NCBI GenBank assembly: GCA_030837345.1
Contig: JAUPKQ010000018.1
Coordinates: 1-43,184 of the forward strand
DNA: 43,184 nucleotides
DNA from: Actinomycetota bacterium
GTDB lineage: Bacteria; Actinomycetota; Actinomycetes; Actinomycetales; Kineosporiaceae
Direction: 5' to 3'
Shown: positions 1 to 43,184 of the stretch, in pieces
Position numbering within the stretch: the first letter of the stretch is position 1
How the letters are laid out: the number at the start of each line of letters is the position of its first letter
Translations under genes and position numbers: made by a program
The notes under the pieces: generated by a model
Databases searched by the model: none
Told to the model about the DNA's origin: nothing
Seen by the model: only the letters and a program-made list of their open reading frames with translations

Positions 1-565
1 CGATGTTGGCGGCCTTGCGGCCCGGCGGGAGGACCTTCTCCCCGCGTCGGCGCTTGTACCCCACGATCGCCTCGGGGTGCAGGCCGACGTAGCCCAGGTC
101 GGCGAGCAGGCCCAGGAACTGAAGGACCTTGTCGACGATCGTGAAGCGGCGGGCGGCGGTGATATCGACCGTGCGCCCGGGCAGGACGCCGGAGACCCAC
201 AGCAGTTCCCCGTCGGGGGCGGCGATGGTCTGGACGTTGCCGCCGTGGCGGCGGTGCTTGCCGGAGTACCAGTACTGCTTGGCCGTGTACTCGGCCTTGA
301 TCCGCTCGGTGGGGATGTTGACGCCGTCGACGATCAGGTACGGCCACCCGGCTTTGACGGCCAGGGACCGGTAGGTGTGCCCACCCTCCAGCCAGGCGCA
401 CGTCAGCACGGCCTGCAACCACACGTCGTAAGCCCGCCACCGGGTTCCGCTCCGCCGCTGGTACCGCGTCAGGGCATCAACCAGACGCGCCACCACGTGA
501 ACTGGCGTAGCCAGGGCCAGACCGTAGATGATGGGAGCGGAAGCCCTCGTGTCTGTTGTTGTCAC
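1..565 (-). pseudogene. IS5-group transposase (DDE_Tnp_4 type), partial and probably internally deleted
   Basis: Reading the minus strand from a GTG at 565 gives an open frame of about 188 codons that runs off the window at base 1. The N-terminus (PIIYGLALATPVHVVARLVD) and the core (LIVDGVNI, YSGKHRRHGGNVQ, GVLPGRTVDITAAR, LADLGYVGLHPEAIVGYKRR) match the DDE superfamily 4 / IS5-group transposases common in actinobacteria; the first catalytic Asp is in IVDG and the second in LADLGY. In this family some 40-50 residues forming a helix-turn-helix normally lie between the YRSLAVKAG segment and the first catalytic motif; here they are absent and the two join directly, in frame. This suggests an in-frame deletion and a dead or defective element. 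The third catalytic residue and the right end of the element lie outside the window. Family level is well supported; the deletion is inferred from memory of relatives. Confidence 0.75.
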
Positions 566-591
566 AGATTACATACATCGGGGGCTTCCGC
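537..591 (-). repeat. Inverted repeat bracketing the transposase start
   Basis: GCGGAAGCCC at 537-546 is the exact reverse complement of GGGCTTCCGC at 582-591. The 35-nt interval between them holds the transposase GTG start (563-565). In an RNA reading into the element from outside, the 10-bp stem would close the start region in a loop. This resembles the translational protection known for IS10 and IS50, but a role here is inferred. Confidence 0.45.
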
Positions 592-864
592 CATGCCCGG
601 CGACGACACGCCGGATGTGACCCTTTCGACACCATCGACAGACCCGATGATCGTCCCCATCACCCCGAAACGATCATCATGCCTGACCTGCGCGAGTACT
701 TCGACGCCCCACCAGTCAAGGCCCTCCGACCTGCGAAAACGAGGTTGAGCCAGGCTCAATGTTGAAGGGCCCGAACCGGGCGGTCATCACGCTTTCGTGG
801 CGACGTTCCATACGACTTTGGTTGCAGGCCGCACGGGAAAGACCTGGCGAGGAGCGGGGCAGGT
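566..864. other. IS left flank, no gene seen
   Basis: I see no convincing gene here. The short frames present have no family features and poor codon use, and GC content is lower than in the neighbouring genes. The stretch probably holds the untranslated end of the insertion sequence. A perfect 15-bp palindrome TTGAGCCAGGCTCAA sits at 745-759, where the sequence changes character, and it may mark the end of the element or an old junction. No target duplication can be assigned because the other end of the element is outside the window. Confidence 0.4.
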
Positions 865-2145
865 CCTATCGGACTGTGGAGGACACACCCGCGGGGACCG
901 GCTTCCTCATCCGGGCCTCGCACCGGTTGGCCCCGTGGTTGCTGGCCGCAGGCATGCTGCCCGGCCTGCTGCTGTGCCCACGTCACCCTCCGTACCCGTT
1001 CGTCGGCTCGTCGGCTCGTCGGCTCGTCGGACAGGATCATGGCCCTGTCGACGTGTCTCGCCGTGGTCACGGCCGTTCGGGCCAGACGTCTCCGGTGGAC
1101 CCTGTACGTCGCGGCTGCGACCGGGTGGCTCACGGTGTCGATGTGGGCGCCCCTGGCGGCGTCCGGGTACTACACGGTCGTCTCGAACCGGCCCGGGCGG
1201 ACGCGCTCGCTCCGGATCGCGGCCTTCACGGTGGTCACGGGCCTGCTGGTCACCGCGCCCCTCGCCGCCTCGTGGCCACGAACCCACCAGATCGACCGGC
1301 TCGAGGGGTGCTGGTCGGCCTCGCGTCGACCGCGGCCATCACCGGGCCCCCGATCGTCCTGGGCCTCTGGGTCGACGCCCGACGGCGTTTGGTCGACGCC
1401 TTGCGCGATCGGGCCGAACGGCTGGAACGGGAACGGACGGCCCTCGCCGAACGGGCCCGCACGAAGGAGCGGACCCGTATGGCTCACGAGATGCACGACG
1501 TGGTGGCGCACCGCGTCTCGCTCATGGTGTTGCAGGCAGGTGCCCTCGAGGTCTCCGCGCGGGACGAACGAACGGCCGAGACGGCGGCGCGGATCCGCGT
1601 CACGGGCCGGGAAGCGCTGGCCGAACTGCGTCAGGTACTGGGCGTCCTCGAGTCCCCCGCCGGTGAGGGGGCGCCTGGTGACTCGCTCACGCCGCAGCCG
1701 ACCCTCGCCAACCTCGATCGGCTCGTCACGCTGGCCCAGGCTCTAGGGGTCCCCGTGACGGTCCACGACCGCTTCCGCCGGCCGGCCGCCGAGCCATCGG
1801 CCGCCGTGGAGCGGGCCGCCTATCGCGTGGTCCAGGAAGGTCTGGCCAATGTCGCCAAGCACGCGGGCGCCGTCCCCACGGACGTCGTCCTGGACCGCAC
1901 CGGGGACCGGCTGGAGATCACGGTGACGAACGCCGCTCCGGACGGACGACGCCCGGCGCCTGCTCGCACGACTCACCCCACGCGAGCAGGACGTCGTCCG
2001 GGCGGTGGCTCGCGGACTGTCCAACGCGGAGATCGTCCGGGAGCTGCGGATGCGCGAGGCAACCGTGAAGACCCACGTGAGCCGTGCCATGGCCAAGCTC
2101 GGCCTGGCCAACCGGGTCCAGGTGGCGGCCCTGGTCCTGGCGTGA
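865..2145 (+). pseudogene. Broken two-component system: NarL-type sensor kinase fused to the tail of its response regulator
   Basis: This is the remnant of a membrane sensor kinase and its LuxR-type regulator. Hydrophobic segments are read in frame 3 up to about 1000, in frame 1 over about 1030-1300 (CLAVVTAV, LYVAAATGWLTVSMWAPLAA, FTVVTGLLVTAPLAA), then in frame 3 again from about 1300 to 1943. The last part holds the HisKA_3 dimerization motif with its phosphoacceptor His (RMAHEMHDVVAHRVSLMV, near 1480-1530) and the HATPase N-box (VVQEGLANVAKHAG, near 1830-1870). The kinase stops at TVTNAAPDG, without the G boxes of the ATPase. From 1945 another frame encodes only the C-terminal HTH of a NarL regulator (LTPREQDVVRAVARGLSNAE, then ATVKTHVSRAMAKLGL), ending at TGA 2143-2145. 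The receiver domain is gone. One deletion removed the kinase end and the regulator start, and two further frameshifts lie upstream. Confidence 0.85.
1001..1030. repeat. 8-bp tandem repeat CGTCGGCT, 3.75 copies
   Basis: Three full copies of CGTCGGCT (1001-1024) are followed by CGTCGG (1025-1030). The array lies exactly where the broken kinase changes reading frame. A unit of 8 is not a multiple of 3, so gain or loss of one copy by slippage shifts the frame. Whether it caused the first frameshift is inference. Confidence 0.85.
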
Positions 2146-2167
2146 AAGCCGATCACACCGTCCGAGG

Positions 2168-4180
2168 TCAGCGCAGGTGGCCCGCGCCCTCCAGGCTCTT
2201 GCTGGCGACGAGCTCCTTCGCGTGGACGACGAAGTCGTCGAGCGACATCTGGGTCTCCTTGCCGGAGCGGTCCCTCACCGTGACGCCACGCTGCGCGGCC
2301 TCGCGCCGTCCGACGACGACGACGAGCGGGATCTTGCGCGTGACGGCGGCCCGGACCTTGGCGTTCAGGCGGCCGTCGCTCGCGTCGACCTCGGAGCGCA
2401 GATCGGCGTCGAGGAGGACCTGGTTCACCTCGGTGGCGTACTCGATCAGGTCGTCGACGATCGGGATCACCCGGACCTGCTCCGGCGCGAGCCAGACGGG
2501 GAAGGCCCCTGCGAAGTGCTCGGTCAGGTAGGTGACGAACCGTTCGTGGGAGCCGAGCGGCGCCCGGTGGATGACGACGACGGGCTTCTCACCGCCGTCC
2601 GAGTCCTTGTACGTCAGGCCGAAACGCTGCGGGGTGTAGAGATCGACCTGGTTCGTCGAGGCCGCGAACTCCTTGCCGGTCACCGCGCGGATGTTGAAGT
2701 CGACCTTGGGCCCGTAGTGGGCTGCCCCGCCGATGTCCTCGACGTAGGGGATGTTCGACTCCTCCATCGCCTCGCGCGTGATGCGCTCGGCGTTCGCCCA
2801 CATCTCCTCGTCGTCGTGGTACTTCTCCTTGTTCTTCGGGTCGCGCAGGGCGAGGACCATGTAGAAGTCCGTGATCCCGAGCGCCCGGTAGAACTCGTCG
2901 TGCATCCGCATGACCTCAAGGAACTGGTCCTTGGCCTGGTCATACGTGCAGTAGATGTGCGCGTCGTCCTGGGTGAACCCGCGGGTGCGCATGATGCCGT
3001 GGAGCTGCCCGCTGCGCTCGAACCGGTAGACGGTGCCGTGCTCACCGATCTTGTAGGGCAGGTCGCGGTAGCTGTGCGGCCGGGCCTTGAAGACCATGTG
3101 GTGGTGGGGGCAGTTCATCGGCCTGAGGTAGTACTTCTCGCCCTCGATCTCGATGGGGGCGTAGAGGTCCTCCGCGTAGTACGGCAGGTGACCCGACAGG
3201 TAGTAGAGGTCCTCCTGGGTGATGTGCGGGGTGACGACCCGCTTGTACCCCAGGCGCCGCTCGACCTGGCGGGACCAGGCCTCGAGCTCGTCGCGCACGA
3301 TCGTGCCGTTCGGCAGCCACAGCGGCAGGCCCTTGCCGACCTTGCTGCTGAAGGCGAAGAGATCGAGGTCCTCGCCGATCCGCCGGTGGTCGCGCTTGGC
3401 GGCCTCCTCCAGCAGGCGCAGATGCTGCTTCAGCTGGTCCCGGCTCGGCCAGGCGGTCCCGTAGATGCGCTGGAGCTGCGGGTTCTTCTCGCTCCCCCGC
3501 CAGTACGCCGCGGCGGACCGGAGCAGCGAGAAGGCCGGGATCAGCGAGGTCGACGGCAGGTGCGGCCCCCGGCACAGGTCGCCCCAGCAGCGCTCACCGG
3601 TCCGCGCGTCGACGTTGTCGTAGACGGTGAGATCGAGACCGCCGACCTCCACGGACTCGGTGGAGTCCGCACCGCCCTTGAGGTCGATCAGTTCGAGCTT
3701 GTACGGCTGGTCCGCCAGTTCGGCGCGGGCCGCGTCCTTCGACGGGTACATCCGGCGCCGGAACCGCTGCCCGGCCTTGATGATCTCGCGCATCCTGACC
3801 TCAAGGCGTTCGAGGTCCTCGGGCTGGAACGGTTTGGCGACGTCGAAGTCGTAGTAGAACCCGTTCTCGATCGGCGGGCCGATCCCGAGCTTCGCCTCGG
3901 TGAAGATGTCCTGCACGGCCTGGGCGAGCACGTGGGCCGTCGAGTGACGCAGCACGGTCAGACCGTCCGGGCTCGACAGCGGGACGGGCTCGACCTCCGT
4001 GTCGGCGTCCGGGGCCCAGTCGAGGTCGCGCAGCACGCCGTCCGGGTCACGGACGACGACGATCGCGTTGGGACCGTTCTTCGGCAGTTTCGTCGACGCG
4101 AGCGCCTCCGTGCCTGTCGTCCCGGCCGGAACGACGAGTCGTTCGGTAACGGCGGCGGGACGGTGTGCGGCCACGGTCAT
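2168..4180 (-). CDS. thrS: Threonyl-tRNA synthetase
   Basis: Charges tRNA-Thr with threonine in the cytoplasm, a class II synthetase. The 670 residues show, in order, an N-terminal TGS-like domain, the editing domain with its HxxxH motif (HSTAHVLAQAV), the catalytic core with the zinc and motif 2 region (RPMNCPHHHMVFK, FERSGQLHGIMRTRGFTQDD), motif 3 (HRAPLGSHERF), and a C-terminal anticodon-binding domain (VRVIPIVDDLIEYA, RKIPLVVVVGRREA). Length and order are normal for the family. The ATG at 4180 was chosen because GAGGAG abuts it; spacing is short, and an ATG 39 nt upstream (4219) in the same frame is an alternative without a clear ribosome site. It converges on the two-component remnant, with 22 bp between the stops. 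No T-box was recognised upstream. Confidence 0.97.
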   Translation of the reverse strand: MTVAAHRPAAVTERLVVPAGTTGTEALASTKLPKNGPNAIVVVRDPDGVLRDLDWAPDADTEVEPVPLSSPDGLTVLRHSTAHVLAQAVQDIFTEAKLGIGPPIENGFYYDFDVAKPFQPEDLERLEVRMREIIKAGQRFRRRMYPSKDAARAELADQPYKLELIDLKGGADSTESVEVGGLDLTVYDNVDARTGERCWGDLCRGPHLPSTSLIPAFSLLRSAAAYWRGSEKNPQLQRIYGTAWPSRDQLKQHLRLLEEAAKRDHRRIGEDLDLFAFSSKVGKGLPLWLPNGTIVRDELEAWSRQVERRLGYKRVVTPHITQEDLYYLSGHLPYYAEDLYAPIEIEGEKYYLRPMNCPHHHMVFKARPHSYRDLPYKIGEHGTVYRFERSGQLHGIMRTRGFTQDDAHIYCTYDQAKDQFLEVMRMHDEFYRALGITDFYMVLALRDPKNKEKYHDDEEMWANAERITREAMEESNIPYVEDIGGAAHYGPKVDFNIRAVTGKEFAASTNQVDLYTPQRFGLTYKDSDGGEKPVVVIHRAPLGSHERFVTYLTEHFAGAFPVWLAPEQVRVIPIVDDLIEYATEVNQVLLDADLRSEVDASDGRLNAKVRAAVTRKIPLVVVVGRREAAQRGVTVRDRSGKETQMSLDDFVVHAKELVASKSLEGAGHLR

Positions 4181-4383
4181 CTCCTCAGATCTTCGACAGA
4201 TCCTCGACGTGCTCATCGGGGGTGTGCCGCCCGCGCCGGATGACGAGGGCAACTCGCCGATGCTACCGGTCCGCGCCGTCTCCGACGTGACGCGACGGCA
4301 AGGCCGGGACGCAGCGTGTAAGGTCCGTGATCCGACGAGCCCGGCAGGTACCGGACCGGGCTGAGCCACTCGGGGGCCATCCG

Positions 4384-5559
4384 TTGGACACGTACGTCGT
4401 CGACCTGGAGTCGGTGCTCGCAGGCTTTCCCGCCGGGACGGCCGTGCCGTCGCGCCTTCAGGGGTTCGGCCCCTGGTTCGCGGGGATCCGGCGTGGCGCT
4501 CTCGGCCACGTCGACGCTCTCGCCGGTGAACCCTTCAGCTCCGGGCTCTCCGACGACGGCGTCACCACCGCCATGCGGGAGCGGCTCGGGGTCTTCCTGC
4601 TGCTCGGAGACGGTTCCCGGGTCGCGCTCTGGGACCACGGGGCGGGCACGCCGGCGGTGGTCCTCCTCGGCTCCGAGAACGAGGCCCGCAACCTCGCGCC
4701 GGACCTGGACACCTTCCTCGCCCGCTGGAGCGCCGGGGCGACCGGCGTCCGGGACCTCGACGACTACGAGGGTGCCTCGGGGTTCGAGGCTCAGGCCGCC
4801 CGGGAGGGCCTCGCCCGCTGGCTCGCCCACAACGGCGCCCACGCCGCGGACGCCGAGGCCTCCGTGGACGTCACCGCCTGGGTCGACGGCCTGGTCGCCG
4901 ATGGCCGGGCCGGACGTGACGCCAAGCTGGCCGCGCTCGCCGCCCTCGACGCGGTCGAACTGCCGCAGCCGGTGCTGCGGAACCTGATCGACAGGGCCGG
5001 GGCTCTCTTCGGCGCGCTGACCGATTCCGACGAGATGCGGGACTTCGGCAAGGACCTCGGCATCGACCTTGAGGATGTCCCCGGCCCGGACGAGTTCCGG
5101 AGCCTGACCTGGCGCCGTCACGGATTCGCGCTCGAGTTCGCCTGGCCGTGGGAGTACCCCAACCTGCGGCTGGCGACGCGGTACCCGCCCGCCGACCGGC
5201 CCGCGCTGGAGAACCGCCGGGCCCGCATGCTCTGGGGGATCACGCTGCACGCCGACGGCGACCGCGAGCGCGGGATCCGGCCCGGTGAGCTCGTCGACTT
5301 CTCGGGGTTCACGGGAGCGCTGCCGGCGGGGGTGACCTTCGCGGACGACCGCGACGCTCTCCTGGACCGGCTGGGCCCGCCCCGCGAGGACGCGACCAGC
5401 GCCCTGCTCGGGGACACTCTGACCTGGTTCGATCCCGGCTCCGACGTCACCCTCGCCGTCGCGCTGTCGCCGGGGGGGTCCGGACCGTACGCCCTGCCGC
5501 TGTCGCCGGGCACGATCCGGTCAGTGCGGCTGCGGGTCCGCAGCGGCTTCGAACCCTGA
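4384..5559 (+). CDS. SUKH (SMI1/KNR4)-like protein of unknown function
   Basis: A soluble protein of about 391 residues with no signal peptide or membrane segment. The first 120 residues carry a pattern seen in SMI1/KNR4 (SUKH) proteins: LGVFLLLGDGSRVALWDHG followed by PAVVLLGSENEARNLAPDLD and FLARW. SUKH domains occur in immunity proteins of toxin systems and in other regulators. The remainder (WRRHGFALEFAWPWEYPNLR and an acidic C-terminal part) is not recognised. The frame is open from GTG 4327, but codons there are atypical, and a -10-like TAAGGT at 4319-4324 would begin the message near 4331. TTG 4384 is therefore preferred, though its ribosome site is weak. The 3' end overlaps the ROK gene on the other strand by 39 bp. 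No toxin partner is visible. The family call is tentative. Confidence 0.7.
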   Translation: MDTYVVDLESVLAGFPAGTAVPSRLQGFGPWFAGIRRGALGHVDALAGEPFSSGLSDDGVTTAMRERLGVFLLLGDGSRVALWDHGAGTPAVVLLGSENEARNLAPDLDTFLARWSAGATGVRDLDDYEGASGFEAQAAREGLARWLAHNGAHAADAEASVDVTAWVDGLVADGRAGRDAKLAALAALDAVELPQPVLRNLIDRAGALFGALTDSDEMRDFGKDLGIDLEDVPGPDEFRSLTWRRHGFALEFAWPWEYPNLRLATRYPPADRPALENRRARMLWGITLHADGDRERGIRPGELVDFSGFTGALPAGVTFADDRDALLDRLGPPREDATSALLGDTLTWFDPGSDVTLAVALSPGGSGPYALPLSPGTIRSVRLRVRSGFEP

Positions 5560-6843
5560 CGGCGTCCGGGGCGTGCCACCCGTCGAGGACCGGTGGGCGG
5601 CGTCCGACCCCAGCCAGCACGCCGGGTCGTCGACGACCCGGCGGACGACGGACCGCGCGGCTCCGAGCGCCGGGGCCTCCGCTCCGTGAACGGCGGCCTC
5701 GATCCTCGGCGACGACCACCGGGCCCCGGCCCAGCGCGTCGTCACCTCCTCGCGGATCGTGGGGAGGAGGTGGTCGGAGAGTTCCTTGTAGATCCCTCCG
5801 AGGACCACCCGGTCGATGTCGAGGAGGTTCATCGTGTTCCCGATGACGACGCCGAGGGCGCGTCCTGCCCTCTCCAGCGCGACGAGCATCGAGGTGTCGC
5901 CCCGCTCGGCCCGTTCCCTGATCAGGGTCGCCGTCGGCCCGACCCCGAGAGAGGTGCCGACGGCGGTCCGCACCCCGGAGGCCCGCAGGATCGCCTCCTG
6001 ACCGGCGTACTGCTCCAGGCACCCGCGGCCCCCGCATCCGCAGGGGAGCCCGGCCCGCTCGACGGTGAGGTGGCCGATCTCGCCGCTCCACCCGTTGCGG
6101 CCCCGGTAGAGGTTTCCGCCGAGCACGATGCCGGAGCCGACACCGATCTCGCCGAAGACGTACAGGTAGCTGGTTCCCGTCAGGAGCAGTTCCCGTTCGG
6201 ACAGCGCCGCGAAGTTCGCCTCGTTGTCTACGAAGACGTCCAGTCCCTGGGGCAGGCCGAGCTCGGCCGGGTCGAGCAGTGCCGCCGGGTCGAGGTCGGA
6301 CCAACCGAGGTTGGGGGCGAGAATGATCTTCTTGGCGTTCGCGTCGACCATGCCGGGAATGGCGATGGCGACCCCGAACGGCACCAGACCGGACTGGCGG
6401 ACGGCCCGGACCGCCGCCCCGCCGAGCCGGGCCGCGAGCCGGAGGACCTCCTCCGGGCTCCGCCCCCGCTGGTCCCTGCTGACCACGTGCTGGTAGCGGA
6501 CCGCTCCGGTCAGGTCGACGACACAGGCCGCGACATAGTCGACGTTCACCTCGATCCCGAGACCCGCCGGGCCGTGGGTGACGAGGGCGAGGGAGGTGGG
6601 AGGCCGGCCCACCGACGGGCGGGTGGTGACCCCGAGCTCCCGGACCAGGCCACCGGCGATCAGTTCGTCCACCAGGCTGCTGCTGGTGGACTTGTTCAGC
6701 GCCGTCCGGGCGGAGATGTCCGCCCGCGAGACGAAGCCGTCGTCGTCCGCGATGCACCGCAGGGCCAGGGCGAGATTCAGCCGGCGGAGGGATCGCCGAC
6801 GCCCGCCACGTCGTCGATCTGGAGATGCAACGAGCGGGTGCAC
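5521..6843 (-). CDS. ROK-family transcriptional repressor
   Basis: An XylR/NagC-type regulator of about 440 residues. The N-terminus has a winged-helix domain (residues about 15-75: RRLNLALALRCI, SRADISARTALNKSTSSSLV, GLVRELG). The C-terminal sugar-kinase-like ROK domain follows, with VFGEIGVGSGIVLGG, the GEIGH element and the zinc-binding LPCGCGGRGCLEQYAG (Cys-x-Cys-GG-x-G-Cys-x-E), all intact. It is divergent from the sugar ABC operon that starts at 7271 and is the obvious candidate for its repressor, with the transported sugar or a derivative as inducer; that role is inferred. GTG 6843 was chosen because ACGGAGG lies 5 nt upstream; an ATG at 6870 in the same frame has no ribosome site. The last 39 bp overlap the convergent SUKH-like gene. 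Confidence 0.9.
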   Translation of the reverse strand: MHPLVASPDRRRGGRRRSLRRLNLALALRCIADDDGFVSRADISARTALNKSTSSSLVDELIAGGLVRELGVTTRPSVGRPPTSLALVTHGPAGLGIEVNVDYVAACVVDLTGAVRYQHVVSRDQRGRSPEEVLRLAARLGGAAVRAVRQSGLVPFGVAIAIPGMVDANAKKIILAPNLGWSDLDPAALLDPAELGLPQGLDVFVDNEANFAALSERELLLTGTSYLYVFGEIGVGSGIVLGGNLYRGRNGWSGEIGHLTVERAGLPCGCGGRGCLEQYAGQEAILRASGVRTAVGTSLGVGPTATLIRERAERGDTSMLVALERAGRALGVVIGNTMNLLDIDRVVLGGIYKELSDHLLPTIREEVTTRWAGARWSSPRIEAAVHGAEAPALGAARSVVRRVVDDPACWLGSDAAHRSSTGGTPRTPSGFEAAADPQPH

Positions 6844-7270
6844 CGGAGCCTCCGTTTCTCGCACCGGCATCAGGGGAGCGCGGTGGCCATAGGGTAGGCC
6901 CGGATACCGTTTTTTTCCGGTAGCCCAACTAAAACCCTTGCGCTATACCATGCTTCACGGACCGTGAGACCTTCGGCGTGAAAGCGTTCCCAGGTGGCGA
7001 ACCGGCCTACGACCCCCCAGATCGGCCAGATCGGTGCCCCAGGAACACGCAACCTCCTGTTTGCGCAGGTCACGCCCGTTTCACTGGGGACCAGCAGCCG
7101 TCCTGAGCCCTTACTGTTGCGCGAATGTTACGCGCAACCCAACTACGGATCACGTTGACAGGGATAAGTTCGTGCCACCAACCAACTGTCTCCCGGTCCC
7201 ATGGACGCACCCGGCTCACGAGTCGGCTCCTGCGTCGCGGAGGGCTCGTGCATGAGGAAGGAACGTCGAG
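6844..7270. promoter_or_regulatory. Divergent regulatory region between ROK repressor and sugar ABC operon
   Basis: About 430 bp with no credible gene and lower GC than the surroundings. It holds the 23-bp palindrome at 7116-7138, a TTGACA at 7155-7160 that could be a plus-strand -35 element without a clear -10 at the usual distance, and two copies of CCCAACTA (near 6926 and 7137). AACTA half-sites recall operators of some XylR-type ROK proteins. The start points of both divergent transcripts probably lie here, and the chvE leader may be around 100 nt long. Confidence 0.5.
7116..7138. promoter_or_regulatory. Palindromic operator candidate
   Basis: GTTGCGCG (7116-7123) and CGCGCAAC (7131-7138) are perfect 8-bp inverted arms around AATGTTA. 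The site lies 133 bp upstream of the lipoprotein start and 16 bp before the TTGACA at 7155, a fitting position for a repressor of the ABC operon. The divergent ROK protein is the likely ligand, by context only. Confidence 0.55.
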
Positions 7271-8395
7271 TTGTCAAAGAAGAAGCTTCTGGCGGCCCTG
7301 AGTGTCGCGGCGTTGCTGTCCGGCCTGACCGCGTGCAGCAGCACGCGCTCGGACTCCTCCAGCTCCAGCGGTGCCGGTGCGTCCGGAGCCGCCGGCGGGC
7401 TCATCGGCATCGCGATGCCGACGCGCAGCCTCGAGCGGTGGAACAACGACGGTGCTCACCTCGATGATCTGCTGAAGAAGGCCGGCTACACCACGTCCGT
7501 GCAGTTCGCGGACAACAAGGTCGAGCAGCAGATCACCCAGATCGAGAACATGATCAACCAGAACCCCAAGGTGATCGTTGTCGCCTCGATCGACGGGACC
7601 GCGCTCAGCCCGGTACTCAAGAAGGCCGCCGACGCCAAGATCAAGATCATCGCGTACGACCGCCTGATCAACGGGACGCCGAACGTCGACTACTACGCGA
7701 CGTTCGACAACTACCAGGTCGGCAAGCTCCAGGGTGAGTACATCGTCAAGACCCTCGGGCTCGACCAGGGCAAGGGCCCGTTCAACCTGGAGCCCTTCGC
7801 CGGGTCGCCGGACGACAACAACGCCAAGTTCTTCTTCGCCGGCGCGTGGGACGTCCTCAACCCGTACGTGAAGAGCGGCAAGCTCGTCGTCCCGTCGAAG
7901 AAGGCCCCGGCGACCAACGACGACTGGAAGAGCATCGGTATCCAGGGCTGGAGCTCGCAGACCGCCCAGTCCGAGATGGACAACCGGCTGAACTCGTTCT
8001 ACGCCGGCAAGAAGGTCAACGTCGTCCTCTCCCCCAATGACTCGCTCGCCCTGGGCATCGAGCAGTCGCTGGAGTCGAAGGGCTACAAGCCGGGCGCCGA
8101 GTGGCCGATCGTCACCGGCCAGGACGCCGACCTCGCCAACACCAAGAACATCATCGCCGGCAAGCAGGCGATGACGGTCTGGAAGGACACCCGCTCGCTG
8201 GGTGACCAGGTCGCCAAGATGGTCGACCAGATCGTCAAGGGCGAAAAGGTCGAGGTCAACGACGAGAAGACCTACAACAACGGCAACAAGGTCGTCCCCT
8301 CGTACCTCCTGCCTCCGATCGTCGTGACGAAGGACGTCGTCAAGGAGAAGCTGGTCGACTCCGGGTTCTACACGGCCGACAAGCTCGGTCTCTGA
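7271..8395 (+). CDS. chvE: ChvE-type multiple-sugar-binding lipoprotein
   Basis: Periplasmic-binding-protein-like lipoprotein of 374 residues that captures a monosaccharide outside the membrane for the MmsA/MmsB transporter. The signal peptide (KKKLLAALSVAALLSGLTAC) ends in the lipobox LTAC and is followed by a Ser/Gly linker. The mature part is a Peripla_BP_4 domain: IGIAMPTRSLERWNNDG near residue 42, VEQQITQIENMINQNPKVIV, IIAYDRLI, then NVVLSPNDSLALGIEQSL and WPIVTGQDAD. These match the ChvE/MmsC group rather than the ribose group. Translation appears to begin at TTG 7271, preceded by GAGGAAGGAA. First gene of a three-gene operon. The sugar cannot be read from the sequence; arabinose, xylose, galactose and glucose are all known for this group. 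Confidence 0.93.
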   Translation: MSKKKLLAALSVAALLSGLTACSSTRSDSSSSSGAGASGAAGGLIGIAMPTRSLERWNNDGAHLDDLLKKAGYTTSVQFADNKVEQQITQIENMINQNPKVIVVASIDGTALSPVLKKAADAKIKIIAYDRLINGTPNVDYYATFDNYQVGKLQGEYIVKTLGLDQGKGPFNLEPFAGSPDDNNAKFFFAGAWDVLNPYVKSGKLVVPSKKAPATNDDWKSIGIQGWSSQTAQSEMDNRLNSFYAGKKVNVVLSPNDSLALGIEQSLESKGYKPGAEWPIVTGQDADLANTKNIIAGKQAMTVWKDTRSLGDQVAKMVDQIVKGEKVEVNDEKTYNNGNKVVPSYLLPPIVVTKDVVKEKLVDSGFYTADKLGL

Positions 8396-8412
8396 GCTCC
8401 CGGTTCGAACTA

Positions 8413-8454
8413 GGGCGGTGACCGGCCCGGGCGATCCGCGGGCCGGCACCGCCC
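8413..8454 (+). terminator. Strong stem-loop between chvE and mmsA
   Basis: GGGCGGTG (8413-8420), one bulged A, CCGGCCC (8422-8428), an 11-nt loop, GGGCCGG (8440-8446), CACCGCCC (8447-8454): a 15-bp GC stem with one bulge. There is no T-tract. It probably slows transcription or protects the 3' end of the chvE message, giving more binding protein than transporter, as seen for intercistronic hairpins in other binding-protein operons. Confidence 0.75.
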
Positions 8455-8485
8455 TCACCAATCCCGACCAGCAAGCGAGAAGGAC

Positions 8486-10036
8486 ATGCCCACCAAAGCA
8501 CCGATCCTTGAGATGCGAGGGATCACCAAGACCTTCCCAGGGGTGAAGGCCCTACAGGACGTCACGATGACCGTGGCCCCGGGCGAAGTTCACGCCATCT
8601 GCGGCGAGAACGGCGCCGGGAAGTCCACGCTGATGAAGGTCCTCAGCGGGATCTATCCTCATGGCAACTACGAGGGCGAGATCTTCTTCGAAGGCGAGCC
8701 CTGCCAGTTCAGGAGCATCCGCGACTCCGAGGCCCGCGGCATCGTGATCATCCACCAGGAACTGGCCCTCAGCCCCTTCCTGTCGATCGCCGAGAACATC
8801 TACCTCGGTAACGAGCGTGCGACCCGCGGCATCATCAACTGGACGAAGACCAACAAACTGGCCTCCGAACTCCTGGCCAGGGTCGGTCTGACCGAACAGC
8901 CCGACACCAAGATCATTGACATCGGCGTCGGCAAGCAGCAGCTCGTCGAGATCGCGAAGGCCTTGTCCAAGAAGGTCAAGCTGCTCATTCTCGACGAGCC
9001 GACCGCGGCCTTGAACGACGAGGACAGCGCCCACCTGCTGGAACTGATCCGCCACCTCAAGGGGCAGGGGATCACCTCGATCATCATCTCGCACAAGCTC
9101 AACGAGATCGCGGCCATCGCGGACAGTACCACGATCATCCGCGACGGCCAGACGATCGAGACCCTCAATATGAGGGGCGCCGAGCCGGTCACCGAGGACC
9201 GCATCATCCGGGGCATGGTCGGGCGCGACATGGCCCACCGCTTCCCGGAGCACACCCCCACGATCGGGGACGAGGTCCTGCGGATCGAGGACTGGACCGT
9301 CCACCACCCGATCCACAACCACCGCGCCGTCGTGGAGAACGCCTCCCTCCACGTACGTAGCGGCGAGATCGTCGGGATCGCCGGTCTCATGGGTGCTGGG
9401 CGTACCGAACTGGCGATGAGCGTGTTCGGCGGCAGCTACGGCACCGGGATCACCGGGCGGATCTTCCTGCACGGTCAGCAGATCTCGGTCCGGTCGGTGA
9501 GCGAAGCGATCTCGAACGGGATCGCCTATGCCACCGAGGACCGTAAGCACTTCGGCCTCAACCTCATCGAGGACATCAAGCGCAACACCACCGCGGCCAA
9601 ATTGAGCAGCATCTCCCGGCTGGGCGTGGTCGACTCGGCTGCCGAGGTCACTCACGCCGAGCGGTTGCGCAAGGAGATGAGGACCAAGGCCGAGAGCGTC
9701 GACGTGCCGGCCGGGAAACTCTCCGGTGGCAACCAGCAGAAGGTCGTCCTCAGCAAGTGGCTCTTCTCCGAGCCCGAGGTCCTCATCCTCGATGAGCCCA
9801 CCCGCGGGATCGACGTCGGCGCCAAGTTCGAGATCTACCAGATCATCAACACCCTGGCCGACGCCGGCAAGGCCGTCATCGTCATCTCGTCAGAACTGCC
9901 TGAACTCATCGGCATCTGCGACCGCATCTACGCGATGAGTCAAGGCCGGATCACCGGAGAGATCCCCGGCCGGGAGGCAACCCAGGAAGCGCTGATGCGC
10001 TACATGACGATGGAGAAGAACGGAGCCTCGGTGTGA
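8486..10036 (+). CDS. mmsA: Multiple-monosaccharide ABC transporter, ATP-binding protein
   Basis: The 516-residue tandem ATPase of a CUT2-type sugar importer, working at the inner face of the membrane with MmsB. First half: Walker A GENGAGKS (residues 40-47), a signature reading GVGKQQ rather than SGGQQ, and Walker [12 protein letters not shown]. Second half: a degenerate Walker A GLMGAGRT with Arg for Lys, an intact signature [14 protein letters not shown] and Walker [13 protein letters not shown]. An active first site and a degenerate second one is normal for RbsA/MmsA-type proteins. The ATG is preceded by GAGAAGG. The stop overlaps the permease start by 4 nt (GTGA at 10033-10036), which implies coupled translation. 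Confidence 0.96.
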
Positions 10037-11268
10037 ACGCCGTCAGCGAAACAGAGACGAAGAAGGCCCCGGCGCCTGCGCGCGGCCGTGACGCGGGCGG
10101 TATCGGCGCCTATTTGAGCCGTAACCTGCGCCAGTACGGGATGATGGCGGCCCTCCTCATCATCGTCGGCCTCTTCCAGGTCCTCACGGACAACCGGCTC
10201 CTGCTCCCCAACAACGTCGCGAGCCTGATCCAGCAGAACGCCTACGTTCTGATCCTCGCGATCGGCATGGTCATCGTGATCGTCGCCGGGCACATCGACC
10301 TGTCGGTCGGTTCGGTGGTCGCCTTCATCGGCGGTGTCTGTGCCCTGATGATGTCCGACTGGAACATTCCCTGGCTGGTCGCCGTCCTCCTCTCCATCGC
10401 TCTCGGAGGCCTGGTCGGCTGCTGGCAGGGATTCTGGGTCGCCTACGTCGGCATTCCCGCCTTCATCGTCACCCTCGGCGGCATGCTGATCTTCCGCGGT
10501 CTGGCGATCGTTCTCGTCGGCACCACCGTCGCGGGTCTCCCCGAGGGCTTCAACGCGATCAGCAACAACTCGCTCCCCAACTCCCTCGGGTTCATGGGCC
10601 AGCTCGACATCGTGACCGTGCTGATCGGCATCATCACGATCGTCGGACTGGTCGTCGGCCAGATCCGTACCCGCCGCACCCTGATCCGTCACGAGCTCAA
10701 GACCGAGCCGTTCGGGGCCTTCGTCGTCAAGACCGTCCTGTTCTCCCTGCTGATCACGTTCTTCACGTACCTGCTCGCCAAGAGCGCCGGCGGGATGCCC
10801 ATCGTCCTCGTCATCATCGGTGTCCTGGTTCTCGTGTACTCGTTCATCATGGCCAACACCGTGTTCGGCCGGCACGTCTACGCGATGGGCGGCAACCTGC
10901 CCGCCGCGATGTTGTCGGGTGTCAAGACCAAGCGAGTCAACTTCCTGGTCTTCGTCAACATGGGCCTGCTCACCGGTGTCGCCGCGGTCGTGACGACCTC
11001 CCGCGCCGGTGCGGCCGTCGCCGCCGCCGGGCAGAACTTCGAGCTCGACGCCATCGCCGCGGCCTTCATCGGCGGCACCGCCGTCACCGGAGGTATCGGC
11101 AAGGTCTCCGGAGCCATGATCGGTGCGCTCATCATGGGCGTTCTCAACATGGGTCTGTCCATCATGAACGTCGACGCCTCGTGGCAGCAGACGATCAAGG
11201 GTCTCGTCCTGCTCGCCGCGGTCGCCCTGGACTTCCTCAACAAGCGCCGGGCCGGCTCCTCCGAGTAA
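10033..11268 (+). CDS. mmsB: Multiple-monosaccharide ABC transporter, permease
   Basis: Integral membrane permease of 411 residues, BPD_transp_2 family, forming the sugar channel driven by MmsA. After a short charged N-terminus there are about 10 hydrophobic segments, including [52 protein letters not shown] and [13 protein letters not shown]. The family motif [18 protein letters not shown] is intact, as is the C-terminal [19 protein letters not shown] loop. At 411 residues it is longer than the roughly 330 of RbsC-type permeases, as expected for the Mms/Ggu subgroup. GTG start overlapping the mmsA stop. Last gene of the operon. Confidence 0.95.
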
Positions 11269-11286
11269 GGGAACGACCGATCGACG

Positions 11287-11341
11287 ATCGGGGTGGTCGA
11301 CCGGCACCGTGTGCCGGCGGGCCACCCCGATTCGCGTGTCC
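11287..11341. terminator. Bidirectional terminator candidate
   Basis: ATCGGGGTGG (11287-11296) pairs with CCACCCCGAT (11332-11341), and CCGGCAC/GTGCCGG forms an inner stem around CGT. It lies 18 bp after the mmsB stop and 9 bp after the convergent kinase stop, so it can end both transcripts. There is no T-tract, as is common in GC-rich actinobacteria. Confidence 0.8.
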
Positions 11342-11350
11342 GGGCAGGTG

Positions 11351-13381
11351 TCAGACGGACCAGAGGAAGACGTTCCGGTCCCCGCCCCCGGCGAGGAGGG
11401 TGCCGTCCGGGCTCCAGGCGAGGCTCCAGAGGTCCTGACCGCCGGTGGTGATCGTGGTGAGCAGGCCGCCGGAGGCGACGTCCCAGATCCGGGCCCGGTC
11501 CTCGAGCCCGATCGTGGCGAGCCGGGTGCCGTCGGGGCTGAACACGACGGATTCGGCCTGGTTCTCATGTCCGGTCATCGTGTGCCGGAGCCGGCCGGTG
11601 CCGACGTCCCACACCCGGACGGCGCCGTCCCACCCTCCGGCGGCGATCGCCGTCCCGTCGGGGCTGAAGGCGAGCGTACGGACGCCGCCGCCCGGCACGG
11701 TCAGCGTGGTGGTGGTGGCCCCGGTGACGGTGTTCCAGATCCTGATCTGCGGGTCGATGCCGCCGCCGGCGACCTGGAGCCCTCCGGCGTAGGTGCCCGG
11801 CCGGAAGGCGACCCGGAAGACGCTCCCGGCCGGCCCCTTCAAGGTCTGCCGCACCCGTCTGCTCCGAAGGTCCCAGATGCGCACGGTTCGGCCGGCCCCG
11901 CCGCTGGCGAGCACGGTGCCGTCCGGGCTGTAGGCGATGTCCTCGACCTCGCCCACCACCTTGGAGCCCCCGGTGCGGCCCTGGACGAACGTCAGGAGGG
12001 CTCCGGTCGCCAGGTCCCAGATCTCGATCTTCTCGACCGAGGCCAGACCCGTCGCGATCCTCGTGCCGCTCGGGTCGAGGGTGAAGGACCAGAACCCGAT
12101 CGTGGAGGTCGCGAGCCCCATCACCCGGGACCCGTCCGCCACGGTGTGCACGGTGAGCACCCGGGTCGACTCCAGCACGGCGATCCGCTTGCCGTCCGGG
12201 GTGAACCGCACCCTGGAGGCGGGTTCGGCGTTGGCCGTCGGCCAGCTGTAGGTCGCCCGCGTGATGGTCCGGGAGACGCCGGACGGGGTCGGGGAGGCCG
12301 TCGGGCGCCGGGAGCCGGGGGCGAGCCCCACGGCGTGGTCGGCGGAGTCCCTCCCCCTGCCGGACACCGTGCTCACCACGCCTCCCGCGACGGCTGCGAC
12401 CGCGACCGCCGAGCCCGCGATCATCAGGTTCCGGCGGGAGATCCTGCGTTTCCCGGTCCTCCCAGCCTGCGCCGCGAAGTCCGGATCGGTGAAGGGGCTC
12501 TCCTCACCCGGCAGGGCCATGGGTGTCAGAGGAAGGCCGAGGGTCCTCTCGACGTTCTGCAGCGCCCGGCCGAAGGCGAGCGCCGAATCGGGACGCCGCG
12601 CCGGGTCCTTCGCGAGCGCGCCCTCCAGGACCTGGGCGAGGGAGTCCGGGACACCCGACGGCCGCAGGTCCGGCGGCGGTTGTGTGACGATCCGGACCAT
12701 CAGGGCGACGACGTTGCCTCCTCCTCGTTCGGAGGAACCGGGCTCGGGATCGAAGGGGGCACGCCCGGTCAGAGCCGCCCACAAGGTGGCACTCAGGGCG
12801 TAGACGTCCGAGGCGACGGACGGCGAGCAGTCGGAGAAGAGTTCCGGGGCGCCGTAGGACGGCGTGAGCGCCGAGGTCGTCGTCGTCCCGAAGGAGTGGG
12901 TGACGTCGATCGCGATGCCGAAGTCGGCGAGCATCGGCTCCCCGAAGTCCGACAGCAGGACGTTGCCGGGTTTGATGTCCCGGTGGAGGACCCCGGCGAG
13001 GTGCGCGACGTGCAACGCGGCCGAGAGCTTGATCCCGGTGCGGACGACGGAGGCCCAGGGCATCGGCCCGTTCCTCGCCAGCTCGCTCGACAGCGAGCCC
13101 CGGGGGACGTACGCCATCACCAGGTAGGGACGCCCGGAGGCCGCGACCCCGGCCCCGTGGAGCTCGACGATGTTGGGGTGTCCCGACAAGGAGCCGAGAA
13201 TCCGGCATTCGCGGTCGAAACGGCGCTTCGTCGCTTCGTCCTCGACGCGGCCGTCGAGCATCTTGACGGCGACCTCACGGTCGAAGGCGGGCTGCCGGCC
13301 GCGGAAGACCCGGCCGTACCCGCCGACGCCGATCTGGCTGACGTCGACGATCCCGGGGACGGGTGATTCGAGTGCCGTCAC
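11351..13381 (-). CDS. Membrane-bound Ser/Thr protein kinase with C-terminal WD40 propeller
   Basis: A 676-residue Hanks-type kinase. The kinase domain (about 15-275) is complete: glycine loop GVGGYGRV, VAVK Lys40, Glu58 in RECRIL, HRDIKPGN (Asp135, Asn140), DFG at 153-155, APE at 178-180. A juxtamembrane KRRISRRN is followed by one transmembrane segment (about 318-340) and a Thr/Ser/Pro linker. The outer part has seven repeats with the F-SPDGT--A--G and -IWD- signatures of WD40 blades, so it probably forms one complete propeller outside the cell. Many bacterial kinases carry PASTA or PQQ repeats there instead. The ligand is unknown. GTG start with GGAGGG just upstream. It stands alone between the sugar operon terminator and rdgB. 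Confidence 0.93.
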   Translation of the reverse strand: MTALESPVPGIVDVSQIGVGGYGRVFRGRQPAFDREVAVKMLDGRVEDEATKRRFDRECRILGSLSGHPNIVELHGAGVAASGRPYLVMAYVPRGSLSSELARNGPMPWASVVRTGIKLSAALHVAHLAGVLHRDIKPGNVLLSDFGEPMLADFGIAIDVTHSFGTTTTSALTPSYGAPELFSDCSPSVASDVYALSATLWAALTGRAPFDPEPGSSERGGGNVVALMVRIVTQPPPDLRPSGVPDSLAQVLEGALAKDPARRPDSALAFGRALQNVERTLGLPLTPMALPGEESPFTDPDFAAQAGRTGKRRISRRNLMIAGSAVAVAAVAGGVVSTVSGRGRDSADHAVGLAPGSRRPTASPTPSGVSRTITRATYSWPTANAEPASRVRFTPDGKRIAVLESTRVLTVHTVADGSRVMGLATSTIGFWSFTLDPSGTRIATGLASVEKIEIWDLATGALLTFVQGRTGGSKVVGEVEDIAYSPDGTVLASGGAGRTVRIWDLRSRRVRQTLKGPAGSVFRVAFRPGTYAGGLQVAGGGIDPQIRIWNTVTGATTTTLTVPGGGVRTLAFSPDGTAIAAGGWDGAVRVWDVGTGRLRHTMTGHENQAESVVFSPDGTRLATIGLEDRARIWDVASGGLLTTITTGGQDLWSLAWSPDGTLLAGGGDRNVFLWSV

Positions 13382-13483
13382 CGACGCCCTCCCCCCAGAA
13401 ACCCCGTGGAAGCTGCAGATTACCTCTGCCGTGTCGGCGCGCGGTCCCTATCGGCTGCTCGGGCGCCGGGTGGCGCAGCGGTC

Positions 13484-14095
13484 TCAGGAGGCGGAGACGA
13501 GATCCCGGACGGCGGGCACGATCGCCCGGAACGCCCGGCCCCGGTGGCTGATCGCGTCCTTCTCGGCGGGAGCCATCTCGGCGGTCGTCCTGGTCCTGCC
13601 GAGGGGCACGAAGATCGGATCGTAGCCGAACCCGTTCGTGCCCCGGGGCTCGCCGACCAGGTGACCGTCGAGACGCCCGGAGGCCACCTCGACGGCTCCT
13701 CCCGGCAGAGCGAGAACGGCCGCGCAGGCGAAGTGAGCGGTCCGGTGATCGGGCGGGAGATCGGACAGCTGGCCGAGGAGGAGCCGGAGGTTCGCGAGAT
13801 CGTCCCCGTGCTTCCCGGACCATCGCGCGCTGAACACGCCCGGGGCACCTCCGAGGACGTCGACACAGAGTCCGGAGTCGTCCGCGACCGCCGGGACGCC
13901 GGTCGCCCGGGCGACGGCCAGGGCCTTGATCGTCGCGTTCTCCTCGAACGTGACGCCGGTCTCCGGGACGTCCTCCAGACCCGGGAACACCTCGACGCCC
14001 ACGATCTCGACGTCCGCGAGGTCAGCCTCGGCGAGGATGCGACGCAGTTCGGCGACCTTGTGCGGGTTGCGCGTCGCCAGGACGAGCTTGCTCAT
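13484..14095 (-). CDS. rdgB: Non-canonical purine NTP pyrophosphatase, RdgB/HAM1 family
   Basis: Hydrolyses dITP, ITP and XTP to the monophosphate and pyrophosphate, keeping deaminated purines out of DNA and RNA. 203 residues, the usual length. The N-terminal [20 protein letters not shown] supplies the substrate-binding TxNxxK element; [15 protein letters not shown] and [20 protein letters not shown] hold the metal- and base-binding residues; [13 protein letters not shown] and the C-terminal [10 protein letters not shown] complete the family pattern. Its ATG overlaps the rph stop by 4 nt, the usual actinobacterial arrangement, so the two are probably translationally coupled. Confidence 0.97.
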
Positions 14096-14862
14096 GCTCT
14101 GGACTCTCCCGCTCCCGGCAGCGCCCCGGCGAGGGCGAGCGCCTGGATCGTCGCGAGCTCGCCGCAGCCAGACACGGCGAGGTCGAGGAGCGAGTCGAGT
14201 TCCGCACGGTCGAAGGGAACGCCCTCCGCGGTGCCCTGGACCTCGACGAACCGCCCGTCCCCGGTGACCACGACGTTCATGTCGGTGTCGGCCCGCACGT
14301 CCTCCTCATAGCACAGGTCGAGCATCGGGAGCCCTCCGACGACGCCGACGCTCACGGCGCTCACCGATCCCGAGAGCGGCTCGGCCGAGGGCTTGATCAG
14401 GCGTTTGGCCCGGCCCCAGGTGATCGCGTCGGCGAGGGCGACGTACGCGCCGGTGATCGCCGCCGTCCGGGTGCCGCCGTCCGCCTGGAGGACGTCGCAG
14501 TCCAGGACGACCGTGTTCTCGCCGAGCGCCCGGAAGTCGACGACGGCGCGCAGGGAACGACCGATCAGCCGCGAGATCTCGTGCGTGCGTCCCCCGATGC
14601 GGCCTCGGACCGACTCACGGTCGCCTCGGGTGTTCGTCGCCCGGGGAAGCATCGAGTACTCCGACGTCACCCAGCCCTCGCCCGACCCCTTCCGCCAGCG
14701 GGGTACGCCCTCGGTGAAGGAGGCCGCGCAGAGGACGCGGGTCCGCCCGAACTCCACGAGGACACTGCCCTCGGCATGGTCGAGCCACCCTCTGGTGATC
14801 CGTACCTCGCGCAGCTGGTCGCTCGCGCGACCGTCCACCCTCGCCCCAGCCCTGGAACCCAT
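14092..14862 (-). CDS. rph: Ribonuclease PH
   Basis: Phosphorolytic 3'-5' exoribonuclease that trims tRNA precursors and structured RNAs. 256 residues, family length. Visible family features are the N-terminal [36 protein letters not shown], the phosphate-binding region [53 protein letters not shown] and the C-terminal [20 protein letters not shown]. First gene of the rph-rdgB pair. Two hairpins upstream separate it from the MBL hydrolase gene, so it probably has its own promoter. Confidence 0.97.
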
Positions 14863-14909
14863 GTCTCTCCTGCCCGATGGCTCGCGACCCGCCGTCGCAG
14901 CACCCTACC

Positions 14910-14938
14910 GATCCGGTGCCCCACGGCCGCACCGGATC
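14910..14938. terminator. Hairpin upstream of rph
   Basis: GATCCGGTGC (14910-14919) pairs perfectly with GCACCGGATC (14929-14938) around a 9-nt loop. With the second hairpin at 14978-15001 it forms a tandem pair in the 159-bp gap between the MBL hydrolase and rph. It probably acts as a terminator or attenuator for read-through coming from murI and the hydrolase. Confidence 0.6.
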
Positions 14939-14977
14939 GCCCACCCCGCCCGCCGTGCCACCGGACGCCGGACACCT

Positions 14978-15001
14978 CCGGAGGCGGTCCACCGCCTCCG
15001 G
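14978..15001 (-). terminator. Hairpin after MBL hydrolase gene
   Basis: CCGGAGGCGGT (14978-14988) and ACCGCCTCCGG (14991-15001) are perfect 11-bp arms separated by only 2 nt. It starts 20 bp past the hydrolase stop. Likely transcription terminator without a T-tract. Confidence 0.65.
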
Positions 15002-15021
15002 TGCTGCGGACAACGGGCAGG

Positions 15022-15801
15022 TCACACGTCGTACCGGGCTCCCGGGCGGGCCGCGCCGACGTCGCCGTCGAAGGCCGAGGCGGCCTCCGCGACGGCCTTC
15101 TCCGGATCCGTCCACACCGGCAGGTGGGTGAGCAGCAGCCGCCGCACCCCGGCGTCCGCGGCGGTCTGCCCCGCCCGGAGTCCCGTGAGGTGGATGTGCC
15201 GCGCATGGTCCCGGTCCTCGGAGAAGCAGGCCTCGGCGAGCAGGAGGTCGGCGTCCTTGGCGAGGCGGGTCAGGGCGGGGCAGGCGTCCGTGTCACCCGA
15301 ATAGGCAAGGACGAAGGTGCGTCCCCCCACCCGGTGTTCCAGGCGCAGCCCGTAGGCGGGGACCGGGTGGTCGACGATCGACGGGACGATCGTCAACGCG
15401 CCGATCGTCACCGGGTCGCCGTCGGTCCACGTGCGGACGTCGTACACGGACGCGAGCTTGCCGCCCTCCTCCCGCCCGTACGCCTCGGCGAGCCTGCGCG
15501 AGGTTCCCTCGGGGCCGTAGACCGGGATGCGGTCCGGCGGAGGGCCGTCGGGGTGGTAGCGCAGCGCGACGTACATGCCGGTGAGGTCGAGACAGTGGTC
15601 GGGGTGCAGGTGGCTCAGCAGGACGGCGTCGACGTCACGCGGCGCGAGCCACCGCTGCAGGGGGCCGAGGGCGCCGCTGCCGAGATCGAGCAGGACCCTC
15701 CACGTCCGGCCGGTGTCGTCGTCCGCCTCCACGAGGTAGCAGGACGCCGGGGAGTCGGGTCCGGGGAACGACCCGGTGCACCCGACCACCGTGAGTCTCA
15801 C
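15022..15801 (-). CDS. MBL-fold metal-dependent hydrolase (RNase Z / cyclic-phosphodiesterase-like)
   Basis: 259-residue metallo-beta-lactamase-fold enzyme of the subgroup next to murI in many actinobacteria. The N-terminal [20 protein letters not shown] strand-loop is typical. The metal-binding HxHxDH motif is intact in [13 protein letters not shown], with more ligands expected in [24 protein letters not shown] and the C-terminal LLTHLP. It resembles RNase Z and cAMP-phosphodiesterase-type members, but the substrate cannot be deduced. The start overlaps the murI stop by 4 nt, so the two are co-transcribed. Confidence 0.93.
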
Positions 15802-16601
15802 GCGAAGATCCCGGCATGCCGGACGGCGCTCGCCTCGGGACCGAGGAACCGCCGGGCGAGCCTGGTGAACGACTCCGGATCGCCCGTGACGAGGAACTGG
15901 TGCTGGGGTTCCGGGAGGTCCGCCGGGCGCAGGAGGTTCTCGGCGACGAGCACGCGGTAGACGTCCTTCGCGGTCTCCTCCGCGCTGGAGACGAGGGTGA
16001 CCTCCTCCCCCATCACGTACGAGATCACGCCCGTCAGCAAGGGATAGTGGGTACAGCCGAGGACGAGGGTGTCGACGTCCGCCGCCCGCACCGGGGTGAG
16101 GTACCCGCGTGCCACACCGAGCAGTTCCTCCCCGCCTGTCAGGCCCTTCTCGACGAACTCGACGAACCGGGGGCAGGCGGCCGTCGTCAGCTTCAGGTGG
16201 ACGGCGGCGGCGAAGGCGTCCTCGTAGGCCCGGCTCGTCACCGTGGCGCGGGTCGCGATCACCCCGACCCGTCCGTTGCGGGTGGAGGCGACGGCCCGGC
16301 GCACCGCCGGGGCGATCACCTCGACGAGCGGGATGTCGTACCGCTCCCGGGCGTCCCGGAGCATCGCCGCGCTGGCGGAGTTGCAGGCGATCACGAGCAT
16401 CTTCACGCCGCGCTCGACCAGCTGGTCGAGTACGTCGAGGGCGTACCGGCGTACCTCGGCGATCGGTTTCGGACCGTAGGGGCCGTGCGCGGTGTCCCCG
16501 ACGTACAGCACGGACTCGTGCGGAAGCTGGTCCAGCACCGCGCGGGCGACGGTCAGCCCGCCGACCCCGGAGTCGAAGATCCCGATAGGAGCATCCACCA
16601 C
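15798..16601 (-). CDS. murI: Glutamate racemase
   Basis: Interconverts L- and D-glutamate in the cytoplasm to supply D-Glu for peptidoglycan. 267 residues, family length. Both catalytic cysteine motifs are present: the first in [11 protein letters not shown], the second in [30 protein letters not shown] and [15 protein letters not shown] are the usual N-terminal signatures. Two adjacent GTG codons (16601 and 16598) could start it. A -10-like TAGGCT on the minus strand ends 7 nt before the first, which suggests a leaderless message. Followed by the MBL hydrolase with a 4-nt overlap. Confidence 0.97.
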
Positions 16602-16608
16602 GACCGTG

Positions 16609-16614
16609 AGCCTA
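16609..16614 (-). promoter_or_regulatory. -10 element of leaderless murI promoter
   Basis: TAGGCT on the minus strand fits TAnnnT and leaves 7 nt to the murI GTG at 16601, so the message would start at or next to the start codon. No good -35 is seen. Confidence 0.5.
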
Positions 16615-16657
16615 AAGCCTCACCCGCTGTCGCCGCCGAGCCCCCCGCCCGGATTCT

Positions 16658-16693
16658 CCGCCCGGACCGGCACGATCGCGGCGGTCCGGGCGG
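16658..16693 (-). terminator. Terminator of pncB
   Basis: CCGCCCGGACC (16658-16668) and GGTCCGGGCGG (16683-16693) form an 11-bp perfect stem with a 14-nt loop, starting 6 bp beyond the pncB stop. It separates pncB from the downstream murI operon. Confidence 0.8.
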
Positions 16694-16698
16694 TCGTC

Positions 16699-18012
16699 TC
16701 ACCTCTCGAGAACCGTCGGGATCACCGGCTCGCCCCGGGAGAGCTGCCGGGCCGTCGCGGGGAGCTCGGCGAGCGACGCGGCGTGCCGGACCCGCGCGGC
16801 CCCGAGCGGCTCCGCCCCGACGACCTCTCCCGACGCGACGAGGGGGACGAGGAGGGGCCGGTCGTCGTCGTCCCCGGCCGGGGGATGGCCGATCCCGATC
16901 ACCTCGGCCTCGGCGACGTCGTGGGACCGCCGTCGGAGGGCGTACTTGCGGCCGCCGATGCTGGTCTTCTCGGCACTGATCTTCGCCACGGGAATCAGCC
17001 TCCCATCGGCACCCTCCCGGGCGACCAGCTTGTAGACCAGGCCCGCCGTCGGCGCGCCCGATCCGGTGACGAGCGAGGTGCCGACCCCGTACCTGTCGAC
17101 GGGAGCGGCGTTGAGGGCCGCGATCGCGAACTCGTCGAGGTCGCTCGTCACCACGATCTTCGTGTGCCGGGCGCCGAGGGAGTCGAGCAGCGCCCGGACC
17201 TCGTAGGCCTGGTCGAGCAGGTCACCGGAGTCGAGACGGACGGCGCCGAGTTCCGGCCCCGCGACCTCGACCGCCGTCCGCACCCCCTGGGCGACGTCGT
17301 ACGTGTCGACGAGGAGCGTCGTGCCGGCGCCGAGAGCGGCGACCTGGGCGGTGAAGGCGGCGCGCTCGTCGTCGTGCACGAGGGTGAAGGCGTGGGCCGC
17401 CGTCCCGAGGGTCGGGACGCCGAAGCGGCGCCCGGCCTCGAGGTTGCTCGTCCCGGCGAACCCGGCGACGTAGGCGGCCCGGGCCGCGGCGACGGCGGAC
17501 TCCTCGTGGGTGCGCCTCGATCCCATCTCCAGGCAGGGGCGCCCGTGCGCGGCGACGACCATGCGGCTCGCGGCGGCGGCGACGGCGCTGTCGTGGTTGA
17601 GGACGGACAGCGCGAGGGTCTCGAGCAGGACGGCCTCGGCGAAGGTGCCCTCGACGACGAGGATCGGGGAGCCAGGGACGAAGCACTCCCCCTCCGCGTA
17701 CCCCCAGATGTCACCGCTGAAGCGATACCCGCCGAGCCAGCGGAGGGTGTCGCCGTCGACGACACCGGAGCGGTCGAGCGCCGCGAGGACGTCGTCGGTG
17801 AAGGTGAAGCGGCGAAGGGCGTCGAGCAGACGGCCCGCTCCCGCCGTCACGCCGTACCGGCGTCCGTCGGGCAGGCGACGGGCGAACACCTCGAACGCGC
17901 AGCGCCGGAAGGCCGCCCCGCTGCGCAGGGAGGCCTCCAGCATGGTCAGCTCGTAGTGGTCAGTGAGCAGCGACGTCGACGCGGAGGCCGCCTCGACGGG
18001 TGAAGTTCCCAC
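16699..18012 (-). CDS. pncB: Nicotinate phosphoribosyltransferase
   Basis: Makes nicotinate mononucleotide from nicotinate and PRPP with ATP hydrolysis, salvaging nicotinate for NAD. About 437 residues. Family features include LLTDHYELTMLEASLRSG at the N-terminus, EVFARRLPDGRRYGV, NHDSAVAAAASRMV, CLEMGSRRTHE, GFAGTSNLEAGRRFG, VDTYDVAQGV, AVRLDSGDL, KIVVTSDLDEF and GVGTSLVTGSGAPT near the phosphate-binding site. GTG 18012 was chosen because TACCCT sits exactly 6 nt before it; the frame extends to GTG 18036. In many actinobacteria pncB lies directly beside clpS; here four small genes separate them. Confidence 0.95.
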   Translation of the reverse strand: MGTSPVEAASASTSLLTDHYELTMLEASLRSGAAFRRCAFEVFARRLPDGRRYGVTAGAGRLLDALRRFTFTDDVLAALDRSGVVDGDTLRWLGGYRFSGDIWGYAEGECFVPGSPILVVEGTFAEAVLLETLALSVLNHDSAVAAAASRMVVAAHGRPCLEMGSRRTHEESAVAAARAAYVAGFAGTSNLEAGRRFGVPTLGTAAHAFTLVHDDERAAFTAQVAALGAGTTLLVDTYDVAQGVRTAVEVAGPELGAVRLDSGDLLDQAYEVRALLDSLGARHTKIVVTSDLDEFAIAALNAAPVDRYGVGTSLVTGSGAPTAGLVYKLVAREGADGRLIPVAKISAEKTSIGGRKYALRRRSHDVAEAEVIGIGHPPAGDDDDRPLLVPLVASGEVVGAEPLGAARVRHAASLAELPATARQLSRGEPVIPTVLER

Positions 18013-18018
18013 GGCGTC

Positions 18019-18024
18019 AGGGTA
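18019..18024 (-). promoter_or_regulatory. -10 element of leaderless pncB promoter
   Basis: TACCCT on the minus strand, 6 nt (GACGCC) before GTG 18012. Same geometry as the HTH gene and clpS promoters in this window. No convincing -35. Confidence 0.5.
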
Positions 18025-18048
18025 GACGCGCGCCACGGAGCCGCCCGG

Positions 18049-18522
18049 TCACAGGTGCAGCGGATGGCCGAAGAGGGGCTGGTCCTGGTCCGTCCCGAGC
18101 CAGGAGGGGTCCCACGGCCAGTTGCCGCTCTGGTCGCTCCAGATCACCTGGAGCCCGGGGACGAACCCCGCCTCACTCGCGTACACGAGCTGGGCATCGG
18201 CCATCAGCTGCGGATCGGCGACGTCGGCCAGCTGGAGCGTGTGCCCGGTGTCGGCGCCGAACATCACCCCGGCGTCGAGCCACGCCCCCGCCCTCACCGA
18301 GGCGGCCAGCTCCCCCAGGAGCCGGCCGGCGTCGTCCGGTTCGAGCCCGCTGACCAACAGCTCTGGATGACCGTGGAACCTCGTCAGCCCGACCGTGTGG
18401 CTGTACCCCGCGGCCCGGCCCGCCCCCTCGGCATGGGCGACGGCCCACCCCAGGCCGTAGATGGTCCGCACGTACCAGTCGAACCGTTCGCCCCTCGACT
18501 GCCCGACATACCGGCTGCCCAT
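18049..18522 (-). CDS. DUF4262 family protein
   Basis: 157 residues, soluble. The pattern GERFDWYVRTIYGLGWAVAH, then AAGYSHTVGLTRFHGHPELL and VSGLEPDDAGRLLGELAASV matches DUF4262, whose biochemical role is unknown. The C-terminal QVIWSDQSGNWPWDPSW is also typical. GGGGAGG before ATG 18522 is a clear ribosome site, so unlike its neighbours this message should have a leader. The notable feature is a LexA-type box 29 bp upstream of the start, overlapping a TATGTT -10. If functional, the gene would be induced by DNA damage. The pncB gene follows on the same strand, but with its own promoter. Confidence 0.9.
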   Translation of the reverse strand: MGSRYVGQSRGERFDWYVRTIYGLGWAVAHAEGAGRAAGYSHTVGLTRFHGHPELLVSGLEPDDAGRLLGELAASVRAGAWLDAGVMFGADTGHTLQLADVADPQLMADAQLVYASEAGFVPGLQVIWSDQSGNWPWDPSWLGTDQDQPLFGHPLHL

Positions 18523-18550
18523 GCCGCCTCCCCTGATCCACGCTCACTAC

Positions 18551-18564
18551 CGAACATACGTTCG
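18551..18564. promoter_or_regulatory. LexA (SOS) box upstream of the DUF4262 gene
   Basis: CGAACATACGTTCG is a perfect CGAAC-N4-GTTCG palindrome, the SOS box form used by LexA in mycobacteria and other actinobacteria. On the minus strand it contains TATGTT (18558-18553), a TAnnnT -10, about 30 bp before the DUF4262 start, so bound LexA would block the promoter. Confidence 0.75.
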
Positions 18565-18592
18565 AATCCGCGAAACCGCCAGCGACTTGCCC

Positions 18593-18623
18593 GACGACGT
18601 CCGACGGGACGCCGGACGTCGTC
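18593..18623. terminator. Hairpin downstream of the ClpN-only gene
   Basis: GACGACGTCCG (18593-18603) pairs perfectly with CGGACGTCGTC (18613-18623) around a 9-nt loop. It lies between the ClpN-only gene (stop at 18731) and the DUF4262 promoter and probably terminates the HTH-ClpN transcript. Confidence 0.6.
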
Positions 18624-18730
18624 CGAAAGGATGAGGCCGGGCAGCCCGACGGAACGACAGTGCAAACGAAGCCGACAAACCGCTGGTAACGGGGCTCCCT
18701 GGAGAACGTTTACGCAGGCGAAACGGCGAT

Positions 18731-19381
18731 TTAAGCGGATCGGCGGTGATGTGCCTCCAGGGCGATTCTCACGTCACCGAGAGCGACCCCGAGCCGAGAG
18801 AAGATCACAGCGGCGGCGGTGTCCCCCGCCCGCAGCAGACCGAGGAGGAGATGATCGACGTCGATGGAGCGGTCCCCCAGCCTCAGGGCCTCCCGCAGGG
18901 ACAGTTCGAGCGCCTTCTTCGCGCCCGGGCTGAACGGAACGTGAGCGCCCCGGGGCGACCCGCAGGCCCGCAGCAGGGCCACCTCGTCGACAGGCCCCCT
19001 CCGCCAGCCGGAGAGGACACGCCCGAGGAGCCCTCGCGGACGCCGGGCCCCGTCGGGGACCCGGTCCAGGGCCCCCGGACCGAACCCCGCCTCGACAGCC
19101 TCGCGGATCTTGCCGAGATCGATGCCGAGGGCCGCGAGGGCCGCCTCGTCGTCGTCGGCGATCCGCGGGAACTCGTCGAGCAGGGCGGTGAACTCACGCC
19201 GCACGGCCTCGGCCGTCACACCGCACCCGGAGAGGACCTCTACGGCCCCGCAGGGGGCGGACCCCGAGAGCAGGCCGAGAAGCAGGTGCGGGCTGCCGAT
19301 CCGCCCGTGGCCGAGCCCGTGGGCCTCCCGCTGCGCGCGGACGACCACCTCGCGGGCCGGACGGGTGAAGCGTTCGAACAT
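18731..19381 (-). CDS. ClpN-only protein (two Clp N-terminal repeats, no ATPase)
   Basis: 216 residues made of two Clp_N motifs and nothing else. Repeat 1 is FTRPAREVVVRAQREAHGLG with IGSPHLLLGLL near the N-terminus; repeat 2 is FSPGAKKALELSLREALRLG with IDVDHLLLGLLRAGDTAAAV near residues 150-200. In ClpA/ClpC these helical repeats bind adaptors and substrates. There is no Walker motif or ClpP-binding loop, so the protein cannot unfold substrates; it may titrate adaptors such as ClpS or present substrates to ClpC. This is inference. It starts 3 bp after the HTH stop; its ribosome site AGGAGG is formed by the last two Arg codons of that gene, so the pair is one operon. Confidence 0.88.
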   Translation of the reverse strand: MFERFTRPAREVVVRAQREAHGLGHGRIGSPHLLLGLLSGSAPCGAVEVLSGCGVTAEAVRREFTALLDEFPRIADDDEAALAALGIDLGKIREAVEAGFGPGALDRVPDGARRPRGLLGRVLSGWRRGPVDEVALLRACGSPRGAHVPFSPGAKKALELSLREALRLGDRSIDVDHLLLGLLRAGDTAAAVIFSRLGVALGDVRIALEAHHRRSA

Positions 19382-19384
19382 GGC

Positions 19385-19603
19385 CTACCTCCTGGCGTGC
19401 TTGCGGTGGACTGTCTGCTTGGTGACGCCGAGCGCCTCGGCGATCTCCTGCCAGGACCATCCGAGGGTCCGGGCGTTGGCGACCTGGAGGGCCTCCAGCT
19501 GTTCGAGGAGGCGGCGCAGGGCGGCGACCGACCTGAGGCCCACGGCGGGGTCACGGTGGTCGAGATTCCTGGCGAGATCTGTCGCTGGACCTGTGTCAAC
19601 CAT
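19385..19603 (-). CDS. Small HTH DNA-binding protein, likely autorepressor
   Basis: 72 residues. The N-terminal half is helical (DLARNLDHRDPAVGLRSVAA, LRRLLEQLEALQVANAR) and the C-terminus is a helix-turn-helix (GWSWQEIAEALGVTKQTVHR) followed by a basic tail KHARR. Small HTH proteins of this kind are often found next to ClpN-only genes in actinobacteria. ATG 19603 was chosen because a promoter with a 17-nt spacer ends exactly 6 nt before it; an in-frame ATG at 19696 would place both operators inside the coding region. The two palindromes over its promoter make it the likely binder of its own control region. First gene of a two-gene operon. Confidence 0.85.
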   Translation of the reverse strand: MVDTGPATDLARNLDHRDPAVGLRSVAALRRLLEQLEALQVANARTLGWSWQEIAEALGVTKQTVHRKHARR

Positions 19604-19604
19604 G

Positions 19605-19624
19605 GTGTCAGCATATGCTGACAC
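19605..19624. promoter_or_regulatory. Operator O1, perfect 20-bp palindrome over the HTH gene -10
   Basis: GTGTCAGCATATGCTGACAC is its own reverse complement. It covers the -10 element (TATGCT on the minus strand, 19615-19610) of the HTH-ClpN operon. A related half-site GTGTCAAC follows at 19593-19600, inside the first codons. Confidence 0.85.
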
Positions 19625-19638
19625 TCGCGACACGTCAA
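19610..19638 (-). promoter_or_regulatory. Promoter of the HTH-ClpN operon, leaderless
   Basis: On the minus strand: -35 TTGACG (19638-19633), a 17-nt spacer, -10 TATGCT (19615-19610), then 6 nt and ATG 19603. Transcription should begin at or beside the A of the start codon. Confidence 0.75.
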
Positions 19639-19651
19639 CATGTGCTGACAC
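19632..19651. promoter_or_regulatory. Operator O2, second copy of the palindrome over the -35
   Basis: ACGTCAACATGTGCTGACAC matches O1 at 16 of 20 positions, with its centre 27 bp away. It covers the -35 hexamer of the HTH-ClpN promoter (TTGACG on the minus strand) and lies 59 bp from the clpS start. Confidence 0.8.
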
Positions 19652-19697
19652 CCGCGGCGTCGTCCCCATGGGTCCGAGACCCAAGGAACCGATCATC

Positions 19698-19703
19698 TAG
19701 AGT
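19698..19703 (+). promoter_or_regulatory. -10 element of leaderless clpS promoter
   Basis: TAGAGT followed by 6 nt (GGTGAC) and the clpS GTG at 19710. No ribosome site precedes the GTG. The -35 region is not recognisable. Confidence 0.55.
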
Positions 19704-19709
19704 GGTGAC

Positions 19710-20000
19710 GTGTCCGTGGCGCCCGCCGAACTCGAGAAGACCGACGTCGAGCCCGTCACCGACCCCGACGTGCCCTGGATCACTCTCGTGTGGAACGACC
19801 CGGTCAACCTCATGTCGTACGTGACATACGTCTTCGAGTCGTACTTCGGCTATCCCCGGTCCAAGGCGGAGAAACTCATGATGGACGTCCACCGCCGGGG
19901 CCGTGCCGTCGTCTCCAACGGAAGCCGCGACGAGATGGAGCGCGACACCGAGGCGATGCATGAGTACGGGCTCTGGGCGACGTTCCAGAAGGACGCCTGA
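19710..20000 (+). CDS. clpS: ATP-dependent Clp protease adaptor ClpS
   Basis: Adaptor that binds N-degron substrates and hands them to the ClpC/ClpA N-domain. 96 residues. The family core is present: [20 protein letters not shown] (the N-degron pocket begins at NDPVN), [20 protein letters not shown] and the C-terminal [13 protein letters not shown]. The acidic N-terminal tail ([14 protein letters not shown]) is the flexible part that enters the Clp pore. GTG start with TAGAGT 6 nt before it, so probably leaderless. The downstream ATG overlaps the clpS stop (TGATG), so clpS and the DUF2017 gene are coupled. It is divergent from the HTH-ClpN operon. Confidence 0.96.
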
Positions 20001-20593
20001 TGGGCCGCCCGTTCCGCCGCATCCGTGCGGGGATCCGCGTCCAGCTGGAGGCCCCGGAGCGCGCCCTGCTCGCCCGGCTGCTCGACGACGTCGGTGGTCT
20101 CCTCGACGAGGAGGCCACCCGCCGGGACGGTCTCCCCTCCGGCGGCGGCGCTCCCGGCGGTGACCCCTCGGATGACGTGTTGGCGGCGCTGGAGGCCTCA
20201 CTGACGATGCCGCCGCCGGAGGACCCAGCGATCGCGCGGCTCCTGCCCGACGGCAACCGCGACGACCCCGAGCTGGCGGCCGGGTACCGGCGGCTGACCG
20301 AGCACGGTCTCCGCGAGCGCAAGCGGGCGGGCCTGGGAATGGCGGCGGAGGCTCTGTCCCGCGACGCCCCGGTCGTCCTCACCTCCGACGAGGTCCCGGC
20401 CCTTCTGAAAGGCCTGACCGATGTCCGGCTGGTCCTCGCGGAACGGTTGGGGCTGCGGACCGACGAGGACGTCGAGGAGCTTCACCGCGCGCTCACCCGG
20501 GCGAACGATCCGGAGGATCCCCGCACGGCCGTCGCCGCCATCTACGACGCCCTCACCTGGTGGCAGGAGTCACTGATCGCCGTCCTCAGGTGA
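20000..20593 (+). CDS. DUF2017 family protein
   Basis: 197 residues, conserved directly after clpS in many actinobacteria; function unknown. The N-terminus (RPFRRIRAGIRVQLEAPERALLARLLDDV) and the C-terminal helical part (RLVLAERLGLRTDEDVEELH, AAIYDALTWWQESLIAVL) are the family signatures. No signal peptide or membrane segment. The constant pairing with clpS suggests a role in protein turnover, but no direct function can be read. Start overlaps the clpS stop by one base. Confidence 0.92.
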   Translation: MGRPFRRIRAGIRVQLEAPERALLARLLDDVGGLLDEEATRRDGLPSGGGAPGGDPSDDVLAALEASLTMPPPEDPAIARLLPDGNRDDPELAAGYRRLTEHGLRERKRAGLGMAAEALSRDAPVVLTSDEVPALLKGLTDVRLVLAERLGLRTDEDVEELHRALTRANDPEDPRTAVAAIYDALTWWQESLIAVLR

Positions 20594-20724
20594 CTGTCTG
20601 GCACCCTCAGGGGGGCAGATCCCGAGCGCTGCCGTGCGGACGTAACGATCGTCTGCGTAGGCTGACGGTTCCGGCTCGGGTGAGGGCCCCGTACCGCGGG
20701 GGCGAGAGGACAGGTGGGTGGGCG

Positions 20725-22710
20725 ATGGGCGACCGGGTACCGGTGGCGAGCGGGATCGACGTGGCGCGGTTGGCGGACACCGTCCGGCCGAAGGACGATC
20801 TCTACCGTCACGTCAACGGCAACTGGCTCGACACCACCGAGATTCCCGCGGACAAGGCCGAGTACGGCGCCTTCCACCAGTTGCACGACGACGCCGAGAA
20901 GCGGGTGCGGGCGATCCTGGAGGAGGCCGCGGCCGATCCGGCGGGATCGCCGGAGGGCGGCGAGCGGCGCAAGATCGGTGACCTCTACGCGGATTTCCTC
21001 GACGAGGAGACCGTCGAGCGGCTCGGCGCGGCACCGATCGCGGGTGAGCTGGAGCAGGTCGCGGGCATCACGGACGTCACCGGCCTGGTGACGGCCCTCG
21101 GCGAGATGCAGAGAGGCGGGCTGTCCGGCCCGTTCGGGTGGTGGGTCGACACCGACGCCAAGGACTCGGACCGGTACGTCGTCTACCTCCACCAGGGTGG
21201 CATCGGGCTCCCTGACGAGTCCTACTACCGCCAGGACGAGTTCGCCGAGGTCCGCGAGGCCTACCTCGCACACGTCGGGCGCATGCTCACCCTCGTCGGC
21301 ACGCCGGACGCGGCGGACGCCGCACGGCGGGTCCTCGCGCTCGAGACCAGGCTCGCCGCGGCCCACTGGGACCGCGTGACGGCCAGGGACGCCACCAAGG
21401 CCTACACCCTGGTGGACCGCGCCGGTCTGACCGCCCTCACCCCCGCCTTCGACTGGGACCGATGGCTCGCCGGTCTCGGCCGGTCCGCGGACGCCGCCGT
21501 GCTCGCCGAGGTCGTCGTCCGGCAGCCGAGTTTCTTCCAGGCCCTGTCCACAGCTCTGGCCGAGGTCCCGATCAACGACTGGAAGATCTGGCTGACCTGG
21601 CGGGTCGTCCACTCGACGGCATCGCTGCTGTCGAAGACCTTCGTCGACGAGAACTTCGCGTTCTACGGCACCACGCTCAGCGGGACGCCCCAGCTGCGCG
21701 AGCGCTGGAAGCGCGCGGTGTCGTGCGTCGAGGGTGCGATGGGCGAGGCGGTGGGAAAGGTTTTCGTCGAGCGCCACTTCTCCGCGCGGTCCAAGGAGCG
21801 GATGGTCGCCCTCGTGGCGAATCTCATCGCCGCGTACCGCGAGCGCATCTCCGCCCTCGACTGGATGGGCGACGACACGAAGACCCGTGCCCTCGCCAAG
21901 CTCGACCAGTTCACCCCGAAGATCGCCTATCCGGATGTCTGGCGGGACTACTCCGCCTTGCGGATCGAGCGCGGTGACCTCGTCGGCAACCTCCGCCGCG
22001 CGGCCGCGTTCGAACTCGACCGCGAGATCGCCAAACTCGGCAAGCCGGTCGACCGCACCGAGTGGTTCATGACGCCGCAGACCGTCAACGCGTACTACAA
22101 CCCGGGGCTCAACGAGATCGTGTTCCCCGCCGCCATTCTCCGTCCTCCGTTCTTCGACCCCGAGGCGGATGACGCGGTGAACTACGGCGGGATCGGCGCC
22201 GTCATCGGGCACGAGATCGGACACGGATTCGACGACCAGGGTTCGAAGTACGACGGGCTCGGCAACCTCGTCGACTGGTGGACCGAGGACGACCGCACCC
22301 GCTTCGACGAGCGGACGGCGGCCCTGATCCGGCAGTACGACGTCCTCGAACCCGCGCAGGCCCCGGGCCACCACGTCAACGGCGCGCTGACCGTCGGCGA
22401 GAACATCGGTGACCTCGGGGGGCTGTCCATCGCCTACGTCGCCTACCAGTTGTCCCTCGGTGGTGCCGACGGGCCGTCGCTCGACGGTCTGACCGCCGCC
22501 CAGCGGTTCTTCATCGGCTGGGCGCAGTGCTGGCGGACGAAGACGCGCGACGCCGAGGTGATCCGGCGGATCGCGACCGACCCGCACAGCCCGCCGGAGT
22601 TCCGCTGCAACACCGTGGTGCGCAACATCGACGCCTTCCACGACGCCTTCGGGGTCGGTGAGGGCGACGGCCTGTGGCTCGATCCCGGTGAGCGGGTGCG
22701 GATCTGGTGA
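20725..22710 (+). CDS. M13-family zinc metallopeptidase (PepO / neprilysin-like)
   Basis: 661-residue oligopeptidase. Zinc site VIGHEIGHGFDDQGSKYDG (HExxH near 496-500) and the third ligand in ENIGDLGGLSIAY (about 557). Substrate-binding NAYYNPGLNEIVFPAAIL and the N-terminal DDLYRHVNGNWLDTTEIPAD are also typical. No signal peptide or membrane anchor is seen, so it is probably cytoplasmic like other bacterial PepO proteins. ATG 20725 was chosen: it begins the conserved part, while the frame further upstream runs through promoter-like sequence with a TAGGCT near 20660. The signal peptidase gene follows with a one-base overlap. Confidence 0.95.
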   Translation: MGDRVPVASGIDVARLADTVRPKDDLYRHVNGNWLDTTEIPADKAEYGAFHQLHDDAEKRVRAILEEAAADPAGSPEGGERRKIGDLYADFLDEETVERLGAAPIAGELEQVAGITDVTGLVTALGEMQRGGLSGPFGWWVDTDAKDSDRYVVYLHQGGIGLPDESYYRQDEFAEVREAYLAHVGRMLTLVGTPDAADAARRVLALETRLAAAHWDRVTARDATKAYTLVDRAGLTALTPAFDWDRWLAGLGRSADAAVLAEVVVRQPSFFQALSTALAEVPINDWKIWLTWRVVHSTASLLSKTFVDENFAFYGTTLSGTPQLRERWKRAVSCVEGAMGEAVGKVFVERHFSARSKERMVALVANLIAAYRERISALDWMGDDTKTRALAKLDQFTPKIAYPDVWRDYSALRIERGDLVGNLRRAAAFELDREIAKLGKPVDRTEWFMTPQTVNAYYNPGLNEIVFPAAILRPPFFDPEADDAVNYGGIGAVIGHEIGHGFDDQGSKYDGLGNLVDWWTEDDRTRFDERTAALIRQYDVLEPAQAPGHHVNGALTVGENIGDLGGLSIAYVAYQLSLGGADGPSLDGLTAAQRFFIGWAQCWRTKTRDAEVIRRIATDPHSPPEFRCNTVVRNIDAFHDAFGVGEGDGLWLDPGERVRIW

Positions 22711-23519
22711 TGTGGAAACAGGCAGGTGGTGACGTGGCGGCCCGGCCCGTGGCCCCGGTACCGGGCGAGAGACGACTGACCCAGGTGATCCGGCAGATCC
22801 GGGAGACTGTCGTCATCGTCACCGTCGCCGTCATCCTGTCCTTGTTGATAAAGACTTTCCTGGTCCAGGCGTTCTCGATCCCCTCGATCTCGATGTCGGA
22901 CACGCTCAAGGTCAACGACAGGGTCGTCGTCAGCAAGCTCACCCCCCAGGTGATCGACCTGCGGCGCGGTGACGTCGTCGTCTTCAAGGATCCGGGAGGC
23001 TGGCTCTCCCCGGCCGAGTCCTCGTTCCACCAGACCGGCCCGCTGCGGGTGCTGAGCGTCGCCCTGACCTTCGTCGGCCTCCTGCCCCACGACGCGGGCG
23101 AGCACCTGATCAAACGTGTGATCGGCCTTCCCGGTGACACCGTCGTGTGCTGCGACGCCGAGCAGCGGCTCACGGTCAACGGAACCGCCGTCACCGAGCC
23201 GTATCTCCGCCCTGGCGAGAAACCGAGCGAGATGTCCTTCACGGCGACCGTCAAGCCGGGGCACATGTGGGTGATGGGTGACAACCGCGGTCACTCGTCC
23301 GACTCGCGCTTCCACCGTGGCCTGTCCGACGGCCAGGTGCCCATCGACAACGTCGTCGGGAAGGCCTTCGCCGTCGTGTGGCCGTTCTCCCGGTTCGGGA
23401 CGGTCCCGAATCCGCCGAAGGTCTTCGCCGACATCCCGGCCGCGGACCCCCGAAAAACCCCGGCCGCCCCCCGCACGCCGGTCCGCAGCGGCACCCCGAG
23501 CGTCACCGGATCCCCCTGA
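22710..23519 (+). CDS. lepB: Signal peptidase I
   Basis: Membrane-bound serine protease that removes signal peptides from exported proteins. About 269 residues. One transmembrane segment (VVIVTVAVILSLLIKTFLV, about 35-55) precedes box B IPSISMSDTLKVNDRVVV with the catalytic Ser; the usual Pro of SxSMxPT is Ser here. The catalytic Lys lies in LIKRVIGLPGDTV and box E in VMGDNRGHSSDSRFH. A Pro-rich tail of about 35 residues follows the domain. ATG 22710 overlaps the peptidase stop (TGATG); a GTG 3 nt earlier is an equal alternative. It is convergent with the long pseudokinase gene, 28 bp away. Confidence 0.94.
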   Translation: MWKQAGGDVAARPVAPVPGERRLTQVIRQIRETVVIVTVAVILSLLIKTFLVQAFSIPSISMSDTLKVNDRVVVSKLTPQVIDLRRGDVVVFKDPGGWLSPAESSFHQTGPLRVLSVALTFVGLLPHDAGEHLIKRVIGLPGDTVVCCDAEQRLTVNGTAVTEPYLRPGEKPSEMSFTATVKPGHMWVMGDNRGHSSDSRFHRGLSDGQVPIDNVVGKAFAVVWPFSRFGTVPNPPKVFADIPAADPRKTPAAPRTPVRSGTPSVTGSP

Positions 23520-23547
23520 CAGCCGTCCCCCTGACGCGGTGATCCGG

Positions 23548-26500
23548 CTACGGCCGGGCGGTCGTCCCCCCGAGCAGGGCGGAAACCACCGCCCGGTCGT
23601 AGGCCGTCATCGCCTGGATCACCAGGACGGCCGCGACCTCGACGGCGTCGGCGAGCACGACGTCCGCGGAGGTGGCGGCGAGAACGAGCGTCCCCCGCCG
23701 CTGAGGGTCCCCGGGCAGGGGCACGGCGATCCAGGACGACGCCGAGGTCAGTTCCGTGAACAACGACTGCGGCACGGTGACCGACGCGCCGTTGACCGGC
23801 CGGTCCAGGCCGAGCAGTTCCCGGGCCGCGGGATCGGGGACGATCTCGGTCCGGACGAGCCCGCCCGGCTCCTCCACGGCGAGCAGGTGGCAGGAGCCGT
23901 CCGGTTCCCCGGTGAGCAGCCAGGCGTGGTCGCAGGGGACGGCGGTCCGTGCCGACGTGAGCAGGCTCGCGAGGACGCCGTCCGGTTCCAGGGCCGACGC
24001 CGTCTCCGCGAGGGCGCGGCGGAGCCGTTCGGCGAGGTCACGTTGCTGCCGCACGGACCGGACCGCGAACTCCGACTGGACCGACCGGGCCGTGTCGAAC
24101 GAGACGGCGAAGTGGTCCGCCAGGATGCGCAACAACCCGACGTCGCCGGTGTCGAAGATCCCCTCGGTCACGGGTTTGTCGAGGTGGACGACGCCGAGCA
24201 GGCGGCCCTCGTGCTCCAGGGGAACGACGACGACCGAACGCACCCCAGGCAGAAGGGTCTCCCGCGACCCCGGGGCGATTCCCTCCCCCACCCGGCTGAC
24301 GACGAGCGGCTCCCGGGTGATCCGGACCCGGTCGACGAGGCTGGCGACGTGTCCGCCGGGGTCGTCGACGTCCTCTCCCGCCGCGTTCCGCCCGAGGACC
24401 GGCACGAGGTCTCCGAAGGAGTCCGGGCAGCCGGGGAGGAAGAGGAAGGCCCTGTCTGCCCCGAGGAGCCGGAGCGTCTCATCGAGCACGAGGCGCGACA
24501 GGAGCGCGGGGTCGATGACCTCCGTGACGGCGGTCATCACCTCGAGCAAGGCGTCCAGCCGTTCCCCGCACGGCAGGTCGTCGAGGACCGGTGGCGCGCC
24601 CGTCCGGCCGGGCGCTCCTGCCGGTCCCGGGGCGGTCGTCGTCCCGGGCGCCGGGGCGGGCGGGACACTCACCCGGGAGCGGCCCTTGCGGCTGAGGATC
24701 CCGAACTCCTTCATCACCCAGGAGACGCGGTGGTTCCACCCCGCCTCCTCGGCGATTCCGAGCGCCAGGTGGGCCTGCCGCCGTGCCTCCGACGAGGCGC
24801 CGATCGCGGCCGAGGCGCGTGCCCGCACGCGAGCCACCTCGTACGCGAGGAGCGGAGCGTCGGGGACCAGGGCGAGAGGGACGTCGCCGAGCAGGTCCAG
24901 GGCCTGCCCGGGCCGGTTCTCCAGGACGGCGAGGTCGGCCCGCGCGACGCTCTCCCACGCCCGCAGCCGTGGACGCCGGGCCGCGGGGCGCAGGGCCTGG
25001 ATCGCCAGGCGCGCGGTGGCCAGCCGTTCCGGGAGTTCCCCGGGGGCGGCGGCCCGGCACTGTGCGAGCCGTCCCATCGCGATCCGGAACAGGATGTTCC
25101 GCTGCTGCCGGACCACGATCCTCATCGGGACGCCCAGTTCCTCAAGCTCCAGGACGGCGCGGTCGAACCGCTCGCCGGTCTCCTGCTGCTCGACGAGCAC
25201 GGTCAACTGGGTGAGAGCGGTGATGAGCCGGTAGCCGAAGCTCGGCAGGCCGTCCATCCCCCGCTCCAGAAGGCGGAGGGCGTCCATGGCGTCGGACGGG
25301 CGGCCCTCCATCGCGGCGACGATCGCCGGGCCCGAGATCAGGACCGACGGCTCGCCCGGTCGCAGCGTCGCCCGGTCGCCCGCGACGGCCAGCCACCGGG
25401 CGGCCTCCGCGGTCCGCCCCTCGAAGGCGCTCTCCAGCAGGAACGCCCCGGTGGCCTCGTTGAAGGCACCGGTGTCGAGCCACCGTCCCTGCCGCTCGAT
25501 CGACTCCCGCCAGTCCGCCCCGTCGTCGGCGTAGGAGAGGCAGGCGGCGGCACCGCGGTAGTGCGCGATGAGGGCCGCGACGTCGGGGCGGGCCGTCGAC
25601 GGGTCCGCCGCGGCCCGCGCGAAGATCCGGCGTCCGAGCCGGCGGAGCCCGACCTGGTACGCGATGTAGCCGTAGCCGGCCTGGCTGCGCGCGTACTGTT
25701 CCCCGGGCCCGGCCTGGACGGCCCAGAACAGCGCCCGCAGCAGGTGCAGGATGGCTCGCTCCGGCCGGATGCTCAAGATCCCGACGTATCCACCGGTTCC
25801 GTGCAGCCTGGCGAGGAGTTCGCACCGGCGTCGGGCGTCACCCGTCCGGCGCGGCCACCCGATCGCCTCCGTCACCCGCGAGGCGAGGAACATCACCGCC
25901 GTCGTCAGCACCCGTCCGGCCGCCGAGCGGGGCAGCGGGGCCGACAGTTCCGCAAGACCTCGTTCACAGGCGAGAAGGGCCTCGTCCCCCTGCCAGGTCG
26001 AGCGGTACACCTCGACGAGCAGCACGTAGATCCGTGCCCGGACGAACGGGTCCTCGGTCCGGGTGACGGCGGTCTCCAGCACCGTGACGGCCCGGGCGAA
26101 ATCGCCGTCCTCACGCAGGGCGGTACCCAGCGTCAGGAGGAACTCCGCGGTCTCCCGCTCACCGCCGTACTCGGCCGCGTGTTCGAGGAAGGTGACGGCC
26201 GACGCCGGAGCGTGCTCGGCCAGGGCCTGCTCCCCGGCACGCCAGCAGGCCTCGAACACGGCGTCCGGGGTGCTCGACGGCTCACCGGCGAGATAGTGGT
26301 GCGCGACCGCGTACACCTGCTCGGGGTCCGGGCCCGGTGAGGGCACCCCGGCCCCGGCCCCGGTCGCCCGGCCCGGCGCCGAGCGTCCGTCGAGGACCTC
26401 GGCGATGCGCTGGTGGAGCCGGCGTGACGCCCCCACGTCCAGATCGTCCTGGAGGACCTCCCTCACCTCGTCGTGCAGGAAGACGTACCCGCCGTCGTCC

Positions 26501-28500
26501 CAGGGCTCGACGAGCCCCGCGGACACCGCCTGGAGCACGGCGTCGACGACCTCGCCGGAGGACCGCTGGCGGACAGCGGCCACCAGTTCGGGATGGAACC
26601 GGCTCCCGATGGCGGCCGCGGTGACGAGCACGTCGCGCACCTCGGGCTGGAGCGTCCCGATCCTCGTCAGGATCAGGCTGAGGGCGTCCTTGGGCAGTTC
26701 GAGGCGGTCGAGCCCCACGTCGTCCAGCTCCCAGGCGCCCCACGCCGGGTGGAGCAGCCCGTCGTCCACGATCGCCCGCAGGTATTCCTGCACCATGAAG
26801 GGGTTGCCCCCGGTACGCGTCGTCAGCATGCGGGCGAGGTCACGACCGGCCCTCATCCCGGGCAGGAACGTCGTCACGAGGTCGACGACACCGTTCTCGT
26901 CCAGCGGCTCCAGCACGATGTCGACCGCGGCGACCGTGGAGAGCGCGGTCAGCGCCCCCGACGCGACGGGTCCGAGGCCGTCGGCCCGGACCGTGCCGAG
27001 GACCATCAGGGGCACTCTGTCCAACTGGACGGCGAGCCGCTCCAGCACGCTCGCCGTCGCCTGGTCGATCCACTCCAGGTTGTCGATCAGCAGGACGAAA
27101 CCGCCGAGGGCCCGGGCCAGATCGGTGAAGAAGCCCGCGACGGCGACGACGAACTGGTCCTGGCCGCCCACGGCCTCGGGTGTCTCCAGCAGTTCGGCGA
27201 GCCGCGGCGTCAAGGTTCCGAGCAGGCCGGCGGCCGGTCCGGCGGCGGTCCGGACCGCGTCGCGCAGCCGAGCGCGTTCGGCCGGCGGCCGCTGGTCGAT
27301 CTCCCGCAGGAAGGCGTCCGTCCCCGAACGCAGCGGCGCCATCGGGACCGGGTCGTCCTCCTCGCCGAGGCCCCGCAGGACGGGGACGCCGAGGCCTTCC
27401 ACCCGGTAGCCGAACTCGTCGACGAGCCTGCTCTTGCCGACGCCGGCGGCGCCCCGGACGACGCAGGCCTGCCCGCGGCCCTCCGCCACCTGCTGCCAGC
27501 AGGTGAGCAACCGGGCCAGTTCCGTGTCCCGGGCCGCGAGGGGACGGCGGGCCGGCGCCGCGACGCTCCGTCCGCCGGGCGCGGGGAGGTCCGCGTCGGG
27601 GTCCGCCTCAAGGACGCACAGGTCGTCGATGAGGTGCTCGCCGTCGGCGTACCGGTCCTCGGGTTCCTTCGCGAGAAGGGTCGCCACCACCGTCGCCAGG
27701 CCCCGAGGGGTGTCGGGGAGGAGCTCGGTCAGGTCGGGGGGCGGAAGCACGGCGTGCATCCGGAGCAGGTCGCCGACGTCGTCGGACAGGAAGGGGGGCC
27801 GTCCGGTGAGGCACTCGAACATCACCACGCCCAGCGAGTACAGGTCGGACCGGTGGTCGACAGGATGGTCGACGGGGTGATCGACGGCACTGCTCTGCTC
27901 GGGTGAGGCGTAGACGAAGGCGTCGACGGACACCGGGGCGGCCGAGCCGAAGCCGACGAGCCGGGCGGTTCCGTCAGGGGCGATCAGGATGGTGCCGGGC
28001 CTGATGTCACGGTGGACGATGCCGTGGCGGTGGACCGCGACGAGAGCCCCCAGGACGTCGAGGGCCAGCCGGGACACCCGTCGTGGTGACAACGGCCCGG
28101 TCGCGATCACGTGGCTGAGAGGCTCGCCCTCGACGAGGTCCATGATCATATAGGGGCGGCCGTCGAGCTCTCCGACCTCGTGGATCGCCGGGAGGTCCGG
28201 ATGGTCGACCGCCGCCAGGAGGACCGCCTCGCGCCGGAAGCCCGCCACCACGCGCCCCGCGCCGTCCGGGACGCGGTCGAGGATCTTCATCGCGTACTCG
28301 CCGGAGCCCAGCCCGGTGGTCGCGCCGCGCCGCACCCGGTAGACGGAGCTGCCGACGTCCTGCCGCAGTTCACGGACGAGGGTGAACCCCGGCGGCACCA
28401 CGCCCGAGATGTCACTCCCACCCGCTTGCTCCGCCCGCCGTGGCATCGGAAGACCGGAGCGGGAACCCGGACGGGCCGCGGGGTGGGGAGGAGAGCTCAC
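23548..28500 (-). CDS. 1650-residue pseudokinase / AAA-ATPase / GAF signalling protein
   Basis: Large cytoplasmic regulator with the layout of bacterial kinase-ATPase-GAF proteins (PknK/HstK-like). Residues 38-300 are a Hanks kinase fold that looks dead: the glycine loop is reduced to DVGSS, the catalytic loop reads HRDIRPGT with Thr170 for Asn, and DFG has become GFG (Gly183 for the metal-binding Asp). Lys72 and HRD remain. An AAA/STAND-type ATPase follows, with Walker A GAAGVGKS (350-357) and Walker B VLLIDNLEWID (about 469-479). Then comes a long helical, TPR-like region (about 700-1280), a GAF domain (about 1315-1460) and a second GAF-like part to the end. No histidine kinase or output domain is seen. 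It lies 70 bp downstream of the GGDEF gene on the same strand. Start: GTG 28500 has a weak ribosome site; ATG 28446 is possible. Confidence 0.88.
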   Translation of the reverse strand: MSSPPHPAARPGSRSGLPMPRRAEQAGGSDISGVVPPGFTLVRELRQDVGSSVYRVRRGATTGLGSGEYAMKILDRVPDGAGRVVAGFRREAVLLAAVDHPDLPAIHEVGELDGRPYMIMDLVEGEPLSHVIATGPLSPRRVSRLALDVLGALVAVHRHGIVHRDIRPGTILIAPDGTARLVGFGSAAPVSVDAFVYASPEQSSAVDHPVDHPVDHRSDLYSLGVVMFECLTGRPPFLSDDVGDLLRMHAVLPPPDLTELLPDTPRGLATVVATLLAKEPEDRYADGEHLIDDLCVLEADPDADLPAPGGRSVAAPARRPLAARDTELARLLTCWQQVAEGRGQACVVRGAAGVGKSRLVDEFGYRVEGLGVPVLRGLGEEDDPVPMAPLRSGTDAFLREIDQRPPAERARLRDAVRTAAGPAAGLLGTLTPRLAELLETPEAVGGQDQFVVAVAGFFTDLARALGGFVLLIDNLEWIDQATASVLERLAVQLDRVPLMVLGTVRADGLGPVASGALTALSTVAAVDIVLEPLDENGVVDLVTTFLPGMRAGRDLARMLTTRTGGNPFMVQEYLRAIVDDGLLHPAWGAWELDDVGLDRLELPKDALSLILTRIGTLQPEVRDVLVTAAAIGSRFHPELVAAVRQRSSGEVVDAVLQAVSAGLVEPWDDGGYVFLHDEVREVLQDDLDVGASRRLHQRIAEVLDGRSAPGRATGAGAGVPSPGPDPEQVYAVAHHYLAGEPSSTPDAVFEACWRAGEQALAEHAPASAVTFLEHAAEYGGERETAEFLLTLGTALREDGDFARAVTVLETAVTRTEDPFVRARIYVLLVEVYRSTWQGDEALLACERGLAELSAPLPRSAAGRVLTTAVMFLASRVTEAIGWPRRTGDARRRCELLARLHGTGGYVGILSIRPERAILHLLRALFWAVQAGPGEQYARSQAGYGYIAYQVGLRRLGRRIFARAAADPSTARPDVAALIAHYRGAAACLSYADDGADWRESIERQGRWLDTGAFNEATGAFLLESAFEGRTAEAARWLAVAGDRATLRPGEPSVLISGPAIVAAMEGRPSDAMDALRLLERGMDGLPSFGYRLITALTQLTVLVEQQETGERFDRAVLELEELGVPMRIVVRQQRNILFRIAMGRLAQCRAAAPGELPERLATARLAIQALRPAARRPRLRAWESVARADLAVLENRPGQALDLLGDVPLALVPDAPLLAYEVARVRARASAAIGASSEARRQAHLALGIAEEAGWNHRVSWVMKEFGILSRKGRSRVSVPPAPAPGTTTAPGPAGAPGRTGAPPVLDDLPCGERLDALLEVMTAVTEVIDPALLSRLVLDETLRLLGADRAFLFLPGCPDSFGDLVPVLGRNAAGEDVDDPGGHVASLVDRVRITREPLVVSRVGEGIAPGSRETLLPGVRSVVVVPLEHEGRLLGVVHLDKPVTEGIFDTGDVGLLRILADHFAVSFDTARSVQSEFAVRSVRQQRDLAERLRRALAETASALEPDGVLASLLTSARTAVPCDHAWLLTGEPDGSCHLLAVEEPGGLVRTEIVPDPAARELLGLDRPVNGASVTVPQSLFTELTSASSWIAVPLPGDPQRRGTLVLAATSADVVLADAVEVAAVLVIQAMTAYDRAVVSALLGGTTARP

Positions 28501-28570
28501 GAGGGAGGTGTCGACCGTTCCGGCGCAGGGCTTGACGGCGCCGGGCGTGACGGCGCCGGGCAGCGCGCCC

Positions 28571-30289
28571 TCACCAGACGACGGAGCGGTTCCGGCCGTC
28601 GTGCTTGGCGGCGTAGAGCGCCGCGTCCGCCCGGTCGAGCACGACGTCGAGCTCGGCGACGGGACCGCTGGCGACGCCGGCGCTCACCGTCACCTCCAGG
28701 CCCTCGGCGAGATCGCGCCACGGATGGGCCCGGACGCGGCAGCAGACGCGCGCCGCGGCGTCCGCCCCCATCCGGCCCGTTCCGCCCGGCAGAGCGATCA
28801 GGAACTCCTCCCCGCCCCACCGGGCGACGACGTCGAGGGTCCGCACCGATCGCGTCAGCAGGTCGGCGAGCGCCTTGAGAACGGCGTCCCCGACGCCGTG
28901 CCCGAAACGGTCGTTCACCGCCTTGAAGTGGTCGACGTCGATGAGGACGAGGCTGACCTCGCCCCCGGGGAGGAGATCGCCGCAGAACCGGGTGAGGGCA
29001 CGGCGGTTGGCGAGACCGGTCAGGGGGTCCTGTTCGGCGGAGGCCATGAGCGCCTCCGTCCGTTCCTCAAGGTCGCGTCTCTCCTCCTCGGCACCCGCCC
29101 GGGACCAGACCTGCTCCATGAAAGCGGGGACGTGCCGCCGGTGCCGCGCCCACAGGAGGTCGGCGAGGCGACGGGCGTCGTCCAGGGCGCCCTGGACATC
29201 ACCTGCCCGCTGGCGGGCGAGGGAACGCAACCTCAAGGCGGTGAACAGCTCGGCGGACGGCGGGGTCCCGGGAGTCCCCGCCTCCAGCAACGCCACGGCC
29301 CGGTCGAGGTCGGCCACGGCGTCGTCGCTCCCGAGTTCGGCCAGGCACCGGCCGACGGACAGGTGCACGGCCCCGCGAACGGACGGCGCGGCGTCGAGAT
29401 CCGCCGCCGCCCGCAGGACACCGGGCAGCAGCGACCACGCCCTCGCCGGGCGGCCACGGGCGCACAGGACGTCGGCGAGCAGCCGCGGCCCGTGGAGGCG
29501 GTGGAAGAGGTCGGAGCCCGGCCCGGTGGACAACCGGTGGGCCGCCCGCTCGGCCCGGTCGAGCAGCCGGGCCCGCTCCGGGTCCTCCCAGTCGAGCTCG
29601 ACGGCCTGGGCGAGCAGCAGCTCGGCCGTGGCCGTCAGGGCGCCCGGCACGCAACTGTCGTGCTCGGTCTGCGCGTGCAGCGCCTCAAGAGCGAGTTCGT
29701 AGAAGTGCAGCGCCCTCGGATAGTCGATCAGCTGCCGGCACAGTCCCCCGAGGCGGACGGCGAGATGCGCCTCCGCGGTGAGGTCACGTTCGGCGTCTGG
29801 GCGCTCCCGGACGGCTCCGCCGAGGGCGACGAGGGCCCGGACCGCGGTGTCGAGGGCGACGGCGACGCGGCCCTCGCCGGCTGCCGTGTCCGCCGCCGCC
29901 GCGTAGTTCGTCGCGGCGGCGAGCGGCTCCCCGAGCTGCTCGTAGATCTCGGCGGCCAGCACGGCGTCCGTCACGGGCATCTCACCGCGGCGGTCCGGTT
30001 CCCCGGGCGCCACGGACTCCGCCGACGAGCCGTCAGAGGGTACGGCGAGGGGCAGGATCCCCGCCCGAGCGCTGAGGAGGCGCTGGCGGTCGTACTCCCC
30101 CGCGACCGGCAGGAGTCGCTCGACGGCCCGGAGCCACCGCCGCACGGGCACCACGCTTCCCTCTCCCGGAGCCACGGCGAGCAACCGGTCGACGGAAGCA
30201 CTCACCCGCTCCGCGGCGACCAGATCGATCCGCGCAGGGACAGCGATGCATCCGATCCGGGCGACTGATAGGCAGTCCTCCATATACAC
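28571..30289 (-). CDS. Diguanylate cyclase with TPR-like N-terminal region
   Basis: Makes cyclic di-GMP from two GTP. 572 residues. The first 390 are helical with TPR-like segments (LAAEIYEQLGEPLAAATNYA, ALHFYELALEALHAQTEH, SVGRCLAELGSDDAVADLDR). A short coiled linker leads into the GGDEF domain (about 410-572): DPLTGLANRRALTRF, VLIDVDHFKAVNDRFGHGVGD, an intact active site GGEEF (about 492), and an RxxD product-inhibition site (RTLD) five residues before it. All catalytic elements are present. No membrane segment, so it should be cytoplasmic. The ATG pair at 30289/30283 has no clear ribosome site. First gene of a probable operon with the pseudokinase, whose GAF and ATPase domains may control it. 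Confidence 0.92.
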   Translation of the reverse strand: MYMEDCLSVARIGCIAVPARIDLVAAERVSASVDRLLAVAPGEGSVVPVRRWLRAVERLLPVAGEYDRQRLLSARAGILPLAVPSDGSSAESVAPGEPDRRGEMPVTDAVLAAEIYEQLGEPLAAATNYAAAADTAAGEGRVAVALDTAVRALVALGGAVRERPDAERDLTAEAHLAVRLGGLCRQLIDYPRALHFYELALEALHAQTEHDSCVPGALTATAELLLAQAVELDWEDPERARLLDRAERAAHRLSTGPGSDLFHRLHGPRLLADVLCARGRPARAWSLLPGVLRAAADLDAAPSVRGAVHLSVGRCLAELGSDDAVADLDRAVALLEAGTPGTPPSAELFTALRLRSLARQRAGDVQGALDDARRLADLLWARHRRHVPAFMEQVWSRAGAEEERRDLEERTEALMASAEQDPLTGLANRRALTRFCGDLLPGGEVSLVLIDVDHFKAVNDRFGHGVGDAVLKALADLLTRSVRTLDVVARWGGEEFLIALPGGTGRMGADAAARVCCRVRAHPWRDLAEGLEVTVSAGVASGPVAELDVVLDRADAALYAAKHDGRNRSVVW

Positions 30290-30358
30290 AGAGTGCCATT
30301 GTCATTGCGTTCTGCACACGGAATCGGGCAAGCTACCCGAATTGGTGGCCCCGGGGAT

Positions 30359-30380
30359 GGGCCGGAAGGTGATCCGGCCC
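30359..30380 (-). terminator. Hairpin after the GT2 gene
   Basis: GGGCCGGA (30359-30366) pairs with TCCGGCCC (30373-30380) around a 6-nt loop, 47 bp past the glycosyltransferase stop and 70 bp before the cyclase start. Likely terminator separating the two minus-strand units. Confidence 0.6.
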
Positions 30381-30426
30381 CTCGCCCACCAGGGATGTCG
30401 TCCGGCAGGAGGTCTCAGGAGAGATC

Positions 30427-31476
30427 TCAGGAGGGGACAGGTCTCCCCGTGCCGGTCGTGGGCCAGGCACCCGGGATGGGCCGGGTGGCGCCCGGATCAG
30501 CCTCGCCCGACGCGTTCGCGACGGAGACATCGGGGACGAGGTCGGCCAACGGGGCCGGTCCGGCGCCGACGGAGCCGGGCCGGTGGCCGCGGTGCCCCAT
30601 CACCCACCCGAGCCGCCACACGAAACGACCGGCGACGACGTGGTCGACGAGGTGGGTCCACGCGACCTTGAGACGACCGGGACGCCGCGACGCGCGCGCC
30701 GCGGGCGAAACGTCCGTCGCCGGCTCGTCCACCCCGGGAGGTCCGTACCGCTCCTCGAGCAGGGCGTGCGCCGCACCGTACTGACGGCCCTGGTCGTACA
30801 TCGTCCGGAAGGTGTGCCGGAGGCGGACGTGGACGACGATCTCGGGACAGAAGGCGAGCGGGATGCCCGCGAGCTGCGCGCGCCAGCTGAGGTCGGTGTC
30901 CTCGAGCCAGCGGATCTGGGGGTCGAAGCCACCGATCGCGAGGAAGTCGGAGCGGTACATACCCATGTTTCCGCCCCCGGCGTGGGGCAGCCGGGCGCCG
31001 ATGTCCGTCTTCTGCAGGTCGTCCTGCTGCTGGAGCGGCCGGGAGCGGAGCACCCGCGCGTCGTTGAGCCGGTACTTCTCGAAACGCCCGGCGACGAAGC
31101 GGTGGCCAGCCAGGGCGGAGGCCATCGTGCCGAGCCAGTCCGAGGCGACCTCGTCGTCCGCGTCGCAGAAGGCGACCCACTCGCCACGCGCCATCTGGAC
31201 GCCGTAGTTGCGCGCCGGTCCGGCCCCCCGCACCGCGCTGGCGTCGATCAGGCGCAGCTGCGGGATCCTCGACCGATAGCTCTCCGCGACGGCACGGGTG
31301 CCGTCGGTCGAACCGTTGTCGCACAGGAGGAGTTCCCAGGGGACAGGGCAGGACTGGGAGGACAGCGCCTTCAGCTGGACGGCGAGGGTGTCCACGGCGT
31401 TGAGACACGCGATGACCACGCTGAGGACGGGCCGTGCGCCCGTCAAAGCGGTGCCGGGGTCGCTCTCGACCGACAC
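30427..31476 (-). CDS. Family 2 glycosyltransferase
   Basis: 349-residue inverting GT-A glycosyltransferase, probably at the inner face of the membrane, transferring a sugar from a nucleotide donor in polysaccharide assembly. LSVVIACLNAVDTLAVQLKA begins the domain; LLLCDNGSTDGT, GAGPARNYGVQMARGEWVAF and the DxD-like FCDADDEV hold the donor- and metal-binding residues; GGFDPQIRWLEDTDLSWRAQ holds the probable catalytic ED. A basic C-terminal part (FRTMYDQGRQYGAAHALLEE) follows. GTG 31476 was chosen for its GGAGGA site 3 nt upstream; the longer frame to 31587 begins without one. It is divergent from lhgO. Donor and acceptor are unknown. Confidence 0.9.
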   Translation of the reverse strand: MSVESDPGTALTGARPVLSVVIACLNAVDTLAVQLKALSSQSCPVPWELLLCDNGSTDGTRAVAESYRSRIPQLRLIDASAVRGAGPARNYGVQMARGEWVAFCDADDEVASDWLGTMASALAGHRFVAGRFEKYRLNDARVLRSRPLQQQDDLQKTDIGARLPHAGGGNMGMYRSDFLAIGGFDPQIRWLEDTDLSWRAQLAGIPLAFCPEIVVHVRLRHTFRTMYDQGRQYGAAHALLEERYGPPGVDEPATDVSPAARASRRPGRLKVAWTHLVDHVVAGRFVWRLGWVMGHRGHRPGSVGAGPAPLADLVPDVSVANASGEADPGATRPIPGAWPTTGTGRPVPS

Positions 31477-31869
31477 GCGTCCTCCTCCCCCGGATCGAGC
31501 TAGCAGGACCGGACAGGCTACTTGAGCCGGCCGAGTGGCCCTACCACCCTCCCGGTATCCCTGTCGGCACTTTCCACCTGCCTCCACAGCTCGTGAGGAG
31601 CGCCAATCACGCGCCCCTCATCCGCCACGACGCAGAGTAACCCTACGTTAGACTCTAGCAGTCCATCTGCCGATTCGACGCGCTACCCGTAACACTGAGC
31701 GACACATTCCCCCGCAAGACCCTGGTGCGGGCCTGGCGACGGACACACAACGTCATGCGCGATGCTGGTGCCAGTACGGTAACCCTCTGGGCAGCAGCAT
31801 CACGCCCACATCCGCGAAGACATGCGGACCCACCGGCCCGCGGTCCTGACCCGCTGGAGGAAACACCCG
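31477..31869. promoter_or_regulatory. Divergent promoter region between GT2 and lhgO
   Basis: About 390 bp without a credible gene and with lower GC than its flanks. TAGAC-TCTA at 31649-31657 is a short palindrome that reads as TAGACT on the plus strand and TAGAGT on the minus strand, so two overlapping divergent -10 elements are possible. TACGGT at 31775-31780 is another plus-strand -10 candidate for lhgO. No -35 element is convincing for any of them. Confidence 0.4.
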
Positions 31870-33084
31870 ATGGCCACTGACCGTATCGGAGTGATCGGAG
31901 CAGGCATCGTCGGCCTCGCTGTGGCCCGGGAGCTCGGGAAGCTCCTCCCGGGCGCCGTGGTGACCGTCCTGGAGAAGGAGGACTCGGTCGCGACGCACCA
32001 GACCGGTCGCAACAGCGGTGTCGTGCACGCGGGCCTCTACTACGCCCCCGGATCCCTCAAGGCGACCCTCTGCCGGCGCGGCATGGCGATGCTCAAGGAG
32101 TACTGCCAGGAGAAGAAGATCGTCTACTCCGAGTGCGGCAAGCTCGTCGTCGCGGTGAACGCGGGCGAGCGGGCGGCCCTGGAGCGGATCCGCAAGCGCG
32201 CGACGGAGAACTGCGTGCCGGGCCTGCGCTCGGTGACCGCGACGGAGATCCGCGAGATCGAACCGCACGCCGCCGGCATCCTCGGCCTGCACTCCCCGCA
32301 CACCGCGATCACCGACTACGTCGCCGTCGCCCAGGCGTACGCGGACGACGTCGTGCTCGCCGGCGGCTCCGTCCGCCTCAGCACCCCCGTCACCCGGATC
32401 AACCAGACCGGCAGCACCGTCCAGGTTCTGGCGGGCGGGGAGCGGTTCGAGTTCGACCACCTGGTCATCTGCGCCGGGCTCCAGTCCGACACGGTGGCGA
32501 AGTGGGCCGGGGACGACGCCGAACCGGCCATCATGCCGTTCCGCGGCGAGTACCTCATGCTCGTCCCGGACAAGACCGACCTGGTCAACGGGCTGATCTA
32601 TCCGGTTCCGGACCCGACCTACCCGTTCCTGGGCGTGCACTTCACCCGGCACGTCGAAGGCTACGTCGACATCGGCCCGAACGCCGTGCTCGCCCTGGCG
32701 AGGGAGGGGTACAAGCGCACCGACCTCTCCCCGCGGGACCTCAAGGAGATCCTGACGTGGCCGGGCTTCCCGTCGATCGCGAAGCAGCACTGGAAGATGG
32801 GTGTCGGGGAGTACGCCGGGTCGTTCATCCGCAAGGTCTTCATGAACCGGGCCCGCCGCCTGCTGCCGTCCATCACCGACGCCGACGTGATGCCGGGCTC
32901 CTCGGGCATCCGGGCGCAGGCCGTGGCGAGGGACGGCTCGTTCGTCGACGACTTCTGCATCAACCACCTCGGCGCCGTCACCGCCGTCCGTAACGCGCCC
33001 TCCCCCGCGGCGACCAGCTCCCTGGCGATCGCCGAGCAGGTGGGCGAGCAGGTGGTGAAGCACGCCCGTTCGATCGGCGGGTGA
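31870..33084 (+). CDS. lhgO: L-2-hydroxyglutarate oxidase (LhgO family)
   Basis: FAD-dependent oxidoreductase of 404 residues that oxidises L-2-hydroxyglutarate to 2-oxoglutarate. The N-terminal Rossmann motif RIGVIGAGIVGLAVARELGK binds FAD; VLEKEDSVATHQTGRNSGVV and HAGLYYAPGSLKATLC are strong LhgO signatures, as are PFRGEYLMLVPDKTDLVNGL and the C-terminal MPGSSGIRAQAVARDGSFVD. The whole sequence is of family type. ATG 31870 is preceded by GGAGG at suitable distance. The location beside polysaccharide genes is unexpected for a catabolic enzyme; it may have its own promoter and only share the neighbourhood, or act on a related sugar-acid side product. The latter is speculation. Confidence 0.93.
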   Translation: MATDRIGVIGAGIVGLAVARELGKLLPGAVVTVLEKEDSVATHQTGRNSGVVHAGLYYAPGSLKATLCRRGMAMLKEYCQEKKIVYSECGKLVVAVNAGERAALERIRKRATENCVPGLRSVTATEIREIEPHAAGILGLHSPHTAITDYVAVAQAYADDVVLAGGSVRLSTPVTRINQTGSTVQVLAGGERFEFDHLVICAGLQSDTVAKWAGDDAEPAIMPFRGEYLMLVPDKTDLVNGLIYPVPDPTYPFLGVHFTRHVEGYVDIGPNAVLALAREGYKRTDLSPRDLKEILTWPGFPSIAKQHWKMGVGEYAGSFIRKVFMNRARRLLPSITDADVMPGSSGIRAQAVARDGSFVDDFCINHLGAVTAVRNAPSPAATSSLAIAEQVGEQVVKHARSIGG

Positions 33085-33112
33085 CGTCGGACGCACTCCG
33101 AGACGTCTCCAC

Positions 33113-33174
33113 TCAGTGACCGAGAGTGACTACTCGTTCGAACCCCGAGCCGATGACCCCCTCTCGGTCACTGA
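33113..33174. repeat. 14-bp inverted repeat after lhgO
   Basis: TCAGTGACCGAGAG (33113-33126) is the exact reverse complement of CTCTCGGTCACTGA (33161-33174), with a 34-nt interval. It begins 29 bp after the lhgO stop and about 130 bp before the next gene. It could be a terminator with a long loop or a pair of protein-binding sites in the promoter of the polysaccharide operon. Confidence 0.6.
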
Positions 33175-33306
33175 TGCAATCGAGTGCTCTTGCCACTTCA
33201 GGGTTTCTTAACGCTCCGTAATCGTAGAAAGTGAAGTGAGCGCATCCACCAAGGTCAGGGGGCCGGGGATGCCGACGCCAGGTACAGAACGTGGTGGAAG
33301 GACCCC

Positions 33307-35613
33307 ATGAGACCCTTCACGACCAGACAGCGACAAGCCAGGACGACTTGCAACATTCCGGACAGGGGTGGGCAGGGTTCGGGACGCGGGGTCCGGGCCG
33401 GGTCTTTGGCCGTTCGCACCACACCGGGCGACGAAGCCGAACATAGTAGGAACGTCAGGACGTCCGCTGCGGCGACCAGCCGGGTGCGGGCAGCAAGAGC
33501 GATCGACGTGAACGAGGCCGACGACCAGACCGCACGCCTGCCGCGCCGGTACGGCGCGCCGCAGCAGGGGGGTACGAGGGTGACCGTTCCGGAGTCAGAC
33601 CTTCCCGGTGGAAGGGACGATGACCGGCTGTCCGCGATTCCCGGCTCGACCCGCCCGGCGGGCGGTACCGGGGCCTTCGACTTCGGTCGGACCGGCTCCC
33701 CGGGCGGAGCCGGTGCCTCGCCGGTCAACGGTTCGGTGAACGGGTACGCCCGAGGTCCAGTGAACGGCGCGGGAAACGCCGCCGTCAACGGTTCGGCCGA
33801 CGGCGCCGGCAACAAGTCGGTCAACTCCGGCCACGTCGACGCCGACGACGCCCCGGCCCCACGGCCGCCCGCCCCGCCGACACCGTCCTCCGGCGCCTTC
33901 CCGACCCAGGGATGGCCGCCCGCGCCCCCGACGCCGCCCTCCGGGCAGCCCGTGGCCCGTCCCGTCCCCCCGGCCGCCCGTCCGGCACCGGTCGGAGCCG
34001 TGACCGGCGTCCGGACGAACTGGCAGCAGACGTCGACCGCGACCCTCGCGGCGCCCGCCGTCCCGGCCGGTGTCGCCGCGTCCGCGCCGAACGATCTCGA
34101 CCCCCTGGCGGCGGTCACCGGGCAGGCCGACGCACGGCGTCCCGGTGAGCACGGCAACGGCCGCATGGGCGCTCGACGGGCCAACCGGCCGATCCGCAGC
34201 GCCTCGGCCGCGGCGGCCGTGGTCACCCGCCCCGCCTGGGTCTTCGGAGGGTGGCTGCTGCGTGACGGCGTCCGCCCGCTGCTGCTCGGCTCCGACGTCC
34301 TGGCCTGCGGCCTCGCGACGGGCGTCATCGTGGCGACGACCAACATCTCCCCGCACTGGACCGTCCTGCTGTTCACCGCGCTGCTCACCGGCCTCTATGG
34401 CCTCGGCGGGCTGTACCGCTCCCGGTTGTCGCTGTCCCTGCTCGACGACATCCCCTCCCTCGTCGCCAGCTGGCTGTCGGCACTCGCCCTGACCGTCCTC
34501 GTCCAGTCGTCCCGGGCCCGCGCCGACTGGGGGACCGAGGACGTCAGCTGGAGCATGGTCGCGACGGCGATCAACGCCCTGGTCTTCCTGCTGGTCCTCC
34601 GGGCGATCGCCTACAACTTCGTCCGGATCGTCCGCCGGCAGCGCCGGGTGGCGCACCGCACCCTGATCCTGGGGGCCGGGCACGTCGGCGAGCAGCTCTC
34701 CCGGAATCTCCTGAAGCGCCCGGAGTACGGTCTCCAGCCGATCGGATTCGTCGACAACCATCCCCTGATCGACCCGGAGACCTGCTCGGTCCCGCTGCTC
34801 GGCGGCATCGAGGACCTCGCCGACCTGCTGGTCCGGGAGGACGTCCGCGACGTCGTCGTCGCCTTCGGCTCGGTGCGCGAGTCCGAGATGGTCGACATCA
34901 TCCGTACGTGTGACCGCCTCCGGTGCGAGATCTTCCTGATCCCCCGGTTGTTCGAACTGCACCAGGTCGGTGCGGACATGGACACCGTGTGGGGGCTCCC
35001 GCTCGTCCGGTTGCGCCGGGCGACGCACCGCAGCGGCGGATGGCGGGTGAAGCGCGTGTTCGACGTCCTCTTCTCCCTCGGCGCCCTGCTGATCCTGTCG
35101 CCGCTCTTGATCGCCGCGGCGATCGCCGTCCGGCTCGAAGGCGGCCCCGGCATCCTGTTCCGCCAGGAACGTGTCGGTGCCGACAGCCGCCGCTTCGACG
35201 TCCTGAAGTTCCGGTCCCTGAAACCGGCGAACGACGAGGAGTCGGCGACCAACTGGAACATCAAGCACGACGACCGGCTCGGCCCCGTCGGCAAGTTCCT
35301 CCGCAAGACCTCGATCGACGAGCTCCCGCAGCTGCTCAACATCCTCCGCGGTGAGATGAGCCTCGTCGGGCCCCGCCCCGAGCGGCCCCACTTCGTCGCC
35401 CAGTTCCGCCAGGCCTACCCCCGCTACATCGCCCGGCACCGTGTCCCCTCCGGGCTCACCGGCTGGGCGGCCGTCCACGGCCTGCGAGGAGACACCTCCA
35501 TCGCCGACCGCGCGATGTTCGACAACTACTACATCGAGAACTGGAGCCTCTGGCTCGACGTCAAGATCCTGATCCGCACGGTGGGAGCCGTGATCAAGGG
35601 ACAGGGTGGCTGA
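33307..35613 (+). CDS. Polyprenyl-phosphate sugar-phosphate transferase (initiating, WbaP-like)
   Basis: Starts polysaccharide repeat-unit synthesis by moving a sugar-1-phosphate onto undecaprenyl phosphate in the membrane. The C-terminal domain (about 565-768) carries the bacterial sugar transferase signatures: KRVFDVLFSLGALLILSPLL, GGPGILFRQERVGADSRRF, LRKTSIDELPQLLNILRGEM, SLVGPRPERP. Before it are about four membrane segments and a Rossmann-like CoA_binding_3 domain (LILGAGHVGEQL). The first 300 residues are low complexity: Asn-Gly repeats (PVNGSVNGYARGPVNG) and a Pro-rich part. ATG 33307 has a GGAAGGA site, but codons up to about 33500 look non-coding; GTG 33580, with AGGGGGG upstream, is a good alternative start. 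The sugar is unknown. Confidence 0.92.
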   Translation: MRPFTTRQRQARTTCNIPDRGGQGSGRGVRAGSLAVRTTPGDEAEHSRNVRTSAAATSRVRAARAIDVNEADDQTARLPRRYGAPQQGGTRVTVPESDLPGGRDDDRLSAIPGSTRPAGGTGAFDFGRTGSPGGAGASPVNGSVNGYARGPVNGAGNAAVNGSADGAGNKSVNSGHVDADDAPAPRPPAPPTPSSGAFPTQGWPPAPPTPPSGQPVARPVPPAARPAPVGAVTGVRTNWQQTSTATLAAPAVPAGVAASAPNDLDPLAAVTGQADARRPGEHGNGRMGARRANRPIRSASAAAAVVTRPAWVFGGWLLRDGVRPLLLGSDVLACGLATGVIVATTNISPHWTVLLFTALLTGLYGLGGLYRSRLSLSLLDDIPSLVASWLSALALTVLVQSSRARADWGTEDVSWSMVATAINALVFLLVLRAIAYNFVRIVRRQRRVAHRTLILGAGHVGEQLSRNLLKRPEYGLQPIGFVDNHPLIDPETCSVPLLGGIEDLADLLVREDVRDVVVAFGSVRESEMVDIIRTCDRLRCEIFLIPRLFELHQVGADMDTVWGLPLVRLRRATHRSGGWRVKRVFDVLFSLGALLILSPLLIAAAIAVRLEGGPGILFRQERVGADSRRFDVLKFRSLKPANDEESATNWNIKHDDRLGPVGKFLRKTSIDELPQLLNILRGEMSLVGPRPERPHFVAQFRQAYPRYIARHRVPSGLTGWAAVHGLRGDTSIADRAMFDNYYIENWSLWLDVKILIRTVGAVIKGQGG

Positions 35614-35633
35614 CAGCCCCTGAGCTCACGGCC

Positions 35634-35663
35634 TTGCCAGGGGCCACCGGTCCCAGGTATTAG
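35634..35663 (+). promoter_or_regulatory. Promoter candidate for the nucleotide-sugar cassette
   Basis: TTGCCA (35634-35639), an 18-nt spacer and TATTAG (35658-35663), about 130 bp upstream of the nucleotidyltransferase start in the 180-bp gap after the sugar transferase. Spacing is acceptable, and a leader of about 125 nt would follow. Confidence 0.4.
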
Positions 35664-35793
35664 GCTGCCCGCGCACGGGCTCGCGACGCCTCGACGCCGA
35701 CCGTGATCCGCGCACGGTATCCGTGACCGCACCGCCAGCCGAACCGAGCACCGCCGCTAGGCGTTCCAACCGATGCCACGAAGCGAGGAGAGC

Positions 35794-36651
35794 ATGACTC
35801 CCCCTGGAGACTCCGCCGGAACCACGGGCGCGACGTCCGTCGTGATCGACGGCCTGGACCTGTCGACCGTCCCTGTCGTCATCCTGTGCGGTGGCATGGG
35901 GACCCGGCTGAGGGAGGCGAGCGAGAAACTGCCCAAACCGCTCGTCGACATCGGCGGCCGCCCGATCCTGTGGCACATCATGAAGACCTACCGCCACTAC
36001 GGGTTCCGGAAATTCGTGCTCGCGCTCGGGTACAAGAGCGACATGATCAAGCGGTACTTCCTCGACTACCGTGAGCACATGGCGGACTTCACCCTCGCCC
36101 CCGACTCGGAGGTACCGCGTTTCCACGGCGTCGGCGCGATGGAGGACTGGGAGGTCACCTTCGTCGAGACGGGGCTGAAGACCGCCACCGCCGACCGTCT
36201 CCGCCGCGTGTCCCAGCACCTCTCGGGCGAGCACTTCATGCTGACCTACGGCGACGGGATCGGCGACATCGAGCTCCCGCGGCTCGTACGGACCCACCTC
36301 GCCTCCGGACGCATGGGCACGGTCACCGCCGTCCACCCGGCCTCCCGGTACGGTGAGATGCATGTGAGCGGCGACCAGGTCGTCGAGTTCAACGAAAAGC
36401 CGACACTGGCGACAGGCTGGGTTAACGGCGGATTCTTCATGTTCCGCCGCGCGTTCATCGAGACGTACCTCGAGAACGACCCGGACATGATGCTCGAACA
36501 ACGCCCGTTGCAGACACTCGCCAAGGACGGCGAACTGACCATCAACGGACACGAAGGGTTCTGGATGGGCATGGACACCTTCCGGGACTGGACCGAACTC
36601 AACGGATTGTGGGACAGCGGTAACGCTGCCTGGAAGGTGTGGAACGACTGA
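35794..36651 (+). CDS. Sugar-1-phosphate nucleotidyltransferase (RfbF / glucose-1-phosphate cytidylyltransferase-like)
   Basis: 285 residues; activates a sugar-1-phosphate with an NTP, probably CTP, to an NDP-sugar. Family features: VVILCGGMGTRLREASEKLP (nucleotide-binding loop), KPLVDIGGRPILWHIMKTYR, WEVTFVETGLKTATADRLRR, MLTYGDGIGDI (metal Asp), VVEFNEKP, GGFFMFRRAF and the C-terminal GFWMGMDTFRDWTELNGLWD. These resemble RfbF, the first enzyme of CDP-dideoxyhexose pathways, more than RmlA, but NTP choice cannot be proved by eye. ATG 35794 was chosen for GAGGAG just upstream; the frame reaches back to 35773. Its stop overlaps the next start (TGATG). First gene of a four-gene cassette. Confidence 0.9.
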   Translation: MTPPGDSAGTTGATSVVIDGLDLSTVPVVILCGGMGTRLREASEKLPKPLVDIGGRPILWHIMKTYRHYGFRKFVLALGYKSDMIKRYFLDYREHMADFTLAPDSEVPRFHGVGAMEDWEVTFVETGLKTATADRLRRVSQHLSGEHFMLTYGDGIGDIELPRLVRTHLASGRMGTVTAVHPASRYGEMHVSGDQVVEFNEKPTLATGWVNGGFFMFRRAFIETYLENDPDMMLEQRPLQTLAKDGELTINGHEGFWMGMDTFRDWTELNGLWDSGNAAWKVWND

Positions 36652-37706
36652 TGCGCGTCCTCGTCACCGGCACCGAGGGATACCTCGGCTGCCTGCTCGC
36701 CCCCGTGCTCCTCGGCCGTGGTCACGACGTCATCGGCGTCGACACGGGGTACTACGCCCAGGGGTGGCTCTACAACGGGGTGCCGCAGACCGCCCGCACC
36801 CTCCGCAAGGACATCCGGCACATCACGCGCGAAGACCTCGAAGGCGTCGACGCGATCGTCCACATGGCGGAGCTGTCGAACGACCCGCTGGGTGAGCTGC
36901 TGTCCGACGTGACCTACACGGTCAACCACCGCGGGTCGGTGCGCCTGGCCGAGCTCGCGATCGAGGCGGGCGTCCAGCGCTTCGTCTACATGTCGTCGTG
37001 CAGCGTCTACGGCGTCGCCGAGGGCACCGTCGACGAGACCAGCCAGGTCAACCCCCAGACGGCCTACGCCGACTGCAAGACGCTCGTCGAGCGCGACCTG
37101 CGCAAGCTCGCCTCCGACACCTTCACCCCCACGTTCATGCGGAACTCGACCGCGTTCGGCGCCTCCCCGCGCCAGCGGTTCGACATCGTGCTCAACAACC
37201 TCGCCGGGCTCGCCTGGACGACGAAGAAGATCGCGATGAACAGCGACGGGACGCCGTGGCGCCCGCTCGTGCACGGCCTGGACATCGCCAAGGCGATCTA
37301 CTGCGCCCTCGAGGCCCCGCGCGAGGCCGTCCACAACGAGACGTTCAACGTGGGCAGCAACGACCAGAACTACCAGGTCCGCGAGATCGCCGAGACGGTC
37401 GGCGGCGTGTTCCCCGGCTGCGAGGTCACCTTCGGCCCGGCCGGCGGCGACAACCGCAGCTACAAGGTCAACTTCGACAAGATCTCGTCGCAGCTGCCCG
37501 GTTTCTCGTGCGACTGGAACGCCGCCCGCGGCGCCCGCCAGCTGTTCGAGGTCTTCACCCACATCCAGATGGACGCCGAGACCTTCACCGGCCGTGGCCA
37601 CACCCGCCTGAAGCAGCTCGAGCACCTCATCAAGACCCGGCAGCTGGACGCCGATCTCTTCTGGACGACGGACACCGCGCTCACCGAGACCTCCGGCCGG
37701 AAGTGA
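36651..37706 (+). CDS. NAD-dependent epimerase/dehydratase (extended SDR)
   Basis: 351-residue sugar-nucleotide-modifying SDR. N-terminal dinucleotide fold VLVTGTEGYLGCLLAPVLLG (GxxGxxG), the second-strand VDTGYY, and the active site with Ser in MSSCSVYG and YxxxK in AYADCKTLVE, all in place. RNSTAFGASPRQRFDIVLNN and ETFNVGSNDQNYQVREIAE are typical of the extended family. It may act as a 4,6-dehydratase, a C4 reductase or an epimerase on the NDP-sugar made by the previous enzyme. Sequence alone does not decide. Start overlaps the upstream stop by one base; the next gene begins 7 bp downstream. Confidence 0.9.
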   Translation: MRVLVTGTEGYLGCLLAPVLLGRGHDVIGVDTGYYAQGWLYNGVPQTARTLRKDIRHITREDLEGVDAIVHMAELSNDPLGELLSDVTYTVNHRGSVRLAELAIEAGVQRFVYMSSCSVYGVAEGTVDETSQVNPQTAYADCKTLVERDLRKLASDTFTPTFMRNSTAFGASPRQRFDIVLNNLAGLAWTTKKIAMNSDGTPWRPLVHGLDIAKAIYCALEAPREAVHNETFNVGSNDQNYQVREIAETVGGVFPGCEVTFGPAGGDNRSYKVNFDKISSQLPGFSCDWNAARGARQLFEVFTHIQMDAETFTGRGHTRLKQLEHLIKTRQLDADLFWTTDTALTETSGRK

Positions 37707-37713
37707 CAACCAA

Positions 37714-38289
37714 ATGATCATCACCACCACAGACGTTCCTGGCGTCGCGATCGTCGACCTCAAACTGCTTGAGGACGACCGCGGGTTCTTCGCCCGCAGC
37801 TTCTGCCGCCAGGAGTTCATCGACGCCGGCCTCGAGCCGCTCGTCGAGCAGTGCAACCTCTCGTACAACCACAAAGCGGGCACCCTGCGCGGCATGCACA
37901 TGCAGGTCGCCCCGGCCCCCGAGGCCAAGCTCGTGCGGTGCACCCGTGGCGCGATCGTCGACCAGATCGTCGACATGCGTCCCGGTTCGCCCACCCGCGG
38001 CACGCACGTCTCGGTCGAGCTGACCGCGGACAACCGGCGCGCGCTGTACGTCCCGGCGTACTTCGCCCACGGCTACCAGACGCTCGTCGACGAGACCGAG
38101 GTCGTCTACCAGGTCAGCGGCGCCTACACGCCCGGCACCGAGCGCGGCCTGCGCTACAACGACCCCGCTCTCGGCCTGACCTGGCCCGTTCCGGTCGCCG
38201 TCATCAGTGACAAGGACCGGTCCTGGGACGACCTCGCCGTCCAGGAGGCCGACGGCCGCATCCTCCTCACCGCGGAGGGCACCAAGTGA
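37714..38289 (+). CDS. RmlC-like dTDP-4-dehydrorhamnose 3,5-epimerase family protein
   Basis: 191-residue cupin of the sugar 3,5-epimerase family. Signatures: LLEDDRGFFARSFCRQEFID, QCNLSYNHKAGTLRGMHMQV (catalytic His in LRGMH), KLVRCTRGAIVDQIVDMRPG, ALYVPAYFAHGYQTLVDETE and the C-terminal RGLRYNDPALGLTWPV. It would epimerise C3 and/or C5 of an NDP-4-keto-6-deoxysugar. No rmlA, rmlB or rmlD is seen in the window, so it probably serves the neighbouring nucleotidyltransferase and SDR rather than the rhamnose pathway. Its stop overlaps the next gene by 4 nt (GTGA). Confidence 0.9.
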   Translation: MIITTTDVPGVAIVDLKLLEDDRGFFARSFCRQEFIDAGLEPLVEQCNLSYNHKAGTLRGMHMQVAPAPEAKLVRCTRGAIVDQIVDMRPGSPTRGTHVSVELTADNRRALYVPAYFAHGYQTLVDETEVVYQVSGAYTPGTERGLRYNDPALGLTWPVPVAVISDKDRSWDDLAVQEADGRILLTAEGTK

Positions 38290-39593
38290 TCCTTGTCGAC
38301 AAGGCGCTCCGCCGCCGCGCGGCCGAGGGCACGCCGATCCGCGTCGCGCTGGTCGGCGCGGGCTTCATGGGACGCGGTTTCGTCAACCAGGTGACCAACT
38401 CGGTCCCCGGGATGGTCGTCGCGGCGATCTGCAACCGCACCCTGGCCAACGCCGAGCGGGCCTACCGCGAGGCGGGGATCACGAAGTGGGCGACCGTCGA
38501 TGACGCCCAGGCCCTCGCGAAGGCGGTCGCGGCGGGAACCCCCGCGATCACCTCGAACTACGCGGCGGTCACCGAGGCCGACGGCATCGACGCGGTCGTC
38601 GAGGCGACCGGCGCGGTCGAGCACGGCGCCCACGTCGTCCTCAGCGCCGTCGAGCACGGCAAGCACGTCGTCCTGCTCAACGCCGAGGTCGACGGCACGG
38701 CCGGGTCGATCCTGCGCAAGCGGGCCGAGGCGGCGGGCGTCGTCCTCACCGGATGCGACGGTGACCAGCCGGGCGTCCAGGGCAACCTTCTGCGGTTCGT
38801 CCACGGCATCGGGCTCACGCCTCTCGTCGCGGGCAACATCAAGGGCCTGCAGGACGAGTACCGCAACCCGACGACCCAGAAGGGCTTCGCGGAGAAGTGG
38901 GGGCAGGACCCCTACATGGTGACGAGCTTCGCGGACGGCACGAAGGTGTCGTTCGAGCAGGCTCTCGTCGCCAACGCGGCGGGCTTCACGGTCGAGAAGC
39001 GCGGGCTGCGCGGCGCCGACCACCGGGGACACGTCGACGAGCTGACGACGAAGTACGACGTCGACGAGCTCCGCGCGCTCGGTGGCGTCGTCGACTACGT
39101 CGTCGGCTCGCAGCCCGGGCCGGGCGTGTTCGTCCTCGCGACGCACGACGACCCGAAGCAGCGGCACTACCTCAACCTGTACAAACTGGGTGAGGGACCG
39201 CTCTACAGCTTCTACACCCCCTACCACCTGTGCCACTTCGAGGTCCCGCTGACGGTCGCCCGCGCGGTGCTCTTCCACGACGCCGCGCTGCAGCCGTTGG
39301 GGGCGCCGACCGTCGAGGTCGTCACCACGGCCAAGCGCGACCTCGCCGCCGGGCACCGGCTCGACGGCCTCGGCGGGTACGACACCTACGGCGTCTGCGA
39401 GCGGGCGGACGTCACCGCCTCCGAGCGGCTGCTGCCGATGGGGGTGGCCGAGGACTGCGTTCTCGTCCGCGACGTCCCCAAGGACGCCGTGATCACGTAC
39501 GCTGACGTCACGCTCCCCGAAGGACGGCTCATCGACCGGCTTCGCGAGGAGCAGGCCGGTATGACCGACCGCTGGCCCGCTCCCTGGGCCTGA
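38286..39593 (+). CDS. NAD(P)-binding oxidoreductase with C-terminal SAF domain
   Basis: 435 residues. The N-terminal homoserine-dehydrogenase-like NAD(P) domain has VALVGAGFMGRGFVNQVTNS, AICNRTLANAERAYREAG, DAVVEATGAVEHGAHVVL and HGKHVVLLNAEVDGTAGSIL. A catalytic middle region follows (GCDGDQPGVQGNLLRFVHGI, NPTTQKGFAEKWGQDPYMVT). The C-terminus is a SAF-type beta-clip (ERLLPMGVAEDCVLVRDVPK, ITYADVTLPEGRL). Related proteins occur in sugar-nucleotide and surface polysaccharide loci, but their reaction is poorly described. Tight overlap with the RmlC-like gene suggests a shared pathway, possibly a late reduction of the NDP-sugar. GTG start. Last gene before a long terminator hairpin. Confidence 0.88.
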   Translation: MILVDKALRRRAAEGTPIRVALVGAGFMGRGFVNQVTNSVPGMVVAAICNRTLANAERAYREAGITKWATVDDAQALAKAVAAGTPAITSNYAAVTEADGIDAVVEATGAVEHGAHVVLSAVEHGKHVVLLNAEVDGTAGSILRKRAEAAGVVLTGCDGDQPGVQGNLLRFVHGIGLTPLVAGNIKGLQDEYRNPTTQKGFAEKWGQDPYMVTSFADGTKVSFEQALVANAAGFTVEKRGLRGADHRGHVDELTTKYDVDELRALGGVVDYVVGSQPGPGVFVLATHDDPKQRHYLNLYKLGEGPLYSFYTPYHLCHFEVPLTVARAVLFHDAALQPLGAPTVEVVTTAKRDLAAGHRLDGLGGYDTYGVCERADVTASERLLPMGVAEDCVLVRDVPKDAVITYADVTLPEGRLIDRLREEQAGMTDRWPAPWA

Positions 39594-39612
39594 AAGACCC
39601 CGTCCCGGTGAC

Positions 39613-39654
39613 GACGAGCGGCCGTGCGCCTCGCACCGCGCACGGCCGCTCGTC
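39613..39654. terminator. 17-bp perfect terminator hairpin
   Basis: GACGAGCGGCCGTGCGC (39613-39629) pairs perfectly with GCGCACGGCCGCTCGTC (39638-39654) around an 8-nt loop, 20 bp past the oxidoreductase stop. It ends the nucleotide-sugar transcript. One of the strongest hairpins in the window. Confidence 0.9.
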
Positions 39655-39716
39655 ACCCGGGTGAGAAGTACTCCACCAGTGACGGACGACAGACCAGCCG
39701 GAACGACGAGGACGAC

Positions 39717-40634
39717 GTGACGCAGGAGCTCGGGGCAGTACCGACGGAAGCCTTCACCTACGAGGTGGTACTCGTGACGTACCGCAGCCGGGATCTGGCT
39801 GCGGAGATGTTCGAACGTCTGCCGGACGACGTCCGGATCGTGGTGGTCGACAACTCGAAGGGCGTCGACGGCGTTCCCGAGCTCGTCGCCGGACGCCCGG
39901 GCGCCCGGTACCTCGAAGGCGCGGGGGAGGGGTTCGCGCGCGCGGCGAACGCCGGGGCGCGGACGTCGACGGCGGACGTCGTCCTCTTCCTCAACCCGGA
40001 CACGACGCCCGCGGTGGAACAGCTGGAGGCCCTCGTCGCCGATCTCGCCGCCGATCCCGGGCTCGGGGCCGTCGCGGCGACCACGGTCCGCCCTGACGGC
40101 CGCGTCGAACTCGGCGTCGCCGGCTGGGAGCCGACCGCGAAACGGGCGTTCGTCCACGCCGTCGGGTTGCACACCGTGTTCCGGTCGTCCGGGCTGTACG
40201 CGCGCCCCACGCCGTACCGGCCCATCAGGGTCGACTGGATGACCGGTGCCTGCCTGGCGGTGCCCCGCGAGCGGTTCCTCGCCCTCGGGGGCTTCGACGA
40301 GGGCTTCTTCCTCTACAACGAGGACATGGCGTACGGACGGCGGGTCCGCCTCGCCGGGCTGCGGCAGCGGCTGCGCACCGATGTCCTCGTCCCGCACGTC
40401 GGCGGTGGTTCGGGCGCCGCCCGGACCCGTATGTTCCAGATGCGTGGCGCCTCGATGGTCGCCTACGTCGCCGACCACAATCCCCCGTCGACCGTGCTGG
40501 GGCTTCGGATCGCCCTCAGCCTGGGGACCCTGGCCCGTTCGTTCGTGGCCCGGGCACGGGGCAACTCCGATCTGGCGGCCGAACACCGTGCCTATGTACG
40601 AGGGCTCTGGTCCGGCGCCCCCGACATGTCGTGA
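39717..40634 (+). CDS. Family 2 glycosyltransferase (rhamnosyltransferase-like)
   Basis: 305-residue GT2 enzyme of the type often annotated as rhamnosyl- or galactofuranosyltransferase. The domain begins at YEVVLVTYRSRDLAAEMFER; VVVDNSKGVDGVPELVAGRP, GEGFARAANAGARTSTADVV and LFLNPDTTPAVEQLEALVAD follow (NPD in the metal-binding position). VDWMTGACLAVPRERFLALG and FDEGFFLYNEDMAYGRRVRL (the catalytic ED) are strong signatures. GTG 39717 was chosen for GAGG about 6 nt upstream and because the frame before it runs through the terminator hairpin. It follows the nucleotide-sugar cassette and may use its product; this is inferred from position. Confidence 0.9.
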   Translation: MTQELGAVPTEAFTYEVVLVTYRSRDLAAEMFERLPDDVRIVVVDNSKGVDGVPELVAGRPGARYLEGAGEGFARAANAGARTSTADVVLFLNPDTTPAVEQLEALVADLAADPGLGAVAATTVRPDGRVELGVAGWEPTAKRAFVHAVGLHTVFRSSGLYARPTPYRPIRVDWMTGACLAVPRERFLALGGFDEGFFLYNEDMAYGRRVRLAGLRQRLRTDVLVPHVGGGSGAARTRMFQMRGASMVAYVADHNPPSTVLGLRIALSLGTLARSFVARARGNSDLAAEHRAYVRGLWSGAPDMS

Positions 40635-40773
40635 GGGTCAACCATGCCAACCATCACCGTTCGCTGTCGCTCGGTCGCGAAATGCCGACCCTATCGCCGG
40701 AACGGGGCTGTCCCCCGTCCAGATGAACGCCCAACAATGGGTCAACGCAACTCAACCCTCCGACGACGTGCCC

Positions 40774-40779
40774 TAGCCT
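40774..40779 (+). promoter_or_regulatory. -10 candidate before the Wzz-like gene
   Basis: TAGCCT followed by 6 nt (GGAGCC) and ATG 40786, the same layout as the leaderless promoters near clpS. GGAG in the interval could also act as a ribosome site, so the leaderless reading is not certain. Confidence 0.45.
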
Positions 40780-40785
40780 GGAGCC

Positions 40786-42165
40786 ATGAGCCCGCTGGAT
40801 CAGGACCCATCATTCATCACCAGTCATCCCCATGGCATCATGTCGCACGGTGACGGAATGGCGCCTTTGTCGCGCAACACGGACGCTGGATTCGACCCCG
40901 AGCTCGAAGGCAGCAGTTACCAGACCGCGCCGATCACGTCGCTCGCGATCGCCCGGTGGACCTGGTCCGCGATCGGCGCGGTCGTCGGGGTGATGCTGGG
41001 TTTCCTGAGTTCTCTCGGCGGCGGCTTCCAGGCGACCGCGACCCTCCAGGTCGTCGGCGACATGAACGCGGACGACGCGTCGTCGATCGGCAAGACCCTC
41101 GAGGCGCTCGCCAGTTCCGACGCGGTGCTCCGGATCGCCGTCGTCTCGCTGCGCTCCGGTGGCAACCGGGCCGCGGAATACGCGGCGGCGGGCGGGAAAC
41201 TCCCGGCACAGGGGCCCAACAAGGACGAGACGGACGCCAAGGACTACCTGAGCGCCGGGCTCAAGGCGCTCTACACCGACGGCACCAAACTCGTCGAGAT
41301 CAACGTCACCCGGGCCGAGGGCAAAGGCCAGATCGCCGGTATCGAGGCGAACGCGATCGCCAACGCCGTCCAGACCAAGATCCAGCAGGACGCGGACGAA
41401 CACATCAAGAAACTCGAGGCCGATTTCGACAAGGCCTACGGAACCCGCGGCGGCGGAGCGCTCGTCACCGCGACGGACCCTGAGATCGACAGCGTCCGGA
41501 AGGCCCTCGGCGACCGCAAGGCGCAACTGCTCTTCGTGGACAAACAGTCGGTCCAGGTGATCCCCGCCGTCCACGCCTTCCCCGCCGGGATGTCGCAGAC
41601 CGTCTCGGCGCTGATGGGTGCCGCGGGCGGAGCGTTCCTCGGGGCGCTGGCGGCCGTCGCCGCCGGGGCCGGGCGCCACAAACCCCACAGTCCCCGCGAA
41701 TTGATGTCCCTGGCTCCGGACCTCACCGTCCGCACCACCGTCCAGGCGGGTGAGCTCGCCGGGCGCGTGATGGAGACCGACCGTCGGTCCGTCGCCGTGC
41801 TCGCCATGCCCGACACACGCTTCGCGGCGACCCAGCTCGGCATGGCGATCGCCCACCATCTGCGCACGCACGGCGCGACCGTCGCCCTCGTCGACCGGGT
41901 GTCGGAGTTCTCGCCCAACAGCTCCGCCGAGGACCGCCTGTGGGCGCTGCGTCGTGACGTGCGGCGGAACATCCCGGCGAACTTCTCCGCCGACATGCTC
42001 GTCGTCGTCTGCGGCGCCGACGAGGAGGCCCTCAGCCTGATCGCCGGTCAGTCCGACCTGTTGGTCGCCGTCGTCGCCAAGCAACGGCGCACCCTCCTGG
42101 CCGACATCCGTCGCACCGTCGACGCCGTCCGCATCTCCGAGCCGGTCGTGGTGCTCGCCCGATGA
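40786..42165 (+). CDS. Wzz/BY-kinase-like membrane protein with degenerate nucleotide site
   Basis: 459 residues with the layout of an actinobacterial chain-length regulator fused to a tyrosine-kinase-like domain. Membrane segments lie at about 57-78 (AIGAVVGVMLGFLSSLGGGF) and 268-295 (SALMGAAGGAFLGALAAVAA). Between them is an outer helical region with EANAIANAVQTKIQQDADEH, as in Wzz proteins. The C-terminal cytosolic part has the BY-kinase/ParA order (VAVLAMPDTRFAATQLGMAI, then HGATVALVDRV, then DMLVVVCGADEEALSLIAGQ), but the Walker A GxxGxGKT is missing, and no Tyr cluster ends the chain. It probably controls polymer length or export without kinase activity. The next ATG overlaps its stop by 4 nt (ATGA). 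Confidence 0.82.
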   Translation: MSPLDQDPSFITSHPHGIMSHGDGMAPLSRNTDAGFDPELEGSSYQTAPITSLAIARWTWSAIGAVVGVMLGFLSSLGGGFQATATLQVVGDMNADDASSIGKTLEALASSDAVLRIAVVSLRSGGNRAAEYAAAGGKLPAQGPNKDETDAKDYLSAGLKALYTDGTKLVEINVTRAEGKGQIAGIEANAIANAVQTKIQQDADEHIKKLEADFDKAYGTRGGGALVTATDPEIDSVRKALGDRKAQLLFVDKQSVQVIPAVHAFPAGMSQTVSALMGAAGGAFLGALAAVAAGAGRHKPHSPRELMSLAPDLTVRTTVQAGELAGRVMETDRRSVAVLAMPDTRFAATQLGMAIAHHLRTHGATVALVDRVSEFSPNSSAEDRLWALRRDVRRNIPANFSADMLVVVCGADEEALSLIAGQSDLLVAVVAKQRRTLLADIRRTVDAVRISEPVVVLAR

Positions 42166-43184
42166 ACGGCGGGCCCCGTCAGCCGGGCCACGGCCGGGAC
42201 CGGGACCGGTGGGATGACGGTTCGGGTGAGGGTGGGCGTGCGCCGAGCCCCTTCGACGAGCACGGGCGGCTCGTCGGGGGACGTCGGCGCACCGGCAAGA
42301 CGGGAGCTCTCCCCCTCGGGATGACCCCCTCCGGGTCGATCGCGATGAACTGGCAGCATTCGGGGTCGATCCCCGTCAACCAGCCCAAGGGCGTCACCGG
42401 CGGGCTCACCCTGACCGGTGGCATCTCGCTCGGGTTGCGTCGCAAACGCCCACCGCGGCTGGCGTTCGACCCGGTGGTCCGGGGCCGGGGTCTCGCCCGG
42501 CTGAGCCGCCACCCGGTGCCGACCACCCAGAGCGAACTCCAGCGGGCCGTCGTCCGCTGGGTCGTCACGCTCTGGATCATGATCGTGCTGCTCCAGAGGT
42601 TCCAGCTCCCCGGTCAGCCGATTCCCCTCATCCTGCCGCTGACCCTCGCCTGGTGCCTGTACGGGCTGGTCCGGGGCGTCCTGGAACTCGACAGCCACCG
42701 TTTCGCCGGGTGGATGGCCATCACGGGCCTCAGCGCGGTGTTCATCCCCCTCCAATCCGTCTTCGTCAACAAGGTCTTCACGAGCCCGATGTCGTGGGGC
42801 CTGCTCCTGACGATCTGGTTCATGTTCGTCTTCCGGTTGGTGGACCGCCGCCGTTCGACCTTCGTGATGGCACTGCGCGGCATCGTCAAGGTCTGCATGT
42901 GGTTCGCCCTCCTCGTGATCGTGATGTTCGCCAGCCAGCTGGTGTTCCCCTACCAGGACTGGTTCGCCATGGTCTTCCCGGAGAACATCCGGCTGACTGA
43001 CTTCACGATCGCCTACCCGATCTCGTACGGCTCCCCGTGGTACAAGGCGAACGGCTGGATCGGGCTCGAACCCTCCGTCGTCTCCTTCCAGCTCGGGATG
43101 GGCCTCGTCTCGGCGGTCCTCCTGCGCTCGACGATGCCGGTGATCCTCCTGATCGGCGTCGCGATCCTCTGCACGACCGCCGGC
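42162..43184 (+). CDS. Wzy / O-antigen-ligase-like membrane protein, partial
   Basis: 341 codons are open to the end of the window with no stop. The first 120 residues are soluble and basic (GGPRQPGHGRDRDRWDDGSG, then SGSIAMNWQHSGSIPVNQPK with a repeated SGSI). At least seven hydrophobic segments follow (VVTLWIMIVLLQRF, LILPLTLAWCLYGLV, WGLLLTIWFMFVFRLV, VCMWFALLVIVMFAS, LGMGLVSAVLL, VILLIGVAIL). The loop SPWYKANGWIGLEPSVVSFQ resembles the periplasmic loop of O-antigen polymerases and ligases, in which an LEPS-type sequence precedes a helix. Together with the Wzz-like gene whose stop it overlaps, it is probably the polymerase of the locus. The C-terminus is outside the window. Confidence 0.75.
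   Translation, partial: MNGGPRQPGHGRDRDRWDDGSGEGGRAPSPFDEHGRLVGGRRRTGKTGALPLGMTPSGSIAMNWQHSGSIPVNQPKGVTGGLTLTGGISLGLRRKRPPRLAFDPVVRGRGLARLSRHPVPTTQSELQRAVVRWVVTLWIMIVLLQRFQLPGQPIPLILPLTLAWCLYGLVRGVLELDSHRFAGWMAITGLSAVFIPLQSVFVNKVFTSPMSWGLLLTIWFMFVFRLVDRRRSTFVMALRGIVKVCMWFALLVIVMFASQLVFPYQDWFAMVFPENIRLTDFTIAYPISYGSPWYKANGWIGLEPSVVSFQLGMGLVSAVLLRSTMPVILLIGVAILCTTAG

Follow-up and report, generated by a model that had tools for sequence, protein, structure and literature searches.

A LexA-type box before an actinobacterial DUF4262 gene, and the recurrence of damage-type promoter motifs upstream of its homologs

The DUF4262 gene described here, which lies in a stretch of 43,184 nucleotides analysed as a whole ('the window'), carries a perfect LexA-type box directly upstream of its start codon, and the sequence evidence collected from its homologs leads us to regard it, with considerable confidence, as a member of the LexA regulon belonging to a family that has, within its class, repeatedly been wired to DNA damage by LexA, by PafBC or, as in genus g101, by both. 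In several lineages of actinobacteria, induction of DUF4262 by DNA damage is thus very probable. A way is thereby offered to approach the function of a family that, in those parts of the literature that were searched, is named in a single paper, for WpsD of Actinoplanes, among polysaccharide genes, and for which no statement of damage-inducibility was found there. That a single gene family has come under one or the other of two unrelated damage circuits, with sister genera differing in the circuit used, suggests selection on damage-inducibility as such.

The promoter of the DUF4262 gene and the LexA boxes of its genome

A pattern scan of the whole window yields CGAACATACGTTCG as its sole perfect CGAAC-N4-GTTCG (chance expectation 0.09; at least one such site in 8 of 100 shuffles), and a gap of 28 nt separates this box from the ATG of the DUF4262 gene (18522-18520, minus strand; Table 1), which bears out the preliminary description insofar as it had placed a perfect site before this gene. 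The same description had seen a TATGTT -10 element overlapping the box: the hexamer is indeed found inside it (18558-18553 when read on the minus strand), but a scan of the stretch upstream of DUF4262 revealed no sigma-70 consensus pair, so that TATGTT alone makes for a weak promoter call. Further upstream, a consensus scan found no T-tailed terminator, and the GC-rich hairpin listed in Table 1 is devoid of a T tract; it is perhaps a terminator insulating DUF4262 from the preceding Clp_N gene.

Table 1. Features at and around the DUF4262 promoter (positions in the window)
Feature	Position	Strand	Basis
LexA (SOS) box CGAACATACGTTCG, perfect palindromic half-sites	18551..18564		sequence; one base off the genome's lexA box
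DUF4262 gene, 157 aa, ATG start	18049..18522	-	open reading frame; PF14081, E 3.7e-24, 85.8 bits
Possible -10 hexamer TATGTT, within the box	18553..18558	-	sequence; weak call
Purine-rich, RBS-like stretch AGGGGAGG, 4 nt 5' of the ATG	18527..18534	-	sequence
GC-rich hairpin with a perfect stem of 14 bp, flanked by the Clp_N gene and the LexA box	18591..18624	-	fold prediction; the centroid is that stem alone

The 4.35 Mb draft genome (269 contigs) to which the window belongs contains 34 perfect CGAAC-N4-GTTCG sites, the majority of them within open reading frames, and a perfect box in one promoter-sized stretch is then an event of about 0.2% by chance (34 sites x 250 nt / 4.35 Mb). Two of the sites are of particular value for comparison. 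The recA promoter (L023) exhibits the perfect non-coding box CGAACGCGTGTTCG on the plus strand, with the recA start about 110 nt downstream, and a second perfect non-coding box, CGAACATGCGTTCG, is located near the end of contig C75. Because C75 and the lexA-bearing contig C105 share 101 bases, at the end of the former and the beginning of the latter (one difference in the 80 bases compared), we place CGAACATGCGTTCG before lexA. The DUF4262 box and the lexA box are one base apart, the difference being located in the spacer, and the DUF4262 box equals both the lexA and the recA boxes at all fixed positions; it is, in short, a box that fits the LexA consensus of its own organism and is found at promoter distance. 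Three more perfect and apparently non-coding boxes (L011, L022 and L024) lie near genes that are without a Pfam match or without identification.

A simple mode of control can be envisaged for such an arrangement. In undamaged cells, LexA would occupy the box, over the likely -10 element and just before the ribosome binding site, and would thereby block transcription; upon damage, RecA filaments formed on single-stranded DNA would trigger the self-cleavage of LexA, and the DUF4262 gene would be switched on.

Damage-type motifs upstream of DUF4262 homologs

For a comparison across the class we used 110 DUF4262 genes. A search of 149 genomes of the order contributed 27 of them and a search of 394 genomes of the class the other 83; seven partial matches (three of them over the cut-off) were dropped from the set. 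Motifs were counted in a stretch of 250 nt directly upstream of the profile match, and six bins of the same loci (108-110 stretches each, 658 in total) served as controls. Genera are given under anonymous labels (g13, for example); their sampling is uneven, with 14 of the 110 rows coming from g101, and the genus of the window, g1, being represented by one genome.

The exact core GAAC-N4-GTTC is present upstream of 27 of the 110 genes, as opposed to 3 of the 658 control stretches (0, 1, 0, 0, 0 and 2 in the six bins; 0.25 in dinucleotide shuffles). In genus g99, five apparent boxes (-42 to -48 relative to the profile match) turned out to be coding sequence, belonging to the opening codons of the gene (METELQFD-like), and were discarded. 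With g99 removed, 22 of the 110 genes retain a non-coding box, and these are distributed over five genera (g1, which is that of the window, g13, g101, g68 and g133). Two of them, g13 and g101, carry weight individually. In g13, the box is retained in five of six DUF4262 copies, TCGAACA-N3-GTTCTA is common to five aligned promoters with otherwise divergent flanks, and the exact 16-base TCGAAC-N4-GTTCTA (TCGAACNNNNGTTCTA) occurs once per genome in the four g13 genomes searched, always before DUF4262. Hence, the search upstream of homologs that had been proposed along with the damage-inducible reading finds the box well above the control level with either count.

A second damage-type motif emerged from the same promoters. 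The pattern TTGTCGGTG-N8-TAnnnT seen there is the RecA-NDp promoter of PafBC, for which a passage in PMC5656591 gives the consensus tTGTCRgtg-8 nt-TannnT; the motif is not confined to mycobacteria, and several genes bear both RecA-NDp and an SOS box, as stated in a part of PMC8223512. When counted in the very 110 rows in which it had first been spotted by eye, RecA-NDp with at most one mismatch precedes 24 genes (control bins 1, 1, 1, 0, 0 and 1; shuffles 0.05), and with at most two mismatches 35 genes, versus 4 of 658 controls (0-1 per bin; shuffles 0.45). Since the motif was discovered in these rows, rows fetched later and named plasmid copies constitute the cleaner test. In sister genus g4, the motif is found in four of four genes at one mismatch, and two orthologs fetched later likewise possess it, thus bringing the count to six of six; it is absent from the g4 paralog L154 and from g3-type DUF4262 copies. 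Among 13 plasmid copies scanned, a set separate from the Deinococcus copy L152 and three further P. aeruginosa records, two have the motif and both are mycobacterial: of the eight actinobacterial copies, that of Ca. Mycobacterium methanotrophicum matches with 0 mismatches and that of Mycolicibacterium vanbaalenii JOB5 with 1, while six are without RecA-NDp. The other five (Rhizobium, Erythrobacter, Geoalkalibacter and two Pseudomonas copies, i.e. Pseudomonadota and one desulfuromonad) showed, when searched with simple patterns, neither an E. coli-type LexA box nor one of the alpha type.

RecA-NDp precedes DUF4262 genes in g4, g101, g68, g99 and other genera. All 14 g101 copies carry it with at most one mismatch; in 12 of the 14, the GAAC-N4-GTTC core follows directly behind it, so that these promoters have both motifs, and in the g101 alignment the conserved columns are those of the two motifs, the stretch of the start codon and gene aside. 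In g99, three of six copies have RecA-NDp at up to two mismatches. For the gene of the window itself, the best candidate, TTGTCGG (minus strand, about 18680), was rejected, since it has five mismatches and is not followed by a properly spaced TAnnnT. The genome of the window does contain seven sites of the form TGTCRGTG-N8-TANNNT, and the six that could be assigned precede recA, uvrB, ruvA, a UvrA-like gene, a DUF1905 gene and a DUF5710 gene. We take the UvrA-like gene to be such from its first 102 residues, for which Pfam shows a sub-threshold ABC match. The sites before recA, uvrB, ruvA and the UvrA-like gene indicate that RecA-NDp marks repair genes in this genome and, by the same token, speak for the presence of PafBC. 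A PafBC-like tandem WYL pair was not found in the 269-contig draft, where neither of two WYL matches (G000 C133:26006 and C20:1490) forms such a pair; in other genomes, for example G087 and G121, paired WYL matches are located about 1 kb apart. The DUF1905 gene (L147, G000 C127) and the DUF5710 gene (L144, G000 C52) lie directly behind their RecA-NDp sites, and may represent two more damage-induced families without assigned function.

Taken together, either motif is found before 44 of the 110 genes and in 11 of 37 genera, with 7 of 658 controls: 22 genes have RecA-NDp only, 13 have both, 9 have the LexA core only and 66 have neither, the last group taking in every f35 and f37 copy as well as most of those from f36. 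The earlier reading of DUF4262 as damage-inducible is thus supported, at the level of promoter motifs, by the enrichment of both LexA box and RecA-NDp. In a gene tree of the 110 sequences (a quick search over 128 columns that leaves many forks open), the gene of the window, with its LexA box, groups with four g4 genes carrying RecA-NDp (support 92), and the minimum number of changes on the tree is 7 for LexA and 14 for RecA-NDp. In our reading, damage control of DUF4262 has been gained, lost and swapped several times. Judging from these promoter sequences, the gene of the window has probably kept damage control while using another switch, namely LexA where the sister genus g4 has the PafBC motif. 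According to its title, a 2025 paper (PMC11804915) reportedly finds that PafBC is triggered by binding of single-stranded DNA, in which case the LexA and PafBC switches would answer the same signal.

Outside the class, 24 new places in other classes of the phylum were considered, of which 18 were read and the other six have no locus; the exact LexA core or RecA-NDp with up to two mismatches was seen in 0 of the 18 copies. A scan of genome contigs with the protein of the window retrieved one distant Verrucomicrobia locus. One genome, G254, possesses two DUF4262 copies of equal score (C1:4890-5255 and C1:8024237-8024602) near both ends of an 8-Mb contig, a placement as in the terminal repeats of a linear chromosome.

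Fold and possible role of the protein, and alternative explanations

The 157-codon product surpasses the 28-bit cut-off of Pfam family DUF4262 by a wide margin (Table 1), and G25, T43, G45, P53, E54, G59, L69, Q125, D130, P136, W137 and Q148 are nearly invariant. An AlphaFold2 model calculated from a 60-sequence alignment (pLDDT 92.1, pTM 0.87) was compared with known structures using VIA-align, which (i) places bacterial and human SUFU on top, with 4bla (Z-score 7.9, r.m.s.d. 4.7, 132 residues) and the bacterial SUFU homolog 3k5j (r.m.s.d. 4.5 over 121 residues), (ii) yields ten rows with Z-scores of 6.7-7.9, nine of which are SUFU, and (iii) then drops to a Z-score of 4.1, with the best value still under 8. 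Foldseek returned nothing significant from the PDB, so that the likeness to SUFU is a lead. A Pfam sequence search of the protein at E 0.01 gave no match to SUFU, a sequence search of the PDB gave only DNPH1 chains at E 0.75 or worse, and neither the defence-system library nor NCBIfam gave a match for DUF4262. SuFu proteins are described, in a part of PMC3482391, as immunity proteins with versatile binding surfaces, and together with the SUFU-like model this description leads to a guess of a binding role. The most likely such role, which we put forward tentatively, is that DUF4262 binds a partner protein and restrains or shelters it during damage. One may then speculate, with comparable reserve, that actinobacteria possess in DUF4262 a conserved protein that is induced by damage and has a SUFU-like binding fold, its gene having repeatedly moved between LexA and PafBC circuits; it would be an as yet unnamed effector of their DNA-damage response, acting not as a repair enzyme but by restraining or protecting a partner protein.

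The alternative that survives best is that DUF4262 is a SUFU-like immunity-type protein of mobile elements, the damage switch of which merely times the induction of the element. This reading draws on the fold, on the plasmid copies and on phages: eight models of a viral structure library match at E below 0.001, one of them named DUF4262 (Ralstonia phage phiRSL1) and others from phages such as Noxifer, PhiEaH1 and 201phi2-1, the jumbo phages thus being matched by fold, and 58 of the 60 alignment members match phrog_17488, a phage family of unknown function. We nonetheless consider it unlikely, since the window and g13 copies reside among ordinary genes in the stretches that were read, no toxin gene is seen beside the window copy, and the damage motifs are kept within lineages. 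On a Frondihabitans plasmid (L231, 1489-3414), DUF4262 abuts a convergent AbiE-type toxin-antitoxin pair.

The gene had been placed, in the preliminary description, in an accessory island and near genes linked to regulated proteolysis. Pfam matches among the neighbours in the window indeed identify ClpS, DUF2017, a protein with two Clp_N repeats and an HTH protein, but the neighbours differ between lineages; in g13, translations place DUF4262 downstream of dnaJ and of a gene for a MerR-type regulator, which is presumably hspR-like. We therefore accord the Clp context no functional weight. The interval between DUF4262 and clpS (18731-19696) encodes an HTH protein of 103 aa and a 216-aa protein that has two Clp_N stretches but lacks an AAA domain; such an isolated Clp_N pair beside clpS could be a Clp adaptor or decoy.

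With damage-inducibility under LexA and PafBC as the preferred reading, two further alternatives concern the promoter. A regulator other than LexA might bind the GAAC-N4-GTTC palindrome of DUF4262 promoters, and genus g13 lends itself to this view: in the four genomes searched, the variant with GTTCTA as second half-site is confined to DUF4262, whereas the box of g13 lexA itself is TCGAAC-N4-GTTTGA. The latter form was found in the lexA promoters of other genomes in 17 of 17 read (from a survey of 18, with the unanchored L196 left out). Yet the window box equals the lexA and recA boxes of its own genome at all fixed positions, and the frequent pairing with RecA-NDp, itself a damage promoter, favours a regulator that responds to damage; together, these two points make another regulator quite improbable. 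The g13 promoters L051, L053, L054 and L058 share a further conserved stretch around CTGTCACACTTGT-ATTTATG, downstream of the LexA box and about 60-110 nt from the gene, which may be a second promoter or the site of a regulator.

It is equally improbable that the palindrome arose by chance, given the high GC content of the genome, and that the DUF4262 gene is constitutive: most of the 34 perfect genomic sites lie in reading frames, where such a role is hardly possible, and 66 of 110 homologs show neither damage motif, but the box is rightly placed and nearly equals the lexA box, homologs are boxed in 22-27 of 110 cases versus 3 of 658 controls, and the g4 orthologs have the other damage switch in six of six.

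Comparison with known systems

As a member of DUF4262 (PF14081), the protein has a curated Pfam match to a family without assigned function. The best structural match of its model, a middling one, is to the SUFU fold as represented by 3k5j and human SUFU (VIA Z-score 7.9); against this stand 12% identity to 3k5j, no Pfam SUFU match and no Foldseek hit with an E-value below 0.78. The PafBC/RecA-NDp regulon is matched by the motif before the DUF4262 genes of g4, g101, g68 and g99, with g101 showing the combination of this motif and an SOS box that is described for some genes in PMC8223512, while the gene of the window lacks the motif and its draft genome yielded no PafBC pair. With regard to the LexA (SOS) regulon, Table 1 of PMC9380542, on Streptomyces venezuelae, does not name DUF4262. 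When compared with the S. venezuelae LexA boxes given in section 7 of that paper, the box of the window is of the actinobacterial type, is located at promoter distance, and recurs before both lexA and recA of the same genome.

Follow-up and report, generated by a model that had tools for sequence, protein, structure and literature searches.

The window analysed here, the whole 43,184-nt stretch of DNA, carries two neighbouring genes on the minus strand, one for a 1650-residue protein with a degenerate kinase domain (23548..28500) and, just upstream of it, one for a 572-residue diguanylate cyclase (28571..30289), which raises the question of what such a kinase chain does beside such an enzyme. 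The longer protein comprises a kinase domain (residues 38-300, 27601..28389), an AAA_16 or STAND-like ATPase (27001..27540) in which the Walker A motif GAAGVGKS and a Walker-B-like LLIDNLEWID are kept, a TPR-like region recognized from weak Pfam TPR matches and alignment (residues 761-1310, 24571..26220), and two GAF domains: GAF1 (residues 1334-1467, 24100..24501) is matched by Pfam, while GAF2 (residues about 1495-1638, 23587..24018) emerges from alignment with relatives and not from Pfam. The Pfam scores are 86 bits for Pkinase, 77 bits for AAA_16, and 53 bits for GAF, and the ATPase and GAF scaffold described in an earlier note on this DNA is borne out. No Pfam match to a histidine kinase or HATPase domain was found at the C-terminus. 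The 1650-codon frame is open throughout, with normal and uniform GC3, and stops 12 residues past GAF2, where relatives run on through a linker helix into a GGDEF domain. A convergent signal peptidase gene on the opposite strand ends 28 bp from this stop codon, so there is no room for GGDEF remnants.

The kinase domain has kept its fold but lost catalytic sites. Its AlphaFold model is confident (pLDDT 89.6) and shows a full kinase fold, for which the best PDB match in a fold search is mycobacterial PknB (TM about 0.8). Lys72 (in AMKIL), Glu91, and the HRD motif (163-165) are kept. The DFG Asp is lost (GFG at residues 183-185, D183G, 27946..27954), as are the catalytic-loop Asn (HRDIRPGT at residues 163-170, N170T, 27991..28014) and two glycines of the glycine loop (residues 46-51, G46R and G48D, 28348..28365), which reads LRQDVGSSVY as against LGRGAxxxVY in relatives; the Gly-Thr ahead of the P+1 loop is also missing. 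The reading of the domain as a pseudokinase with GFG, Thr for Asn, and a reduced glycine loop, but with Lys and HRD retained, thus held on every point. Pseudokinases have been defined by the loss of at least one of the β3 Lys, the HRD Asp, and the DFG Asp (PMC12599244), and the window kinase, with Gly183 for the DFG Asp, falls within that definition; the product of 23548-28500 is predicted from these motifs to be a Ser/Thr pseudokinase, kinase-dead. In the alignment with relatives, 8 of the 47 strictly invariant kinase columns are lost, half of them nucleotide or Mg sites (G46, G48, N170, D183), and structural residues are kept; nucleotide and metal sites are enriched among the losses, with a hypergeometric p between about 0.005 and 0.05 according to which set is used. 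In the same alignment, the ATPase, winged-helix, and TPR parts retain almost every invariant residue. GAF1 has also drifted, with 32 of 44 conserved residues kept. An in-frame 12-bp repeat (VDHP copies) is inserted after the PEQ motif of the kinase domain (27852..27887), and most of the differences between its copies are synonymous changes in third codon positions.

Homologs were gathered from the genome of the window, from 12 further genomes in its family, and from named Actinoplanes genomes; a wider search ran a 601-residue TPR-region query against 99 genomes from the order and 297 from the class, where members were found only in the same family and one Actinoplanes-like genus. Plasmids yielded distant kinase-ATPase proteins only. 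All 22 full homologs are single chains with the order kinase-ATPase-TPR-GAF-GAF-GGDEF, and in all of them HRD, Asn, and D(F/L)G are intact (DLG in two). Long matches of the window protein to the fetched homologs are about 36-41% identical, and it shares their domain order and full-length similarity from the kinase through the ATPase and TPR-like region to the two GAF domains; it lacks the C-terminal GGDEF that every homolog has. Relatives had been expected to carry an intact kinase and often a C-terminal histidine kinase: the first part stands, but the second does not, as all 22 end in GGDEF and a histidine kinase as the usual C-terminus of close relatives is ruled out. Whether GFG is shared with homologs had been left to alignment, and the change proved private to the window lineage, the DFG Asp being kept in 22/22. 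The link to c-di-GMP is firmer than first claimed, since each homolog bears its own GGDEF; this domain, together with the intact kinase motifs, makes c-di-GMP the output of the family. The genome of the window encodes two further paralogs, both kinase-ATPase-GAF-GGDEF proteins and 27-37% identical to the window protein, on contigs C72 (L084:4247-9823) and C5 (L100:2410-7377); the C5 paralog is more distant but alike in general layout. The C72 kinase has the sequence HRDLTPDN, is likewise without the Gly-Thr ahead of its P+1 loop, and may be partly impaired.

Separate trees were built for the kinase domain and for the remainder of the chain (AAA to GAF). Both place the window protein inside the fusions, as sister to two paralogs from one genus in the family and surrounded by chains that bear a cyclase, so the ancestor had both enzymes and both losses fall on the window protein's own branch. 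Comparison at the sequence level shows the window protein as a paralog of the fusion family minus its two enzymatic outputs, with kinase catalysis apparently lost by substitutions at the nucleotide and Mg sites and the C-terminal cyclase domain apparently lost cleanly. Read off the branch lengths, the kinase branch from the shared node is about 1.5 times as long as the sister branches, and the rest of the chain shows no lengthening, which indicates that constraint was relaxed on the kinase alone. Apart from the drift of GAF1, the pattern resembles relaxed selection confined to the kinase rather than gene decay.

The neighboring cyclase has a different history. Its GGDEF domain (residues 419-568, 28586..29035; 122 bits) is the sole Pfam match, and the predicted structure has a helical-repeat array over the N-terminal two thirds, followed by a long helix and the GGDEF domain, the last part being backed by structure matches. 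The GGEEF motif (residues 492-496, 28802-28816), the metal-site residues, and the RxxD I-site (RTLD, residues 483-486, 28832-28843) are all kept. An active-looking cyclase upstream on the same strand, as described from the letters alone, is confirmed, and on motif criteria the product of 28571-30289 is a diguanylate cyclase predicted to be active. Full-length orthologs occur in six genomes from four other genera of the family, with the main copies at 42-50% identity, and most of these regions share the window's genes for nicotinate phosphoribosyltransferase, ClpS, DUF2017, and MurI. In the four ortholog genomes read, the next gene after the cyclase always lies on the same strand and encodes an N-terminal motif rich in tryptophan and a membrane part resembling RDD, so that we take it to be RDD-type; in the window genome this gene has weak matches only. 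In one related genus the gene for the TPR-cyclase is tandemly duplicated (L075:359-4064).

It might be supposed that the cyclase is the detached C-terminus of a fusion. This is ruled out by the GGDEF tree, in which the cyclase orthologs and the GGDEF domains from the fusions form separate groups, each with 98/98 support. Because its GGDEF belongs to its own ortholog group and the kinase gene is absent beside the orthologs (0/6 genomes), the cyclase is an old, independent enzyme behind which the kinase gene was placed secondarily. The fusion homologs of the window protein are located elsewhere, each with its own cyclase domain. The pairing is private to the window genome, the one genome of its genus compared; a conserved operon is rejected, as no relative shows the pairing, and the earlier view of the two genes as an established pair fails with it. 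The window genome has about 33 GGDEF matches, and with some 4,100 genes estimated from 4.35 Mb the chance of adjacency to a GGDEF gene is about 1.6%, a figure that applies to a case picked because of its adjacency. The gap between the two genes is 70 nt (28501..28570), so that co-transcription is possible; a motif and folding search of the gap found no terminator or promoter, and its folding is not unusual. The gap also holds a 15-bp tandem repeat of 2.7 copies (window 28521-28561).

The reading preferred here, tentatively and short of being probable, takes what is left of the chain to be a scaffold that responds to nucleotides and ligands and influences c-di-GMP synthesis in trans; its nearest candidate partner would be the TPR-diguanylate cyclase encoded upstream in the same orientation. 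The ATP or ADP state of the ATPase and the ligands of the GAF domains would set the conformation or oligomeric state of the scaffold, and contacts that it makes, perhaps to the helical repeats of the cyclase, would shift cyclase dimerization. The scaffold would be an added modulator and not an essential subunit, because the cyclase is older and self-sufficient. Plausible support comes from the c-di-GMP output across the family and from the intact fusions that directly adjoin GGDEF-EAL genes in three Actinoplanes-type genomes. The position of the gene on the same strand, 70 nt below the cyclase and with no terminator-like site between, plausibly points the same way, as may the weak matches here to the RDD-type gene that usually stands behind the cyclase elsewhere. 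Against acting in trans, the pairing occurs in one genome and the orthologs in four genera stand without such a protein; moreover, with the linker helix between GAF2 and GGDEF gone, the native coupling route is lost. It is more doubtful whether the double enzyme loss and the relocation behind an unrelated cyclase together amount to an evolutionary change in which c-di-GMP synthesis, once controlled in cis, came under the trans control of an allosteric scaffold.

The scaffold could also be functional with other partners, forming mixed oligomers with the C72 and C5 paralogs and dampening or redirecting them, so that its adjacency to the cyclase is incidental. Dominant-negative action is a common fate of enzyme-dead paralogs, the genome supplies two kinase-GGDEF partners, and the adjacency is not conserved. 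Set against these points, paralogs that are just 27-37% identical make hetero-oligomers uncertain, and the gene did take its place directly behind a cyclase; this alternative is possible but rather doubtful. Somewhat less likely still is a functionless paralog headed for loss, its kinase dead, its cyclase domain deleted, and its gene moved by rearrangement. The loss of two activities, the restriction to a single genome, and the drift of GAF1 would all fit such decay, but 1650 codons remain open with uniform GC3, the ATPase, winged-helix, and TPR invariants are kept, the non-kinase branch is not lengthened, and the copies of the repeat in the kinase domain differ mainly at synonymous sites. As the losses in the kinase cluster in catalytic positions and evolution of the other domains is normal, a working scaffold is favored over a decaying gene.

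A co-evolved two-gene system, in which the scaffold governs the adjoining polysaccharide locus by way of the cyclase, is improbable. The same strand and short gap of the two genes would suit it, as would the stretch at about 30.4-40.6 kb, which is largely polysaccharide-related (glycosyltransferases, a sugar transferase, and a dTDP-sugar enzyme). However, the pairing is not conserved beyond the window genome, the orthologs of the cyclase adjoin RDD, ROK, or FAD-oxidase genes and not polysaccharide genes, and most of the polysaccharide genes here lie on the other strand, past a FAD oxidoreductase. Pfam finds neither PilZ nor any other c-di-GMP receptor domain in these genes, and the proposal that the locus next door is the natural target finds no support. 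At the end of the polysaccharide locus are two ORFs without any Pfam match (window 40786-43184). An assembly artefact, in which a misjoin near 23.55 kb removed the C-terminal GGDEF, is very improbable: the genome is a draft of 269 contigs and the stop codon lies close to the convergent gene, but the stop comes right after GAF2 within one open frame, and the substitutions in the kinase do not depend on a join.

Several known systems resemble parts of the window protein. A chain with kinase, TPR, and GGDEF has been known since 2005 from an 1826-residue Clostridium thermocellum protein (PMC1262709); that fusion and the fusion homologs found here share with the window protein an N-terminal kinase, central repeats, a sensor part, and the link to a cyclase, but in the window protein the kinase is predicted to be dead and GGDEF is missing, and the adjoining cyclase is of another GGDEF lineage. 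The CP1 group consists of pseudokinases coupled to a predicted ATPase and in many cases also to GAF-type domains, about 40% being degenerate, and almost nothing is known of its function (O'Boyle et al. 2025, PMC12599244). In layout alone the window protein is CP1-like, with a pseudokinase, a predicted ATPase, GAF-type sensors, and no membrane anchor; the criterion for CP1 is linkage of the kinase to a COG3899 ATPase, and the ATPase here is seen as AAA_16 in Pfam. CP1 has been described mainly from cyanobacteria and proteobacteria, whereas the window protein is actinobacterial and its relatives carry GGDEF. The DLHK pseudokinase (HRDLRPAS and GFG in Table 1 of PMC12599244) is much like the window kinase in its degenerate catalytic loop and GFG, but the listed protein is without the ATP-binding Lys that the window protein keeps as Lys72, and DLHK is linked to helicase-like domains. 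The cyanobacterial dual kinases (kinase-GAF-histidine kinase, PMC1262709) also combine kinase and GAF in one large chain; they have a histidine kinase, while the window protein and its nearest relatives have none. The TOMM kinase/cyclase fusion model TIGR03903 matches the kinase and ATPase region at 183 bits, far below its cut-off of 706 bits, and the window protein is without the cyclase part.

A literature search found no Ser/Thr pseudokinases acting on c-di-GMP. The new element is the combination of a pseudokinase-ATPase layout with a family-wide cyclase output that has been lost, and perhaps functionally replaced by an unrelated cyclase gene. Catalogues of bacterial Ser/Thr pseudokinases exist, but the function is known for few of them (PMC12599244). 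For the window pseudokinase, intact single-chain relatives reveal the ancestral output, c-di-GMP, so the role of a scaffold after double enzyme loss can be tested with two genes and the genome's own paralogs that bear a cyclase. The actinobacterial family of kinase-STAND-GAF-GGDEF sensors also ties sensors of the Ser/Thr-kinase type to c-di-GMP. Elsewhere in the window, 11351-13381 encodes another Ser/Thr kinase, with C-terminal WD40 repeats. In Actinoplanes subtropicus (L010:5975-14274) the gene for an intact kinase-GGDEF fusion overlaps the GAF-GGDEF-EAL gene upstream of it, and a response regulator with an HD domain comes next on the opposite strand, making a dense c-di-GMP locus; at L101:8342-10744 and L102:8063-10390, a divergent GGDEF-EAL gene lies beside the fusion.
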